Origin: Campylobacteraceae bacterium
Lineage (GTDB): Bacteria; Campylobacterota; Campylobacteria; Campylobacterales; Campylobacteraceae
Length of the DNA stretch: 56,476 bases
NCBI GenBank assembly: GCA_031270285.1
Contig: JAISXY010000104.1
Coordinates: 1-56,476 of the forward strand
Reading direction: 5' to 3'
Shown here: in pieces, positions 1 through 56,476 of the stretch
Layout: each line of letters starts with the position of its first letter
Position numbering within the stretch: the first letter of the stretch is position 1
Position numbers and translations under genes: made by a program
Notes under the pieces: generated by a model
What the model was told of the DNA's origin: nothing
Database searches by the model: none
The model's input: only the letters and a program-made list of their open reading frames with translations

Positions 1-113
1 ATAATTTCGGCAAAGTATTTTTCTCTATTTATGCAATTCTTTATCCCGCTTTTTTAGGGCTTATTTTTGCGATATTGGGTTTTATCGTCTTTAAAAAAAG
101 GGATTTGGTATAA
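1..113 (+). CDS. C-terminal end of an integral membrane protein (partial)
   Basis: Only the last 36 or so codons are present; the reading frame from base 3 runs open to a TAA at 111-113. The peptide is one hydrophobic helix (YAILYPAFLGLIFAILGFIV) followed by a charged tail FKKRDLV. That ending resembles the last membrane helix of ABC-2 or NosY-type permeases, but the fragment is too short to name a family. A strong hairpin follows directly, as expected at the end of a transcription unit. The gene converges on the arylsulfotransferase operon. Confidence 0.5.
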   Translation, partial: NFGKVFFSIYAILYPAFLGLIFAILGFIVFKKRDLV

Positions 114-122
114 ACAAAATGT

Positions 123-160
123 TTTATCAAGACGCCTCCAACTTGAAACGTCTTGATAAA
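123..160. terminator. Bidirectional hairpin terminator
   Basis: A 12-bp perfect inverted repeat (TTTATCAAGACG at 123-134, its complement at 149-160) with a 14-base loop sits between two convergent genes. A and T runs flank it on both sides, so it can end transcription of both the left membrane-protein gene and the assT operon. Confidence 0.8.
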
Positions 161-166
161 TTAAAG

Positions 167-2014
167 CTATTTAAAGGCTGAGTTCAAATCAACTTTTAAA
201 GCTCTGTATCCTATCGTATTGCTGTCTATAAATTTTATCTCCAGCAGCGACTGCTTGGTTCCGTATTTAAACTCATGCAAAAACGGCACAAGTTCGGATT
301 CGCCTCTTGAAAATGCTTTAACATCTCCAAGTCCTGCCGTTGCGCTGTAAACCATCATGGAGTCGGTTTTTGGCATATATTCAACTACAGATGTGATAGG
401 ACTGAACCACTCAAATCCCCTCTCTTTACCAAATTCCCAAACCTGTTTTACAGTCATCTTCTTTTCATCAACAACATACTCCACTGCACGGCTGTATTTC
501 ATATTTACAATAGCGGGCTGCTCCATACCGCGCGAATCGCCATTGTCAAATACGCTTACATGCGAAACTCCTTTTTTTGATTTTTCGGGAATCACATATG
601 CCGTATGCTGCGTCCATGACCAATCAAATCCGCCTTTTTCGTTCAAATATCCGGGGCATTTTGAGCCGTTTTCACCGCAATCTATTTTTCTGCCTTTTTC
701 ATCAACGGGAGTTAATACTTTTTTTGCAAGTTCGCCCGTCCAGCCTTCGGGAGAAGAGAGTATCCATTTTACTTTTTTGTCTCTTCCGATTTTTATAACA
801 GCGCTTTGATGACGTGAGGAGATAATAATAGAATCATCATTTGCATCATAATTGACAGAATTTACATGCGCCCAGTTTCTGCCCGCACCTACTCCTGCAA
901 CATCACCAAACGGAGCGTTAGCGTCTTCAAGCTCTTCTTTGCTTTTTGTCTGACCTGCCTGTGCGGCGTCTATATTAAGGCATACGGCTCCTTGATCCAT
1001 AGCAAGCATATTAACATCTCTATACGGGTCAAGTATCTCCATCAATTTCCATTCGTCAAGAACATTTCCGTCTTTGTCAATCTCAACAATAACATCTCTT
1101 ACCGTTCTTACATTTTTATCATCTTTCCTTTTATAGTCGGACGAACCTACTCTTAAAAGATATGTGCCTTTTGAAGTCTCTTCCAGATGATGACTGAAAT
1201 CTACATAACTTTTAGGAAGCATTCTGTGAAAAATCTGCCTTCCCATCAAATCATATTTCATGTATGCTTGACTCATACCCCACATTAAGGCGCCGTCCGC
1301 CGTCTGGTCAAAGCCCATCAAATTGCCTTTTTTCCGCAAATCGTTAGTGTCTCTCAATTTGCTTGTGTCAAGATACCATCTTATATCGCCGTTGGTATCT
1401 ATTATCCACACATATGTTTCATAATCCCACTCTATAGCGCCGCCTGACGGATAATTCCATACAACTTGAGCGGCGTTTGGAAGTGTTGAAGATAGATGGT
1501 TCATGAGATATAAATCTTTTTTGATGCTCTTATCTGCCGCAACTACCACTTTTGCATCGGGAAGCACTCTTTTTTGTTTTGTACCGGAACCGTAAAGAGC
1601 TACCGGCGGAGCATATATAGTGTATAACTCTTTGATGTTTTCACTATTTCCGTTTGCATTGTGCAAGGTATATGACACATTTACCTTATTTACATAATCA
1701 GGATACATGCCCCAAACAGGAATTCCGCCGTAAAGCAAAATTTTACTGTCAGAAACATCATAAGATATTGGTATTCCGCCATTATCTTTGCCTTCTACAA
1801 CTACCTTTACATTAGTGAGTTTATAACCTCCGTTTTTAATAACGGCGGTAAGAGGAGATAAATCAAACGGATTCATAAAAACTGCGCCGATTTTACCTTC
1901 ACCTTTATGCGTAACGGTACCGCTGCCTCCTCCTGCTGCAAATAAAGCCACAGGTGAAGCGCTTAAAATCAATCCTGCAATAATTGCAGATGATAAAACT
2001 TTTCTCTTACTCAT
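167..2014 (-). CDS. assT: Periplasmic arylsulfate sulfotransferase (AssT)
   Basis: This 615 aa protein matches PAPS-independent arylsulfate sulfotransferases, which move sulfate from one phenol ester to another phenol in the periplasm. Residues 1-26 form a signal peptide. His276, His383, Arg401 and His470 line up in order and spacing with the catalytic set of E. coli AssT (252, 356, 374, 436); the His-Arg gap of 18 is identical. Cys446 and Cys453 correspond to the disulfide next to the active site, which explains the linked dsbL/dsbI genes. The ATG overlaps the dsbI stop (ATGA) and is preceded by AAGGAG inside dsbI, so the two are translationally coupled. Family assignment is firm; the natural substrate is unknown. 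Confidence 0.93.
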   Translation of the reverse strand: MSKRKVLSSAIIAGLILSASPVALFAAGGGSGTVTHKGEGKIGAVFMNPFDLSPLTAVIKNGGYKLTNVKVVVEGKDNGGIPISYDVSDSKILLYGGIPVWGMYPDYVNKVNVSYTLHNANGNSENIKELYTIYAPPVALYGSGTKQKRVLPDAKVVVAADKSIKKDLYLMNHLSSTLPNAAQVVWNYPSGGAIEWDYETYVWIIDTNGDIRWYLDTSKLRDTNDLRKKGNLMGFDQTADGALMWGMSQAYMKYDLMGRQIFHRMLPKSYVDFSHHLEETSKGTYLLRVGSSDYKRKDDKNVRTVRDVIVEIDKDGNVLDEWKLMEILDPYRDVNMLAMDQGAVCLNIDAAQAGQTKSKEELEDANAPFGDVAGVGAGRNWAHVNSVNYDANDDSIIISSRHQSAVIKIGRDKKVKWILSSPEGWTGELAKKVLTPVDEKGRKIDCGENGSKCPGYLNEKGGFDWSWTQHTAYVIPEKSKKGVSHVSVFDNGDSRGMEQPAIVNMKYSRAVEYVVDEKKMTVKQVWEFGKERGFEWFSPITSVVEYMPKTDSMMVYSATAGLGDVKAFSRGESELVPFLHEFKYGTKQSLLEIKFIDSNTIGYRALKVDLNSAFK

Positions 2015-2688
2015 GTTGTCTCCTTATAAAGAGTTTTGTTTTTTATAGATTTCAAAATAAAAGATAAAAACATAACGCCAAGCAGTACAAAGCATAAAAC
2101 AAATGCAAACAGACAAGCTTGCGCCATATTGATAAAATGGTGCGAAGGTATTAAATACCACCCCTCTTCGTAAAAACTTATAAACCATTGTTGCAGATAG
2201 CTTAAATTTGCATCTACGGGCACAATAGGGTTATCATATCCGCAATCCCCCGTAGGTTTGAACCAATCCGGAAACCACTTGTCCAAAGGCAATTTAAAGG
2301 GGAAAATCGGTTCTGCAGAGCAACCTTGTACGCCAAAAGGATTGTCCGAATGTATGGCTTCATGAATGGCATTTAATTTCAAAGAGTAATCTATACCTCG
2401 GACGATACCCCAAAATGCCAAGATATATCCTGCAAATTTCAAAATCATATTTGTCGGCTTTAAAGCGGCTATTAAGCCTGCAAAAAACATACAAAAAAAT
2501 GCAAATCTTATATATACGCACTGTTCGCAAGGCGCCATGTATATATAGTGTTGAAACAGCGAGTGCGCAATGATTACTAAAAATATGCTGCAAAACGCCA
2601 TTAAAAGCCATAAAAATCTCATGTTCTGCCATTTGGCGATAGTATCTATCGGCGCCGTTTTCAAACTGTTCCAAAATCTTCGCAACAT
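2011..2688 (-). CDS. dsbI: DsbB/DsbI-type thiol oxidase of the inner membrane
   Basis: A 225 aa membrane protein with about four helices plus a C-terminal one. It carries the first periplasmic cysteine pair as Cys54-E-Q-Cys57 and a second pair, Cys123 and Cys149, in the long periplasmic loop, the layout of DsbB-family quinone-linked oxidases. The family reoxidises a DsbA-type partner and passes electrons to quinone. An AGGAG lies before the ATG, only 9 bases after the dsbL stop. Placement between dsbL and assT matches the assT-dsbL-dsbI arrangement known from other bacteria, so it probably serves AssT folding. DsbB versus DsbI naming rests on this context. Confidence 0.88.
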   Translation of the reverse strand: MLRRFWNSLKTAPIDTIAKWQNMRFLWLLMAFCSIFLVIIAHSLFQHYIYMAPCEQCVYIRFAFFCMFFAGLIAALKPTNMILKFAGYILAFWGIVRGIDYSLKLNAIHEAIHSDNPFGVQGCSAEPIFPFKLPLDKWFPDWFKPTGDCGYDNPIVPVDANLSYLQQWFISFYEEGWYLIPSHHFINMAQACLFAFVLCFVLLGVMFLSFILKSIKNKTLYKETT

Positions 2689-2697
2689 CTTTAACTC

Positions 2698-3351
2698 CTA
2701 TTTTTCAGCTAATTCTTTTATCAAATCAACCATTTTGTCTATTGAAGTTATGGATTTTGTATATATAAGATATTTGCCGTTCACAACAAACGCCGGCACG
2801 CCTTGAATTTTTGCCACTTCATAGCTTGCATCCCATTGAGATATAATATCTTTTGCTTTTTCGGTATTTTTGAGATTTTCAAATTCATCTTCCGATATGC
2901 CGCTCGCTTTTAAGCCGAAAGCAATAAAACTATTTTCGCCGCCGTCCCATCTGTTTTTTTGGTCATGATATGCGCTGTAGTAAGCCATTTTGGCTTTTTT
3001 AAACAGTGATACTTCATCTGTCGGCTTAATATTGCCGCTATCATCTTTAACAATTAGAGCCGCAAAAAGCTCGCTCGCCTCTTTGCCGTATTTTCCTTTT
3101 GTTTTAAGATGAAAAGGCTTAAAAGTCAAAACTCCCTCAAGCTGTTTAACAACTGTTGGGGTTACCGATTTATCATACTTATAACAAAAAGGGCAGTCAT
3201 AACTGAACACCTTTATAAGCGTTTTATCGGCATTAGGGATAGGATTTGCAAGTTTCACATAATCCTCTCCCTCGCTAAAACCAAAAGTATTTGCCGCAAA
3301 AAGTGCAAATACAGCCGCCAATTTTGCTATGTTTAAAAGAAATTTCTTCAT
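2698..3351 (-). CDS. dsbL: DsbA/DsbL-type periplasmic thiol oxidase
   Basis: A 217 aa secreted thioredoxin-fold protein. The start chosen is the Met of MKKFLLNIAK, because AGGAG sits just before it; an upstream in-frame Met at 3384 would overlap the porin gene. After a signal peptide (about residues 1-24) comes the active site Cys53-P-F-Cys56; CPFC rather than CPHC is the pattern reported for DsbL. A cis-proline loop (GVPAFVV) lies near the C-terminus. The protein should introduce disulfides into exported substrates, most likely AssT encoded in the same operon, and be recycled by the neighbouring DsbI. Confidence 0.88.
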   Translation of the reverse strand: MKKFLLNIAKLAAVFALFAANTFGFSEGEDYVKLANPIPNADKTLIKVFSYDCPFCYKYDKSVTPTVVKQLEGVLTFKPFHLKTKGKYGKEASELFAALIVKDDSGNIKPTDEVSLFKKAKMAYYSAYHDQKNRWDGGENSFIAFGLKASGISEDEFENLKNTEKAKDIISQWDASYEVAKIQGVPAFVVNGKYLIYTKSITSIDKMVDLIKELAEK

Positions 3352-3367
3352 AAATACTCCTCTTTCA

Positions 3368-4597
3368 TTAAAATGAATAATCAAATCTCAATATAAATAT
3401 ATCCGCATCATTTCCAAGCTTATAATCCTCTTTTTCATAAGTGGCGCGCATGAATATCTTTTTAAATACGCCGTCGGCTATACCTCCGGGCGCAAACTCC
3501 ACATAAATGTCCGTCCATTTGATCTCTTCTTGATTTTGCTCAAAATCCATATCGCTGTAAACTGCTCCGATTTTTAGCAGTCCCACTCCAAGCAGACGAT
3601 TTAAGTTATATGATGCGCCAAAAGCATACTGACTGGATTCGCTATATAAGGCGCATGCCTCATAGCTTGAAGTGAAGAGTAAACATTTGTTGAGACCTCC
3701 TGCAACACCAAACTGTGCATTGCCTCCTTTGATTTCTCCAAATGCTCCGTACATGTCAAATCCGCTGTATCCCAATCCCAATTTTAAGCCGTAAAACAGC
3801 GCATCGTCTTTTGAAGAATCATCGTATGCCGTGCCTGATAATTGACCTGCCAAATTGTATCTGATACCCATATCGCCGATGGAATTTTTGTATTTAGCTT
3901 CCGTATAAAAAATATCAAAATCGTCCACAACCATACCATACCCTATACTCAAATCCAATCCGTCAAAGTAGTTATTTCTTGCGCCGATAGCATAACCCTC
4001 TTTGGCGTTTGCCGAATAGATATTGGGATTGCTGTCGGCAAGATCAAAAAACTTTGGAGCATTGCCGTTTTTGCCCGTTTGAAACTGATATTTATCTATA
4101 TAGGCAGCATATAAGGTTGTACCTGTATCATTCAACTCATCACTCTTTATAGTTGCACCTTCAAATGACTGAACGATAGGCTTGCCCATTCCGCCTCCCA
4201 CAAGAGGCATGTTGATAAATTGTCGCCCGATTTTAATGGTAGTTTTGCTGAAAGCATAGGAGAGGTAAGCTTCCGACATTACAGCGCCCGGACCATATAC
4301 CCCATTAATAGAGCGAAACGCATCAAAATTTTTAGCGTTTTTGTCTGCAAACGGCGTGCTTACGCCTTGAAATGTTACTGCGGCCTTAAAACCGTAATAA
4401 AAATCCGTAGTGTAGTTTAAACGCAGCGCAAAATCCAAAATATCCGCTTTGTCATCACCAACTTTCTGGTCAAAATAGTAAGTGCGAAATACGCCGCTTG
4501 TTTCCCCATTTTTAAACGCATCCGCCAACGAATCCGCAGCATAAGAACTTACGCCAAAAGCGGTAAGTAAAAATATATTTTTCAAAACTTTCATCAT
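3368..4597 (-). CDS. OprD-like outer membrane porin
   Basis: A roughly 409 aa beta-barrel protein: signal peptide (MMKVLKNIFLLTAFGVSSYA), then alternating aromatic strands, a GRQFINMPLVGGGMG segment typical of OprD-family porins of Campylobacterota, and a C-terminal Phe (ILRFDYSF) as used for outer membrane insertion. The ATG at 4597 (or the next codon) follows AGGAGCG; an in-frame ATG at 4621 has no good ribosome site. It is the first gene of the porin-dsbL-dsbI-assT operon and may admit the aryl sulfates or phenols used by AssT; that link is inference from gene order. The divergent two-component system may control it. Confidence 0.82.
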   Translation of the reverse strand: MMKVLKNIFLLTAFGVSSYAADSLADAFKNGETSGVFRTYYFDQKVGDDKADILDFALRLNYTTDFYYGFKAAVTFQGVSTPFADKNAKNFDAFRSINGVYGPGAVMSEAYLSYAFSKTTIKIGRQFINMPLVGGGMGKPIVQSFEGATIKSDELNDTGTTLYAAYIDKYQFQTGKNGNAPKFFDLADSNPNIYSANAKEGYAIGARNNYFDGLDLSIGYGMVVDDFDIFYTEAKYKNSIGDMGIRYNLAGQLSGTAYDDSSKDDALFYGLKLGLGYSGFDMYGAFGEIKGGNAQFGVAGGLNKCLLFTSSYEACALYSESSQYAFGASYNLNRLLGVGLLKIGAVYSDMDFEQNQEEIKWTDIYVEFAPGGIADGVFKKIFMRATYEKEDYKLGNDADIFILRFDYSF

Positions 4598-4649
4598 TCG
4601 CTCCTTTAAAAAACTATGCAAGTTTAAAACAACCTTTCAACAGCGGGAC

Positions 4650-4667
4650 AACTTTAGTATTAAAGTT
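4650..4667. promoter_or_regulatory. Palindrome in the divergent porin / kinase promoter region
   Basis: AACTTTA-GTAT-TAAAGTT is a perfect 7-4-7 inverted repeat in the 130-base gap between the porin operon and the divergent sensor kinase gene. Position and symmetry fit an operator, possibly for the adjacent response regulator. A TATAGT box (4686-4691) downstream could be the -10 element for the kinase gene. Confidence 0.4.
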
Positions 4668-4729
4668 TACTTAAATTTATTTTGATATAGTGCCGATTGT
4701 ATTTATCATGTATGCGATTAGAAGGTATT

Positions 4730-6529
4730 ATGAAGATGCCAAATCTTAAAAATATAGAAAATTACAAAGTCTATACTCTTATTATCGCGTCTATAATCGC
4801 ATTTGTTATTTTGGCTTTTGTGAGTTTTGATTATGTAAATTCAGAGATAGAAAATCTGTCAAAACAAAATAAAAATCTCATCATAAAAGAGATGCGTTAT
4901 CTAACGAGATTGTGGCTGGAAGAGTCTATAGATGTGCTTGAACTTACAGCGCATGACATAAATGAAAATTATGCAAATGAGGCTCAAATCGCAAAAATTT
5001 CACAAACTTATCCGCAATACGGTAAATATTTTGATGCTTTGCAAATATTAGTCATAGACCGCTATTTCTATGTTAACGGCATGAAAGTTGACGACTATAA
5101 AAAACATATCAGATATCAAAAAAAATTATGCGATTTCGGCAATAAAAACAGTCAAAACGAAGAGTTTATAAAAAGATGTTCTGCTGATGTCCAAGAGGTT
5201 GCTCATAGAAGTTACGAGGAAGAACGCTGGTATCTTGACACAAAATGGTTCAGCGATACGAAAAACAGTATGAATACTATCATGCAGACAATGAATGTGC
5301 ATGGGCTGCTTCTTGAAAAAACTATAAACTTATGTACTCCAATAATAAGCGGCGAAAAAAAGTTTAAGGGCGTTTTTTGTGGAATTATAAAAGCAAGTTC
5401 CGTGCCAAAACGAATAGAGATATTAGAGATTCCAAAAAATTACTACTATTTTATAAGCGACAAAGATGGAAACATATTAACATCTGTCGGCAATAGCGAC
5501 ATTATAAATAAAAATGTACATGAGATATTTTCCAAAAAACTTATAAAAAATTTTTCAAGCGCACAGGATATATATATAAACAAAGGCATTGTTACGATAG
5601 ATAATTTGATAGATTTTAATTGGTATATCGGTGCGGGCATAGATGAAGAGGGATTAAACAGTTATTTTATATATAGATTTTTTAAACACGCTGCGATTAT
5701 TTTTGGCTGCTTTATACTGTTTATCATCGTCATCAATAGTTCTTACACATTTTTATACCGCCGCTCGGAAACAAAAAGAGCGGAATATGAAAAAATATTG
5801 CAGTATCGCTCAAAAATAAGCGAGATAGGGGAATTGATATCCGTTATAAATCATCAAATTTGTCAGCCGATCAATGCGCTTGCACTGCTTATAAATAATA
5901 CTATAAACAAACTCTCTTCAAAAGAGTCTTTTGACGAAAAAGAGTTTGAACAAAATTTGATAACTTCTCAAAAAGATATACTCTTGATCAATAAAACTAT
6001 AGATATTTTCCGAAATTTTTATAGTTTTAATGATGCGGCAACAGAGTTTGAGTTAAAAAACTGTATTGAGAATGTCTTATATGTAACACGCACGGAACTT
6101 TCTGTTAGAAGTATAGAGATAAACATGAATGCTTCAAATATAGAAGGGGTTAAAATCTACTCTATAGAAAACTTTGTACAGCAGATACTTTTAGTGCTTA
6201 TACAAAACGCTAAAGATGCGATTTTGCCGCTTAAAGCGATAAGAGAGCTTGCAAGACGCAAAATAGAGATAACATTTGAAACGGATACAAAGTTTATATA
6301 TATATTCGTATCGGATTTTGGAACGGGCATAGATACAAAGATTAAAAAGAGACTGTTTTTAGAGCTTAAAGGTTCCACAAAACATAAAGGGACAGGAATC
6401 GGGCTGTTTTTTTCAAGAAAATTGGCAAGAGAGAGATTAATGGGCGATTTGACGCTAATTAATAGTAAAATGCCCACAATTTTTAAACTCACTTTGTCAA
6501 GAGACATTAGAAGAAGTGGTCATGCATAA
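4730..6529 (+). CDS. Sensor histidine kinase with periplasmic sensing domain
   Basis: A 599 aa inner membrane kinase. One helix near residues 13-35, a large periplasmic region of about 290 residues that looks like a Cache-type sensor, and a second helix near 320-340 precede the cytoplasmic part. The phosphoacceptor His375 lies in INHQICQPINAL, followed by an N-box (LIQNAKDAI), a G1 box (SDFGTGID) and a G2 box (HKGTGIGLFFS), so the ATPase is complete. The start at 4730 follows GAAGG; an upstream ATG at 4697 lacks a ribosome site. It overlaps the response regulator gene and is divergent from the porin-assT operon, so it may sense a compound linked to that operon (inference). Confidence 0.85.
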   Translation: MKMPNLKNIENYKVYTLIIASIIAFVILAFVSFDYVNSEIENLSKQNKNLIIKEMRYLTRLWLEESIDVLELTAHDINENYANEAQIAKISQTYPQYGKYFDALQILVIDRYFYVNGMKVDDYKKHIRYQKKLCDFGNKNSQNEEFIKRCSADVQEVAHRSYEEERWYLDTKWFSDTKNSMNTIMQTMNVHGLLLEKTINLCTPIISGEKKFKGVFCGIIKASSVPKRIEILEIPKNYYYFISDKDGNILTSVGNSDIINKNVHEIFSKKLIKNFSSAQDIYINKGIVTIDNLIDFNWYIGAGIDEEGLNSYFIYRFFKHAAIIFGCFILFIIVINSSYTFLYRRSETKRAEYEKILQYRSKISEIGELISVINHQICQPINALALLINNTINKLSSKESFDEKEFEQNLITSQKDILLINKTIDIFRNFYSFNDAATEFELKNCIENVLYVTRTELSVRSIEINMNASNIEGVKIYSIENFVQQILLVLIQNAKDAILPLKAIRELARRKIEITFETDTKFIYIFVSDFGTGIDTKIKKRLFLELKGSTKHKGTGIGLFFSRKLARERLMGDLTLINSKMPTIFKLTLSRDIRRSGHA

Positions 6530-7220
6530 ATCAACACTGAAACTTTTAAATAACTTTTCCGCACTCATAGTAGAAGACGATGAACTTGCAAGAAATATGC
6601 TAAAACAGGGACTAAAAGACTATTTTGGCAGCCTTTACGAAGCAAAAGACGGACTTGAAGGTTTTGAAACTTTCAAAAAAAATCGTATAGATATTATCAT
6701 TACGGATATACAATTACCGCATTTAAGCGGTTTTGAGATGATACAGGAGATACAAAAATTAAAACCAAAACAACTTTTTGTTGTCATTACATCATACGGC
6801 ACAGATCAAAATATCTTAAAAAGTATTCAAAACGGTGCGGTTAGTTTTCTGCATAAACCCATAATAGATATCCAGGATCTCCAGACAACTCTTCTGTTTG
6901 CACTTGCTCCGAAGGTAGAACAGCCTCATACGGATATAGGCGGCGGGATAACCGTAGATTTTAACAGGGAAATTATCTATAAAGATGCTGAAGCGCTGTT
7001 TTTATCGCAACTTAATAATAAAATATTTTGGCTTCTTTGTTATAATTTGAACATGCTTGTAACATATGAAATGATAGAAGACTACATTTATGACGGCGAA
7101 AGTGTCAATAAAAGTGCTATTCAAATGTCTGTGCTGCGCATAAAAAAACAACTTGGCATAAATATAGAAAATGTTATAAATTCGGGATATATATTAAAAA
7201 AATCAACTGATAATTTGTGA
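6522..7220 (+). CDS. Response regulator with winged-helix DNA-binding domain
   Basis: A 232 aa two-domain regulator. The receiver has an acidic pair (EDDE near the N-terminus), the phospho-acceptor Asp in IIITDIQLPHLSG and a switch Lys in SFLHKP. The C-terminal about 90 residues resemble an OmpR-type winged helix. The first ATG (6522) lies inside the kinase gene; a GTG six bases upstream is possible. It is the partner of the preceding kinase; target genes probably include the divergent porin operon. Confidence 0.83.
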   Translation: MHKSTLKLLNNFSALIVEDDELARNMLKQGLKDYFGSLYEAKDGLEGFETFKKNRIDIIITDIQLPHLSGFEMIQEIQKLKPKQLFVVITSYGTDQNILKSIQNGAVSFLHKPIIDIQDLQTTLLFALAPKVEQPHTDIGGGITVDFNREIIYKDAEALFLSQLNNKIFWLLCYNLNMLVTYEMIEDYIYDGESVNKSAIQMSVLRIKKQLGINIENVINSGYILKKSTDNL

Positions 7221-7230
7221 TTTTTCTCAT

Positions 7231-7266
7231 CAAATGTCCTAACCATGAATAAAACATTTGGTTTTT
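7231..7266 (+). terminator. Weak hairpin after the response regulator gene
   Basis: CAAATGT (7231-7237) pairs with ACATTTG (7254-7260), followed by GTTTTT. The loop is 16 bases and the stem is AT-rich, so this is a weak candidate for ending the two-component operon. Confidence 0.4.
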
Positions 7267-7310
7267 CATGCGCCGCTTGCGGTTTTTCTGTTTTAAACAG
7301 TCTTGAAAAA

Positions 7311-8252
7311 TTACTCTTGATATGCGCCTATGGAGAGAATTTTTCTATATCTTACTTCCTGCCGTTCTTTTTCGTCCATACTGTCCAGTAACTGCAGCGT
7401 TTGTATGATATAATTGCCAACAGCCGCTATTGCTTTGTCTTTATCTCTATGTGCGCCCATTATCGGTTCTTCTATAACATCGTCTATGAGTTTAAGGCTT
7501 TTTAAATCATTCGCCGTGATACGCATAGCTTTTGTCGCACTCTCCTGTTTTGCAGGATCGTTCCATAAAATCGCAGCGCATCCTTCCGGAGATATAACAG
7601 AAAATACAGAGTATGTCATCATGGCAACTCTGTCTGCTACGCCTAAAGCTAACGCTCCGCCACTTCCGCCTTCGCCTATAATTATAGATATGGTTTTAGT
7701 ATTGAGCATGCTTAATTCATAAAGATTTTTTGCTATCGCTTCACTCTGTCCGCGCTCTTCTGCGCCTATGCCCGGATATGCACCGGGAGTATCAACAAAA
7801 AATACAACGGGGATAGAGAATTTTTCAGCCATTTTGCAGACTCTTAAAACTTTTCGGTAACCTTCGGGATGCGGCATGCCAAAATTTCTGCGGATTTTAT
7901 TTTTTGTGCCCCTGCCCTTTTGTTCGCCTATCATGACTATTCTGCTGCCGGCAAAACTTCCTACATAACAGACTATAGAAGCGTCATCTTTAAATGTCCT
8001 GTCGCCATGAATTTCATAATAATTGCTTAAAAGTGGGCGCATGTAATCAATCGCATACGGGCGGTCCGGATGGCGTGCGAGTTGGAGCTTTTGATATTCA
8101 CTCAAGTTTTTATATATTTTTGCTACCTCTTTTTCAAGGTCTTTTTGAAGAATTTCAACAGCGGGAATATCATCTTTTATTTTGGCGGTTGAAATCTCTT
8201 CGTCTATCTGCTTTATACTTTTTTCAAAATCAAGATATGTTGCCAAAATCAA
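7311..8252 (-). CDS. accA: Acetyl-CoA carboxylase carboxyltransferase subunit alpha
   Basis: A 313 aa protein of normal length for AccA, which with AccD transfers carboxyl from biotin to acetyl-CoA to give malonyl-CoA. The N-terminal helical region ([14 protein letters not shown]) is followed by the crotonase-fold core with [21 protein letters not shown] and [12 protein letters not shown], which hold the oxyanion-forming glycines. It starts inside the end of fabF (4-base ATGA overlap) and belongs to the acpP-fabF-accA unit, coupling malonyl supply to chain elongation. Confidence 0.96.
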
Positions 8253-9466
8253 TTCACTTTTTTAAACATTATAGATCCGTTTGTGCCGCCAAAACCGAAT
8301 GAGTTACTCATAGCCGTAACAATATCCGCTTTTCTTGCTATGTTCGGTACATAATTCAAGTCGCATTCAGGATCAAACGAAAGCTGATTGATAGTAGGCG
8401 GCAGTATGCCTTTATTCATCGCCATGATAGTTACAACTGCTTCTATTGTGCCTGCGGCTCCAAGACAATGTCCTATCTGTCCTTTGATGGAACTTATGGG
8501 CGGCGGATTTTTAAAGAGTGCTTTTACTGCCATGGTTTCATATAAGTCGTTATACTTTGTACTTGTTCCATGTGCATTTATATAATCAACATTTGTCAAA
8601 TCTGCCATTTTCAAAGCTGCTGCCATAGCGCGTTTTGCACCTTCGCCTTCAGGGGCGGGCGTAGTTATGTGATTAGCGTCTCCGCTTTCTCCAAAACCTA
8701 TAATTTCAGCATAAATATTAGCGCCTCTTTTTATAGCATCTTCGTAAGTTTCAAGGATAAGCGCACCTGCTCCTTCGCCCATAACAAATCCGTCTCTTTC
8801 ATTATCAAACGGTCTTGAAGAGTGTAAAGGATCATCGTTTCTTGTTGAAAGCGCTCTCATGGAAGCAAATCCTGCTATGCCTATATCGCAAATCGCAGAT
8901 TCAGCCCCAACTACCAGCATCTTGTCTGCTCCGCCTATCGCAATAGTTTTTACGGCTTCGCCTATTGCATGAGTTCCTGCGGCACATGCCGTTACCGAAG
9001 CAAGATTTGGACCTTTAAGCCCATATTGAATAGATACAAAACCGCCCAGCATATTTATGAGCGCCGAGGGAATAAAAAACGGAGATACCTTTCTTGCCCC
9101 TCTTGTATGTGATGTTATGGAGTTTTTCTCTATATTCGGAAGTCCGCCTATGCCGGATGCGGAACTAACGCCAAATCTGTCATGATCAAAATCGCCGATA
9201 TTTGCATCTTTCAAAGCATCCTGTGCGGCTTTAAGTCCAAGCTGAATAAATCTGTCGGCTTTTTTAATCTCTTTGCCGTCCAAAACATTCTCGGGATCAA
9301 AACCTTCTATTTCGCCTGCGATAGTAACCGGATGGTTACTCGCATCAAACAGGGTAATTTTTTTAATACCACATTTTCCTTCTACTATGGCTTTAAAAGA
9401 ACTATCCTTGTCAAGACCGACACAGTTAATCATACCCATGCCCGTAACAACAACTCTTTTAAACAT
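8249..9466 (-). CDS. fabF: 3-oxoacyl-ACP synthase II (FabF)
   Basis: A 405 aa ketosynthase of primary fatty acid synthesis. The Cys-His-His triad is visible: Cys in [10 protein letters not shown], His in [11 protein letters not shown] and His in IGHCLGAAG. Length and the C-terminal [11 protein letters not shown] loop are typical for FabF. It condenses malonyl-ACP with the growing acyl chain in the cytoplasm. It lies between acpP and accA. It is distinct from the four ketosynthase-like genes of the secondary cluster further right, which are shorter and more divergent. Confidence 0.96.
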
Positions 9467-9501
9467 ATAACCCTTTCTACTATATTATTAAGCTTAAAAA
9501 G

Positions 9502-9522
9502 AAGCCTGCCATATACAGGCTT
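9502..9522 (-). terminator. Hairpin with U-run between acpP and fabF
   Basis: Read on the minus strand, AAGCCTG-TATATGG-CAGGCTT is a 7-bp stem followed by CTTTTTAAG, a classical intrinsic terminator inside the operon. It would stop part of the transcripts after acpP, giving more acyl carrier protein than FabF, as is needed in the cell. Confidence 0.7.
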
Positions 9523-9536
9523 TATATGGAAGAAAA

Positions 9537-9767
9537 TTATTTATGATCTTGAATATATTTAATTGCATCGCCAACAGTAACAATTTTCTCCGCATCAGTA
9601 TCCGGAATTTCAATGTCAAATTTCTCTTCAAGCGCCATAACAAGTTCAACAACATCTAATGAGTCCGCTCCCAAATCCTCAACAAATTTAGACTCTTCTT
9701 TTACCTCTGCAGGGTTTACATTTAATTGCTCTACAACAACCTCTTTAACATCATCAAGTAATGCCAT
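9537..9767 (-). CDS. acpP: Acyl carrier protein
   Basis: A 76 aa acidic protein with the four-helix ACP pattern and the phosphopantetheine attachment serine in [10 protein letters not shown]. It carries acyl chains during fatty acid synthesis in the cytoplasm. AGGAG precedes the start. As first gene of acpP-fabF-accA and followed by an intrinsic terminator, it should be strongly expressed. The two other ACPs in the window carry LGLDS and belong to the secondary cluster. Confidence 0.96.
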
Positions 9768-9928
9768 ACGAGTGCTCCTTAAAAAAATTTAATGTCATTT
9801 TAGCAAAATAAGCTTAAAACCATTTTGAACTCTGTTTTTTAGTAATGTTTTATATTGTTTATTTTATATATTTTAAATATAAGACTTAAAATATTAAGAA
9901 GTATAATGCGCTATAATTTATATATTAA

Positions 9929-9959
9929 AAAGTAAAAGTTTTAAAATAACTTTTACTTT
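9929..9959 (-). terminator. Intrinsic terminator of the sulfonate operon
   Basis: AAAGTAAAAGTT (9929-9940) and AACTTTTACTTT (9948-9959) form a perfect 12-bp stem with a 7-base loop. On the minus strand the stem runs into TTTTTAATATA, just after the last gene of the monooxygenase/ABC operon. The rest of the 217-base gap to acpP is AT-rich and should hold the acpP promoter. Confidence 0.75.
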
Positions 9960-9984
9960 CATAATCTTATAAATTTTACTGTTC

Positions 9985-11175
9985 TCATGAGTAAAAAGTG
10001 GGCGTAGGTAAAGTACCGTTTAACACAAAATCTCCCAAAGCGTATATTTTATAATCAATAGGATCATGCAGAGTCTGCGTGCGCAAATTTCTCCAAAAAC
10101 GATCAAATCCTAAAGCAGAAGTTGTTGCTCTTGAACCTAAAGCTTCAAAAATTCTGCTTGTAAGTTCAAGTCCGACTTGCGTTGCGGCAACTCTTGCTGC
10201 TGCTGCGCTGATTGCAAATTCGCCGCGCTCTTGTTCGCTCAAATTTTCAGCCTTTTGCCAAAGCGGGTCAATTTGCGCATTTGCTTTGGCCGTCAAAAGT
10301 CTAGCACCTTCAAGTTTTACCCAAAGTTCGCCTATATGCCGAAGGATAAACGGATCTTTTTGTGCACTTGGCGCTAATGAGGCGAGCCATGGTTTTGTCT
10401 CTTTGCCGCGTATGTGATTAACCGCCTCTTTGTATGCTCCCTGCGCAATACTCAAAAACAGATTTGCAAATATAAGTTGTCCTATAAGCGCTCTTGCCGT
10501 AGAAAATGGCGTGGACAACGGTCCTGGGTCTGATAAAATTTCGCTTTTATTTACAATAACATTTTCAAAAACTAATGTGCCGCTGTCGGTTTGTCGCTGC
10601 CCTATATTATCCCAATCATCGTTGATAATAACTCCTTTGCGATTTGTGGGAATAGCCGCCACAAGCGTTTTACCCTCAACCGTATTTTCACTGCCCGTAA
10701 TTGTCAGATAATCAGAATCCTTAGATCCTGTAGCAAAATTTTTTACGCCGTTCCATTCGTAATTTCCATCTGCTTTTTGTGTGGCAACCACATCTTTTCT
10801 GATTTGGTTGAGCGCATTACCCCAAAACCAGCCGTTTTCAACGGTACTTTTGTGAAGTGCCGTCCACTGCTTTTTGGAACCAAATAGCCGCACAGTTGCC
10901 AACTGATAGTTATGAAATGCGTAAAGATGGCCTAAAGAACTGTCTGCGCGGGAAATTTTACCGATAATTGTCAAAAGCTGCGCCCATGTACCGCCTGTAC
11001 CGCCCAACTCTTTGGCGATAAAAAAGTTTAAAAGCCCGCTTTGCCTGATGGCATCCTTCTCCTTTTTTGGCGTTCCGCCTTTGCGGTCTCGCTCTACTGC
11101 CGTTGCGGCAAAATCCGCACTTAACTCTTCGGCGACTCTAAGCGCCTCTTTATATGAAGATAAAACTTTGCTCAT
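9985..11175 (-). CDS. Acyl-CoA dehydrogenase-fold flavin monooxygenase (DszC/SfnB-like)
   Basis: A 396 aa protein of the acyl-CoA dehydrogenase fold. The N-terminal helical part (AVERDRKGGTPKKEKDAIRQSGLLN), the middle beta domain (NGVKNFATGSKDSDYLTITG) and the C-terminal helices (GSRATTSALGFDRFWRNLRT, with the LHDPIDYK ending) match the DszC/SfnB branch, which oxygenates organosulfur compounds with reduced flavin rather than dehydrogenating acyl-CoA. Its position as last gene behind a sulfonate-type ABC importer supports a role in releasing sulfur from an imported organosulfur compound; the substrate cannot be read from sequence. A separate flavin reductase is expected elsewhere. Confidence 0.75.
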   Translation of the reverse strand: MSKVLSSYKEALRVAEELSADFAATAVERDRKGGTPKKEKDAIRQSGLLNFFIAKELGGTGGTWAQLLTIIGKISRADSSLGHLYAFHNYQLATVRLFGSKKQWTALHKSTVENGWFWGNALNQIRKDVVATQKADGNYEWNGVKNFATGSKDSDYLTITGSENTVEGKTLVAAIPTNRKGVIINDDWDNIGQRQTDSGTLVFENVIVNKSEILSDPGPLSTPFSTARALIGQLIFANLFLSIAQGAYKEAVNHIRGKETKPWLASLAPSAQKDPFILRHIGELWVKLEGARLLTAKANAQIDPLWQKAENLSEQERGEFAISAAAARVAATQVGLELTSRIFEALGSRATTSALGFDRFWRNLRTQTLHDPIDYKIYALGDFVLNGTLPTPTFYS

Positions 11176-11188
11176 TTTTTAATCCTTT

Positions 11189-11983
11189 TTAAATAGAGTA
11201 GTTATCAATAGCTTCATGAATAACAGCACTGTCATTCATAGCCTCAAAAATTTTGCGTCTAATCGCTCCAAATTCACTTCCCGCACGATCTCTTGGTTCT
11301 GGCAAATCAATATTTATCTCGGATACGATTCGTCCGGGTTTTGTATTCATTACGATAATTTTATTGCTCAAAAATATCGCCTCTTCCACATCATGAGTAA
11401 CCAGTATCATACTTACTCCCTCAAAACGCCAAATACGCTGCAGCTCCTCTTGCAAGCGCATTTTAGTGATAGCGTCCAAAGCGCCCAAAGGTTCGTCAAG
11501 CAGCAGTATTTTAGGGCTGTGAACCAAAGCGCGCGCAATTGCCGCCCGCTGTGCCATACCGCCCGATAATTGATGCGGGTAAGAACTTTCAAAACCGTTT
11601 AGCCCGACAAGAGAGATATGTTCTTTAGCGATTTTATTTTTCTCCTGCGCAGTAGCTTGTACATTTAAAAGGGCTATTGATATATTCTCTTTTAGTGTCA
11701 GCCATGGTAAAAGACGGTGATCTTGAAATACAATTCCGCGACTCAAACTCGTGCCTTTTACGCGCTCATTTTGGAGAAGAATCTCGCCCTGATAATCGCT
11801 GTCCAGCCCCGCAATTAACCGCAAAAGCGTTGATTTGCCGCATCCCGAAGGTCCAACTATAGATACAAATTCACCTTTTTTTACATTAAAACTTGCATTT
11901 TCAACCGCTGTAAAAAAAGCGTTGTTAGCAAGCTCATAACGCTTGGTTACATTTTTGATTTCCAGCACTCCTTCATGAGGCAT
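11189..11983 (-). CDS. ssuB: ABC transporter ATPase, sulfonate/nitrate/taurine type
   Basis: A roughly 264 aa ATPase with Walker A (GPSGCGKST), the LSGGMAQRAAIARAL signature, Walker B (ILLLDEPLGALD) and switch His (LVTHDVEEA). The sequence class is SsuB/TauB. The ATG at 11983 overlaps the end of the permease gene by 11 bases; an earlier in-frame Met at 12025 would reach further into it. It energises uptake of an organosulfur solute with the permease and binding protein encoded upstream. Nitrate or thiamine-precursor transporters share this fold, but the monooxygenase neighbour favours sulfur. Confidence 0.85.
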   Translation of the reverse strand: MPHEGVLEIKNVTKRYELANNAFFTAVENASFNVKKGEFVSIVGPSGCGKSTLLRLIAGLDSDYQGEILLQNERVKGTSLSRGIVFQDHRLLPWLTLKENISIALLNVQATAQEKNKIAKEHISLVGLNGFESSYPHQLSGGMAQRAAIARALVHSPKILLLDEPLGALDAITKMRLQEELQRIWRFEGVSMILVTHDVEEAIFLSNKIIVMNTKPGRIVSEINIDLPEPRDRAGSEFGAIRRKIFEAMNDSAVIHEAIDNYSI

Positions 11984-12848
11984 CAAAACCTGCTTTCCAG
12001 CGCAGCAACCGCCGCTGTATCCCATACATAGAACGATCTATCGCAAAACCTATCAATCCTATCAACACCATACAAACAAGAAGCTGATCGGTCATTAAAA
12101 GCTGTTGCGCGCGGAATATTAGAAAACCAAGACCTTCCAAGCCGCTCAATCCTTCAGCTATTACGACAATTGCCCATGCCAAGCCTGCCGAGTAGCGAAA
12201 CGACACGGCAATTGAGGGTAAAATAGCGGGAATGATTACCTTGCGTACCAGCTGCCATTTTGAAAGTTTTAAAACTTCGGCAAGCTCTATATAACTCTTA
12301 TCTATACTGCGGATAGCCTGCAAAACATTCAGAAAAACCGGAAAAAAGACTGATTTTGCTATAATCAAAATCTTAGCCGGAGCGCCAAGTCCAAGCCAGA
12401 CAACGATAAGCGGCAGCCAAGCGATTGTAGGAATATGACGAATCGTATTCAGCGTGGAGCCGAAAAACAACTCCGCTTTACGCGATAATCCTGCCGATAT
12501 GCCCAAGAAAATTGCGGCAATACTGCCGTAAATAAAACCTTGAGAAACTATAGAAACACTGACTTTAACATCATTAAGAAGCTCTTGTTGCCACAACATG
12601 TACCAAAATGCTCTGATAACATCAAGCGGCTTTGGCAAAAATATGCGATCCACCCATTCATGAGCAGAAGCAATCTGCCAAAGCGTTATAATAATCAGCG
12701 GTAAAAATATACCTATATAATACTGCTTTATAAAAAATATTTTAATTTTTACGGCAAATATGGCAAACAGATATTTTATGCGCTTAATAAATATACCGCT
12801 TATACCACTCTTGATGACAAGCGCTAAAACAGACCGTTCGTTACTCAT
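11973..12848 (-). CDS. ssuC: ABC transporter permease, sulfonate type
   Basis: A 291 aa inner membrane protein with about six helices and the cytoplasmic EAA loop ELAEVLKLSKWQLVRKVIIP that docks on the ATPase. The ATG at 12848 follows AAGG at a normal distance; a TTG two codons earlier is less likely. An N-terminal stretch of some 40 basic and hydrophobic residues before the conserved core is longer than in many SsuC proteins. It forms the membrane channel of the importer encoded by the flanking genes. Confidence 0.85.
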   Translation of the reverse strand: MSNERSVLALVIKSGISGIFIKRIKYLFAIFAVKIKIFFIKQYYIGIFLPLIIITLWQIASAHEWVDRIFLPKPLDVIRAFWYMLWQQELLNDVKVSVSIVSQGFIYGSIAAIFLGISAGLSRKAELFFGSTLNTIRHIPTIAWLPLIVVWLGLGAPAKILIIAKSVFFPVFLNVLQAIRSIDKSYIELAEVLKLSKWQLVRKVIIPAILPSIAVSFRYSAGLAWAIVVIAEGLSGLEGLGFLIFRAQQLLMTDQLLVCMVLIGLIGFAIDRSMYGIQRRLLRWKAGFDAS

Positions 12849-12905
12849 TTGCAACCTTTTTTATTAACTTTTCAGAAGCGGTTTCGCTTCTGAATTTATT
12901 TTTGG

Positions 12906-13973
12906 TTATTTGTAAATTGAGTGCGATCCGCCTGCAAAAAATCGTTCGTCAATAAAAGCATCCACCTCTTTATCCGTAAGACTTTTTTGCGTCAAAATAT
13001 CATCGCCGTTAGCTATGTAATAGCGCAAAAACTCTTTGATTGCCGTTCTTGCGCGGTTAGCATTCGGTTCGCCGCCTGTAAATTCCCACTCTCCGATATG
13101 CGTAACCTGAAAAAGCGCTACTTCAAGCGGTACTCTGGTCTCTTTAGCGATAATTTCAGCCGCTTCATTGGGGTGGTCAAATGTCCATGAGCGGGTTTTT
13201 TCGCGAGCAGCCAAAAAGGCTTTAATCACATGCGGATATTTATCAACAAAATCTTTGCGCGCTACATGCGTAATACGACCTGCATGATTGACATAAACGC
13301 CATCGTCTGCAGGATGATCCACTATCTTAAATTTGCCGGAAAGCCACGGACATGTAAATGCGGGCGCCGCCAAATGTACGGCTGTAGCGTCGGTTTCGCC
13401 CGACAAAACAGCGGCAATTGCCACGGCGGAGTTATCTATATTTTCATGTCTTACTTTACCTTTTTTCAGACGCGAATCAAACGGAATACCGGCGTTGTTG
13501 AGACTTTCAAACGGCGCAGACCAGTAGCATGAAATGCGGCTTGAACCAAACTTTTTACCTTCCAAATCCTTGACGGAGTTGATATTTTTGTTGTTTGCCG
13601 CTGCCAAAGTGGGCGTGCGATAGCGGTTGGAAGGCTCGCTTATCCAAATAACGACAGTATTGAGTCCATTAATGCGATGAATTGTAGAAGGGTAAACCAT
13701 TCGCTGCGCGATAGCAAGCGAACCGCCGCCAACCGCTGCACTTTCGGCGCCCAAAAGCTCTGCTGCTCCCTGTGGAATCAATGTTATTTTTTTGGTTCCG
13801 ATTTTGTCAAATTCCTCTTTGAAAAAACCTTTTTCCAATGCAACAACCGTCCATGGAGACTTTTGTAAATTTATAGAAGGCAATACCGCATCTTCTGCTA
13901 AAGATGCACTGCTCAAAAGACCAACGGCAAGCAAACTACCGACAAATTTTGTCTTAATTGAAATAACGGACAC
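12906..13973 (-). CDS. ssuA: Periplasmic substrate-binding protein, sulfonate type
   Basis: A 355 aa exported solute-binding protein. The GTG start at 13973 is preceded by a strong AAGGAGG. A signal peptide (about residues 1-26, ending SLA-ED) is followed by the two-lobed NMT1/SsuA-like fold. SISCYW- and DATAVHLAAP-like segments line the likely binding cleft. It is the first gene of the four-gene uptake and oxygenation operon. The exact ligand (alkyl sulfonate, sulfone or related) is not predictable from the sequence, so the symbol is provisional. Confidence 0.8.
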   Translation of the reverse strand: MSVISIKTKFVGSLLAVGLLSSASLAEDAVLPSINLQKSPWTVVALEKGFFKEEFDKIGTKKITLIPQGAAELLGAESAAVGGGSLAIAQRMVYPSTIHRINGLNTVVIWISEPSNRYRTPTLAAANNKNINSVKDLEGKKFGSSRISCYWSAPFESLNNAGIPFDSRLKKGKVRHENIDNSAVAIAAVLSGETDATAVHLAAPAFTCPWLSGKFKIVDHPADDGVYVNHAGRITHVARKDFVDKYPHVIKAFLAAREKTRSWTFDHPNEAAEIIAKETRVPLEVALFQVTHIGEWEFTGGEPNANRARTAIKEFLRYYIANGDDILTQKSLTDKEVDAFIDERFFAGGSHSIYK

Positions 13974-14125
13974 TATTTTGTCCTCCTTTTTGTAAAATAA
14001 TAGTCTGTACTCCTCACATACAAACTATTTTCATAAGAATATCACAAGCAATCTTAATAGTATATAAAATATATAGATTTAGTCAAGATAATTTTTACTC
14101 TCTATTTTAATCCTGTTCTGTTTTC

Positions 14126-15004
14126 TCATGAATATGATTTAAAAATCCAAATGCGATTTAGCATATAAACTGCCAATATCGCCAAAACTATACCGACGAG
14201 CGTCAATATTTCAAGCCGTTCTCCCAAAGCTATAGTTCCGACCACAACAGCGGAAGCCGGAGCTATAAACATGAACGAGCTTACTCTGTCTGCGCCAAGC
14301 TTTTTTGTACCGAGAAAAAAGAGCGTTGTGGCTATTGATGTGCTTACGACCGATACAAAAAGAGTATTCAGCCAAAATCTCATGTCTGTATTTTGCAAAA
14401 CTGTAATATTTATATCGGCAAATGAAAAAACTATAATGGTCGTAAAAAGATACATGTAAAAAGAAAAAACTGCGGCATTAACTTTTATGTGCGCACTTGC
14501 TATAGCGATACCGGACCATAAAAATGCACCCAAAATAAAATACAAATTGTAAGCCGAAAATATCTTTTGAATATCAAACTGCCACATACCAAGCATCAGC
14601 ACAGTGCCCAAAAAACCAAAACAAAGCGCATATATATCAAGTTTTTTAACCCCGCGCTTATAAAACAGAACAAGCAAAACAAAAGTTATAATGGGCGAAA
14701 AAGCGTTGATAAAAGCTCCCGCCAAAGAGGCAGAACCAAGTTTTGTACCCAAAAAAACTACGTATCCGTATAAAGATGTCAAAAGCGCTACCAACAAAGA
14801 GATAAAAATGGTGCGTTTGTCTATGGCAAACTTTTGCTTTAAAATGATTACAATAACAAATGATGATATAGCAGTTATAAAATATCGTATAAACACAAGT
14901 TCGGCTACAGGCAGATATTCATTCATGATTTTGATGCTTGACCATGAAGCGCCCCATGCTATCATTGCCCCAAACATCAGTATTAAAAAAATATTTTTTT
15001 GCAA
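14126..15004 (-). CDS. EamA/DMT-family transporter
   Basis: A 292 aa protein of two tandem five-helix EamA repeats, with the usual starting motif GAMIAWGASWSSIKI and a FIRYFITA segment. The C-terminal half repeats the pattern (FILGAFLWSGIAIA). Members export amino acids or metabolites through the inner membrane; nothing here points to a substrate. It is a single gene with CTCC-type ribosome site on its own promoter and lies next to the CRISPR leader, transcribed away from it. Confidence 0.85.
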   Translation of the reverse strand: MQKNIFLILMFGAMIAWGASWSSIKIMNEYLPVAELVFIRYFITAISSFVIVIILKQKFAIDKRTIFISLLVALLTSLYGYVVFLGTKLGSASLAGAFINAFSPIITFVLLVLFYKRGVKKLDIYALCFGFLGTVLMLGMWQFDIQKIFSAYNLYFILGAFLWSGIAIASAHIKVNAAVFSFYMYLFTTIIVFSFADINITVLQNTDMRFWLNTLFVSVVSTSIATTLFFLGTKKLGADRVSSFMFIAPASAVVVGTIALGERLEILTLVGIVLAILAVYMLNRIWIFKSYS

Positions 15005-15189
15005 AAATATCTCCTTGCGGCACTTTTATATAAAATTTTAAGCCTGAGTTATTATATAGTTTTTATCAAAAATAAGCAATAAAGCTGTACCGATATATCA
15101 CATACAAATTTGTAATATTGGCAATATCTGATTTTCCAACCGATTTTTAATCTACTTTTATAAAAATATCGTTAATATAATAGCTCTTT

Positions 15190-15294
15190 TATTTTTTGTT
15201 CTTTTACTTACTCATTGTCAAAATTGATTGGAAAAAGTTCAAGAAAGTGCTAAAATAAGGAGATGTGTTTTTAAAAGATATCGCATTTCTCTTC
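15190..15294 (+). promoter_or_regulatory. CRISPR leader with promoter-like boxes
   Basis: The AT-rich stretch directly left of the first repeat carries TTGGAA (15228-15233) and TAAAAT (15251-15256) spaced by 17 bases, a good sigma-70-like pair, placing a start point about 30 bases before the first repeat. Leader on the left agrees with perfect repeats there and decayed repeats at the right end. The remaining part of the 290-base gap after the EamA gene shows a short palindrome (ATATTGGCAATAT near 15116) and no gene. Confidence 0.65.
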
Positions 15295-15590
15295 CATGAA
15301 CCGAAACAAGCCTTGTATTGAAACAATATAAAGGCAGTTTGGCAAACGGAACTTTTGCGGCCATGAACCGAAACAAGCCTTGTATTGAAACATGTGGGAA
15401 AAAAAGCTAACCCTAATATATCTGTAGACATGAACCGAAACAAGCCTTGTATTGAAACATTAAGTTTATGGTTAGGTTATTTAAGGCAGCTTATACATGA
15501 ACCGAAACAAGCCTTGTATTGAAACGTTCGTCCGGTACTCTTTATTATGTTAATAACACGCATGAACCGAAACAAGCCTTGTATTGAAAC

Positions 15591-15620
15591 TTTGTGCAAG
15601 GGGCACAAAGTCTTTTTTAT
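15591..15620 (+). terminator. Terminator-like spacer (spacer 5)
   Basis: Spacer 5 holds TTTGTGC-AAGGG-GCACAAA, extended by one pair using the last repeat base, followed by TCTTTTTTAT. This looks like an intrinsic terminator captured from a target, lying in the transcribed direction of the array. Confidence 0.5.
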
Positions 15621-16776
15621 AGATGCATGAACCGAAACAAGCCTTGTATTGAAACAAGAAGGGTTATTACAGTTATATTATAACGGCAATCATGAACCGA
15701 AACAAGCCTTGTATTGAAACCAGAGAATGCAAAAAAAGCGTTAAACAGGGAGTTTAACATGAACCGAAACAAGCCTTGTATTGAAACCTAAAACATACAC
15801 GATAAGAAGTCGCCTAAACGGCTCATGAACCGAAACAAGCCTTGTATTGAAACTTAAATATGGATATGCCTGAACTCTACTACCAAGAGCATGAACCGAA
15901 ACAAGCCTTGTATTGACACCGGAGGGCTTTTAATGCTTTTATTTGGTTTTATCGTAATCATGAACCGAAACAAGCCTTGTATTGAAACTTTTCTTGTTTA
16001 GCTATTTCCCTTTTGTACAGCATAACATGAACCGAAACAAGCCTTGTATTGAAACCAACAACATCTTCGCTGACGTTGTTTTCTTTACGGTCATGAACCG
16101 AAACAAGCCTTGTATTGAAACATATTTAGCAGAGTATATTAAAGAAGCACCAGAGGCATGAACCGAAACAAGCCTTGTATTGAAACTGCGTAATGCCCAG
16201 AGAGCCGCCACACCGCCAACCACATGAACCGAAACAAGCCTTGTATTGAAACTTGTTTTTTTGCTACTGCTCATTGTTTTCTCTTATGCATGAACCGAAA
16301 CAAGCCTTGTATTGAAACATTACCTTTCCAATTCGGGTCAAAGCCTAAAGCTTCATGAACCGAAACAAGCCTTGTATTGAAACTAAAATATAGTAAATAT
16401 CTTCTTTGTAAAGATATGTCATGAACCGAAACAAGCCTTGTATTGAAACTATCTAAACTCACCTTGTACTAACTGTCCTTGGTCATCATGAACCGAAACA
16501 AGCCTTGTATTGAAACTTGTCAATGTATTATTTGCAATCAATACAAATCGCATGAACCGAAACAAGCCTTGTATTGAAACTCTTAGATAAGGATAGCACT
16601 TTAGACTTGAGTACTGACATGAACCGAAACAAGCCTTGTATTGAAACCTACACTATCCTGCAGATTTTCATCTCTAAACCAACATGAACCGAAACAAGCC
16701 TTGTATTGAAACGATGATGACCCGAATGATTTTTCTGTCCCTGTTTCATGAACCGAAACAAGCCTTGTATTGAAAC

Positions 16777-16812
16777 TATTTTTTTTGATAATAATTATCA
16801 AGAAGGATTAAA
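16777..16812 (+). repeat. Spacer 23, reference copy of a four-member spacer family with Fur-box palindrome
   Basis: The spacer contains TGATAATAATTATCA (16786-16800), a perfect 7-1-7 Fur-type palindrome, then AAGGA six bases before the ATG inside the next repeat. Near-identical spacers occur at 17905-17940, 18764-18801 and 19425-19460, each with about two differences. Confidence 0.9.
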
Positions 16813-17904
16813 CATGAACCGAAACAAGCCTTGTATTGAAACGCTCGTAAGCAAACAAGCGCAAAAATAATATCTAAACCATGAACCGAAACAAGCCTTG
16901 TATTGAAACTATAAACATGGCAATACACAAGCAGACGAGGAAAACATGAACCGAAACAAGCCTTGTATTGAAACATTGAAAATATAAATTGGTATTTTGA
17001 GCACAGGTTAGCATGAACCGAAACAAGCCTTGTATTGAAACCTCCAGAAGATAACAAATTCTTAGCCCAGCCTATTACATGAACCGAAACAAGCCTTGTA
17101 TTGAAACCGCCCTTGATGGACGGTTACACCCTCTTTCGTTTAACATGAACCGAAACAAGCCTTGTATTGAAACCCTGCTTCAATTTGTTTTTTCATTCTT
17201 TTGCATCTGTCATGAACCGAAACAAGCCTTGTATTGAAACTGTTAGAGCTTTACAAAGATTTGATAGCTAAAAAAATCATGAACCGAAACAAGCCTTGTA
17301 TTGAAACTTAGTCCACCTTTTCATCTATAATTTTTTTAATCAGTCATGAACCGAAACAAGCCTTGTATTGAAACAAGTAAAAAATATCCGCCCGTGCCGC
17401 TTATGCTTAACATGAACCGAAACAAGCCTTGTATTGAAACACGCCCGCAAGGATTTCATCAAGTGTCATTTTTAACATGAACCGAAACAAGCCTTGTATT
17501 GAAACATAGTAATATCTATTGAGATATCTAAAAGAGGTGTTCATGAACCGAAACAAGCCTTGTATTGAAACTATTCAATATGGTTTTCAATACAAACGCC
17601 TGTATATCATGAACCGAAACAAGCCTTGTATTGAAACTTTGTCGCTTAAGGAAAGGGAAAAATGGGACGGCTTAACATGAACCGAAACAAGCCTTGTATT
17701 GAAACCTATTTGCTCGTAAAAGAATTTGAGGATTTAGGTTATCATGAACCGAAACAAGCCTTGTATTGAAACAATAACCTTCATCAAAAGTCGTTTTATG
17801 ACCAAAGCCATGAACCGAAACAAGCCTTGTATTGAAACATACACTTAAAAATAGCTTAAATTTTCAGCTTTTTTCATGAACCGAAACAAGCCTTGTATTG
17901 AAAC

Positions 17905-17940
17905 TATTTTTTTTGATAATAATTATCAAGTAAGATTAAA
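17905..17940 (+). repeat. Spacer 40, second member of the Fur-box spacer family
   Basis: It differs from spacer 23 at two of 36 positions, both in the ribosome-site-like part; the 15-base palindrome (17914-17928) is unchanged. Confidence 0.9.
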
Positions 17941-18763
17941 CATGAACCGAAACAAGCCTTGTATTGAAACTGAAAATTCTTAAAATTTTCTAAAACCTGA
18001 TTAGAAGACATGAACCGAAACAAGCCTTGTATTGAAACCTGATAACGATTTTTCGCAGTTTTTTCTTGAAAAGCCATGAACCGAAACAAGCCTTGTATTG
18101 AAACATCGTGAATACACGATCGGTTATAGGGTAGTAACACATAAACCGAAACAAGCCTTGTATTGAAACTTTTCAACAGCACTATACTTACAATTTAAAC
18201 GATTCCATGAACCGAAACAAGCCTTGTATTGAAACTTGATAACGATTTCGAGCAGTTTTTTCTTGAAATTTCATGAACCGAAACAAGCCTTGTATTGAAA
18301 CTAAAAATGTTTAACATCGCTTAACTGTACAGCAAGAGCATGAACCGAAACAAGCCTTGTATTGAAACAACATCAAACGAATTAGAATGATTTGAGCGAA
18401 AACCCATTTACCGAAACAAGCCTTGTATTGAAACCAAGCCCTACAAGCACGGCGGGCTGTGTCCAATTGGCATGAACCGAAACAAGCCTTGTATTGAAAC
18501 CAACATTACCCGCAACTTTTAAAGCAGAACCATATTCATGAACCGAAACAAGCCTTGTATTGAAACCTAATAACAGAAGACCACATTAGAACCTCCTTAA
18601 GCCACATGAACCGAAACAAGCCTTGTATTGAAACTACGTATTTTGCAAAATCTCAACGTCTCGAGTACCCATGAACCGAAACAAGCCTTGTATTGAAACC
18701 GGTTATTCTGTTCCCGCTAATTCTGCAAAAAAGCATGAACCGAAACAAGCCTTGTATTGAAAC

Positions 18764-18801
18764 TATTTTTTACGATAATAATTATCAAGAAGGATTAAAT
18801 C
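18764..18801 (+). repeat. Spacer 53, third member of the Fur-box spacer family
   Basis: It differs from spacer 23 at two positions before the palindrome (making its first base C instead of T) and is two bases longer at the right. Confidence 0.9.
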
Positions 18802-19424
18802 CATGAACCGAAACAAGCCTTGTATTGAAACATTATTACGCCTAACCCTACTATATACCTGACTCCGACATGAACCGAAACAAGCCTTGTATTGAAACGA
18901 CACGTTAGAAGGCAGAGCAGCATATTGGAAAAACATGAACCGAAACAAGCCTTGTATTGAAACCCCTGTATTATAACATAATATAGGAAAAAAAATGGAC
19001 ATGAACCGAAACAAGCCTTGTATTGAAACACGTTGTTGATGAATGGATTAAAAAAAGATACCGCTCATGAACCGAAACAAGCCTTGTATTGAAACACTTC
19101 AACCCCCTCGCCCAAAATGTTTCTGAAAATAGCATGAACCGAAACAAGCCTTGTATTGAAACACAGTTGCGTTATTTTTTTGAAAAAAGTTAAATAGCAT
19201 GAACCGAAACAAGCCTTGTATTGAAACTCTTCGTTCTACTTTCTATTTTCCTATTCTTATGAACATGAACCGAAACAAGCCTTGTATTGAAACTCACGCG
19301 CTTCTACACTTTGCACAAAACCTATAGGACATGAACCGAAACAAGCCTTGTATTGAAACTAAAGATTATCCTCGTCAATGTACGTTGTGTTATACATGAA
19401 CCGAAACAAGCCTTGTATTGAAAC

Positions 19425-19460
19425 TATTTTTTCTGATAATAATTATCAAGAAGAATTAAA
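19425..19460 (+). repeat. Spacer 63, fourth member of the Fur-box spacer family
   Basis: It differs from spacer 23 at two positions, one in the T-run and one in the ribosome-site-like part; the palindrome (19434-19448) is intact. Confidence 0.9.
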
Positions 19461-20385
19461 CATGAACCGAAACAAGCCTTGTATTGAAACGTTATAAGGT
19501 TGTAACAGAAACGTTACTTAATAGGTCATGAACCGAAACAAGCCTTGTATTGAAACTCCGAGACCTTTTTAAGCGTGCGCGACGCAAACTATTCATGAAC
19601 CGAAACAAGCCTTGTATTGAAACTGCAGGAATGGTGCGAAGAGATATTAAGAACGATAGACATGAACCGAAACAAGCCTTGTATTGAAACCTTGTAGCGT
19701 TTCCTATAGGTTTTGTGCAAAGTGCATGAACCGAAACAAGCCTTGTATTGAAACGCGGGCGTGATAACAGACATAAGGGAGTTTGCAGCCATGAACCGAA
19801 ACAAGCCTTGTATTGAAACGAAAACGCAGATATAAGAATCAGGATAAATAGTAATACATGAACCGAAACAAGCCTTGTATTGAAACTCTAACTCTCCATA
19901 ACATTCCAACAACTCTTTTTCACATGAACCGAAACAAGCCTTGTATTGAAACTGCTCGTGTCAAGAGATGTTTTTGCGTTCATAAGAGACATGAACCGAA
20001 ACAAGCCTTGTATTGAAACCGCAAAGCATTAAAGCAGAAGCGAGCAATGCAGAGCCATGAACCGAAACAAGCCTTGTATTGAAACAAACAAAAAAGATAA
20101 TAGCAGGCACGCTTGCGAGCCATGAACCGAAACAAGCCTTGTATTGAAACCGAAAATTCCTAAAATTTTCTAAAAACTGATTAGACATGAACCGAAACAA
20201 GCCTTGTATTGAAACCAAAAGTTACAATTCCAGCTGAAGACCTTCCTATTTGCATGAACCGAAACAAGCCTTGTATTGAAATTGTATCAATTGGGAACGG
20301 ATCACCTCCTGTTACTTCCATGAACCGAAACAAGCCTTGTATTGAAATAGGAAAAAGGGGAAGAAATAGAAGAAATTCTAAACAC

Positions 20386-20637
20386 ATGAACCGAAACAAG
20401 CCTTGTAACAAAGAATTTGAAACCACATATCCAAAAAAATTATTTTGTTCCCCAAAATGCCTTAAAATTTCTAAAAACAAAGAAAAAATTGTTAAAATAT
20501 GTAAAGTATGCGGCAAGGAATTTGAAACCATATATTCCAAAAAATTATGCTGTTCAGAAGAATGTACGGCAACAGCAAAAAAAACTTATTTGAAAAATAG
20601 AAAGAGGTTAAAGAATGCAAAAAAAAACGATAAATAA
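20386..20637 (+). pseudogene. Zinc-ribbon protein gene fused to the last CRISPR repeat
   Basis: The frame starts at the ATG inside the final, cut CRISPR repeat and reads MNRNKPC from it, then continues into KEFETTYPKKLFCSPKC and a second, complete module CKVCGKEFETIYSKKLCCSEEC with a basic tail. The second module is a CxxC...CxxC zinc ribbon like those of small phage proteins. In the first module the leading Cys is missing, since the repeat supplies NKPC where CxxC is expected. The simplest reading is that the 5' end of a phage-type gene was replaced by the array. Whether the 83 aa product is made is doubtful; the open frame also runs upstream through two more repeats by chance. Confidence 0.5.
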
Positions 20638-20650
20638 GAAGGATTTGATA

Positions 20651-20851
20651 ATGAAAAAAGCTTTTTTTAAAATCAAAATAAATCATTCCGAGCTCGCAAA
20701 AGAGCTCGGAGTTTCTGTTTATACTGTTTACGGATATAAAGCCACCTCTCCCAAAAAATTAGCTTTAATGTTAGATGGGATGAAATGGCGGAAATATGTT
20801 AAACAGCATATGCAAGAGGAGGCAGAAAATGCAAAAAAAGCCGGTAAATGA
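20651..20851 (+). CDS. Small helix-turn-helix protein of a mobile element
   Basis: A 66 aa protein whose residues from about 12 to 38 (HSELAKELGVSVYTVYGYKA) form a Cro-like helix-turn-helix. AAGGA precedes the ATG by seven bases. It overlaps the start of the recombinase gene, so the two are likely one transcript, probably with a regulatory or excision-control role. It resembles phage repressor-like proteins only in general terms. A 9-bp perfect hairpin (20687-20710) lies in the coding region. Confidence 0.65.
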   Translation: MKKAFFKIKINHSELAKELGVSVYTVYGYKATSPKKLALMLDGMKWRKYVKQHMQEEAENAKKAGK

Positions 20852-21377
20852 GAGAGAATTTAATTTACTTATCTCTGCCGCAAAACAAAACAAGAGCCTG
20901 CAGAAGAGTACAAGAGAGAAGCTTATTACCGCTTACACGCTGCTATATTATACTGCGTGCAGGGCGGATGAGATAAGGCTATTTTCTGCAAGCGACATTC
21001 AAACCCTTGCGCAAAAAGGGGAATTAACTCTTGCAAAAGAGCGCACCAAAACAAAACGAGCGAGGATTATACGCGTATCGGACAGGGGCAGAGAAGCGAT
21101 AAGTAACTTGCAGGTAAAAGAGCCGTTTGAGAGCGCAAAAGGCGGCGTAATAGGGGCGGCGGCATTCAAACGCCTGCTAAACACGCATATTCACGCCGTA
21201 CTTGGAGAACATTACAGTTCTCATAGTTTCAGGGCGGGTGCAGCCACAAGGCTATGCTCACAAGGGCTTATAAAAGCCGCACAGATACATCTCGGGCATC
21301 GTTCAGCGGCTACGACATTAATATATCAAAGATTATCGGAGGCAGAGTTTAAGCAAGCATTAGAGAGGGCGTACTGA
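20829..21377 (+). CDS. Minimal tyrosine recombinase (integrase)
   Basis: A 182 aa protein with the whole catalytic set of tyrosine recombinases: Arg45 (TACRADEIR), Lys near 74-76 (ERTKTKR), His132-x-x-Arg135 (HSFR), His157 (LGHRS) and nucleophile Tyr166 (TTLIYQ). It lacks the usual N-terminal core-binding domain of about 100 residues, so it is a catalytic-domain-only form. GAGGAGG precedes the ATG. It sits at the border between the CRISPR array and the phage-type genes and is the best candidate for having moved this block. Confidence 0.85.
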   Translation: MQKKPVNEREFNLLISAAKQNKSLQKSTREKLITAYTLLYYTACRADEIRLFSASDIQTLAQKGELTLAKERTKTKRARIIRVSDRGREAISNLQVKEPFESAKGGVIGAAAFKRLLNTHIHAVLGEHYSSHSFRAGAATRLCSQGLIKAAQIHLGHRSAATTLIYQRLSEAEFKQALERAY

Positions 21378-21382
21378 ACCCT

Positions 21383-24094
21383 CTAAAAATTATTAAGATT
21401 AAATTTTGAAGAGCGTTCATACCCTTTGTATTTTTCCAAGTCAAGTCTGTATTTGTTTCTTATTTTGTCTTTTTCCTGCCAAGTTTCAGCTTCTTTAATC
21501 TCCTTTTTTTGTTTATTCAAGATAGCGCTTACCTTCGCCGCAGCCTCTTTTTGTGCATTAAAATTTCTCACACCGAAAGCTCTCGCTGCTATCTCGCCAA
21601 CACCCATCTCTTCATCATAATAGTTCATCGGCGGGTTGATGCCGGTAACATATCCTACACTTTGCTGTGCGTACCTGCCAAGTGTTAAAGGGGGAAGATA
21701 ATTCTTTGCCATTTCCGTAGTGCGCTTAAAAATTCTTGTAGAAATGTCGTCATCTTCTTTTTCTATTTTATATCCCAGAGGACTTTTGCCGCCCGCGATA
21801 TTTATTAAACCGTTTAAAAATCCGCCCTGCAATTCAAATCCGTCAAATCCGTCAAATCGGAAAGCCGGCACAAGACGTCCTGCGTTAAAGTACCAGCCGT
21901 TGCTTACCTTAATCCAGCTATCTGCCCCGAAAGCATTAACATACCACTTGTTAGCCGCCCATTTAGGTTTATAAGCATTTTTTTTGTCATTGTCTCCGAA
22001 CCATGCAGAGCCTCCCGCCCCTACCAAAGCCGCTTGTAACACTGCAAACCTAAAAGGGTGTTTGGCTATTGTTTTTATAACCATTGGCGTGGAACGGTAA
22101 GTATAACCTAAAAAAGGCATTAAGCCTGTCTTATCAAGCATTCGCACAAAGGCAGGCAGCGGAGTGGCATAATTAACATAAGCCTCTTTTGCAGCCCTTG
22201 CGGCAACTTCATCGCTCACGCCCTGCCTTGTAAGCTTGTCAAAATGCGCTATCTTAAACAGTAAATCCTCCCAACCGTAAGCCTTACGCATAAAATCACC
22301 CGCCTTGCTTCCCTCAGCCATGTAAACATTTTTCAAAATAACGCTTGCAAGGCCGTCGCCTTTTTCAAGTTTTATATTTTTAAAATTATCCTCAAAGTCC
22401 CCGAGTTTGCTTACTATCCCTTGTGCGTGCGCTCTTTGTACAAGCGTATCAAAAGCCGCTTTATCCGTAGCACACAGTTTAATCGTTCTTGCTACGGCGC
22501 GCATATCGCCGTGTAAAAAACTTAAAAATAAGTTTGAACCGAAGTTATAAAGGTGTGTAGTGGGGTTTTTTACCGTAACATTGACCTTAATATGGTCCAT
22601 AATAGGATACAAAACATTCTCCAAAAAAGAGAGATTTTCTTTTAATATTTTTGCTCCTCTAATGGCATCCGAAATTTCGCGTGGGACATATTTACCGCCT
22701 AAAGCTCCGTATTTCATTATGCCGCCACCGATAGTCTCATCGCTCATTCTTACAGAGCCTTCAAACTCTGCATCCTTGCCGTAGCGGTCGGCAACCTGTT
22801 TCAAAAAGTTTGCTTTTACAAGTTGAACCCTCTGTTCTGCGATAGTATTAGGGACGACGATAGAGCTGTCCTCTATCATTTCAAGGGCTATTCTTTTATC
22901 GTAAGTTAAGTCCTTTCGCGCTTTGTATTTTTTGCTGAAATATGACGCTATAATTCCCTGCTTCTCTTCATAATGCTGCTTGTAATACCGTTTTAGATAG
23001 TCGTCAATTTTATATTTTTCCTTCAATGCACCCGCCTTGATAAGCGCTTCGGCATTATCGTCTATCATTTTTCTGATATTATTATATAAAGCTTCCAAAT
23101 GTTTGGGCAAATCGTTCGGGTCCATATCTCCGCCAAGAGCCTTATGAAGTGTTACTTTATCTTCAGGCGTCAAAAGCTTTTCAAGCGCTTCTCTCCTGTT
23201 TGCAGCCTGAGAGTATATCTGTCTTGTTGTATTTCTGAAATTTTCAACCATTTCCCCGATTTCTTCAAAAGTCTTGGGAAGGGTTACAAAACTATCCCCG
23301 AATGCTTTTCTTAAAGCACCTTTCGTGGGTTTTTGAGCAGCATTCATTACTGCTTTGTCTGCCTTGTGCAGTATTTTGCCAAACTTATTAAAAAAACTAT
23401 CAACTTGATTTTGCCACAATGATTGTGGTATAATATCATTCACAGGAGCGTTTCGGACGTTAAGAAGCTGGAGGGGCAAGTTTTTACTTGTTGCATCAAG
23501 CGCCTGTGTTTTAACATCTATCCAGTTCAGCGCATTACCTTTATAAGCTTTCCAATCTTCAGATGTTACTTTTGCTTTAAACATTGTTTTAGGAGCAAGA
23601 GAAGGTATTTTGCTGTTTTTGGCACGACTTCTTACCTCTTCAACAATATAAACAGTTTCATCATAGCGTTTTAGATATGCTATAGCATTTAATCCTTGCT
23701 TGGTTTTTGTCTGCGCTATCTTGTCGGGATTAGTTACAATATCCTCATATTTTAGCATATCATTTTCAGTAATGGGTCTATGGTCGTTTGGGTTTTTCAT
23801 ATGCTCATCTCTGATATGAATAAAACCATCTCTTGTTATTATTCTTGTAAACCCCCTAATATTAAATCCGAAGTTTTTTGCTACTATATCAGCAAAACTA
23901 TCATCAATTTTTCCTATTTCAATAACAGGTTCTACTTCATTAAGAGGTTTATTTATAACTTTGTTAAAAAAATCCCTTATCCTCTCCCCATTCTTTGTTT
24001 TCGGTAGAGGCTGTGGTTCTAAATTATCTCCCAGATTATCTAGTACTTGCTGGCTTTTTATTAAAGCTTTTTTACCGAAGCATTTTATTTTCAT
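21383..24094 (-). CDS. Large phage-type protein with N-terminal nuclease-like domain
   Basis: A roughly 903 aa protein. Residues about 60-180 resemble the phage Barnase-EndoU-ColicinE5/D-RelE-like nuclease family: DGFIHIRDEH (His95, His100), an ENDMLKYEDIVTNPDKI helix and a C-terminal strand region ending SLAPKTMFK. The middle is helical; residues about 470-760 (KYVPREISDAIRG, NPTTHLYNFGSN, LPAFVRMLDKTGLMPFLGYTYRSTP) look like the large polyvalent protein domains found in phage proteins carried with the DNA. The start overlaps the 931 aa gene end; the ATG at 24094 fits its GAGGAG better than 24100. Probably a virion-delivered effector; function is inference. Confidence 0.6.
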   Translation of the reverse strand: MKIKCFGKKALIKSQQVLDNLGDNLEPQPLPKTKNGERIRDFFNKVINKPLNEVEPVIEIGKIDDSFADIVAKNFGFNIRGFTRIITRDGFIHIRDEHMKNPNDHRPITENDMLKYEDIVTNPDKIAQTKTKQGLNAIAYLKRYDETVYIVEEVRSRAKNSKIPSLAPKTMFKAKVTSEDWKAYKGNALNWIDVKTQALDATSKNLPLQLLNVRNAPVNDIIPQSLWQNQVDSFFNKFGKILHKADKAVMNAAQKPTKGALRKAFGDSFVTLPKTFEEIGEMVENFRNTTRQIYSQAANRREALEKLLTPEDKVTLHKALGGDMDPNDLPKHLEALYNNIRKMIDDNAEALIKAGALKEKYKIDDYLKRYYKQHYEEKQGIIASYFSKKYKARKDLTYDKRIALEMIEDSSIVVPNTIAEQRVQLVKANFLKQVADRYGKDAEFEGSVRMSDETIGGGIMKYGALGGKYVPREISDAIRGAKILKENLSFLENVLYPIMDHIKVNVTVKNPTTHLYNFGSNLFLSFLHGDMRAVARTIKLCATDKAAFDTLVQRAHAQGIVSKLGDFEDNFKNIKLEKGDGLASVILKNVYMAEGSKAGDFMRKAYGWEDLLFKIAHFDKLTRQGVSDEVAARAAKEAYVNYATPLPAFVRMLDKTGLMPFLGYTYRSTPMVIKTIAKHPFRFAVLQAALVGAGGSAWFGDNDKKNAYKPKWAANKWYVNAFGADSWIKVSNGWYFNAGRLVPAFRFDGFDGFELQGGFLNGLINIAGGKSPLGYKIEKEDDDISTRIFKRTTEMAKNYLPPLTLGRYAQQSVGYVTGINPPMNYYDEEMGVGEIAARAFGVRNFNAQKEAAAKVSAILNKQKKEIKEAETWQEKDKIRNKYRLDLEKYKGYERSSKFNLNNF
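21389..21407. repeat. 19-bp direct repeat, left copy
   Basis: ATTATTAAGATTAAATTTT occurs here and at 27027-27045. Both copies are coding on the minus strand in the same frame and read KFNLNN. This copy is 12 bases after the recombinase stop codon. Confidence 0.7.
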
Positions 24095-26889
24095 CAGCAT
24101 AACTCCTCAAACTCGGTTATTGTCTCACCTTTTTCATTCACTCGTGTGTCCTCAAATTCCTTAAGCTTCGCTCTCGCACTGTCAAGTTCGGCTTGAGCAT
24201 TTTTAACATTCTCTTTGTATGCCGAGAGTTTCTTCTCGTTTTCGTTAAGCGCTGTTTTAAGCTTTTTAAGTTTGTCAGACTCTTTTTTGGGCAAATGTTC
24301 TATTCTATATTTATTGCCTTCAATATCACTCTCTTTATAATTAATATCTTTGTTTGCCTCTTCAAGTCTTTCTTCGGCAATCTTTATCTCTTTTTCTATT
24401 CTTTCTCGTTCTATTTGGTTTTTAAGCTCTGACTTCTTAACAGGGTCTTTCTCCGCTTTTATAGCCATATCTTCAAGCTTTGATAAAAAGTCCTCTGTTT
24501 TTGCTTCGGGCTTGTCTGCCGGATACAGCTCGTCTATCCAACTCTTCGTTTCGGGGTTGGGCTCGGCGCTGTTAAGTTCTTGCTTTCTTTGTTCTATAAT
24601 GCTTGCGTACTTGTCATAAGTTGCCCTGTCTATATTTTGCAGGGCGCGTTTGGCTCTCTCTTCTGCACTGCTGTCAACTGCGCCGCGTCCCGCTTCAAGT
24701 CCGCTTTTAGGGTCGTAAATGACTATCTCATCACCCTCTTTAACTCTTGCAAAGTCAAATTTATTGCTCTTATCCGTAATGATTGTCGCTCTTCTGCCGT
24801 TGATTGTTTTACCGTCAACGCCTGTAAAAGTTACTTCATTTGGGTTGCCACCTGCCTTTATTATGGCATAGTTGTCAAGGATTTTTTTAACTGTTTCATC
24901 ATATTTTTTTCTTCCGAACTTCTCAAGTATGGTTTTTAACTCTTCAAGCGTTGATTTTTTTGTTTTAAAATTATTCGTTATACGAAACCCAGTTGCTATA
25001 TCCTCCGCTTGCCAATATCCGCTCTCGTCCTTTCTAACGGCAAAATCAATATCCTCAAAATCTTTAGCGGTTGTTTTTACACGCTCGCCTATCTTTTTTT
25101 CAAACGTAAAACTCTCCATAGGGAGATACTCATACTCCACCTCTTTTTTTTTAAGTGTAGTTTCTGTCTCCACCAGTGGAGTTTCGGCTTCCTGAGTTGT
25201 TTCGGTTTTTGCAACAACTGGTTCATCAGCCTTTGGAGTTGTCTCCTCTGCCTTTACTTTTTCTTTTTGTTGTGTCTTTTTTGCTTCGGGAGCTGTTTTT
25301 GATTGTTTATTGAGCGGTCCTAAATCCATTTTAGCGGCAGCATCGTCCGCTCCCTTTTCTACTATTTTTTTATAAATATAGTCTTTGGCTATATTTATAT
25401 CTTTATTTCCGTAACTCTGCGTAAAAACACCCGCGCTTTCGTCATTAAAGCCAAGCTCACGAAGCCTCTCAAAAAGCTGGTCTGGAGTGCGCATGCCGTT
25501 TTGTATCTCATTTTCAAGCATTGGGATTATTTTTACTCCGGTTGCTCGCGGGTTTACTTCTATCCCATCATTAATCCACTGACTTAACCGTATCATTTCG
25601 GGAGTCGGCTTATTGTTTACGCTCACAAGTTGGTTTATCTGCTCCATGCTAAATTTTGGGAACTTGTTCATGTATTGCTGTACAAGTTCTACGTCTTTTG
25701 TGTAAGCGTTGATGGAGTTTTCTTCAGCGGTAACGATAGTGGCTCTTGTTTGTGCGAGTTCATCGCCAAGCGTGCGCAAAGTCTTAATGGTTTCAACGCT
25801 TAGCGTGTACTCTTTAAGTGCGGCATATGTCTCATCGTCAAGCACAGAACTCTTCTCTACACCGCTCTCAATCTCATTCAGCACAGCAAGCGTTGAGCGT
25901 GTATCATATCCTTCCATAAAAGTATTAACCGCCGTTTTCGTATCTATATTTTCCATATTCGTAAACAATGGGTCGTTTTCTGAAATATCTTGAAGTATTT
26001 TTTGTCTCTCTTCGGGAGTTTTGGCATTAAGAATCCTACCGAGAAGTGCGTCTTGTTGTTCAGGGCTATAACCTATATTGGCAGAAAGCTTCGCTATTTT
26101 TCCTAAAATCTCCTCTTTTTGTTCGGGCGCAGCGCTCTCAAGCTGTTTTTTTAATGAGTTTACCTTAAGTTTGTATGCGCCGTAAAACGCTCCGAAAAAC
26201 AACTCTCCGAACGCCGCTCCTCCCACGCCGCTTACGGCGCTATTCTTTAAAACATCTATCCCCTTATCGTCCATAGATAAAGAGTAAGCTCCTCCCGAAA
26301 TCGCTCCGCCCAAAAAGTTCAGTCCGACTCGCTTGAGTATGCCGACAGAACCGCCGCCGACAACATTAAGGGGGTCAACCATACTGCCCGCAAACTCGGC
26401 GCCCGTTGCAGCCCACGGCATCTTGCCTGTTGTTTGCTTCCATAATGCCTCTTCGGCTCTATGTGCCTGCTGATAATCATAAAGCCCTTTTGATGCGTCA
26501 GAGGCATTTTCTATAGAAAACGGATGTGTACCGGGCGCTATTCCGGATTTTCTGTAAATTTCAGCCGCTTCCTCTTTCGTCGGTTTAAGCCTTCCTTGTT
26601 TAAGGGCGTTGGCGTAAAATTCTTTGGTAAACCTGCCACTGTTATATACTCCATCCACAAGCCTGTTTATCCAAAGCGGAGCTGATGTTATCCCCGCGCC
26701 AAAGCCTCTTTGAAGCCGCCCTGTAAATGTATCAAAGTCGCTTATGTTCTTTGGATTGTATTTTGGGTTTTTTTGGAGGGCATATTGCTGCTGTGCATAG
26801 TCAGCAATCTCTTCTTCGCTTGCTCCCTGTTCAAGGAGAGTGTTTATCACATCATCACCCAAAAAAGTTCGAGGAGTAAAGTCTGCCAT
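24094..26889 (-). CDS. Large phage-type structural or delivered protein
   Basis: A 931 aa protein. The N-terminus (MADFTPRTFLGDDVINTLLEQGASEEEIADYAQQQ) and a following glycine-rich membrane-active segment (about residues 170-245, GGGSVGILKRVGLNFLGG...GAAFGELFFGAFYG) are typical of long phage proteins injected with DNA. The middle has helices; residues about 555-600 are a Glu/Lys/Thr-rich linker; a small alpha-beta domain follows (DFAVRKDESGYWQAEDIATGFRIT), and the C-terminal 120 residues form coiled coil. No enzymatic motif was recognised. It is coupled by overlap to the genes on both sides, so all three act together. Confidence 0.55.
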   Translation of the reverse strand: MADFTPRTFLGDDVINTLLEQGASEEEIADYAQQQYALQKNPKYNPKNISDFDTFTGRLQRGFGAGITSAPLWINRLVDGVYNSGRFTKEFYANALKQGRLKPTKEEAAEIYRKSGIAPGTHPFSIENASDASKGLYDYQQAHRAEEALWKQTTGKMPWAATGAEFAGSMVDPLNVVGGGSVGILKRVGLNFLGGAISGGAYSLSMDDKGIDVLKNSAVSGVGGAAFGELFFGAFYGAYKLKVNSLKKQLESAAPEQKEEILGKIAKLSANIGYSPEQQDALLGRILNAKTPEERQKILQDISENDPLFTNMENIDTKTAVNTFMEGYDTRSTLAVLNEIESGVEKSSVLDDETYAALKEYTLSVETIKTLRTLGDELAQTRATIVTAEENSINAYTKDVELVQQYMNKFPKFSMEQINQLVSVNNKPTPEMIRLSQWINDGIEVNPRATGVKIIPMLENEIQNGMRTPDQLFERLRELGFNDESAGVFTQSYGNKDINIAKDYIYKKIVEKGADDAAAKMDLGPLNKQSKTAPEAKKTQQKEKVKAEETTPKADEPVVAKTETTQEAETPLVETETTLKKKEVEYEYLPMESFTFEKKIGERVKTTAKDFEDIDFAVRKDESGYWQAEDIATGFRITNNFKTKKSTLEELKTILEKFGRKKYDETVKKILDNYAIIKAGGNPNEVTFTGVDGKTINGRRATIITDKSNKFDFARVKEGDEIVIYDPKSGLEAGRGAVDSSAEERAKRALQNIDRATYDKYASIIEQRKQELNSAEPNPETKSWIDELYPADKPEAKTEDFLSKLEDMAIKAEKDPVKKSELKNQIERERIEKEIKIAEERLEEANKDINYKESDIEGNKYRIEHLPKKESDKLKKLKTALNENEKKLSAYKENVKNAQAELDSARAKLKEFEDTRVNEKGETITEFEELC

Positions 26890-27242
26890 TATCTGTCCTT
26901 AAGTTGCTTGTCAAGCGGCGATGCCGACGAAGCACCGCTCTTGTTTTTATTTATGGAGTTATATACTTGTTTAAGACTGTAAGCAGAGGGCAATGCAAAA
27001 GGTGGAATAAGAAACGCTTTTGCTGCATTATTAAGATTAAATTTTATGTTGGTGTTTTCCCTGCTCGTATCTTTTTCTTGTACTTTATATATTTTGCTAT
27101 CGTTTTCCTTGTAAACGGGGTTTACGGAATAATATATAACATTGTCTTTTATATGCGGGATAAGAAAATCATCTTTTAAATTAAGCTGTTTCAAAATGGC
27201 CGGATTAATATACTTTTTGCCGTTACTGCTCTCATAAAACAT
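26889..27242 (-). CDS. Small protein leading the phage-type three-gene unit
   Basis: A 117 aa protein not recognised from any family. It begins MFYESSNGKKYINPAILKQLNLKDDFLIPHIKDNVIYY, has a short hydrophobic stretch near residue 80 (AFLIPPFALPSAY) and a charged C-terminus. Its stop overlaps the start of the 931 aa gene (TAATG), so it is the first gene of that transcript. The peptide KFNLNN in it is repeated, at DNA level too, at the C-terminus of the 905 aa protein. Confidence 0.5.
   Translation of the reverse strand: MFYESSNGKKYINPAILKQLNLKDDFLIPHIKDNVIYYSVNPVYKENDSKIYKVQEKDTSRENTNIKFNLNNAAKAFLIPPFALPSAYSLKQVYNSINKNKSGASSASPLDKQLKDR
27027..27045. repeat. 19-bp direct repeat, right copy
   Basis: Exact copy of the 19 bases at 21389-21407, 5.6 kb away in the same orientation, bracketing the two giant genes. 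Confidence 0.7.
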
Positions 27243-27323
27243 TTTTTTAAATCTTCAAAGACTGTCTAATATTTTTATATCCGCTTCAGTCGTTTTTATG
27301 ATCGAATAACCGCCGTTTTCTTG

Positions 27324-27353
27324 CATGAACCAAAACAAGCGTTGCGCTGAAAT
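27324..27353 (+). repeat. Orphan degenerate CRISPR repeat
   Basis: Thirty bases beginning CATGAACC and continuing AAAACAAGC match the array repeat at 24 of 30 positions, in the same orientation. It lies 6.9 kb right of the array, immediately beyond the phage-type block. Chance similarity at this level is very unlikely. No second repeat is seen beside it. The remaining 216-base gap up to the LRR gene holds nothing else recognisable. Confidence 0.75.
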
Positions 27354-27461
27354 TTAAGAGCCATTTTTGTTGTCATAATAACGGCTGGACATATACGGCA
27401 TATTACTTAAAATTGAGGATATTTATGTTAATATTTTAAAATTTTAAAAAAGGATTGCTTG

Positions 27462-27887
27462 ATGACGACAATTATAATAACAGCGGCGTGTATTTTGGCT
27501 TTGGTGATGATAATTTATGTTTCGCGTTACCGCTATTATGATTTGAATAGATGGAGCGGAGTTCTTATAAAATGGGCAGATGATAATGGTATAAGCCGTA
27601 AAAGAATGCCGCGTTATGATGAAAAAACGCTTTTGAATATTAAAGAGCTTGACTTTTCCGAACTTGAATTGCAATCTCTGCCTGAAGAGTTGTGCAATCT
27701 TATAAATCTAAAAAAACTCTATCTGCAAAATAATAACTTAAAATCCCTGCCTCAAAACATAACCAACTTAAATCCGGAACTTCTTGACTTGCGCGGCAAT
27801 AATGAGTTGCAGTTGAGCGCAAAACAGAAAACATGGACAAAAAAGATAAAAGAGTTTTTGTCAAATAATCCGATAAAATCAAACTAA
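27462..27887 (+). CDS. Membrane-anchored leucine-rich repeat protein
   Basis: A 141 aa protein with one N-terminal membrane helix (TTIIITAACILALVMIIYV), a short linker, then about three leucine-rich repeats (LDFSELELQSLPEEL, LINLKKLYLQNNNLKSLP, LLDLRGNNEL) of the bacterial LRR type. It starts at the ATG after AAGGA; a TTG one codon earlier is less likely. LRRs usually bind other proteins; no partner is evident. It is the first ordinary chromosomal-type gene right of the mobile block. Confidence 0.65.
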   Translation: MTTIIITAACILALVMIIYVSRYRYYDLNRWSGVLIKWADDNGISRKRMPRYDEKTLLNIKELDFSELELQSLPEELCNLINLKKLYLQNNNLKSLPQNITNLNPELLDLRGNNELQLSAKQKTWTKKIKEFLSNNPIKSN

Positions 27888-27967
27888 GCGCCATAAAAAG
27901 CACATGAGATAGCTTCAAGCAATAAAGCAAAATCTCATAGCAGTTATGGGGCTTGATTGATTTTATC
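27872..27967. terminator. Nested inverted repeats between convergent genes
   Basis: GATAAAATCAA (27872-27882) pairs with TTGATTTTATC (27957-27967), which is followed by TTTTTG, and an inner pair ATGAGAT/ATCTCAT (27904 and 27932) lies in the loop. It may serve both convergent genes as a terminator, although the loops are large. Confidence 0.35.
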
Positions 27968-27996
27968 TTTTTGACAAAAGACAAAGCGCCGACAAA

Positions 27997-28449
27997 TCAT
28001 CTAAACAGCGTTTTAAACCAACTTTTGCCATTTATATTTTGCGCAACTTTACATGAGAGCATTTTTTTTACGCACTCTTTATAATCGCTGTCATCATTTG
28101 TAATATGATATGTTAGCCAGATTTGAATCTCCGCCATTAACTGTCCCGCCACATCATATCCCTCGTCAAAACTCGCCTTATATCTGTCTATAACCGCAGC
28201 AAATGCGGCATGAGTTTTTTTGTGAGACTCTATCATCTCATAGCCTGCCTCCGACATCAACTGTTCTTCAAACGCAAAATGTGAGGTTGTATGTTCTATT
28301 ATGCCCTCAAGTACCGATGCAACCTGTTTTCTGTTTTTTGTTGCAAGCGCCGAACACAATTCGTTGATATAATAAACAAGCTTTTTGTGCTGATTATCAA
28401 TAGCGCTTATTCCTAATTCATAAGATGATTGCCACTCCCAATATGCCAT
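27997..28449 (-). CDS. Bacteriohemerythrin
   Basis: A 150 aa single-domain hemerythrin: DNQHKK, a HTTSHFAFEEQLM helix, HKKTHAAF and a C-terminal WLTYHITNDDSDY supply the five His and two acidic ligands for the di-iron, oxygen-binding site. The start is MAYWEW; an upstream in-frame ATG is less likely. A close paralogue lies at 48096-48551. Such proteins store or carry O2 in microaerophilic bacteria. It is a single gene. Confidence 0.92.
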   Translation of the reverse strand: MAYWEWQSSYELGISAIDNQHKKLVYYINELCSALATKNRKQVASVLEGIIEHTTSHFAFEEQLMSEAGYEMIESHKKTHAAFAAVIDRYKASFDEGYDVAGQLMAEIQIWLTYHITNDDSDYKECVKKMLSCKVAQNINGKSWFKTLFR

Positions 28450-28614
28450 TTTTGCCCCTACCAAAATTTTTTATACGGTTAAGTTATAATAAAAGTATCA
28501 AATATTTCTGACATCACGCTAAAAATTAATTAAAATCATATTTTTAACTCTCTTTTGATAGAATAGGCAAACTTTAAAATGAAAATTTATTTTTGTTGCT
28601 ATCAAGGAATAATT

Positions 28615-29475
28615 TTGAAAATATTACAGCTTGCCCATTCGCCTGACGCAGATGATATTTTTATGTATTATGCCATTAAATTTGGCTGGGTAAAAGGAAA
28701 TTTGGGATTTGAAAATCACGCTCTTGACATACAGACGCTAAATCATGAAGCGCTAAAAGGGACTTACGATGTGAGTGCGATAAGTTTTGCACTATATCCT
28801 TTGATACGGAATGATTATGCGCTTTTGAGAACGGCTGTAAGTTTCGGCGAAGGATATGGTCCTAAAATAGTCAAAAAAAAAGGCATAAAATTAAAGCGCA
28901 ATTTTAAAGCGGCTCTCAGCGGTGCGCATACGACAAATGCGTTGCTTTTTCAAGCGGCATATCCTGATGCAAAAATTATATATAGAAATTTTTTGGATAT
29001 AGAAAAGAGTGTTTTAAGCGGCGAGACAGATGCCGGTGTGCTTATACATGAGAATATTTTAAGCTTTGATAAAAATCTTGAAGTGGAGAGAGAAATCTGG
29101 GATATATGGATAGATATTACAAAAAGCGATTTGCCGCTGCCGCTTGGCGGTATGGCTTTGAGACGATCCATGCCGCTTTTGCGCGCATGTGAATGCGAAG
29201 AGATTTTGACTAAAGCGGTTTTGACAGCTATTAAATGCAAAAAACAGCTTTCAAAAATGCTTTTGGAGCGAAATTTGGTACGCGTTGATGATAAAATGCT
29301 TGAAAAATATCTCAATCTTTATGCAAACGATAAATCCGTGAGCATGAGTGAAAAACAATTGGATGCTGTGGATAAACTCTTTGAAATAGGATTTAATATA
29401 GGTTTTTATGATGAAAAGATTTACTCTCGCGACCATCTGATACCGCTTGAATACAAAGCAGAAAGATACTCATGA
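28615..29475 (+). CDS. mqnD: 1,4-dihydroxy-6-naphthoate synthase (MqnD), futalosine menaquinone pathway
   Basis: A 286 aa protein with the periplasmic-binding-like fold of MqnA/MqnD. HSPDADDIFMYYAIKFGWV at the N-terminus, GAHTTNALLFQAAYPDA and the GVLIHENILSF segment match MqnD of Campylobacterota, which converts cyclic de-hypoxanthine futalosine to dihydroxynaphthoate. A TTG at 28615 preceded by AAGGA is preferred, because homologues begin shortly before AHSPDADD; an ATG at 28579 has no ribosome site. The gene overlaps murB by four bases. Menaquinone made here would feed the bc1 complex. Confidence 0.85.
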   Translation: MKILQLAHSPDADDIFMYYAIKFGWVKGNLGFENHALDIQTLNHEALKGTYDVSAISFALYPLIRNDYALLRTAVSFGEGYGPKIVKKKGIKLKRNFKAALSGAHTTNALLFQAAYPDAKIIYRNFLDIEKSVLSGETDAGVLIHENILSFDKNLEVEREIWDIWIDITKSDLPLPLGGMALRRSMPLLRACECEEILTKAVLTAIKCKKQLSKMLLERNLVRVDDKMLEKYLNLYANDKSVSMSEKQLDAVDKLFEIGFNIGFYDEKIYSRDHLIPLEYKAERYS

Positions 29476-30269
29476 AAGAGATTGATTTTTCCAAATTTTC
29501 AAGTATCAAAATAGGTCCCAAAGTCAAGGTTGCGGAGATAGATGAGATATGTGAAATTCCAAAAGAGTTTTTTCTAATCGGCGGCGCAAACAATCTTTTA
29601 GTTGCGCCAAATCCTCCGCCTCTGGCTCTGCTTTCAAAAAGATTTGATTATATTTTTGAAGATGAAAAGGGCGTACATGCAGGAGCTGCCGTAAAGAGCG
29701 GGAAACTTTTAAGTTATGCTAAAAAACATGATTTGAAAGGATTTGAACTGCTGCAAAAATTGCCGGGCACAATAGGCGGCATCGTAAAAATGAATGCGGG
29801 ACTAAAAGAGTTTTGCATATCCGATAATATCATAAGCGTGCTCACAAACAATGGGTGGAAGAGAAAAGAAGAGATAGATTTCGGGTATAGGACGAGCAGT
29901 ATAAAAGGCGTTATTTTTGAAACGCTTTTTGCCAAAAAAGAAGGATTTGACACTGCGCTTTTTGAGATATTTAAAAACTTAAGAAGCAATCAGCCGAATA
30001 TTCCAAGCGCAGGAAGCTGTTTCAAGAATCCATCAGGAGATTTTGCAGGGCGGCTGTTGGAACAGGCTGGACTTAAAGGTATGCGCATCGGAAATATGGC
30101 GTTCAGCGATATTCATGCGAACTTTTTGGTAAATCTCGGAGGCGGAACTTACGAAGAGGCAATAACTCTCATAACTGCGGCGCACAAAGCGGTTTTTGAA
30201 AAATTTGGCATCAAATTAGAACTTGAAATAAAAATAGTCTCTAAAACCCGCAGCGCGGATTTATTTTAA
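29472..30269 (+). CDS. murB: UDP-N-acetylenolpyruvoylglucosamine reductase
   Basis: A 265 aa FAD enzyme that makes UDP-MurNAc for peptidoglycan. The FAD-binding part has LIGGANNLLV and KLPGTIGGIVKMNAG; the catalytic Arg is in GYRTSSIKG, the proton-donating Ser in SAGSCFKNPSGDFAG and a Glu in the C-terminal LELEIKIV. The length fits the short MurB form of this group. It is coupled to mqnD and overlaps tsaD tail to tail by 29 bases. Confidence 0.92.
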   Translation: MKEIDFSKFSSIKIGPKVKVAEIDEICEIPKEFFLIGGANNLLVAPNPPPLALLSKRFDYIFEDEKGVHAGAAVKSGKLLSYAKKHDLKGFELLQKLPGTIGGIVKMNAGLKEFCISDNIISVLTNNGWKRKEEIDFGYRTSSIKGVIFETLFAKKEGFDTALFEIFKNLRSNQPNIPSAGSCFKNPSGDFAGRLLEQAGLKGMRIGNMAFSDIHANFLVNLGGGTYEEAITLITAAHKAVFEKFGIKLELEIKIVSKTRSADLF

Positions 30270-31227
30270 TCTCATTTACCGAAACAAATCTTTTTAATTT
30301 ATACGCCTCAATGCCTGCTCTTGCTATCATGGCAGCATTGTCGGAACAAAATTCAAGCGGTGCAAAAGAGACTCTCATGTCAAACTTCTTGCATAAAAAA
30401 ACCATCTGTTTTCTTAATTCTTGATTTGCCGCCGCACCGCCTACTATGGCAAACTCTTTAAATGGATTTTGCTTAAACACTCTCTCGCACTGCTTTAAAA
30501 TATGGCTTATCGCCGCAGTTTGAAAAGAGGCGGATATATCTTCCATATCTTTTTGCGTAATATCGCTTTTAAGGTTTTGTATAGCAAGTCTCACTTGATT
30601 TTTTAAGCCCGAATAACTGAAAGCAATCTCTTTTGATCTTTGCATCGGTACGGTAAAATTGAACCGATCACACCCTTTTTTTGCGTACTTTTCTATAACA
30701 CCGCCGCCGGGATATCCAAGATGCAGCATTTTGGCAACTTTATCAAAACTCTCTCCAAAACTGTCGTCAAGCGTAGAAGCTAAAATCTTTATATCATCAT
30801 AACTTTTTACATCTAAAATCTGCGTATGACCGCCGGAAACCAGTAAAACGCCAAGCGGTAATTTGGCTTCATGCCCGATAAAAAGCGAATAAATATGTCC
30901 TTTTAAATGATTTATAGGCAAAAGCGGCACACCAAGACCGATGCTTAAAGCTTTTGCCATCATAACTCCCTCAATAAGCGCAACGGAGAGTCCGGGCTCA
31001 TTTGTAACGGCAACCGCTTTTACATCTTTCAAATAGGGTACGGTTTTTTCAACTATTTTGGGAAGAGCGCTTGCATGAAGCCTTGCGGCAAGTTCAGGCA
31101 CAACGCCTCCATATGAGGAGTGGACAGCCTCTTGTGAGATTTTTTTGTGAAAAAAAAGGCTGTAATCATCAATTTTCATCAATGCTACGGAACTGTCATC
31201 GCAGCTGCTCTCAATGGCTAAAATCAT
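30241..31227 (-). CDS. tsaD: tRNA N6-threonylcarbamoyladenosine transferase (TsaD)
   Basis: A 328 aa ASKHA-fold protein. It shows the ESSCDDSSVAL N-terminus, the metal-binding His pair in HLKGHIYSLF, LLVSGGHTQIL and a C-terminal CSDNAAMIARAG. TsaD transfers threonylcarbamoyl to A37 of ANN-reading tRNAs in the cytoplasm. Its end overlaps murB by 29 bases on the opposite strand, and its start overlaps the antiporter gene by four bases. Confidence 0.95.
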   Translation of the reverse strand: MILAIESSCDDSSVALMKIDDYSLFFHKKISQEAVHSSYGGVVPELAARLHASALPKIVEKTVPYLKDVKAVAVTNEPGLSVALIEGVMMAKALSIGLGVPLLPINHLKGHIYSLFIGHEAKLPLGVLLVSGGHTQILDVKSYDDIKILASTLDDSFGESFDKVAKMLHLGYPGGGVIEKYAKKGCDRFNFTVPMQRSKEIAFSYSGLKNQVRLAIQNLKSDITQKDMEDISASFQTAAISHILKQCERVFKQNPFKEFAIVGGAAANQELRKQMVFLCKKFDMRVSFAPLEFCSDNAAMIARAGIEAYKLKRFVSVNEIKINPRCGF

Positions 31228-32390
31228 CTGTTTTTAACTTTTATTTTACAAAAAACGGAGTATAAAATTTTTATTACTATTATAAGAACTATCGCGCTGA
31301 TCAATCCGGCTATAATGATAGCGTAGTATTCACTGTCCGTTATCGCGCCCGTATTGTATGAGAGCGTGGCGATAGCAACCAAAAATGTGAGAGGAATGGA
31401 GTTGCTCAAAGAGAAAAGAATCGTATTTTTTAATCCGAAATAACTGGTATATGCCGCCAAAGAGCCGATAAGCCTTATAAGTATTATCATGCCTGATATG
31501 AAAAGCGACAGTTTTATCACATTGATGTCCATGAATGCTTCAACAGGCAGGGTAGAACCTACATATATAAAAAAGAGCGGTATGAAAAAACCAAATCCAA
31601 ATGAAGAAAGCTTCTCATGTAAATCCATTTTATGCTTGAAAAAGAAAGCCAAAAACAGTCCTGCCAAAAATGCTCCCAAAACCTCGTCTATGCCAATGGT
31701 TATCATTAAAGCGACCATTGTAAAACCAAGTGCGATAGAGAGGCGTATATCTATATCTTTATTGTCCTGATACGGCATAAGTATTGTTTTAACTTCGGGA
31801 AACCACCAAAACAAAACTTTTGCCCCTTTGAAAAAAAGCGCAAAGCCCACAAAGAAGAGTATAAGTATTATAAGCGTGATAAAAAATTGCATATTAAAAC
31901 CGCTTTTGAGGATACTGTTCAAAATTATCATGACAATAATACTGATCAACTCTCCTACAATGCCAACATTTAAAGCAAGCGAAAGCCATGCCTCTTTTCT
32001 GCCGTACTCTTTTATCAGAGTCATTAAAATACCAAGCGAGAAAATGGGAAATATCGCAACATAAACGATATTCAGATTAAAATAAAGAGTTACGACAATA
32101 GAGAGAATATAGATTGTGCCAAAAAACAGAACAACTCTTTTCAAAAGCGAAGATTTAGCAAATCGCAGTTCTTTTAGATTGACTTCCATGCCGACTAAAA
32201 ACATAAGATATAAAAAACCAAGATGAGCCAAAACATCAAATGCCGCAAATGCTTTCAAAAGTCCAACATATGCGCCGAACACTCCCAAAAGCATCTCTAC
32301 TACAACAATCGGAATTTTTGTAACACTTGAGATAAAGGGCGCAGCTACTAATAAAAGCGCTAAAAATATAATAACTGCGCTTGTCTCCAA
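31224..32390 (-). CDS. CPA2-family cation/proton antiporter (Kef-type membrane domain)
   Basis: A 388 aa protein of about 12 helices with the sodium/hydrogen exchanger fold: PIVVVEMLLGVFGAYVGLL, LGFLYLMFLVGMEVN, and GIDEVLGAFLAGLFLAF, which holds the acidic residue expected in the transport site. It ends after the membrane part, without the TrkA-N or TrkA-C regulatory domains found in KefB/KefC. Likely exchanges K+ or Na+ for H+. It is coupled to tsaD and closely follows the DsbG-like gene. Confidence 0.85.
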   Translation of the reverse strand: METSAVIIFLALLLVAAPFISSVTKIPIVVVEMLLGVFGAYVGLLKAFAAFDVLAHLGFLYLMFLVGMEVNLKELRFAKSSLLKRVVLFFGTIYILSIVVTLYFNLNIVYVAIFPIFSLGILMTLIKEYGRKEAWLSLALNVGIVGELISIIVMIILNSILKSGFNMQFFITLIILILFFVGFALFFKGAKVLFWWFPEVKTILMPYQDNKDIDIRLSIALGFTMVALMITIGIDEVLGAFLAGLFLAFFFKHKMDLHEKLSSFGFGFFIPLFFIYVGSTLPVEAFMDINVIKLSLFISGMIILIRLIGSLAAYTSYFGLKNTILFSLSNSIPLTFLVAIATLSYNTGAITDSEYYAIIIAGLISAIVLIIVIKILYSVFCKIKVKNR

Positions 32391-32398
32391 ACTATCTC

Positions 32399-33136
32399 CT
32401 ATTTTAACTTTCCATTGTGAAGATACGGAACGCCTTTTATAAGACCGGAGCCAAATATTATGTCCGCCGCATTGTGTACAATATCAGTTTTTGTCTGTAA
32501 CTGTTTTTCGCTTAAATTGATATCTTTATAATATTTTTCCACAACAGATATAATTTTTTCATTATCATTCAATTTTTTTGTCTCTTCCAAAACAAGAGCG
32601 GATTTGATAAAAGCCGTTTCATCATGAACGGGCGCAAAAATCATTCTTACATTTGTACTTTTCAAATGTTCTCTCAAATTTGACAGTTCTGCGCGGCAAT
32701 ACGGGCAATCAGGATCCGTAACTATTGTCAAAAGCGCATCGGTTTTAGTTTGAGATTTCAAAAGCAGCCCCGCCTCTTTGGGTATGCCGTCAAATAATCG
32801 GTCAAATGTTGTCGCTTTTTCCGCTTCATTGATCTTTTTAATTTCATCTATCTTGCTCAATAAAAGATTTTTGTCGTTCTCATCGTTGAATAAGAAAAAA
32901 TCCGACACTGCCAAAAATGATTTTCCATCTTCAGAAACATACAAAGGCAGAGCGTTACCCTCATTAGTTTTAAGTACGGTAAGGCGTATTCCGTTTATAC
33001 TTTTAAGGCTATCGGAGCTTAATATCTGCATATCTTGTCCGAAATTGTTTTTTATGCTCTCTTTTAAATTATTTTCAAAACTGTCCGCAAAAAGCAATCC
33101 TCCCAAACAGACAATACAAATCAAACATTTTTTCAT
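32399..33136 (-). CDS. DsbC/DsbG-like secreted thiol-disulfide protein
   Basis: A 245 aa protein with signal peptide (MKKCLICIVCLGGLLFA), an N-terminal DsbC-type dimerisation-like region and a thioredoxin-fold domain with the active site DPDCPYCRAE (Cys144, Cys147). A cis-Pro stretch (IKGVPYLHNG) lies near the end. It probably isomerises or reduces disulfides in the periplasm. A good AGGAG precedes the ATG. It ends 9 bases before the antiporter gene. DsbC-type function is the family expectation, not proven here. Confidence 0.8.
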   Translation of the reverse strand: MKKCLICIVCLGGLLFADSFENNLKESIKNNFGQDMQILSSDSLKSINGIRLTVLKTNEGNALPLYVSEDGKSFLAVSDFFLFNDENDKNLLLSKIDEIKKINEAEKATTFDRLFDGIPKEAGLLLKSQTKTDALLTIVTDPDCPYCRAELSNLREHLKSTNVRMIFAPVHDETAFIKSALVLEETKKLNDNEKIISVVEKYYKDINLSEKQLQTKTDIVHNAADIIFGSGLIKGVPYLHNGKLK

Positions 33137-33194
33137 CAGCTAACTCCTGTCAATAAAATAAGTTGGATATTTTACTATAAATATGCTTGAACTA

Positions 33195-34193
33195 TTATTT
33201 CAACTCTTTAAGTCTGCGGTATGCGCTCTCTTCCAAAAGAGCAGCCTCTTTGAAAAGCTTGGAAAGATATTCGGGGTTAAACTCTTCCTGATTTTTGATA
33301 ACTTTTGCGCCTTTTAGCGCAAAAAGTCTGAGTTTATCGCCGGCCTCGCTCATGATATCCGAAGCTTCAAGCAGAAGAGACGAATTTAAAAGTTTTGAAC
33401 TTTCCTGCAAAAACGAAGCGTACATAAATCTAAAACCGCCTCCGCCCGTGCCTATCTCTTCCTGCATTCTGACTATTTGAGTGATAAACATTTTTGCAAA
33501 ATGTATGTCTTCGTCTGTTGCCGATTTAAGAGAAGCTATCTTTTTTGCAAGCGTTTTCATGCCCCAAATACCGATAATTGGGAGTGGTGTTTTCAGCATC
33601 ATGCGTGTGGTTTTTGATATGGCTTGTTTGATAGCTTTTTCAAAATTTACATTTTTCGGCACAGACACAAGTTTATAAAGAGCGCCGTTTGGCGCAAGCG
33701 CACCTTTGGCAAATCTGGCTTTTGTTAAATCTTCCTCGCTTATCGTATTTATATAATCAAACACAGGGTCGCTTACAAAGTAAGTATCTCCCTCTTTTTT
33801 AAATATTATGAGATTGTGCGCATTAAAATGAAAACGCATATCTTTAGGAAAATAGGGCAGATAAAACACCGATGTTTGCACGCCGACTATACCGCCTTTT
33901 TCAAGCTCTTCATCCAAAGCTTTTACTGCTCCTCGTCTGTCATTTTTAAAAGTTTTGATTTCAAACTTTACATTCAAATTTTTTGCAACCCCTTTTAATA
34001 TATAGCGCGGAGGCATTCTGTAACTGACTAACGGTTGATTATTTATCTTGATAAATGGAAAATATCCAAAAATAAGTGCGGCGGAGATACCAAAACACAT
34101 CGGCTCGCTTATATCAAGGCCGCCATATTTTAATATAGCCGAAACCGCACCGCTTTCACAGTGGGCAGCGTGTGAGTGTTGAAACTCAATCAT
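33195..34193 (-). CDS. BtrH-like N-terminal plus DUF4872 protein (candidate acyltransferase)
   Basis: A 332 aa protein with the N-terminus FQHSHAAHCESGAVSAILKYGG, in which Cys12 sits at the start of a helix as in papain-like BtrH_N proteins; a His-Asn region (FHFNAHNLIIF) and DPVFDYI follow. The C-terminal half matches the domain usually found with BtrH_N. BtrH of butirosin synthesis moves an acyl group from an ACP to its target, so a similar ACP-dependent step is plausible in this cluster. The ATG at 34193 is better spaced from AAGGA than the one at 34199. Overlaps the preceding small gene. Confidence 0.65.
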   Translation of the reverse strand: MIEFQHSHAAHCESGAVSAILKYGGLDISEPMCFGISAALIFGYFPFIKINNQPLVSYRMPPRYILKGVAKNLNVKFEIKTFKNDRRGAVKALDEELEKGGIVGVQTSVFYLPYFPKDMRFHFNAHNLIIFKKEGDTYFVSDPVFDYINTISEEDLTKARFAKGALAPNGALYKLVSVPKNVNFEKAIKQAISKTTRMMLKTPLPIIGIWGMKTLAKKIASLKSATDEDIHFAKMFITQIVRMQEEIGTGGGGFRFMYASFLQESSKLLNSSLLLEASDIMSEAGDKLRLFALKGAKVIKNQEEFNPEYLSKLFKEAALLEESAYRRLKELK

Positions 34194-34590
34194 TATCATT
34201 CCTTTTTGTCAAATCTCCCACTTCCATATCTAACGCCTCTGCATAACGCAGCAGTATTTTATTATTTAATTTTTTAAAAACAGAGGGCTTAAAGTGTCTT
34301 TTAACGCGCCATTGGCACATACCAACCGTGCATGCAAGAGTTGGGATATCCATTCTTTTTTGATACATATAGTACGGAAGCGGCGAGAGTTTGCCGCTTA
34401 AATACTCTTCAAAAGCCGCATTCTCCTGTCTTTTTAACTCTTCAAGGGCTGATAGCGTAATTGTCTCTTCAACTTCCCACCCTATATATGCAACCGTCTT
34501 ATATTCGCCGTTATCATCTTGCGCATAGAGAATTTTTTTTACCCCGTCAAGCGTTTTATCGCACTCCTGCGGCACATCTTTGACTTTCAT
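34186..34590 (-). CDS. Small protein of the polyene/resorcinol cluster with C-terminal HTH-like part
   Basis: A 134 aa protein of unknown function. The N-terminal half (VPQECDKTLDGVKKILYAQDDNGEYKTV split by turns) is acidic. The last 50 residues (IPTLACTVGMCQWRVKRHF, then KILLRYAEALDMEVGDL) could form a helix-turn-helix. It overlaps both the ketosynthase and BtrH-like genes, so it is produced with them and is probably part of the pathway or its control. Confidence 0.5.
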   Translation of the reverse strand: MKVKDVPQECDKTLDGVKKILYAQDDNGEYKTVAYIGWEVEETITLSALEELKRQENAAFEEYLSGKLSPLPYYMYQKRMDIPTLACTVGMCQWRVKRHFKPSVFKKLNNKILLRYAEALDMEVGDLTKRNDND

Positions 34591-35693
34591 AAAACCTTAC
34601 CGAATATCAAAGAGACATTATTGCCTCCAAATGCAAAAGAGTTGCTCATGGCGGCGTTAATCTCCTGTTTTACGGGGGACAAAACAAAATTGCACTCTTC
34701 ATGTACGCTTTGCATTATTGTATTATTTGGAGGTATAGCGCTTTCCAATATCGCTTTACATGTAATAACAGCCTCAAGCGCACCGGCAGCCCCTAATGTA
34801 TGTCCTATAATATTTTTTGTAGAACTTATGTGTAAAGTTTTGCCGAAAAGCAGATTTATCGCTGCCGCTTCATTGACATCATTTGCCTTTGTGCCTGTGC
34901 CATGAGCATTTACATAATCTATTTGTGCGGGAGTTAATCCCGAACTTTTTAAAGCACTGCTCATCGCTTCAAATGCTCCCATACCGTCAGGTTTCGGATG
35001 TGTCATGTGATAAGCGTCCGAACTGTATCCAACTCCCAAAATTTCAACCGCATTGTCGGTTTTTATATTGCTTAAAACGAGTAATCCTATTCCTTCGGCT
35101 ACATTCATACCGCCGCTTGTTTGACAAAATGGTTTGCAAACGGCATCAGACAGAACTCCAAGAGCATTGAAACCGCACACGGTAGTGAGGGAAATAGCGT
35201 CCGCTCCTATTACCAAAGCCGTTTTATAAACCCCCTTTTTTATACACTCGTATGCAAAACCAATGGCATTTGCGCTTGAAGTGCAGGCTGTTGAAAAAGC
35301 GAAACTCTCTTGAAAGCGAAAATGCGTATCAAGTATATTTTTAACGGCTCCTATTGTATGAAAATCAGGATCAATGCTGTCAAAAGCCGCTCCGCTTTGC
35401 AGTCTTTTTTCCGTATTTTGCATTCCTCCGACAGAAGAACCTATAAAAACGGCGCTTTTCGTTGTTTCTATCTTGCTTTGTTTGACTGTTTTTTCAGTAC
35501 ACTCAAGAAGCAAATCTTTAAAAAAAAGAGTAGAATCCATTTTCCCTATAAAAGCTTTTGAATCGGGCAGAAAACCTTCATGAGCTTTAATGCCGCTTTT
35601 TTGCTCCAATATATTCTGCCATAATTCACACTCGTTCAACCCTGCGCATGAGACAGCGTCAAAGTGATTTACAAAAACCCTATTTTTGAGCAT
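34587..35693 (-). CDS. Beta-ketoacyl-ACP synthase of the polyene cluster
   Basis: A 368 aa ketosynthase with the full triad: Cys137 (FSTACTSSANA), His in NAHGTGTKANDVNE and His in IIGHTLGAAGALE. It is about 40 residues shorter than FabF and divergent from it, as in aryl polyene or resorcinol clusters. It should elongate chains on the cluster ACPs with the ketosynthase-like proteins as partners. It overlaps the ACP gene by 14 bases. Confidence 0.85.
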   Translation of the reverse strand: MLKNRVFVNHFDAVSCAGLNECELWQNILEQKSGIKAHEGFLPDSKAFIGKMDSTLFFKDLLLECTEKTVKQSKIETTKSAVFIGSSVGGMQNTEKRLQSGAAFDSIDPDFHTIGAVKNILDTHFRFQESFAFSTACTSSANAIGFAYECIKKGVYKTALVIGADAISLTTVCGFNALGVLSDAVCKPFCQTSGGMNVAEGIGLLVLSNIKTDNAVEILGVGYSSDAYHMTHPKPDGMGAFEAMSSALKSSGLTPAQIDYVNAHGTGTKANDVNEAAAINLLFGKTLHISSTKNIIGHTLGAAGALEAVITCKAILESAIPPNNTIMQSVHEECNFVLSPVKQEINAAMSNSFAFGGNNVSLIFGKVL

Positions 35694-35937
35694 TAATGAA
35701 GTTTAAAAGTGATGATACTGAGCTGAAAATCTCTTGATAATTTTCGCTTTTACCTATCTTTACGCCGTATTCGCGCTCCAATGTCAATACAAGTTCAATA
35801 GAATCAACCGAATCAAGCCCAAGTCCCTCAGAGCCAAAAAGCGGCATATCGTCTTTGATATCATTTATGCCGATATCCTCCAATTTCAAACTTTTTATAA
35901 TAAAAGCCTTTAAATTTTCACCTGTTATCATTTTCAA
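35680..35937 (-). CDS. Acyl carrier protein of the polyene cluster (first copy)
   Basis: An 85 aa acidic protein with the carrier serine in GLGLDSVDSIELVLTL. It differs clearly from the primary AcpP. Located between the methyltransferase and ketosynthase genes and overlapping both, it is presumably the carrier for one stage of the cluster product. Confidence 0.85.
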   Translation of the reverse strand: MKMITGENLKAFIIKSLKLEDIGINDIKDDMPLFGSEGLGLDSVDSIELVLTLEREYGVKIGKSENYQEIFSSVSSLLNFINAQK

Positions 35938-37004
35938 TCCTTTATTTTTTTACATATAATTAATGAATGCCCAAGACCCAAGTTGTCATATACATGCTCG
36001 ATCTCCAACAGCGATTTTTCTATTAGATTTTTTAAGTTATCCCACTTTAACATTTTGCTTTTACCGTTTGCGATTGCCGTAAAATACGGCGATGTATTGA
36101 TAATGCAAAAAGCCGAAGTTTCAAAACGCTGTCTATCCCAAATCGGTTCCAAAATACAAACTCTTGAATCGTTTTCAAGACTTTCATGAACTTTTTTAAG
36201 TATTTTAAGTATGTCATCTTCCGAAAAACAGTCTAAAAATTGACTCATCCATATTATATTATATCCTTTTGGCAGTGCCGAAGAGCTTAAAATATCAATA
36301 GCAAATGTTTTAATACGATTTGACAGAGCATGTTTTTTTATGGAATTTTCTGCTAACTCAATCTGTTCGGGCAAATCGGCTATACAAACGGTAGAGTCTT
36401 TCAACTCTTTTGCGCAAAGAAATGAAAATTTACCGGTATTGCCGCCGATATCAAGCACGGTTTTATGATTAAATGTTTTTAAAATTTCCAAAGCCGCTTC
36501 AAATGCGCTGTCAGAATAAAAATGGTCAAACGCAAACCATGCCTCTTTTGCTTTTGAGGGCAGTTTGGAGAGAGCAGGATAGATAGTCTGCCATTCGCCG
36601 AAATATTTTAATCCCGACGGTTTTTCCTGCTCCATCGCTTCGTCTAAATGGTACATTCCAAGATAGTTTATATAATGATTAAAGTTAAAATTTGAGATAG
36701 TCATGGGATCGTTTTGTAAAAAATATCCGACTTTACTTAAAAAATAACGACCATTTTTTAACTCTACTATATCCGCACTCAAAGCGCTTTCAAGCAGCAA
36801 ATCTATGGAATACGAATTTTTTTGACTTTTTTGACAAATATCATCGCAAGTTAACCCGAATTTATCGTTTTCATCTAAAAGTTTTAATATCCCCCACTCT
36901 CTCAAAACTCTTGCGCATTGGAAAATAATCGGCGCAAAAGCGATTTTTTGAGCTTCATGTTGAGCATTTAAAGCCCTTTTTTCTTTTGGATTGAAGCTAA
37001 ACAA
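35934..37004 (-). CDS. SAM-dependent O-methyltransferase-like protein
   Basis: A 356 aa protein. The first 100 residues form a winged-helix dimerisation domain (FQCARVLREWGILKLLDEN) as in plant-type O-methyltransferases. The SAM-binding motif is VLDIGGNTGKFSF, followed by ADLPEQIE and SQFLDCFSEDDI in the core; CILEPIWD is the later motif. It likely methylates a ring hydroxyl or carboxyl of the polyene or resorcinol product. It is the first gene of this minus-strand run, divergent from the glycosyltransferase gene, so the gap at 37005-37149 holds promoters for both. Confidence 0.75.
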   Translation of the reverse strand: MFSFNPKEKRALNAQHEAQKIAFAPIIFQCARVLREWGILKLLDENDKFGLTCDDICQKSQKNSYSIDLLLESALSADIVELKNGRYFLSKVGYFLQNDPMTISNFNFNHYINYLGMYHLDEAMEQEKPSGLKYFGEWQTIYPALSKLPSKAKEAWFAFDHFYSDSAFEAALEILKTFNHKTVLDIGGNTGKFSFLCAKELKDSTVCIADLPEQIELAENSIKKHALSNRIKTFAIDILSSSALPKGYNIIWMSQFLDCFSEDDILKILKKVHESLENDSRVCILEPIWDRQRFETSAFCIINTSPYFTAIANGKSKMLKWDNLKNLIEKSLLEIEHVYDNLGLGHSLIICKKIKD

Positions 37005-37149
37005 ACAGATCCTTTATTATTTTTTTATGTAAAAATTTAACTATAAAATGTTAAATTGTGAATTGTAAAATAAATTAGCTGAAATTATCTTATTTTGAAT
37101 ATTTTTTGTGGTAACATTACCGTTTTATTTTTATAATTTGGATTTTTTA

Positions 37150-37854
37150 ATGGATAGATACCGCGCGGCAGTTGTAATACCCACCTTAAATAACGATACT
37201 ATATTTAATGTGGTAGAGAGTGTACGAAAGTTAGGATATGAAGTTATTGTTGTAGATGACGGCTCTTTATCGCCTGTGGAAAAACTTTTAAAATGCGATA
37301 AAAAGACTCATGTTGTAACACATATGCGTAATTTCGGCAAAGGAGCGGCTCTTATAAGCGGCTGTAAAAAGGCGAAAGAGCTTGGATATTTGCATTTTAT
37401 CAGCATGGATGCGGACGGGCAGCATATTCCTTCTGAAATTTATAAACTTACCGATATGGTAAACGAAGAAGATAATACTATAGTGATAGGCGCAAGAGAT
37501 TTCAGTGTGGTTAATGTGCCGAAAGGCTCTAAAATAGGGCGATTGATAAGCAACTTCTGGGCTAAACTGGATACTTCTGCTAATATAACCGATTCGCTCT
37601 CAGGTTTTAGGCTCTATCCCGTTTCTATTTTAGAATTGCCCACATGTACGATAAAGTTTGATTATGAGATGGAAGTTTTGGTGCGGCACGCATGGCTAAA
37701 GAGAAAGATAACGGAAGTAATCGTAGAGTGTTATTATCCTAAAGCCAAAGAGAGAGTTAGCCACTTTAAAAAATGGCGCGATACAATGTCTATTATTTGG
37801 GTACATGTAAAACTTATGCCTTTAAGAGTTCTGTTTTTAAAAGGGTATATTTAA
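37150..37854 (+). CDS. Family 2 glycosyltransferase
   Basis: A 234 aa GT-A glycosyltransferase of the dolichol-phosphate-mannose-synthase-like type: VVIPTLNND, VIVVDDGSLSP, MRNFGKGAAL and the metal-binding DADGQHIPSEI. No C-terminal membrane helices are present. The ATG at 37150 starts the conserved domain; a GTG at 37108 is in frame, and no strong ribosome site marks either. It is coupled to the next acyltransferase gene. In aryl polyene clusters such a pair builds the lipid that anchors the pigment in the outer membrane. Confidence 0.82.
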   Translation: MDRYRAAVVIPTLNNDTIFNVVESVRKLGYEVIVVDDGSLSPVEKLLKCDKKTHVVTHMRNFGKGAALISGCKKAKELGYLHFISMDADGQHIPSEIYKLTDMVNEEDNTIVIGARDFSVVNVPKGSKIGRLISNFWAKLDTSANITDSLSGFRLYPVSILELPTCTIKFDYEMEVLVRHAWLKRKITEVIVECYYPKAKERVSHFKKWRDTMSIIWVHVKLMPLRVLFLKGYI

Positions 37855-38708
37855 TGCATACGAAGCAAAGAGGCAGCGGCTGGAGCATTCGTCTGGCGCT
37901 ATGGATTTACAGCCATTTCGGATATATGACATTTTTTGTTTTACTCTATCCCATAACATTTCTCTATTACCTGAAAGCCTCCAATACAAGATGCGCTTTA
38001 AAGTTATACTACCGAAAAATAGGCATAAAATACACGCAATGGCGCTATTTTGAACACCTAAGAAAATTTGCCGTAGTCATGACAGATAGATTTATTACAA
38101 AATGCGACGCATCGCCATATAAACTTATAGTGGACAGAGATAATGTAGTAAAAGAGTTGAAAGAAGGCGGCGTTATACTCTTTTCGCACTTTGGCGGGTG
38201 GTCGGTTCTGCCCGAACTTTTAAAAGTGGACGATTTGAGAGTAAATGTTATCATGCAAGAAGTGATAAAAGAGGATATAAAAGTTATAGAAAAAGAGATT
38301 AGCGCAGGTAATCAAACTAATGTTCATATACTTGATTTAGCTCATGTATCAAAGCTTGAAGCTTCTATAAAAATAGCCGAAGCATTGATACAAAAAGAGG
38401 CGGTATCCATGATGGGCGATAGAGCAAACAATTTAAAACATGCGATAAGTGTGGATTTTTTCGGTTCTCCGGCAGAGTTTAACAAAACGCCGTTTGAAAT
38501 TGCTCAAAAGGCTCAAGTTCCGATAAGGGCATTTTTCATAACTTATGTAAAAGCGCACACTTATAAACTGGAATATGTCAAAATAAAAATAAGCGAAAAT
38601 ATTGAAGATATGGTTAAAGAGTATGCGAAAGCTTATGAAAAAGTTATATGCGCCGCACCTGATCAATGGTTTAATCTGTATGATTTTTGGAAAGAAGAGG
38701 CTCATTAA
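37854..38708 (+). CDS. LpxL/HtrB-like lysophospholipid acyltransferase
   Basis: A 284 aa protein with an N-terminal membrane helix (GYMTFFVLLYPITFLYYL), the catalytic His in FSHFGGWSVLPE, where the HX4D/E pattern is weaker than in LpxL, and a conserved GDRAN segment. The start overlaps the glycosyltransferase stop (TAATG). It should add an acyl chain to the glycolipid part of the cluster product. Confidence 0.8.
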   Translation: MHTKQRGSGWSIRLALWIYSHFGYMTFFVLLYPITFLYYLKASNTRCALKLYYRKIGIKYTQWRYFEHLRKFAVVMTDRFITKCDASPYKLIVDRDNVVKELKEGGVILFSHFGGWSVLPELLKVDDLRVNVIMQEVIKEDIKVIEKEISAGNQTNVHILDLAHVSKLEASIKIAEALIQKEAVSMMGDRANNLKHAISVDFFGSPAEFNKTPFEIAQKAQVPIRAFFITYVKAHTYKLEYVKIKISENIEDMVKEYAKAYEKVICAAPDQWFNLYDFWKEEAH

Positions 38709-38715
38709 GAGCCTC
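38697..38715 (-). terminator. Hairpin terminator between convergent cluster genes
   Basis: GAGGCTC-ATTAA-GAGCCTC is a perfect 7-bp stem overlapping the acyltransferase stop codon. On the minus strand it is followed by TTCTTTCC, so it probably ends the lipoprotein transcript; on the plus strand no T-run follows. Confidence 0.55.
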
Positions 38716-38723
38716 GCAAAAGA

Positions 38724-39125
38724 TTAGAGACTGTTCAAATTAATTTGAATGGAATTGTCCAGATTTCTTATCCAACTGTTGTAGTTTTTGTGTATATTAG
38801 CGCCGTCATAATTAAGATTCTCACTATTTTTATAGGTGATATTGTAAGATGAAGCAGAGTATTTGATCTCTACAAGTGCCATATGCTGTCTTGCATAAAG
38901 TGTGGCTGATATTACGCCGTTTTTCACTTTTTTCATTTGCCATCCGCGTTGAGAACCTGCCTGCAAAATAGCCTTTTCAACTTGAGCCTGAGTCAGCTTT
39001 TTGCCGTCAAAACTTTGAACCGATGCGCTCTGTACATTATATAAAGGCTGTTGAGTAGCTGAGCAGCCTGCATAAAAGAGACCGCCAACTATAATTAAAG
39101 AAGCCAAAAACAGTTTTTTAGTCAT
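38724..39125 (-). CDS. Lipoprotein of unknown function
   Basis: A 133 aa protein with a lipobox (LFYAGC, modified Cys at about residue 21). The rest is a small domain with VEKAILQAGSQRGWQMKKV followed by VISATLYARQHMALVEI and YNITYKNSENLNYD. I do not recognise a named family, but similar small lipoproteins occur in Campylobacterota. It lies inside the polyene cluster and has its own upstream gap, so a link to outer membrane handling of the product is possible. Confidence 0.65.
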   Translation of the reverse strand: MTKKLFLASLIIVGGLFYAGCSATQQPLYNVQSASVQSFDGKKLTQAQVEKAILQAGSQRGWQMKKVKNGVISATLYARQHMALVEIKYSASSYNITYKNSENLNYDGANIHKNYNSWIRNLDNSIQINLNSL

Positions 39126-39184
39126 TTTTCATCCTTTGAAAAAAATTTGTCAATTTTATCATAAAAAAACTAAAATCTTGCATG

Positions 39185-39991
39185 TTAATTAATATTTATA
39201 AAAGAGTAACCGCCTCTATCGTCATACCCAATATAAAAAAGAGGCATTTTGTATGCGGCAAAATGGCTGCATGCAATAGCTGCGGAGTAGTTCGTAATAG
39301 TTTTGGCAACGTTGTTTCGGCGGATTTGTATAACTTCCTTAAGCTTATTGTACTCATCAAGCGGGAAATTCGGCGAAATATAAAAAGAGGCTTTGTTAAA
39401 CTGCTTAACAAATTCAAACAGTTCTGAAAATTCACCGAAAAATCGTACCTGATCTCTCTTGTTGTATTGCAAAAAAATCCAAGCCGAAAACTCATAAGCT
39501 TCATGATCTAATATTTGACATGCCTGCGCAAGCGGTTCATACCAAATATCGCAAACGCCGACAAGCGCTCTTTTTATTCTCTTTTGTTTTAAATCAATAA
39601 GCGCAAGATTGAGAGCATTTTCAAAGGCAAACTGCGAATGGGCGATACTCATGGCAGTAGTTTGTGCGTTTAAATATTGAAGTAGAAAAAACAGCGGCGT
39701 ACTGCTTAAAGTGTTGATAAAGGTAAACGGCAGAGGAAACTGATTTTGCAAAAATATATTATCCTGCGAATTTTTGACGCTCTCAACGCTGCCGTTTGAA
39801 GTGCCAAAATATAAAGCGAACTCTTTTGCCGCCGCATTTTGTTCCAAGCATGATATAGCGCCGCACAATACGGCAAGCGAAAATCTATCCGCTCGTCTGA
39901 ATCTAATTTTTGTCAAGTTTTTTAAAGCCGCTTCCCAATCGTACAGCCCGTCTTTTTGTGAAAATGCTAAAAATGATGAAGAGAGTATCAA
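39185..39991 (-). CDS. Ketosynthase-like protein lacking the catalytic Cys
   Basis: A 268 aa shortened thiolase-fold protein. Where ketosynthases have TACTSS it reads SIAHSQF (within AMSIAHSQFAFENAL), so the nucleophilic Cys appears replaced by His, and the usual NAHGT and GHTLGA His motifs are absent. It looks like a chain-length-factor-type partner. Its start overlaps the next ketosynthase gene (four bases), so the two probably form a heterodimer. Confidence 0.65.
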   Translation of the reverse strand: MILSSSFLAFSQKDGLYDWEAALKNLTKIRFRRADRFSLAVLCGAISCLEQNAAAKEFALYFGTSNGSVESVKNSQDNIFLQNQFPLPFTFINTLSSTPLFFLLQYLNAQTTAMSIAHSQFAFENALNLALIDLKQKRIKRALVGVCDIWYEPLAQACQILDHEAYEFSAWIFLQYNKRDQVRFFGEFSELFEFVKQFNKASFYISPNFPLDEYNKLKEVIQIRRNNVAKTITNYSAAIACSHFAAYKMPLFYIGYDDRGGYSFININ

Positions 39992-41058
39992 TTTTCACCC
40001 TTTTTAATCAAAAAAGAGGCGCTGTTTCCACCAAAAGCCATATAATTAAACAGTATATATTTTCCGTTCCATGCAGTTTTTTGAGTTGTTGGAACTACAT
40101 CAAAATTTTCATCTTTTTGATTAAAACCAAGACTTTTTGGAACAAAACCGTCATCTAAAGCCCCGAGCAGCAAAACAAGTTCGCATACGCCGCAGGCTCC
40201 TAAAGTATGTCCTATGTAACCTTTAAGCGCAACACATGAAGGGATAGAGCGGGCGAAAACTTTACAAATAGCGCTGTTTTCCGATACATCATTACTGTCG
40301 CTGGCTGTAGCATGGAGCTTTATCAAATCAATCTGCGAAGTTTTTATGCGGGCGGCATGAACTATTTTTTCAATAATACTCTGAAGTATTTCGCCCTCTT
40401 TTGAAGGAGTTGTAATGTTTGAAATATCATTTGAAACTTCGCCCTCCACAAACTTCCATGAAGTTTTTTTTGAAGACAAAACCGCAAAACTGCATGCTTC
40501 TCCCAAAACGATGCCGTCTCTATTTTTATCAAATGGTTTTATCCCGCTTTTGCTGATAAGTCCGAGCGACATAAAACCATACAAACTTAACATATTTTGT
40601 ACCTCAACTCCAACGACCAAAGCGTTATCAATAACACCCTCTTTTATCATTCTTGCGGCATATATAAGCGCATTTGCACTTGATGTGCAAGCTGTGTTAA
40701 AAAGATAGTAGCTTGAACTAATTCCGAGTTTTTTACAAAGTTCGGGAATTTGCAAATCATAACCCAAATATTTTATGCCGTCTTCAGCGTAACTTTGCTC
40801 ATTTAAATCTATGCCGAGAGAAGATGATCCCATAAAAAGAGTTGTATTTTTAGGAAGTTCGCCTATATTTTGTATTAATCCGTTAAGATTATCTTTTGCT
40901 TTATAGTATGGAACGACATAATCGTCCAACGCCTCTTTTATGTGTATCAAATCCGCAGGAGGAGTTAAATCTTCGCTATAAAGAGCCTGTACATGAGCCG
41001 ATAAATTTTTACCTAAAGCGCTGCAAATACCGTAACGCTCTATATATACTTGCCTCAA
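39988..41058 (-). CDS. Beta-ketoacyl-ACP synthase of the polyene cluster (second copy)
   Basis: A 356 aa ketosynthase. Cys124 is in LFNTACTSSANAL; the first His is in KLHATASDSNDVSE (HATAS replaces HGTGT); the second His is in YIGHTLGACG. The triad is complete. It is coupled to the ACP upstream and the Cys-less partner downstream, an arrangement expected for a ketosynthase/chain-length-factor pair. Confidence 0.82.
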   Translation of the reverse strand: MRQVYIERYGICSALGKNLSAHVQALYSEDLTPPADLIHIKEALDDYVVPYYKAKDNLNGLIQNIGELPKNTTLFMGSSSLGIDLNEQSYAEDGIKYLGYDLQIPELCKKLGISSSYYLFNTACTSSANALIYAARMIKEGVIDNALVVGVEVQNMLSLYGFMSLGLISKSGIKPFDKNRDGIVLGEACSFAVLSSKKTSWKFVEGEVSNDISNITTPSKEGEILQSIIEKIVHAARIKTSQIDLIKLHATASDSNDVSENSAICKVFARSIPSCVALKGYIGHTLGACGVCELVLLLGALDDGFVPKSLGFNQKDENFDVVPTTQKTAWNGKYILFNYMAFGGNSASFLIKKGEN

Positions 41059-41324
41059 CTATTCTCTTCGGATATAAATTTCGCCAGCGTATTTATATTG
41101 GACAATACTCTCATCGCCTCTTTGCTGTCATTGAGTTTTTTATTATATTTGTGGTGAATAGCGACCGATATTTGAAGCGCATCAAGAGAGTCTAATCCAA
41201 GCGTGCTTTCTTCGCCAAACAGCGGTTCGTTGTCTTTTATATCGCATGGATTATAATCTTTGCCGCTCTCTTTTATAATAAGCTCTTTCAATTCCGACTT
41301 TAAAGACGCTAAATCACTCATCAC
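41055..41324 (-). CDS. Acyl carrier protein of the polyene cluster (second copy)
   Basis: An 89 aa ACP with carrier serine in LGLDSLDALQISVAI. It overlaps the ketosynthase gene by four bases and the ABC permease gene by 11. Either of two adjacent ATG codons may start it. Two distinct ACPs suggest that two acyl chains are handled separately before joining. Confidence 0.85.
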   Translation of the reverse strand: MMSDLASLKSELKELIIKESGKDYNPCDIKDNEPLFGEESTLGLDSLDALQISVAIHHKYNKKLNDSKEAMRVLSNINTLAKFISEENS

Positions 41325-42444
41325 TATTCCTTGTAAAAATAAGAAGCGATATTATAAACATAATTACTCCAAAAAGCAATAAAAAAAGTAGATTTTGCGC
41401 AATTTCACCTATTTTTGCCTCATATAAAAACAGATCTATAAAAGCGTCAAATCCCCATGACATCGGCGAAATATTACTTATCTGCTGCATCAGGGGCGGC
41501 ATGATATATTTTGGTACCATGATACCGCCTATTGCTCCCAGCAATATATTGCTGATGCCGCCGACAGTTACCGCTTGAGCCGTACTTTTGCAAACCACCG
41601 CTATAAACAGCGCAAAACCGACAGCAGCAAACGAGAGCGCATATAAAAGCGCTAAAACCGATGGAATATCGCCGATGCTTAATCCGTTAAGCCCAAGAAG
41701 CGGCACAACATATACTCCAATGGATAAGAGCAGCGCTCCTTGAAATAGATTAATAATATTATATGTAAATGTTTTTGCCGCAAAAAAAAGAAAAATGTCC
41801 AGTCTCATGCTCATCAATCTCTTATATGTGCCCTGTCTCCTTTCTATAATAAATACGGTAGAGAATGGTATCAACACAAAAAACATGGCAAACACTATCC
41901 ATGAAGGCACGCTCTGCTCCACGCTGTTCGGTATCTTTTGGCTGGTTGCGCGGGATTCTATAAACGGCTTTTGAAGATTTGCCACAAATGTAGGCATATA
42001 TCTGCTTTGATCTGTAAAAAGCATAATAATTCTCTCTTTCAAAAGCGCTTCAAAAAGCAGTACGGCGCTGTTGTTTAAAGTAGGAATATAATTTATGCGT
42101 ACTTGCAGGTCATTATCGGCGTTATTTTGAAAACTCTCAAAAAATCCGTCGGGAATAGACAATGTTATATCACTTTTAAAACTCTCATTTATCTCCCTTT
42201 GGCAAGAAAAATTTTCAAGTTCGCTCATCGCTTTTTCAAAATTTTTTACAAGCTCTTCGGGGTTATCATCGTCTATATAATAAGCGCATTTTATATTTGA
42301 ACCACTGTTAGCGTCTTTTAACGCATAAGACATGATAAGTATAAAAATTGACGGCAGCAAAAACAGAGCCAAAAGAGCATGCAAATCTCTAAAAATTATT
42401 AAAAACTCTTTTTTTAACAGTGCGGCAAAAATCCGTATCATCAA
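41314..42444 (-). CDS. ABC-2 type transporter permease
   Basis: A 376 aa protein with one N-terminal helix, a large extracytoplasmic region (about residues 45-175), and five or six C-terminal helices, the YhhJ/YbhR-like layout. The IERRQGTYKRLMSMRLD cytoplasmic loop is typical. With the adjacent ATPase it should export the cluster product or its lipid precursor across the inner membrane. Confidence 0.82.
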   Translation of the reverse strand: MMIRIFAALLKKEFLIIFRDLHALLALFLLPSIFILIMSYALKDANSGSNIKCAYYIDDDNPEELVKNFEKAMSELENFSCQREINESFKSDITLSIPDGFFESFQNNADNDLQVRINYIPTLNNSAVLLFEALLKERIIMLFTDQSRYMPTFVANLQKPFIESRATSQKIPNSVEQSVPSWIVFAMFFVLIPFSTVFIIERRQGTYKRLMSMRLDIFLFFAAKTFTYNIINLFQGALLLSIGVYVVPLLGLNGLSIGDIPSVLALLYALSFAAVGFALFIAVVCKSTAQAVTVGGISNILLGAIGGIMVPKYIMPPLMQQISNISPMSWGFDAFIDLFLYEAKIGEIAQNLLFLLLFGVIMFIISLLIFTRNSDE

Positions 42445-43331
42445 TTTTCTCTCTCTATTAAATTTAAAAACAGCGTCTGTACCGATGGAAATGAGAGCGA
42501 TACGGACTTAAGATTTAAGTTGCGTTTTTTTACAAATTCCAATAATTTTGAGAGATTTTGTTCGTCCGCCGCATCGCTTTGCAGACAGCCGCTGTATTCG
42601 GTAAACGGCATAAATTCATTTAATATTTTAATATTTATTTGATTGTGCTCTTCTAATTCCAGTATCAAAACTCTATCTCGTTTATCATTTTTAAAGGAGG
42701 ATAATATTTTACCTTTATCTATCACGGCTATCTCGTCTGCCAAAAAATCAACCTCATTGATATAGTGCGAAGTGTAAACGATAAGCCGTTCATGTGCTAA
42801 ATTTTTTATGGAGTTCAATATAAATTCTCTTGTTTTCGGGTCAATGCCAACCGTAGGCTCGTCTAAAAAAAGAATTTTCGGGTCATTCAAAAGTCCTATG
42901 GCAAGATTCAGCCTTCTTTTTAACCCGCCCGAAAGAGCTGCGGCATATTTTTTCATATGTTCTTCCAAATTACAGACACTAACAGCAAAATCAACCATCT
43001 CTTTACGTTTTTTTGGAGAAAGCATATTGATTTGTGAAAAAAAATCTATATTTTCTTCAACGCTTAATGTCGGATAAAAAGCAAACTCCTGCGGCGTTAA
43101 AGAGCAGAGCGAAACATCTTTTTTTAAAGCTTCAAAATATGGCGTTTCATTATAAAATATCTCTCCCTCATCTGCTTTTATAATACCGCAGAGAATAGAT
43201 ATAAGCGTGGTTTTGCCTGCGCCGTTTATGCCCAAAAGCGCAAAAATTCCGCTGTTGGGAAGTTGTAAAGATATATTATTTAACGCTGTGAAAGAGTTAT
43301 ATTTTTTGCTGATATTTTTTATTTGTAACAT
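42441..43331 (-). CDS. ABC transporter ATPase of the cluster exporter
   Basis: A 296 aa ATPase with Walker A (GINGAGKTT), signature LSGGLKRRLNLA, Walker B (KILFLDEPTVGID) and switch His (VYTSHYINE). It is of the CcmA/DRA export class. A C-terminal extension of 80 residues follows the core. It is the first gene of a minus-strand run and diverges from darA, so the gap at 43332-43428 holds promoters for both halves of the cluster. Confidence 0.88.
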   Translation of the reverse strand: MLQIKNISKKYNSFTALNNISLQLPNSGIFALLGINGAGKTTLISILCGIIKADEGEIFYNETPYFEALKKDVSLCSLTPQEFAFYPTLSVEENIDFFSQINMLSPKKRKEMVDFAVSVCNLEEHMKKYAAALSGGLKRRLNLAIGLLNDPKILFLDEPTVGIDPKTREFILNSIKNLAHERLIVYTSHYINEVDFLADEIAVIDKGKILSSFKNDKRDRVLILELEEHNQINIKILNEFMPFTEYSGCLQSDAADEQNLSKLLEFVKKRNLNLKSVSLSFPSVQTLFLNLIEREN

Positions 43332-43428
43332 AGTTTACCGATATTTAAATTAAAAGGAAGCTATTTTATCAGAAAATAAGTTATTTTTCAATAACATAAT
43401 TAGCTTTAAAATAAGGATTGTAAACAGC

Positions 43429-44376
43429 ATGCCTCATAAAAAAATTTTGGTTGTACACTATTCTCAAAGCGGACAACTTGACAATGCAATCAAATGCTGC
43501 ATAGCGCCGCTTTTGAATGATAAACGCATATTGGTTACGGATTTAAATCTAAAGCCTTTGGAGCCGTTTCCTTTCCCATGGAACCTTTTGGATTTTTTAA
43601 ATGTTTTTCCGGAAAGCGTTTATTGTGATAAAATACCGCTTGAACCGTTTGGTATAGATAAAAATGAAAAATTTGATTTGATTATTTTGGCTTATCAAGT
43701 TTGGTTTTTATCTCCTTCGCTTCCTGTGTCAAGTTTTTTACAGAGTGCGGAAGCTAAAATGTGGCTGAAAAATAAACCTGTTATAACTTTTATCGCATGC
43801 CGCAATATGTGGCTTACGGCGCAGGAGAAAATGAAGCGTCTTATAACAAAAAACGGCGGAGTTTTATCTGATAATATAGTATTGGTAGATGCGGGCAATG
43901 CGATAGAGACATTTATAACAACTCCAAGATGGCTGCTTACGGGCAAAAAAGAGAAATTTTGGTTTTTCAAAGAGGCGGGTATAAGCAAAAGCGACATGCA
44001 AAAGAGCGCAAGATTTGGACAAGCCATGAGCAATGCTTTGAAAAATGATCTTGAGAAGAGTAAAAAACCTCTGCTTAAGGGACTTGGCGCCGTTAATGTA
44101 AATGAAAAGCTTATCATGAGCGAAAAAATAGGGCACAGAAGCTTTTTAGTATGGGGAAAAATCTTGAAAAAGATTGGGAAGAAAGAAAATAAAATAAGAC
44201 GAATTTTTTTATTTATTTATCTGCTTTTTTTAGTATCCATGATAATAACCATAGTACCTTTAACGCTTTTTTTGAGAAAGTTATTTTATCCATTGATGAA
44301 AAAAAGATTAAAAAAACAGAAAGCCTATTATGAAGAGCCTTCGGGTTCTGAAAATTTTAAGGAAAATAATGCGTGA
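43429..44376 (+). CDS. darA: Dialkylresorcinol condensing enzyme DarA-like
   Basis: A 315 aa protein with a flavodoxin-like N-terminus (KKILVVHYSQSGQLDNAI), FDLIILAYQVWFLSPSLPVSSFL, and a C-terminal hydrophobic pair of helices (LFIYLLFLVSMIITIVPLTL). This matches the DarA family encoded beside DarB, which aromatises or condenses the joined acyl chains to a resorcinol. AAGGA precedes the ATG at a slightly long distance. It overlaps darB by eight bases. Confidence 0.8.
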   Translation: MPHKKILVVHYSQSGQLDNAIKCCIAPLLNDKRILVTDLNLKPLEPFPFPWNLLDFLNVFPESVYCDKIPLEPFGIDKNEKFDLIILAYQVWFLSPSLPVSSFLQSAEAKMWLKNKPVITFIACRNMWLTAQEKMKRLITKNGGVLSDNIVLVDAGNAIETFITTPRWLLTGKKEKFWFFKEAGISKSDMQKSARFGQAMSNALKNDLEKSKKPLLKGLGAVNVNEKLIMSEKIGHRSFLVWGKILKKIGKKENKIRRIFLFIYLLFLVSMIITIVPLTLFLRKLFYPLMKKRLKKQKAYYEEPSGSENFKENNA

Positions 44377-45514
44377 AGTTTTTATAAATTATTTAAGTGC
44401 GGCGATGCCCAATGATCCTGTGGATAATGAGGAGATGGAGGAGATTTTAGGGTACATAGGCGGCAGACGCTCCCGCGCAAAAAAGATAGTGCTGAAAAAT
44501 AACGGTATAAAAAGCAGACACTATGTTTTGAAAGACGGGCAAATACTTTTTACAAATGCCGCTCTTACGGCTTTAGCGGTCAAAGGGCTCAAAACAAAAG
44601 GCGCTCCGCTTGAAAAAATGGAGCTTTTAGCATGCGGTACAAGCCTGCCTGATCAGATTATGCCAAATCACGCTTTAATGGTTCATGGCGAATTGAAAGC
44701 CAAGCCTATGGAAGTAGTTTCAACGGCAGGTATCTGTTTAAGCGGCGTTATGGCTTTGAAATACGCTTATATGTCGGTATATGCCGAATTAACGCAAAAT
44801 GCTGTGGCAACAGGCAGCGAAACAGCCTCCCCGGCTTTATTTAAAGAAAATTTTGAAGCAGAAAGCCTGTTTAAAATTCAACACCTTGAGCAAAATCCTG
44901 AAATAGCGTTTGAAAAAGACTTTTTACGATGGATGCTCTCCGATGGAGCAGGCGCATTGTGGCTCTCTTCGCAACCAAACAAAAGCGGCGTCTCTTTGAA
45001 AATCAAATGGATAGAACAAATCTCATATGCGGGAGAGATGCCTGTTTGTATGTATTCGGGCGCACATATAGATGAAGACGGCAGATTTAAAGGCTATCTT
45101 GCATGCTCGCATGACGAAAGAGAGAAACTCTCAATTTTCAGTATCAAACAAGATGTTAGACTGTTAAATGAAAATATAGTTGAATATGCGGTTGCAAAAC
45201 CTATAAGAGAGATTGCGAAAAAGAGGGGATTGAAGGCAGACGATATAGACTACTTTTTACCTCACTACTCATCGCACTATTTTAAAGATAAAGCTTTTGA
45301 GGGATTAAAAAAAGCAGGTTTTGAGATAGGTTATGAAAAATGGTTTACCAATCTTTATGAGAAAGGCAATACGGGAGCGGCATCATTTTATATTATACTG
45401 GAAGAGTTTGCGAGGACAAAACCGCTTAAAAATGAAGATAAAATACTCTGTTTTATACCTGAAAGCGGTAGATTTTCAACAGCATTTATTTTACTTGAAG
45501 CTGTTGTAAAATGA
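44369..45514 (+). CDS. darB: Ketosynthase III-type condensing enzyme DarB-like
   Basis: A 381 aa KAS III-like enzyme. Cys123 (STAGICLSGVMAL), His in DYFLPHYSSHYF and Asn in KGNTGAASF form the Cys-His-Asn triad. DarB joins two acyl chains in dialkylresorcinol synthesis. The ATG at 44369 follows AAGGA; an in-frame ATG at 44330 is deep inside darA. It is coupled to the next gene by an ATGA overlap. Confidence 0.82.
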   Translation: MREVFINYLSAAMPNDPVDNEEMEEILGYIGGRRSRAKKIVLKNNGIKSRHYVLKDGQILFTNAALTALAVKGLKTKGAPLEKMELLACGTSLPDQIMPNHALMVHGELKAKPMEVVSTAGICLSGVMALKYAYMSVYAELTQNAVATGSETASPALFKENFEAESLFKIQHLEQNPEIAFEKDFLRWMLSDGAGALWLSSQPNKSGVSLKIKWIEQISYAGEMPVCMYSGAHIDEDGRFKGYLACSHDEREKLSIFSIKQDVRLLNENIVEYAVAKPIREIAKKRGLKADDIDYFLPHYSSHYFKDKAFEGLKKAGFEIGYEKWFTNLYEKGNTGAASFYIILEEFARTKPLKNEDKILCFIPESGRFSTAFILLEAVVK

Positions 45515-46155
45515 TAATATCTCTTAAAATCCAATCTTTTTTCACGCTTTTTGATAACGAAAAAATAGAAGATTTAAAAGAGAAAGAGCTTGTGTCCAAC
45601 ATGATAATGCGCCGCCGTCTCACAAGAAATGCCAAAATGCTTATATATTTGGCGCATATTCTTAATGTCAAAAATGAAAGAATAGTTTACGGCAGCAGTT
45701 ACGGCGAACTGCAGGAGAGTATATCCATATTAAAAAGTATATTTTCCAAATCCTCTCCAAGTCCTACCGATTTTCAAAATTCTGTTTATAATGCTCCCGC
45801 CTCTTACTTTTCAATCTTAAGCGGCAATACATCAGAGATCATGAGCGTATCCAACGGTGATAAAACAGGAGATAATACTTTAAAAACAGCCGCTATAAAG
45901 GCGATAGATGGAGATATGATATTTTGTGCCGTATGCGAAAGTTTTGGCGTTGATGAAATTCGCGCGTTAAATGTCTGCGGCGCACCGTTTGAAAGCGCTG
46001 TCGGTTTAATCATAACGTCAAGCGATAAAAAACCCGATATATTGTATAACAGTTTAAAACCCTCGCCGAAATTTGTTCCGAGCATCGCAAAACTCATGAG
46101 CCTTTGCGAGTTTTTGCGTATAAATCCAACGGCAATAGTAGGCATAGAGTGTTGA
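45511..46155 (+). CDS. Ketosynthase-like chain-length-factor protein
   Basis: A 214 aa protein resembling the N-terminal ketosynthase-like domain found in aryl polyene clusters (RRRLTRNAKMLIYLAH, YGSSYGELQESISILKSI, and NAPASYFSILSGNTS where a normal enzyme would have its Cys region). No nucleophilic Cys is present at that place. It should act as a non-catalytic partner of a cluster ketosynthase. It overlaps darB and the dehydratase gene. Confidence 0.7.
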   Translation: MIISLKIQSFFTLFDNEKIEDLKEKELVSNMIMRRRLTRNAKMLIYLAHILNVKNERIVYGSSYGELQESISILKSIFSKSSPSPTDFQNSVYNAPASYFSILSGNTSEIMSVSNGDKTGDNTLKTAAIKAIDGDMIFCAVCESFGVDEIRALNVCGAPFESAVGLIITSSDKKPDILYNSLKPSPKFVPSIAKLMSLCEFLRINPTAIVGIEC

Positions 46156-46493
46156 AACTTCCTCATAAGCCGCCGATACTTTTTGCCAAAGAGATTTTGC
46201 ATAAAGGCGAAGATTGGGCTGAGGTGGCGGTAGAGTTCCCAAAACCGCCAACACTTGGCATGATGATGGAATCTGCCGCCCAAAGCAGCGCAGCTTTAAA
46301 CAATAGTGAAAAAGAGGGTTATCTGCTCTCATGTTCAAATCTTATTTTGCACAAAGAACCGACAGCAGTAAAATTTAACGCACATATAAAAAATATCATG
46401 TCAAACTCTTCGCTGAATGAGATCTGTTTTGAGATAAAAGAACAAAACACTCTTATATCAAGCGGCACTCTTTTGGTCATGTTACAAAGTTAG
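46149..46493 (+). CDS. ApeP-like hotdog 3-hydroxyacyl-ACP dehydratase
   Basis: A roughly 114 aa hotdog-type protein: LPHKPPILFAKEILH at the start, then a long helix TLGMMMESAAQSSAAL with an acidic residue as in ApeP/FabZ-type dehydratases. It would remove water to build conjugated double bonds. No ATG is available; GTG at 46149 or TTG at 46152 overlaps the stop of the previous gene. It is the last gene of the plus-strand half of the cluster. Confidence 0.7.
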   Translation: MLKLPHKPPILFAKEILHKGEDWAEVAVEFPKPPTLGMMMESAAQSSAALNNSEKEGYLLSCSNLILHKEPTAVKFNAHIKNIMSNSSLNEICFEIKEQNTLISSGTLLVMLQS

Positions 46494-46586
46494 AACTTAT
46501 AGATTTTTGTTTAAGATAAAATAAAGTTTTTTTTAATCGGGTGTGAGTAAAATATTAAATATGGAATTTAATGATAAGGAGAAGAT

Positions 46587-47432
46587 ATGAAAATAATCAA
46601 AGCGCAGGATATTACCGATGCTGTTGCAAATCTCTGTATCAAAGCGTGCAGAATTGTTACGCCGGACATGTATAAAGCTTTTAAGCAAGCCGAAAAAGAC
46701 GAACAGTCGCCGCTTGGGCGCGATATTTTAGCCAAAATCATAGAAAATGCGGATATTGCCGAAAAAGATGCAACGCCTATCTGTCAAGATACCGGCATGA
46801 CGGTAGTCTTTGTTGAATACGGGCAAGATGTGAGGATTGAAGGCGGTTATCTGGAAGATGCTATAAACGAAGGAATAGCCAAAGGTTATGTGGACGGATA
46901 TTTGAGAAAATCAGTAGTCGCAGAGCCGATATTTAACAGGAAGAATACGGGCGATAACACGCCTGCCGTTATCAATACAAGAGTAGTCAAAGGAGACAAA
47001 CTCAAAATCAAAGTTGCCCCGAAAGGCTTTGGCAGCGAGAATAAAAGTGTACTGAAAATGCTTGTTCCCGCAGACGGTTTGGAGGGAGTCAAAAAAGTCT
47101 TTTTGGAAGCCGTCAAACTCGCAGGTCCGAACGCCTGTCCTCCCATGGTCATAGGCGTAGGCATAGGCGGCACTATGGATAAAGCTGCGCTTTTGGCAAA
47201 ACAGGCGGCTGTGCGCTCCGTAGATTCGCATAACGAACATCCGGATTATGCAAAACTTGAAGAAGAACTTTTGGAACTTGCCAATAAAACAGGCGTTGGT
47301 CCGCAGGGATTAGGCGGTACGACTACGGCTGTTAAAGTGAATGTGGAGTGGTATCCTACGCACATAGCAGGACTTCCCGTTGCCGTAAATATTAACTGTC
47401 ATGCGGCGCGCCACGCCGATATTACGCTTTAA
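46587..47432 (+). CDS. fumA: Fumarate hydratase class I, alpha subunit
   Basis: A 281 aa subunit of the Fe-S fumarase. The three cluster-binding cysteines appear in TPICQDTGMTV, GPNACPPMVIG and NINCHAARHA. It interconverts fumarate and malate in the TCA cycle, forward or reductive. GGAG precedes the ATG, and the beta subunit follows after nine bases. The symbol marks the family; split-subunit enzymes are also annotated ttdA-like, but tartrate-specific function is less likely here. Confidence 0.92.
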   Translation: MKIIKAQDITDAVANLCIKACRIVTPDMYKAFKQAEKDEQSPLGRDILAKIIENADIAEKDATPICQDTGMTVVFVEYGQDVRIEGGYLEDAINEGIAKGYVDGYLRKSVVAEPIFNRKNTGDNTPAVINTRVVKGDKLKIKVAPKGFGSENKSVLKMLVPADGLEGVKKVFLEAVKLAGPNACPPMVIGVGIGGTMDKAALLAKQAAVRSVDSHNEHPDYAKLEEELLELANKTGVGPQGLGGTTTAVKVNVEWYPTHIAGLPVAVNINCHAARHADITL

Positions 47433-47441
47433 GGAGTTACA

Positions 47442-47999
47442 ATGTCAGAAGCTGTAAAAATAAAAGCCCCGTTTGATAAAGATATCGCCAAAAAACTAAA
47501 AGCAGGCGATAATGTTCTAATATCCGGCACTATAATAGCGGCGCGCGATGCCGCTCACAAAGCTTTAACCGAAGCTTTGGCGCGAGGTGAAAAACTGCCC
47601 GTTGAACTTGAAAATGAGATAATATACTATCTTGGACCAAGTCCTGCAAAGCCGGGTCAGGTTATAGGTGCGGCAGGTCCTACGACAAGCGGCAGAATGG
47701 ACAAATATACGCCGACTATTTTGGAACTTGGCGTAAGCGGCATGATAGGCAAAGGCTACCGCTCAAAAGAGGTTATTGACTCCATTGTGAAAAACGGTGC
47801 GGTTTATATGGTGGCGATAGGCGGTGCGGGAGCGCTTATATCGCAGACTATCAAAAAATATGAAGTGCTGGCGTATCCTGAGTTGGGACCAGAAGCTGTT
47901 GCAAGGCTTACTGTGGAAGATTTCCCTGCGATTGTAGCGATAGACAGTGAAGGCAATAATTTTTACGAAGCAGGGCAAAAGCCGTATATAAAAATTTAA
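47442..47999 (+). CDS. fumB: Fumarate hydratase class I, beta subunit
   Basis: A 185 aa subunit with YLGPSPAKPGQVIGAAGPTT, SGRMDKYTP and MIGKGYRS, the conserved C-terminal half of class I fumarases. It works in a complex with the alpha subunit encoded just upstream. A weak hairpin (GTTTTAT at 48015 and ATAAAAC at 48034) follows the gene. Confidence 0.92.
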   Translation: MSEAVKIKAPFDKDIAKKLKAGDNVLISGTIIAARDAAHKALTEALARGEKLPVELENEIIYYLGPSPAKPGQVIGAAGPTTSGRMDKYTPTILELGVSGMIGKGYRSKEVIDSIVKNGAVYMVAIGGAGALISQTIKKYEVLAYPELGPEAVARLTVEDFPAIVAIDSEGNNFYEAGQKPYIKI

Positions 48000-48095
48000 A
48001 CCATTTTTTGAGAAGTTTTATTAAATAGCTTTGATAAAACCTCCAAATACTTTTTGCATATTATATTGCTTTTTATGCAGGATAAAAATCGCCGC

Positions 48096-48551
48096 TTAAT
48101 TAAAAATTTTTTTAAACCAGGTATGTTTATCGGATTTTTTGACGGTGTTTTTACTGTTTAGCATTTTTTGTACGCTCTCTTTATAGGCTCTGTCTTCAAT
48201 CAGTATATGCTGCGTGAGCCAAATCTGAAGTTCTGCCATAAGCTGCCCCGTTATATCACGCCCTTCATTAAAGGCAATTTTATATTTGCCTATACTTGAT
48301 ACAAAATTTTCATGGATACTTTTATGATGCATAAACTGCGGATATTCAGCCTCTTCCATCAACTTTTCCTCAAAAGAGAAGTGTGAAATAACATACTCTG
48401 TTATATTAAAAAGCGTATTTTTGACAATATTTTTATCATTCAGCACAAACGCTTCATGCAGTTCATTGATATATTGAACTATTTTTTTGTGCTGATTATC
48501 TATCTCCTCTATCCCGATATTGTAAGATGGGTCCCAATTCCAATATGCCAT
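48096..48551 (-). CDS. Bacteriohemerythrin (second copy)
   Basis: A 151 aa paralogue of the protein at 27997-28449: EIDNQHKK, VISHFSFEEKLM, HHKSIHENF and WLTQHILIEDRAY give the di-iron ligands, and both copies share DI/VTGQLMAE and WFKKIF/TLF endings. Probable O2 carrier or sensor. It is a single gene convergent with the fumarase operon. Confidence 0.92.
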   Translation of the reverse strand: MAYWNWDPSYNIGIEEIDNQHKKIVQYINELHEAFVLNDKNIVKNTLFNITEYVISHFSFEEKLMEEAEYPQFMHHKSIHENFVSSIGKYKIAFNEGRDITGQLMAELQIWLTQHILIEDRAYKESVQKMLNSKNTVKKSDKHTWFKKIFN

Positions 48552-48886
48552 TTTATCTCCTGCTTAAAACGACGCTATTCTATATATTGAAAGCAACAAT
48601 AATATTATTTTAATTTAAAAAAATAGAAAATATGCAAAATAGATGGTCGGACAACAAATGAGATACTTAAAAATAATTTATATATTATATCTTAACCATA
48701 TTGCAAAAACAGCGGCTCATGGAAGATTGTCAATAGATTTTTTTAAATATTTAAAACTTTTCGCGCAGTAGAACCAAGCTTTCTTGCAAAAAACGCTACT
48801 GCGAGCTTGTCATAAAAACGGTTAAACTTAACCTGACTGCTTAAAAGATGCGCATGCATATCTACCGTTTTTATCTTTTCATTCCC
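48552..48886. other. 335-base gap without a gene
   Basis: No credible open frame is found. The left part near 48552-48720 is AT-rich and should hold the hemerythrin promoter. The right part contains the structured element described separately. Confidence 0.6.
48760..48875 (+). ncRNA. Structured element, possible small RNA
   Basis: Two perfect stems lie in the gap: CGCAGTAG (48764-48771) with CTACTGCG (48796-48803), and AAAAACGGT (48814-48822) with ACCGTTTTT (48864-48872), the latter ending in a T-run and containing GGTTAA-AC-TTAACC and GCATGC palindromes. The order of stem, linker and terminator-like stem suggests a small RNA, but no family is recognised and strand is a guess. Confidence 0.3.
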
Positions 48887-49219
48887 TTAAATGTGGCCGA
48901 TTATAAGAGTTATTATTACGCAAAAAAGCGGCGATATTGCCGATAAAATACTCTTCATGCGCACATTTTTTACGCAAAAAACAGTCAATAAAATTGAGAT
49001 AAAAACAAAAGTAGCGTATAAACTTAAAATGATTATGGGGCGTTCATAAAAAAAATGTTCAAAAATTTTGCCCCAAACTTCGGCATACGCCATAACCAAA
49101 ATAAAAAAAACAAAGATACAATCCGACAAAAGACCCCATTTGCTTCTTTTATGACTTGAAACAAAAATCCCATAAAATATCACATAAAGAGTTGCGAAAA
49201 GGAGTACAGCAGCCATCAT
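48887..49219 (-). CDS. Small membrane protein of unknown function
   Basis: A 110 aa protein made of about four hydrophobic helices (LLFATLYVIFYGIFV, CIFVFFILVMAYAEV, IIILSLYATFVFISILLTVF, LFCVIITLIIGHI) with a basic first loop (SSHKRSKWG). I do not recognise a family. It is on the same strand as the bc1 operon, just beyond its terminator. An RBS-like GGAG lies a little upstream of the start. Confidence 0.55.
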   Translation of the reverse strand: MMAAVLLFATLYVIFYGIFVSSHKRSKWGLLSDCIFVFFILVMAYAEVWGKIFEHFFYERPIIILSLYATFVFISILLTVFCVKNVRMKSILSAISPLFCVIITLIIGHI

Positions 49220-49240
49220 TTAAAACCCATTTGTGCAGGA

Positions 49241-49272
49241 ATTTAAAAAAAGGAGGAGGCTAAAACCTCCTC
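49241..49272 (-). terminator. Intrinsic terminator of the bc1 operon
   Basis: GAGGAGG (49253-49259) and CCTCCTC (49266-49272) form a 7-bp stem with a 6-base loop; on the minus strand it runs into TTTTTTTAAAT. It lies ten bases after the cytochrome c1 stop codon. Confidence 0.85.
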
Positions 49273-49282
49273 TTTAAAAAAA

Positions 49283-50326
49283 TCAATGAAGTTCTCTCCA
49301 AACTCCTTCTTTCCACATGTAAGCAAAGAATGTCATCAGAACGAAGAATATAATCATGCCTATGCCGACCGTTACTCTCTCATCTTTTTTGCTGTCGCCG
49401 ATTTGTTCAAGATAACTTACGCTTTTATCGGTGTAATTTTTTGTAAGTCCAACGCGCGGCATTGCCGTGCCGTCAAGCTTCTTTTGGGGATCGTTGATGA
49501 AATTTTCAAGATATTCAGCACCGCGTGAGCGTATCATGATAGATAAATCAGGCGGATTTGAACCCATATAATTTTTCAAAGCACCTTTTTCGGTTGTAGC
49601 ATAGAGTGCATCATATTTTATGTCATGGCAGCGCAGACAAGCTGTTTCAAAAACCTCTTTACCGCTTATCTCCTGCGGGGCTATTGATTCTAAATATGCG
49701 ACAATATCGGCTGTTTCTTGATTGACATCATCTCCAAATCCAAAAAACTGCGTCATTGGAAGCGGATTTTCGTCATTAAACTTTTTATGCACTTTCAATG
49801 CTCGTGCGGGATTGGTGATAAGTGCGATAAGAAATTTCTTGTCGTAAACGGCTCCCGCAAGGCTAAGATCCGGTATGGCTATGCCGTAAGATTCGGAAGC
49901 GAGCGCATCGTCAAACGGCGCTTCAAATTCTTGAGATTTTAAACCATGACATGAAGTACACGCTGCGATAAGCCCTGCGCCGTTTTCAGCATCGCCCTCA
50001 AGCGCAGCTATCTCATTTACCTGCGCCCAAAGCTCTTGATAAGCGGACAAATCATTCTGTCTTACTTCAACCTCTACTTTCGCACTCTCTACGGCTTTTT
50101 GGAGATTTTCATCAGTTGCATTTTTCATAAGCGCATTCTCCGCTTTTTTCAGCGCAGCTCTTGCCTCTTCTATTCTGACATTTGCAAGGTCAATATCTTC
50201 CCGTTCATAGTTAAAATTAGCAGGCGCTACATGAGGATTCATCTCGCTGTGGGCAAAAGGCTCTATACCAATATATGTTATAAGCGTAAAAACTATCAAT
50301 ATAATTAAAATCTTTAACTCTTTCAT
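49283..50326 (-). CDS. petC: Diheme cytochrome c subunit of the bc1 complex
   Basis: A 347 aa protein with an N-terminal membrane helix, a coiled-coil stretch (about residues 45-110, IEEARAALKKAENALMK), two heme c sites (ACTSCHGLK and ACLRCHDIK) and a C-terminal anchor helix (VGIGMIIFFVLMTFFAYMW). Two hemes in place of a mono-heme c1 is the known Campylobacterota form. It accepts electrons from the Rieske protein and passes them to a soluble cytochrome. It overlaps the cytochrome b gene by four bases. Confidence 0.92.
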   Translation of the reverse strand: MKELKILIILIVFTLITYIGIEPFAHSEMNPHVAPANFNYEREDIDLANVRIEEARAALKKAENALMKNATDENLQKAVESAKVEVEVRQNDLSAYQELWAQVNEIAALEGDAENGAGLIAACTSCHGLKSQEFEAPFDDALASESYGIAIPDLSLAGAVYDKKFLIALITNPARALKVHKKFNDENPLPMTQFFGFGDDVNQETADIVAYLESIAPQEISGKEVFETACLRCHDIKYDALYATTEKGALKNYMGSNPPDLSIMIRSRGAEYLENFINDPQKKLDGTAMPRVGLTKNYTDKSVSYLEQIGDSKKDERVTVGIGMIIFFVLMTFFAYMWKEGVWRELH

Positions 50327-51594
50327 TTTGCGCCTCCGCTTTTTCTCTCAATGATAGTTATAATCGGCAGTATAACAAATAGTGCGATAAACAGTACGGT
50401 AAAAACGAAACCTGCTAAATTATTTGAGATAAAAATGCTGTATATATCATCTCCGGGCGGCAGTTTGCCATATACGGTAAGGAATATCAAATCTATAATA
50501 AGTATCCAAAACCATATCTTAAACAGCGGTCTTTTTGAAGCAGGTTTAACTTCAGGGTCGCGGTCTAAAAACGGCAAAAAGAAAAACGCTATCTGCGCAA
50601 ATCCGAATGCAATCAAACCTATATACATTGCGGGAATACCGGCTATATCAAAGTAAAAGCCTCTCAATACTTCATAACTCCATAAAAAATACCATTCGGG
50701 ATAGATGTGTGCGGGCGTTTTGAGATTATCCGCAGGATCAAAGTTGATAGGATCCATCGCAAAGTTAAAATGAAAACATACAAGATACGATACAAATATC
50801 ATAAATGCGCTTACTACAAAAAAGTCTTTGCATAAAAAAGCAGGCCAGAAAGGTATGACTTTAGACTCTTTTTTGTTGCCGTATTTATATTTATCAGCCT
50901 CTTCGTTAAAATCAAACTCTTCAGCTGTTTGGTTATTAACATGCGGTATGCGCAAAGAGTAAAAATGCAGAGCAATAATCGCTATTATTACGATGGGGAG
51001 CAGCACTACATGAAGCATAAAAAATCTTGTCAGCGTAGCGTCGGCAGGGTAAAAGTTGCCTCTTATCCAAACAACCAAACTATCGCCTATAAACGGAACA
51101 TTTGCAAAAAGTTCCGTGATAACTTTTGCCGCCCAGTAACTCATTTGTCCCCATGGAAGCATATATCCGCTGAATGCTTCGGCTGAAAAACAGACAAACA
51201 GCAGCATGCCGCTTATCCAAATTATCTCTCTGCCGCTTTTATACGAACCGTAATATATCGCTACAAACATGTGAATATATATAATAAGAAATATCAAAGA
51301 CGCCGCAATCGCATGCAAATGTCTCCAAAGCCAGCCGTATGCCACCTCTTGCATAATTGTAAAATTCACGCTGTCAAATGCAAGTTTAACATCGGGCTTG
51401 TAGTACATCAATAAAAATAAGCCCGTTATAAAAAGTACTGCAAAAAGGACTAATAGTACAACGCCCATAGCCCAGAGAAAATTGATATTTTTAGGTATCC
51501 AATACTCTGTCGCCAATATCTTCATTAACGGCTTAATAGCCAGTCTTTGATCAAGCCAGTCTATAAAACCTGTCGCTTTTCTAATATGTGCCAT
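50323..51594 (-). CDS. petB: Cytochrome b subunit of the bc1 complex
   Basis: A 423 aa membrane protein with eight or so helices. Heme-ligand His pairs are in WRHLHAIAASLIF and FMLHVVLLPIVIIAIIALHFY, and the quinol-site motif is DPEWY-like here as YPEWYFLWSYE. The start is MAHIRK, preceded by AAGGAG, rather than the longer frame from 51651, which would overlap the Rieske gene. It oxidises menaquinol and moves electrons across the membrane. Confidence 0.94.
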   Translation of the reverse strand: MAHIRKATGFIDWLDQRLAIKPLMKILATEYWIPKNINFLWAMGVVLLVLFAVLFITGLFLLMYYKPDVKLAFDSVNFTIMQEVAYGWLWRHLHAIAASLIFLIIYIHMFVAIYYGSYKSGREIIWISGMLLFVCFSAEAFSGYMLPWGQMSYWAAKVITELFANVPFIGDSLVVWIRGNFYPADATLTRFFMLHVVLLPIVIIAIIALHFYSLRIPHVNNQTAEEFDFNEEADKYKYGNKKESKVIPFWPAFLCKDFFVVSAFMIFVSYLVCFHFNFAMDPINFDPADNLKTPAHIYPEWYFLWSYEVLRGFYFDIAGIPAMYIGLIAFGFAQIAFFFLPFLDRDPEVKPASKRPLFKIWFWILIIDLIFLTVYGKLPPGDDIYSIFISNNLAGFVFTVLFIALFVILPIITIIERKSGGAK

Positions 51595-51604
51595 TGTCTG
51601 CTCC

Positions 51605-52108
51605 TTACACTTTAGCCGTGAGCTGTTTATACTCAGGACCTTCTTCGCCAAGAACCAAAGTTGCGCCTTCTATTTTAAAAGGCGGTATGCTTAAAGGTTT
51701 TGGAGGCGGAGCCACTACAACAAGTCCGTCAGCGTCAAATACGCCGCCATGACATGCACAGTGAAACTGCTGCTTGGACTCTTTCCATTCGGGAATACAT
51801 CCAAGATGTGTACAGAGTTGTATAACCACAACATAGTTTGCGTCTTCTACTACAACGTCTCTATTCTCATTTTTCTTCATTTCCGCTGTTTTTTTCAAAA
51901 TAAAAACAGGCAGCCCGCGCCACTCTATAGTGCGGCTTTCGCCATCTTTAATCGGCGAAAGATCTACAGTTAAAAATCCAGCAGCTTCTACGCTTGGCAG
52001 CGGATCCCAGCTTCTTTTCATCGCCCCAAGAGACAAAACGCCTCCCAAAGCGGCAAATCCGCCAAGAGCAAAGCCGAAGAATTTTCTTCTTCCTTCTTCA
52101 TGCGCCAT
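51605..52108 (-). CDS. petA: Rieske iron-sulfur protein of the bc1 complex
   Basis: A 167 aa protein with an N-terminal twin-arginine-like signal/anchor (GRRKFFGFALGGFAALGG) and the 2Fe-2S ligands in CTHLGC and CACHGG, the disulfide Cys included. First gene of petABC; its promoter is in the 115-base gap shared with the divergent phosphorylase-like gene. Confidence 0.95.
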   Translation of the reverse strand: MAHEEGRRKFFGFALGGFAALGGVLSLGAMKRSWDPLPSVEAAGFLTVDLSPIKDGESRTIEWRGLPVFILKKTAEMKKNENRDVVVEDANYVVVIQLCTHLGCIPEWKESKQQFHCACHGGVFDADGLVVVAPPPKPLSIPPFKIEGATLVLGEEGPEYKQLTAKV

Positions 52109-52223
52109 ATTTGCTTCCTTGCATTGAATAAATTAGTTTTTAATTTTAGCGCGAATTTCATTAAATATATTTGATTTAAATTACTTTTGCGTAATTTTCT
52201 TATCAAAACGATATAATCACGCA

Positions 52224-52742
52224 ATGAAAAAAATTAACATCAAAACGCTCATACATACGGCGCTTACCGCCGAAGCAAAACCGATAACAGGTTATTTTCG
52301 GTTAAAATGTATCTGTCGGCGCCCTTTTAATATCTACATAAAAGATGATATTGCGCTTATAGTTTCAGGGGTCGGCGCACAAAAGAGCAAAGAGGCGTTA
52401 AAATATGCATTAGAGCGTTTTAGTCCGCAAAAAGCTATCAATATAGGTATTGCGGGTTGTTGTGATAAAAATATCAAAATAGGTTCGCTTTTTTGTACGA
52501 CGCATAAAAATTTAACTGTTCCGTACGCCTCTCTTTGCACATTGACAAAACCAGCAACAAATATGCAGGGGATCTCATCGCTGCTTGTTGATATGGAGAG
52601 CGAAGCGTTTTTGGAAATTATGGACATGGAGAGATATATATTTAAAATAGTGTCGGATTATTTGGAAGATAGAAATTTCTCAAAAGCGGAGGTGGGCGCA
52701 TTACTGCAAAAAAGCATCCCGCTTTGGAGCAGATATGTTTGA
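52224..52742 (+). CDS. Short nucleoside-phosphorylase-like protein
   Basis: A 172 aa protein that resembles the PNP/MTA-SAH nucleosidase fold: HTALTAEAKPI at the N-terminus, VSGVGAQKSKEAL, INIGIAGCC and the VDMESEAFL motif with the ribose-binding Met-Glu. It is about 50 residues shorter than normal members because the middle is compact. It overlaps the radical SAM gene by eight bases, so both are made together. Substrate unknown; a nucleoside repair product is possible. Confidence 0.65.
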   Translation: MKKINIKTLIHTALTAEAKPITGYFRLKCICRRPFNIYIKDDIALIVSGVGAQKSKEALKYALERFSPQKAINIGIAGCCDKNIKIGSLFCTTHKNLTVPYASLCTLTKPATNMQGISSLLVDMESEAFLEIMDMERYIFKIVSDYLEDRNFSKAEVGALLQKSIPLWSRYV

Positions 52743-53952
52743 ACGATTTGAGAGTGCATGCAAATATACGGCGTTTTTAAGTCTTGAGGAGAAAACGCGT
52801 GAATTTTTAAAACATCGGGCGTTTTTAAGCCGTCTTACTTTTGCCCAAATACGGTATTTGATCACAATAGCTATAGATTTGCAAATGTGGGGATATGATA
52901 TACAAAAGATATGGGGAGAGCATGATTTTGGAACATTAGAAAAAGCATATGAAGAGTTGAAAAATATGCCGAAAAAATATGATAAAAACTCAAAAAAAAC
53001 TCTTTTTTCGTACCAAAACAAGCTGCATGTAAAAGAGAAAGAGGGCGTAGGATTTGGCAGATGTCCCGTCGCTTCGCCGAAAACCAGATGCTGCAATCTC
53101 TTAACGTTAGATGCGTACGAAGGATGCGGATACGCGTGTTCATACTGCTCCATACAGTCATTTTATCAAAATGTTACGGTTGATAATAATTTTGCCTCCA
53201 AACTATCCGCATTTAAATTTGACAAAGATAAGATTTATCACATAGGCACGGGACAATCCTCAGATTCTCTCATGCGCGGCAATCAGGAGGGCGTTTTGAA
53301 TGCGCTGATAAAATTTGCGCGCAAAAATCCAAATGTAATTTTAGAGTTAAAAAGCAAAAGCGGCAATATAGATTATCTCTTGAAAACTGATTTGCCGTAC
53401 AACATCATCTGTACGTTTTCATTGAATCCGCAGATTGTTATAAATAACGAAGAGCATTTAACCGCAAGCTTAAAAAAACGCATGGAAGCTGCCGACAAAC
53501 TCTCGCAAAAAGGGATTTTAACGGGATTTCACTTTCACCCTATGGTTTGGTTTGAAGGGTGGCGGGAAGAGTATGAGATGATAGCTTTTGAACTTATACA
53601 AAAGTTTAAACCCGAAAATATAGCGCTTGTATCCATGGGAACTTTGACTTTCACAAAGCCTGTTTTAAAACAAATCCGACGAAAAGCACAACCGACTAAA
53701 ATCCTCCAAATGCCGCTCTCTTTTGTACATGGCAAATTTTCCTATCCGATAGATATAAAAGAACAGATGTTCGGCGTACTTTACAAAGCTTTTGAAGCGT
53801 GGCATGAGAAAGTCTTTTTTTATCTTTGTATGGAAGATGAGAGTTTGTGGCGCAAAGTTTTTGGATATGAATACGACAATAACGAGATATTTGAAACAGA
53901 GATGAAAAAAGCTTACATGAAAAAGATAGACAGTTTATCTCAAAAGCAGTGA
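52735..53952 (+). CDS. Spore-photoproduct-lyase-like radical SAM protein
   Basis: A 405 aa radical SAM enzyme. The 4Fe-4S motif is GCGYACSYC (CX3CX2C), with the conserved YEGCGYACSYCSIQ context of SplB-type proteins, a helical N-terminal domain of about 100 residues and GTGQSSDSLM after the core. True lyases repair thymine dimers in spores; this organism should not sporulate, so it may repair other DNA or act on a nucleoside together with the coupled phosphorylase-like protein (inference). Confidence 0.8.
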   Translation: MFERFESACKYTAFLSLEEKTREFLKHRAFLSRLTFAQIRYLITIAIDLQMWGYDIQKIWGEHDFGTLEKAYEELKNMPKKYDKNSKKTLFSYQNKLHVKEKEGVGFGRCPVASPKTRCCNLLTLDAYEGCGYACSYCSIQSFYQNVTVDNNFASKLSAFKFDKDKIYHIGTGQSSDSLMRGNQEGVLNALIKFARKNPNVILELKSKSGNIDYLLKTDLPYNIICTFSLNPQIVINNEEHLTASLKKRMEAADKLSQKGILTGFHFHPMVWFEGWREEYEMIAFELIQKFKPENIALVSMGTLTFTKPVLKQIRRKAQPTKILQMPLSFVHGKFSYPIDIKEQMFGVLYKAFEAWHEKVFFYLCMEDESLWRKVFGYEYDNNEIFETEMKKAYMKKIDSLSQKQ

Positions 53953-53995
53953 TTTTTATATTACAATATTGTTATAAAAAAATAGAGGTTTATAT

Positions 53996-54919
53996 ATGAA
54001 GATGCTCTTTATGATTATCGCATTTGCAAGCGTTCTTTATTCGGCGTTGCTTGACAACACAAGCCAAAATATCTCAACAAAGCAAACCGAGCTTGAGACT
54101 TTCCTTGCAGGCAAAGAGACAACCGCAGGCTACAATGCGACGCTTGAACGCAATAAATATGTCAGTTATTTGAATGAATATGAGGATAACGAGACAAAAA
54201 GTACGGTATTTCAGCTTTTAAGCTCTTCTTATGGGATACTGCCTTATAAGACAAACATCTTGGCGCCCATAACTTATGATTTTGCAAAACATGATGACAA
54301 CAGAAGAGAAACCGAGACATTTTTTCAGCTAAGCTTTAGAAAAGATTTGCTGCAAAACTTTTTAGGATTTAATGAGATTTTTACTATCTCTTATACGCAG
54401 AGGTCATGGTGGCAAACCATGAAACACTCTACGCCGTTTAGAGAGACAAATTATCTGCCGGAGGCTTTTCTCTATCTTCCTTTCTGGAATGACAGCTCCT
54501 CTTTCAAAGGATATAAATTTGCTTTTTTACATGAGTCAAACGGACAAAACGACCCTTTTTCACGCTCTTGGAACAGACTTTACGCGGAGGGATTTTTTCA
54601 TTTAAAGGGGCTGTTTATCAATCCTCGGGTATGGTATCGTATAGAAGAGGGTAAAAATGATGACAATCCCGATATACTGGATTATATGGGTTATGGGGAT
54701 TTGACTTTGATATACCCTTATAAAGAGCAGTTGTTTAAACTTTTAATTAGAAACAATTTTGATTTTTCCGACAACAGAGGCGCCGTGCAGTTTGAGTGGA
54801 CATTTTCTTTAAAAAATACATTTGCATATCTGTACTATTTTGACGGATACGGCGAAAGTCTTATAGACTACAATCAAAAATCAAGACGCATCGGACTTGG
54901 TTTTGCGATCAGCAGATAA
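53996..54919 (+). CDS. pldA: Outer membrane phospholipase A1
   Basis: A 307 aa beta-barrel protein with signal peptide (MKMLFMIIAFASVLYSA). His179, Ser181 and Asn193 in FLHESNGQ and SRSWNRLY match the order and spacing of the E. coli PldA triad (142, 144, 156). It hydrolyses phospholipids in the outer membrane on damage. A separate gene, GAGG before the ATG. Confidence 0.92.
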   Translation: MKMLFMIIAFASVLYSALLDNTSQNISTKQTELETFLAGKETTAGYNATLERNKYVSYLNEYEDNETKSTVFQLLSSSYGILPYKTNILAPITYDFAKHDDNRRETETFFQLSFRKDLLQNFLGFNEIFTISYTQRSWWQTMKHSTPFRETNYLPEAFLYLPFWNDSSSFKGYKFAFLHESNGQNDPFSRSWNRLYAEGFFHLKGLFINPRVWYRIEEGKNDDNPDILDYMGYGDLTLIYPYKEQLFKLLIRNNFDFSDNRGAVQFEWTFSLKNTFAYLYYFDGYGESLIDYNQKSRRIGLGFAISR

Positions 54920-54971
54920 AGCCGCAACCCCGCTCAATTAGGATATAATCACCTTCCATGAGGAGTACAAG

Positions 54972-55571
54972 ATGGAGTTTACGGAAATATTTCAAAGTGA
55001 AGCATTTAAACTGTACGGCATTCCGCTGCTGATATGTTTGGCGAGGATTACCGACGTAACCATAGGAACAATGAGGATTATATTTTTATCCAAAGGCATG
55101 AAATATTTAGCGCCCGTGCTTGGATTTATAGAGATTTGCATCTGGCTTGCGGCTATCACGCAGGTTATGGCAAATCTAACGCATATCAGCAACTTTTTTG
55201 CTTACGCGCTGGGTTACTCTATAGGCAATTTTCTTGGTATTTTCATAGAAGGGAAACTCGCAATCGGAACGGTTGTCGTGCGCATCATCACAAAAAAAGA
55301 TTCTCATGCTTTAGCAGCAAACTTGCGGGAGAGCGGTTATGCCGTTACCGTTTTGGATGCCGAGGGTAATACGGGAGCCGTCAATGTCGTATTTACCGTC
55401 ATCAAAAGAGCCGATGTGCAAAAGATACTTCCTATTATTTTGCACTATAACCCAAATGCCGTTTACTCTATAGAAGATATCCGCTATATAAGCGAGCAGG
55501 GTTTGCCCTCAAGTGAAGCCAAGCATAAAAGAAATATCATCAACTTCTTCACAAGAGGGATACGAAAGTAG
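54972..55571 (+). CDS. UPF0316/DUF2179 membrane protein
   Basis: A 199 aa protein with three membrane helices (FKLYGIPLLICLARITDVTIGTMR divided, then LGFIEICIWLAAITQVM and FAYALGYSIGNFLGIFI), followed by the DUF2179 domain (VVRIITKKDSHALAANL and VLDAEGNTGAVNVVFTVIKR). The family is conserved but without an assigned function. GAGGAG precedes the ATG. It converges on the M48 protease gene. Confidence 0.85.
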   Translation: MEFTEIFQSEAFKLYGIPLLICLARITDVTIGTMRIIFLSKGMKYLAPVLGFIEICIWLAAITQVMANLTHISNFFAYALGYSIGNFLGIFIEGKLAIGTVVVRIITKKDSHALAANLRESGYAVTVLDAEGNTGAVNVVFTVIKRADVQKILPIILHYNPNAVYSIEDIRYISEQGLPSSEAKHKRNIINFFTRGIRK

Positions 55572-55598
55572 ATAAACTTTGTCTAAACTTATCCTGCC

Positions 55599-56351
55599 CT
55601 ATTTCAGCGTTTTTATATATGCCGATATATCTTTTATGCGTCGCTCATCTGAAGGGTGAGTAGATAAAAATTCTGGCGTTGAATTTTTTGAAGTGTCAGC
55701 CATTTTTTGCCAAAATTTTACCGCATCGTTGGGATTGAACCCTGCTTTATACATGAGATAAATTCCGATAGTATCGGCTTCGCTCTCATGTTTTCGGCTA
55801 AATGGAAGTATCACGCCGACATTGCTTGCGATACCGTAAGCCGTGCTATAAAGACTCTGATACTCTGTAGGGATTTTAAGCGCTGAAGAGAGTATCTGCG
55901 CTCCCGCATCGCTTAGCATTTGCTGGCTCATTCTCTCCGCTCCGTGGTGCGCTAATACATGAGCTATCTCATGTCCCATGACCGCGGCTATCTCGTCATC
56001 GCTTTCCATGAACTGCAAAATACCCGTATAAAAAAAGACTTTACCTCCAGGAAGCGCAAAAGCATTCACGCTTTTATCTTCCAAAAGGTAAAAATCCCAT
56101 TTGTACTGTTTTGCATCGTCCGATGCGGCAACTATACGATTGCCAATATTAACAATTTTGTTTGTCAAAACCTTGTCGGAACTTACCGTAGCGTTTTTTA
56201 AGATAGAATCAGCCTCGCTTAACCCCAGCGTTTTCTCTTGATCTGCATTTATCAAAATAAGCTGCGTGCGTCCCGTAACAGGCGCATTGGAAACAATGCA
56301 GCCTGTTATAAAAAGCCCGATAAAAAGAAGACTTGCAACTACTTTTTTCAT
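55599..56351 (-). CDS. M48-family metalloprotease lipoprotein
   Basis: A 250 aa protein with a lipobox (LFITGC), the zinc motif HEIAHVLAHHGAE and a third ligand region (RKHESEADTIGI). It resembles LoiP/YggG-type periplasmic Zn proteases. The ATG at 56351 follows GGAGGG; the longer frame up to 56471 covers the end of the next gene. Likely degrades misfolded envelope proteins. Confidence 0.9.
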   Translation of the reverse strand: MKKVVASLLFIGLFITGCIVSNAPVTGRTQLILINADQEKTLGLSEADSILKNATVSSDKVLTNKIVNIGNRIVAASDDAKQYKWDFYLLEDKSVNAFALPGGKVFFYTGILQFMESDDEIAAVMGHEIAHVLAHHGAERMSQQMLSDAGAQILSSALKIPTEYQSLYSTAYGIASNVGVILPFSRKHESEADTIGIYLMYKAGFNPNDAVKFWQKMADTSKNSTPEFLSTHPSDERRIKDISAYIKTLK

Positions 56352-56377
56352 ATTAACCCTCCGAAACTTTGCCGTAT

Positions 56378-56476
56378 TTATTTTTTCCTCATGATCATAA
56401 AAGCTGTAAATGAGAACAGCACCACCATACAGAGTGTAAACAGAAGATAAAACTCTTTTGTTACGGCACATGTAAC
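56378..56476 (-). CDS. C-terminal end of a membrane protein (partial)
   Basis: The last 32 codons of a gene entering from the right: VTKEFYLLFTLCMVVLFSF then TAFMIMRKK and a TAA stop, that is one membrane helix with a basic tail. It lies 26 bases before the M48 protease start on the same strand, so the two may share an operon. The family cannot be told. Confidence 0.5.
   Translation of the reverse strand, partial: VTCAVTKEFYLLFTLCMVVLFSFTAFMIMRKK

Follow-up and report, generated by a model that had tools for sequence, protein, structure and literature searches.

Why does one CRISPR array hold four almost identical spacers that resemble an iron-regulated promoter ending in a ribosome site? 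They lie in a 56,476-nucleotide stretch of DNA from a Campylobacteraceae bacterium, analysed as a whole and called the window below. An earlier note on this DNA had offered two origins: repeated capture of one mobile element's Fur-controlled promoter from diverging relatives, or a selected function in which Fur or a similar protein binds the array.

The array and its four near-identical spacers

The array spans 15295..20414 on the + strand, with 78 repeats of 30 nt (CATGAACCGAAACAAGCCTTGTATTGAAAC) and 77 spacers of 34-39 nt; near-identical repeats, unique spacers and constant length identify it as a CRISPR array. Nearly all repeats begin with C-ATG, which places an ATG after almost every spacer. 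Towards its right end the array degenerates, with GAAAT repeats and a final repeat truncated at ~20406, which suggests that the leader and the newest spacers are on the left and that spacer 63 is probably the oldest of the four copies. A search for self-targeting found no spacer matching the rest of the window, contig C67 of the assembly or the fetched part of contig C32.

A phage-like remnant (20407-27300) breaks the last repeat, and at the break a zinc-finger-like ORF has become fused with repeat sequence (MNRNKPC). The remnant encodes a tyrosine recombinase (20796-21377) as well as a protein of 905 aa that has a PBECR3 nuclease-like domain. The repeat of the array is found also at 27324-27353, at G000 C10:453 and in contigs C45, C54, C77, C84, C112 and C130 of genome G007 (L185-L190). 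These off-array repeats, single or in 2-5 copies, are dispersed in the genomes of this genus like mini-arrays, and off-site spacer integration is a possible origin.

Ten ORFs close to the array were scanned with Pfam and revealed no cas gene, and a Sulfurospirillum Cas3 query for type I cas3 has no match in the assembly, which is ~91% complete, so that the array's own cas genes may be missing. The nearest array in BLAST is a type I-B array of the Sulfurospirillum plasmid pSulSP. Its repeat is similar, but in pSulSP cas3-cas4-cas1b-cas2 adjoin, whereas the assembly studied here has neither a type I cas3 match nor a second cas1; the cas genes that would assign the array to subtype I-B do not accompany it in this incomplete assembly. 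The pSulSP match and the gene content would by themselves make Campylobacterota the probable group of the host. The sole cas1 belongs to a type V-A (Cas12a) locus on contig C32, whose own array has different repeats. That locus (G000 contig C32, L177:6000-17497) has two tandem divergent Cas12a genes, coding for a canonical protein of 1219 aa and a divergent one of 1147 aa, together with cas4, cas1, cas2 and a single array in which two repeat variants occur (7-8 copies of one, 29 of the other). The two effectors and two repeat types deserve separate study.

The four similar spacers, named family A here, are listed with their reading and its score against a profile of the microvirus protein VP1:

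Spacer 23, 16777..16812, + strand: TATTTTTTTTGATAATAATTATCAAGAAGGATTAAA; I F F D N N Y Q E G L; 16.6 bits
Spacer 40, 17905..17940, + strand: I F F D N N Y Q V R L; 10.7 bits, p 0.14
Spacer 53, 18764..18801, + strand: 38 nt with an extra TC; I F Y D N N Y Q E G L N; 20.2 bits
Spacer 63, 19425..19460, + strand: I F S D N N Y Q E E L; 13.9 bits, p 0.011

The earlier description of one sequence present four times with about two differences each is exact in position, and spacers 40, 53 and 63 have two differences each from spacer 23. Lengths are 36, 36, 38 and 36 nt. All copies share their strand and the left end TATTTTT, no other spacers having a first 7-mer in common, and vary at five sites (9, 10, 27, 29 and 30). 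Their pairwise scores of 28-32, against a maximum of ~15 for unrelated spacer pairs, put the similarity far above chance. The neighbours of the four copies are unrelated to one another, which makes duplication of a block unlikely, as had been argued. The palindrome TGATAATAATTATCA is exact in spacers 23, 40 and 63, and spacer 53 has CGATAATAATTATCA, with C at the first base, again as described. The ribosome-like end fared less well: AAGGATTAAA is limited to spacers 23 and 53, spacer 40 having GTAAGATTAAA and spacer 63 GAAGAATTAAA, so that AAGGA is lost from two of the four copies and the 'ribosome site' is not conserved; the ATG said to follow it is real but a general property of the repeats.

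Microvirus spacers and repeated captures in the array

When the whole array was compared with phages by BLAST, Microviridae alone were returned, via spacer 21. Microvirus genomes were collected, and all spacers were scanned in six frames with VP1-VP5 protein profiles against shuffled controls. Five spacers outside family A emerged, listed with their z in a DNA-level codon profile:

Spacer 21, 16648..16682, - strand: Gokushovirinae VP1 (WFRDENLQDSV), 97% over 33 nt to the PQ006345 capsid gene; z 17
Spacer 38, 17773..17808, - strand: microvirus VP1 N-terminal motif (FGHKTTFDEGY); z 14
Spacer 42, 18039..18074, - strand: microvirus VP2 (AFQEKTAKNRYQ); z 10.6
Spacer 45, 18236..18271, - strand: the VP2 site of spacer 42 in a diverged virus (KFQEKTARNRYQ); z 8.7
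Spacer 47, 18369..18404, - strand: probable VP1 C-terminal motif (FRSNHSNSFDV); z 4.2

The microvirus matches of spacers 21 and 38 (VP1) and 42 and 45 (VP2) are unambiguous, that of spacer 47 is probable, and the DNA-level codon profile agrees with the protein profile for all five; the four unambiguous spacers exceed their shuffled controls by far in either profile. A PHROGs scan gave weak unnamed matches for spacers 21 and 38 (E ~0.3) and none for 42 and 45, being too insensitive. VP1 was not found as a prophage in the family genomes, and VP2 and VP1 motif patterns used for the host's own virus lineage retrieved general microviruses only. The CRISPR evidence ties this host to Microviridae; a literature search on gokushovirus, Campylobacter and CRISPR found a single passing co-mention.

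Spacers 42 and 45 are in the same register and differ by two synonymous and two amino-acid changes, a clear repeated capture of one VP2 site from two diverged viruses. This pair had been missed earlier, together with two others. Another repeated capture is seen in spacers 41 and 74 (17971-18008 and 20151-20185), which share a register and show three differences. Spacers 61 and 67 (19294-19329 and 19691-19724), which overlap by ~23 nt on opposite strands, are two captures from one locus.

Family A as a possible VP1 protospacer

Family A has a single forward frame that stays open in each of its four copies; in its commonest form it reads I-F-(F/Y/S)-D-N-N-Y-Q-E-G-L-(N). Of the five microvirus proteins, VP1 fits this frame best, with the top profile match at columns 375-386, VRADLTYQQGLN, where the conserved motif is (V/I)-R-A-D-L-(T/N)-Y-Q-Q-G-L-N. 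The score of spacer 53 (20.2 bits) was reached by 1 of 5363 of its own shuffles (Gumbel p 9e-4) and by none of 3080 pooled shuffles. Per spacer, the peptide fit has an uncorrected p of ~2e-4 to 1e-3 (1 in 5,000 to 1 in 1,000), which becomes about 0.02-0.07 after allowing for the 77 spacers. With the DNA profile, 22 of 4000 shuffles scored as high as spacer 53 (p 0.0055), 76 as high as spacer 23 and 83 as high as spacer 63; spacer 40, taken by itself, gives no VP1 signal. Across 83 microviruses the VP1 site usually ranks first or second among the matching places for spacers 23, 53 and 63 (median rank 2) and has a median rank of 11 for spacer 40, a ranking that is not independent because the site was picked from the protein scan. 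With its two extra bases, spacer 53 reads on as VP1 does (AAT C for N-R). Microviruses vary at this site, the lowest-scoring real VP1s having 19-21 bits and divergent viruses showing IRQYHTYQQGIE, INRHSYSEGVN and similar sequences.

Several observations weigh against VP1. A-D-L is almost invariant in known gokushoviruses, where family A has (F/Y/S)-D-N, and F-(F/Y)-D-x-N-Y-Q-(E/Q/K)-G occurs at the VP1 site of no IMG/VR microvirus. The normally conserved G is altered in spacers 40 and 63, and family A lies on the sense strand whereas the clear microvirus spacers are antisense. The best DNA identity at this site in the collected genomes is 25 of 36-38 nt, with no near-exact VP1 gene match among them. 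The resemblance, judged from sequence, is thus suggestive and not proven, and we consider a family A protospacer in VP1 somewhat probable.

The regulatory look of the spacers could follow from such a coding stretch. VP1 codons GAT nnn AAT TAT CAA nAA GGn TTA AA yield most of the 'Fur box' and the 'ribosome site', and where the motif D-x-N-Y-Q-x-G-L is written in AT-rich form, GAT nnn AAT TAT CAA nnn GGn TTA, the palindrome needs a change of one residue, L to N. A search for Fur-like palindromes in microviruses found none equal to the exact box, and the one most like family A is in VP1 of microvirus L065. Near-versions of the box plus ribosome site do occur in real VP1 genes, that of L065 (TGATTTAAATTATCAGCAAGGTTTAAA) being an example.

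Family A DNA patterns, exact and degenerate, were run on viral contigs, genome contigs, 60 relatives and 153 family genomes. Neither an exact nor a near-exact protospacer turned up in viral contigs, phages, plasmids, the 153 family genomes or the 60 relatives. Pattern matches in genome contigs (Clostridium, Firmicutes, Saprospiraceae) fell in unrelated places. Single-spacer BLAST, with spacers 53 and 42 against phages and 23 against plasmids, returned chance-level matches only, and tblastn with the frame of spacer 53 and the PHROGs scan, both too insensitive, gave nothing for family A. The search of phage, plasmid and host genomes that the earlier note had proposed thus provided no promoter target, and its best candidate is the coding sequence of VP1.

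We favour the hypothesis, with a probability of roughly 0.6, that family A records four separate acquisitions of one protospacer, most likely in VP1, from variants within a single lineage of small ssDNA phages (Microviridae), received by an array that also stores several other microvirus spacers. The VP1 stretch would read (I/V)-F-x-D-N-N-Y-Q-E-G-L-N, the counterpart of VRADL(T/N)YQQGLN, and the Fur-like palindrome and Shine-Dalgarno-like end would be by-products of GAT AAT AAT TAT CAA GAA GGA TTA AAT. The phage would infect this host, and the site would be re-acquired as variants arise. Repeated independent capture from a mobile element, taken alone, is very probable, being supported by the same end and strand, the isolated substitutions, the unrelated neighbours, the extra bases of spacer 53 and the double capture seen in spacers 42 and 45. 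Capture from diverging relatives, as first proposed, is therefore retained, whereas an iron-regulated promoter as its source is disfavoured by the searches, by the loss of AAGGA from two copies and by the protein-coding nature of the best target.

Fur, other sources and known re-acquisition

The motif is of genuine Fur type, as had been recognised: three copies of family A match the 7-1-7 Fur box (TGATAATNATTATCA) exactly and the fourth has one mismatch. Fur-family genes number three in the genome, which has 52 Fur-type sites with <=2 mismatches, against 9 in the reversed control. TGATAATAATTATCA occurs exactly at four sites of the assembly, three in this array and one on contig C67, where it precedes a TonB-dependent-receptor-like gene (named by reading its sequence, not by profile search). 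Judging from these genes and sites, Fur could physically bind the family A spacers. A conserved binding site may exist in the family, since none of the substitutions is synonymous and the 16-nt palindromic core is free of them. A true Fur-controlled promoter and its ribosome site, captured repeatedly from a phage, plasmid or integrative element, would account for the perfect palindrome in three copies, for an invariant core with all five variable sites in the flanks and for the same 15-mer before the receptor-like gene in a genome with Fur-family genes. Such a source is nevertheless unlikely: plasmids, phages, viral contigs and 153 related genomes contain no such promoter, half of the copies have no AAGGA, and the identifiable spacers of the array match microvirus coding genes rather than iron-uptake elements. 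The family A versions of the box, lying inside spacers, are probably codons.

The captured coding stretch could instead belong to a phage protein other than VP1, which the forward frame open in four of four copies and the modest VP1 score would allow. One viral contig encodes a nucleotidyltransferase-like protein that contains FFDHNYQEGN, a likeness mostly imposed by the search pattern. This source too is doubtful, with no specific match, VP1 the best of five microvirus proteins and an array that demonstrably targets VP1 and VP2. A single capture, copied by recombination inside the array and mutated afterwards, would agree with the near-identity of the sequences, and arrays do recombine; we give it very little credit, as the copies are 10-17 spacers apart among unrelated neighbours, spacer 53 extends two bases past the shared end, and the intervening repeats are nearly perfect though the spacers differ. 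A selected role, in which Fur would bind retained phage-derived operator spacers, tie crRNA production to iron or be titrated by the array as a decoy, is most improbable even though only one of the four exact TGATAATAATTATCA sites of the assembly lies outside the array, for the three sites inside it are scattered and not at the leader, show no conservation in the relatives searched (60 relatives, 153 family genomes) and lie in spacers foreign by nature, with no positive evidence found beyond the motif itself.

Repeated capture of a microvirus site thus appears as an ordinary event whose product would illustrate that coding sequence taken up as spacers can mimic regulatory sites. The four variants of one site and the three other repeat-capture families form a small fossil record of how a host sampled an evolving tiny phage. 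When one protospacer is acquired again and again from phages that evolve, same-site spacer variants are known to result, through naive or primed adaptation. Family A likewise displays the same register and strand, few substitutions and separate array positions; it differs from the known cases in that its protospacer was not found, and in that four variants stand in one array and come from one site rather than from a spread of neighbouring ones.
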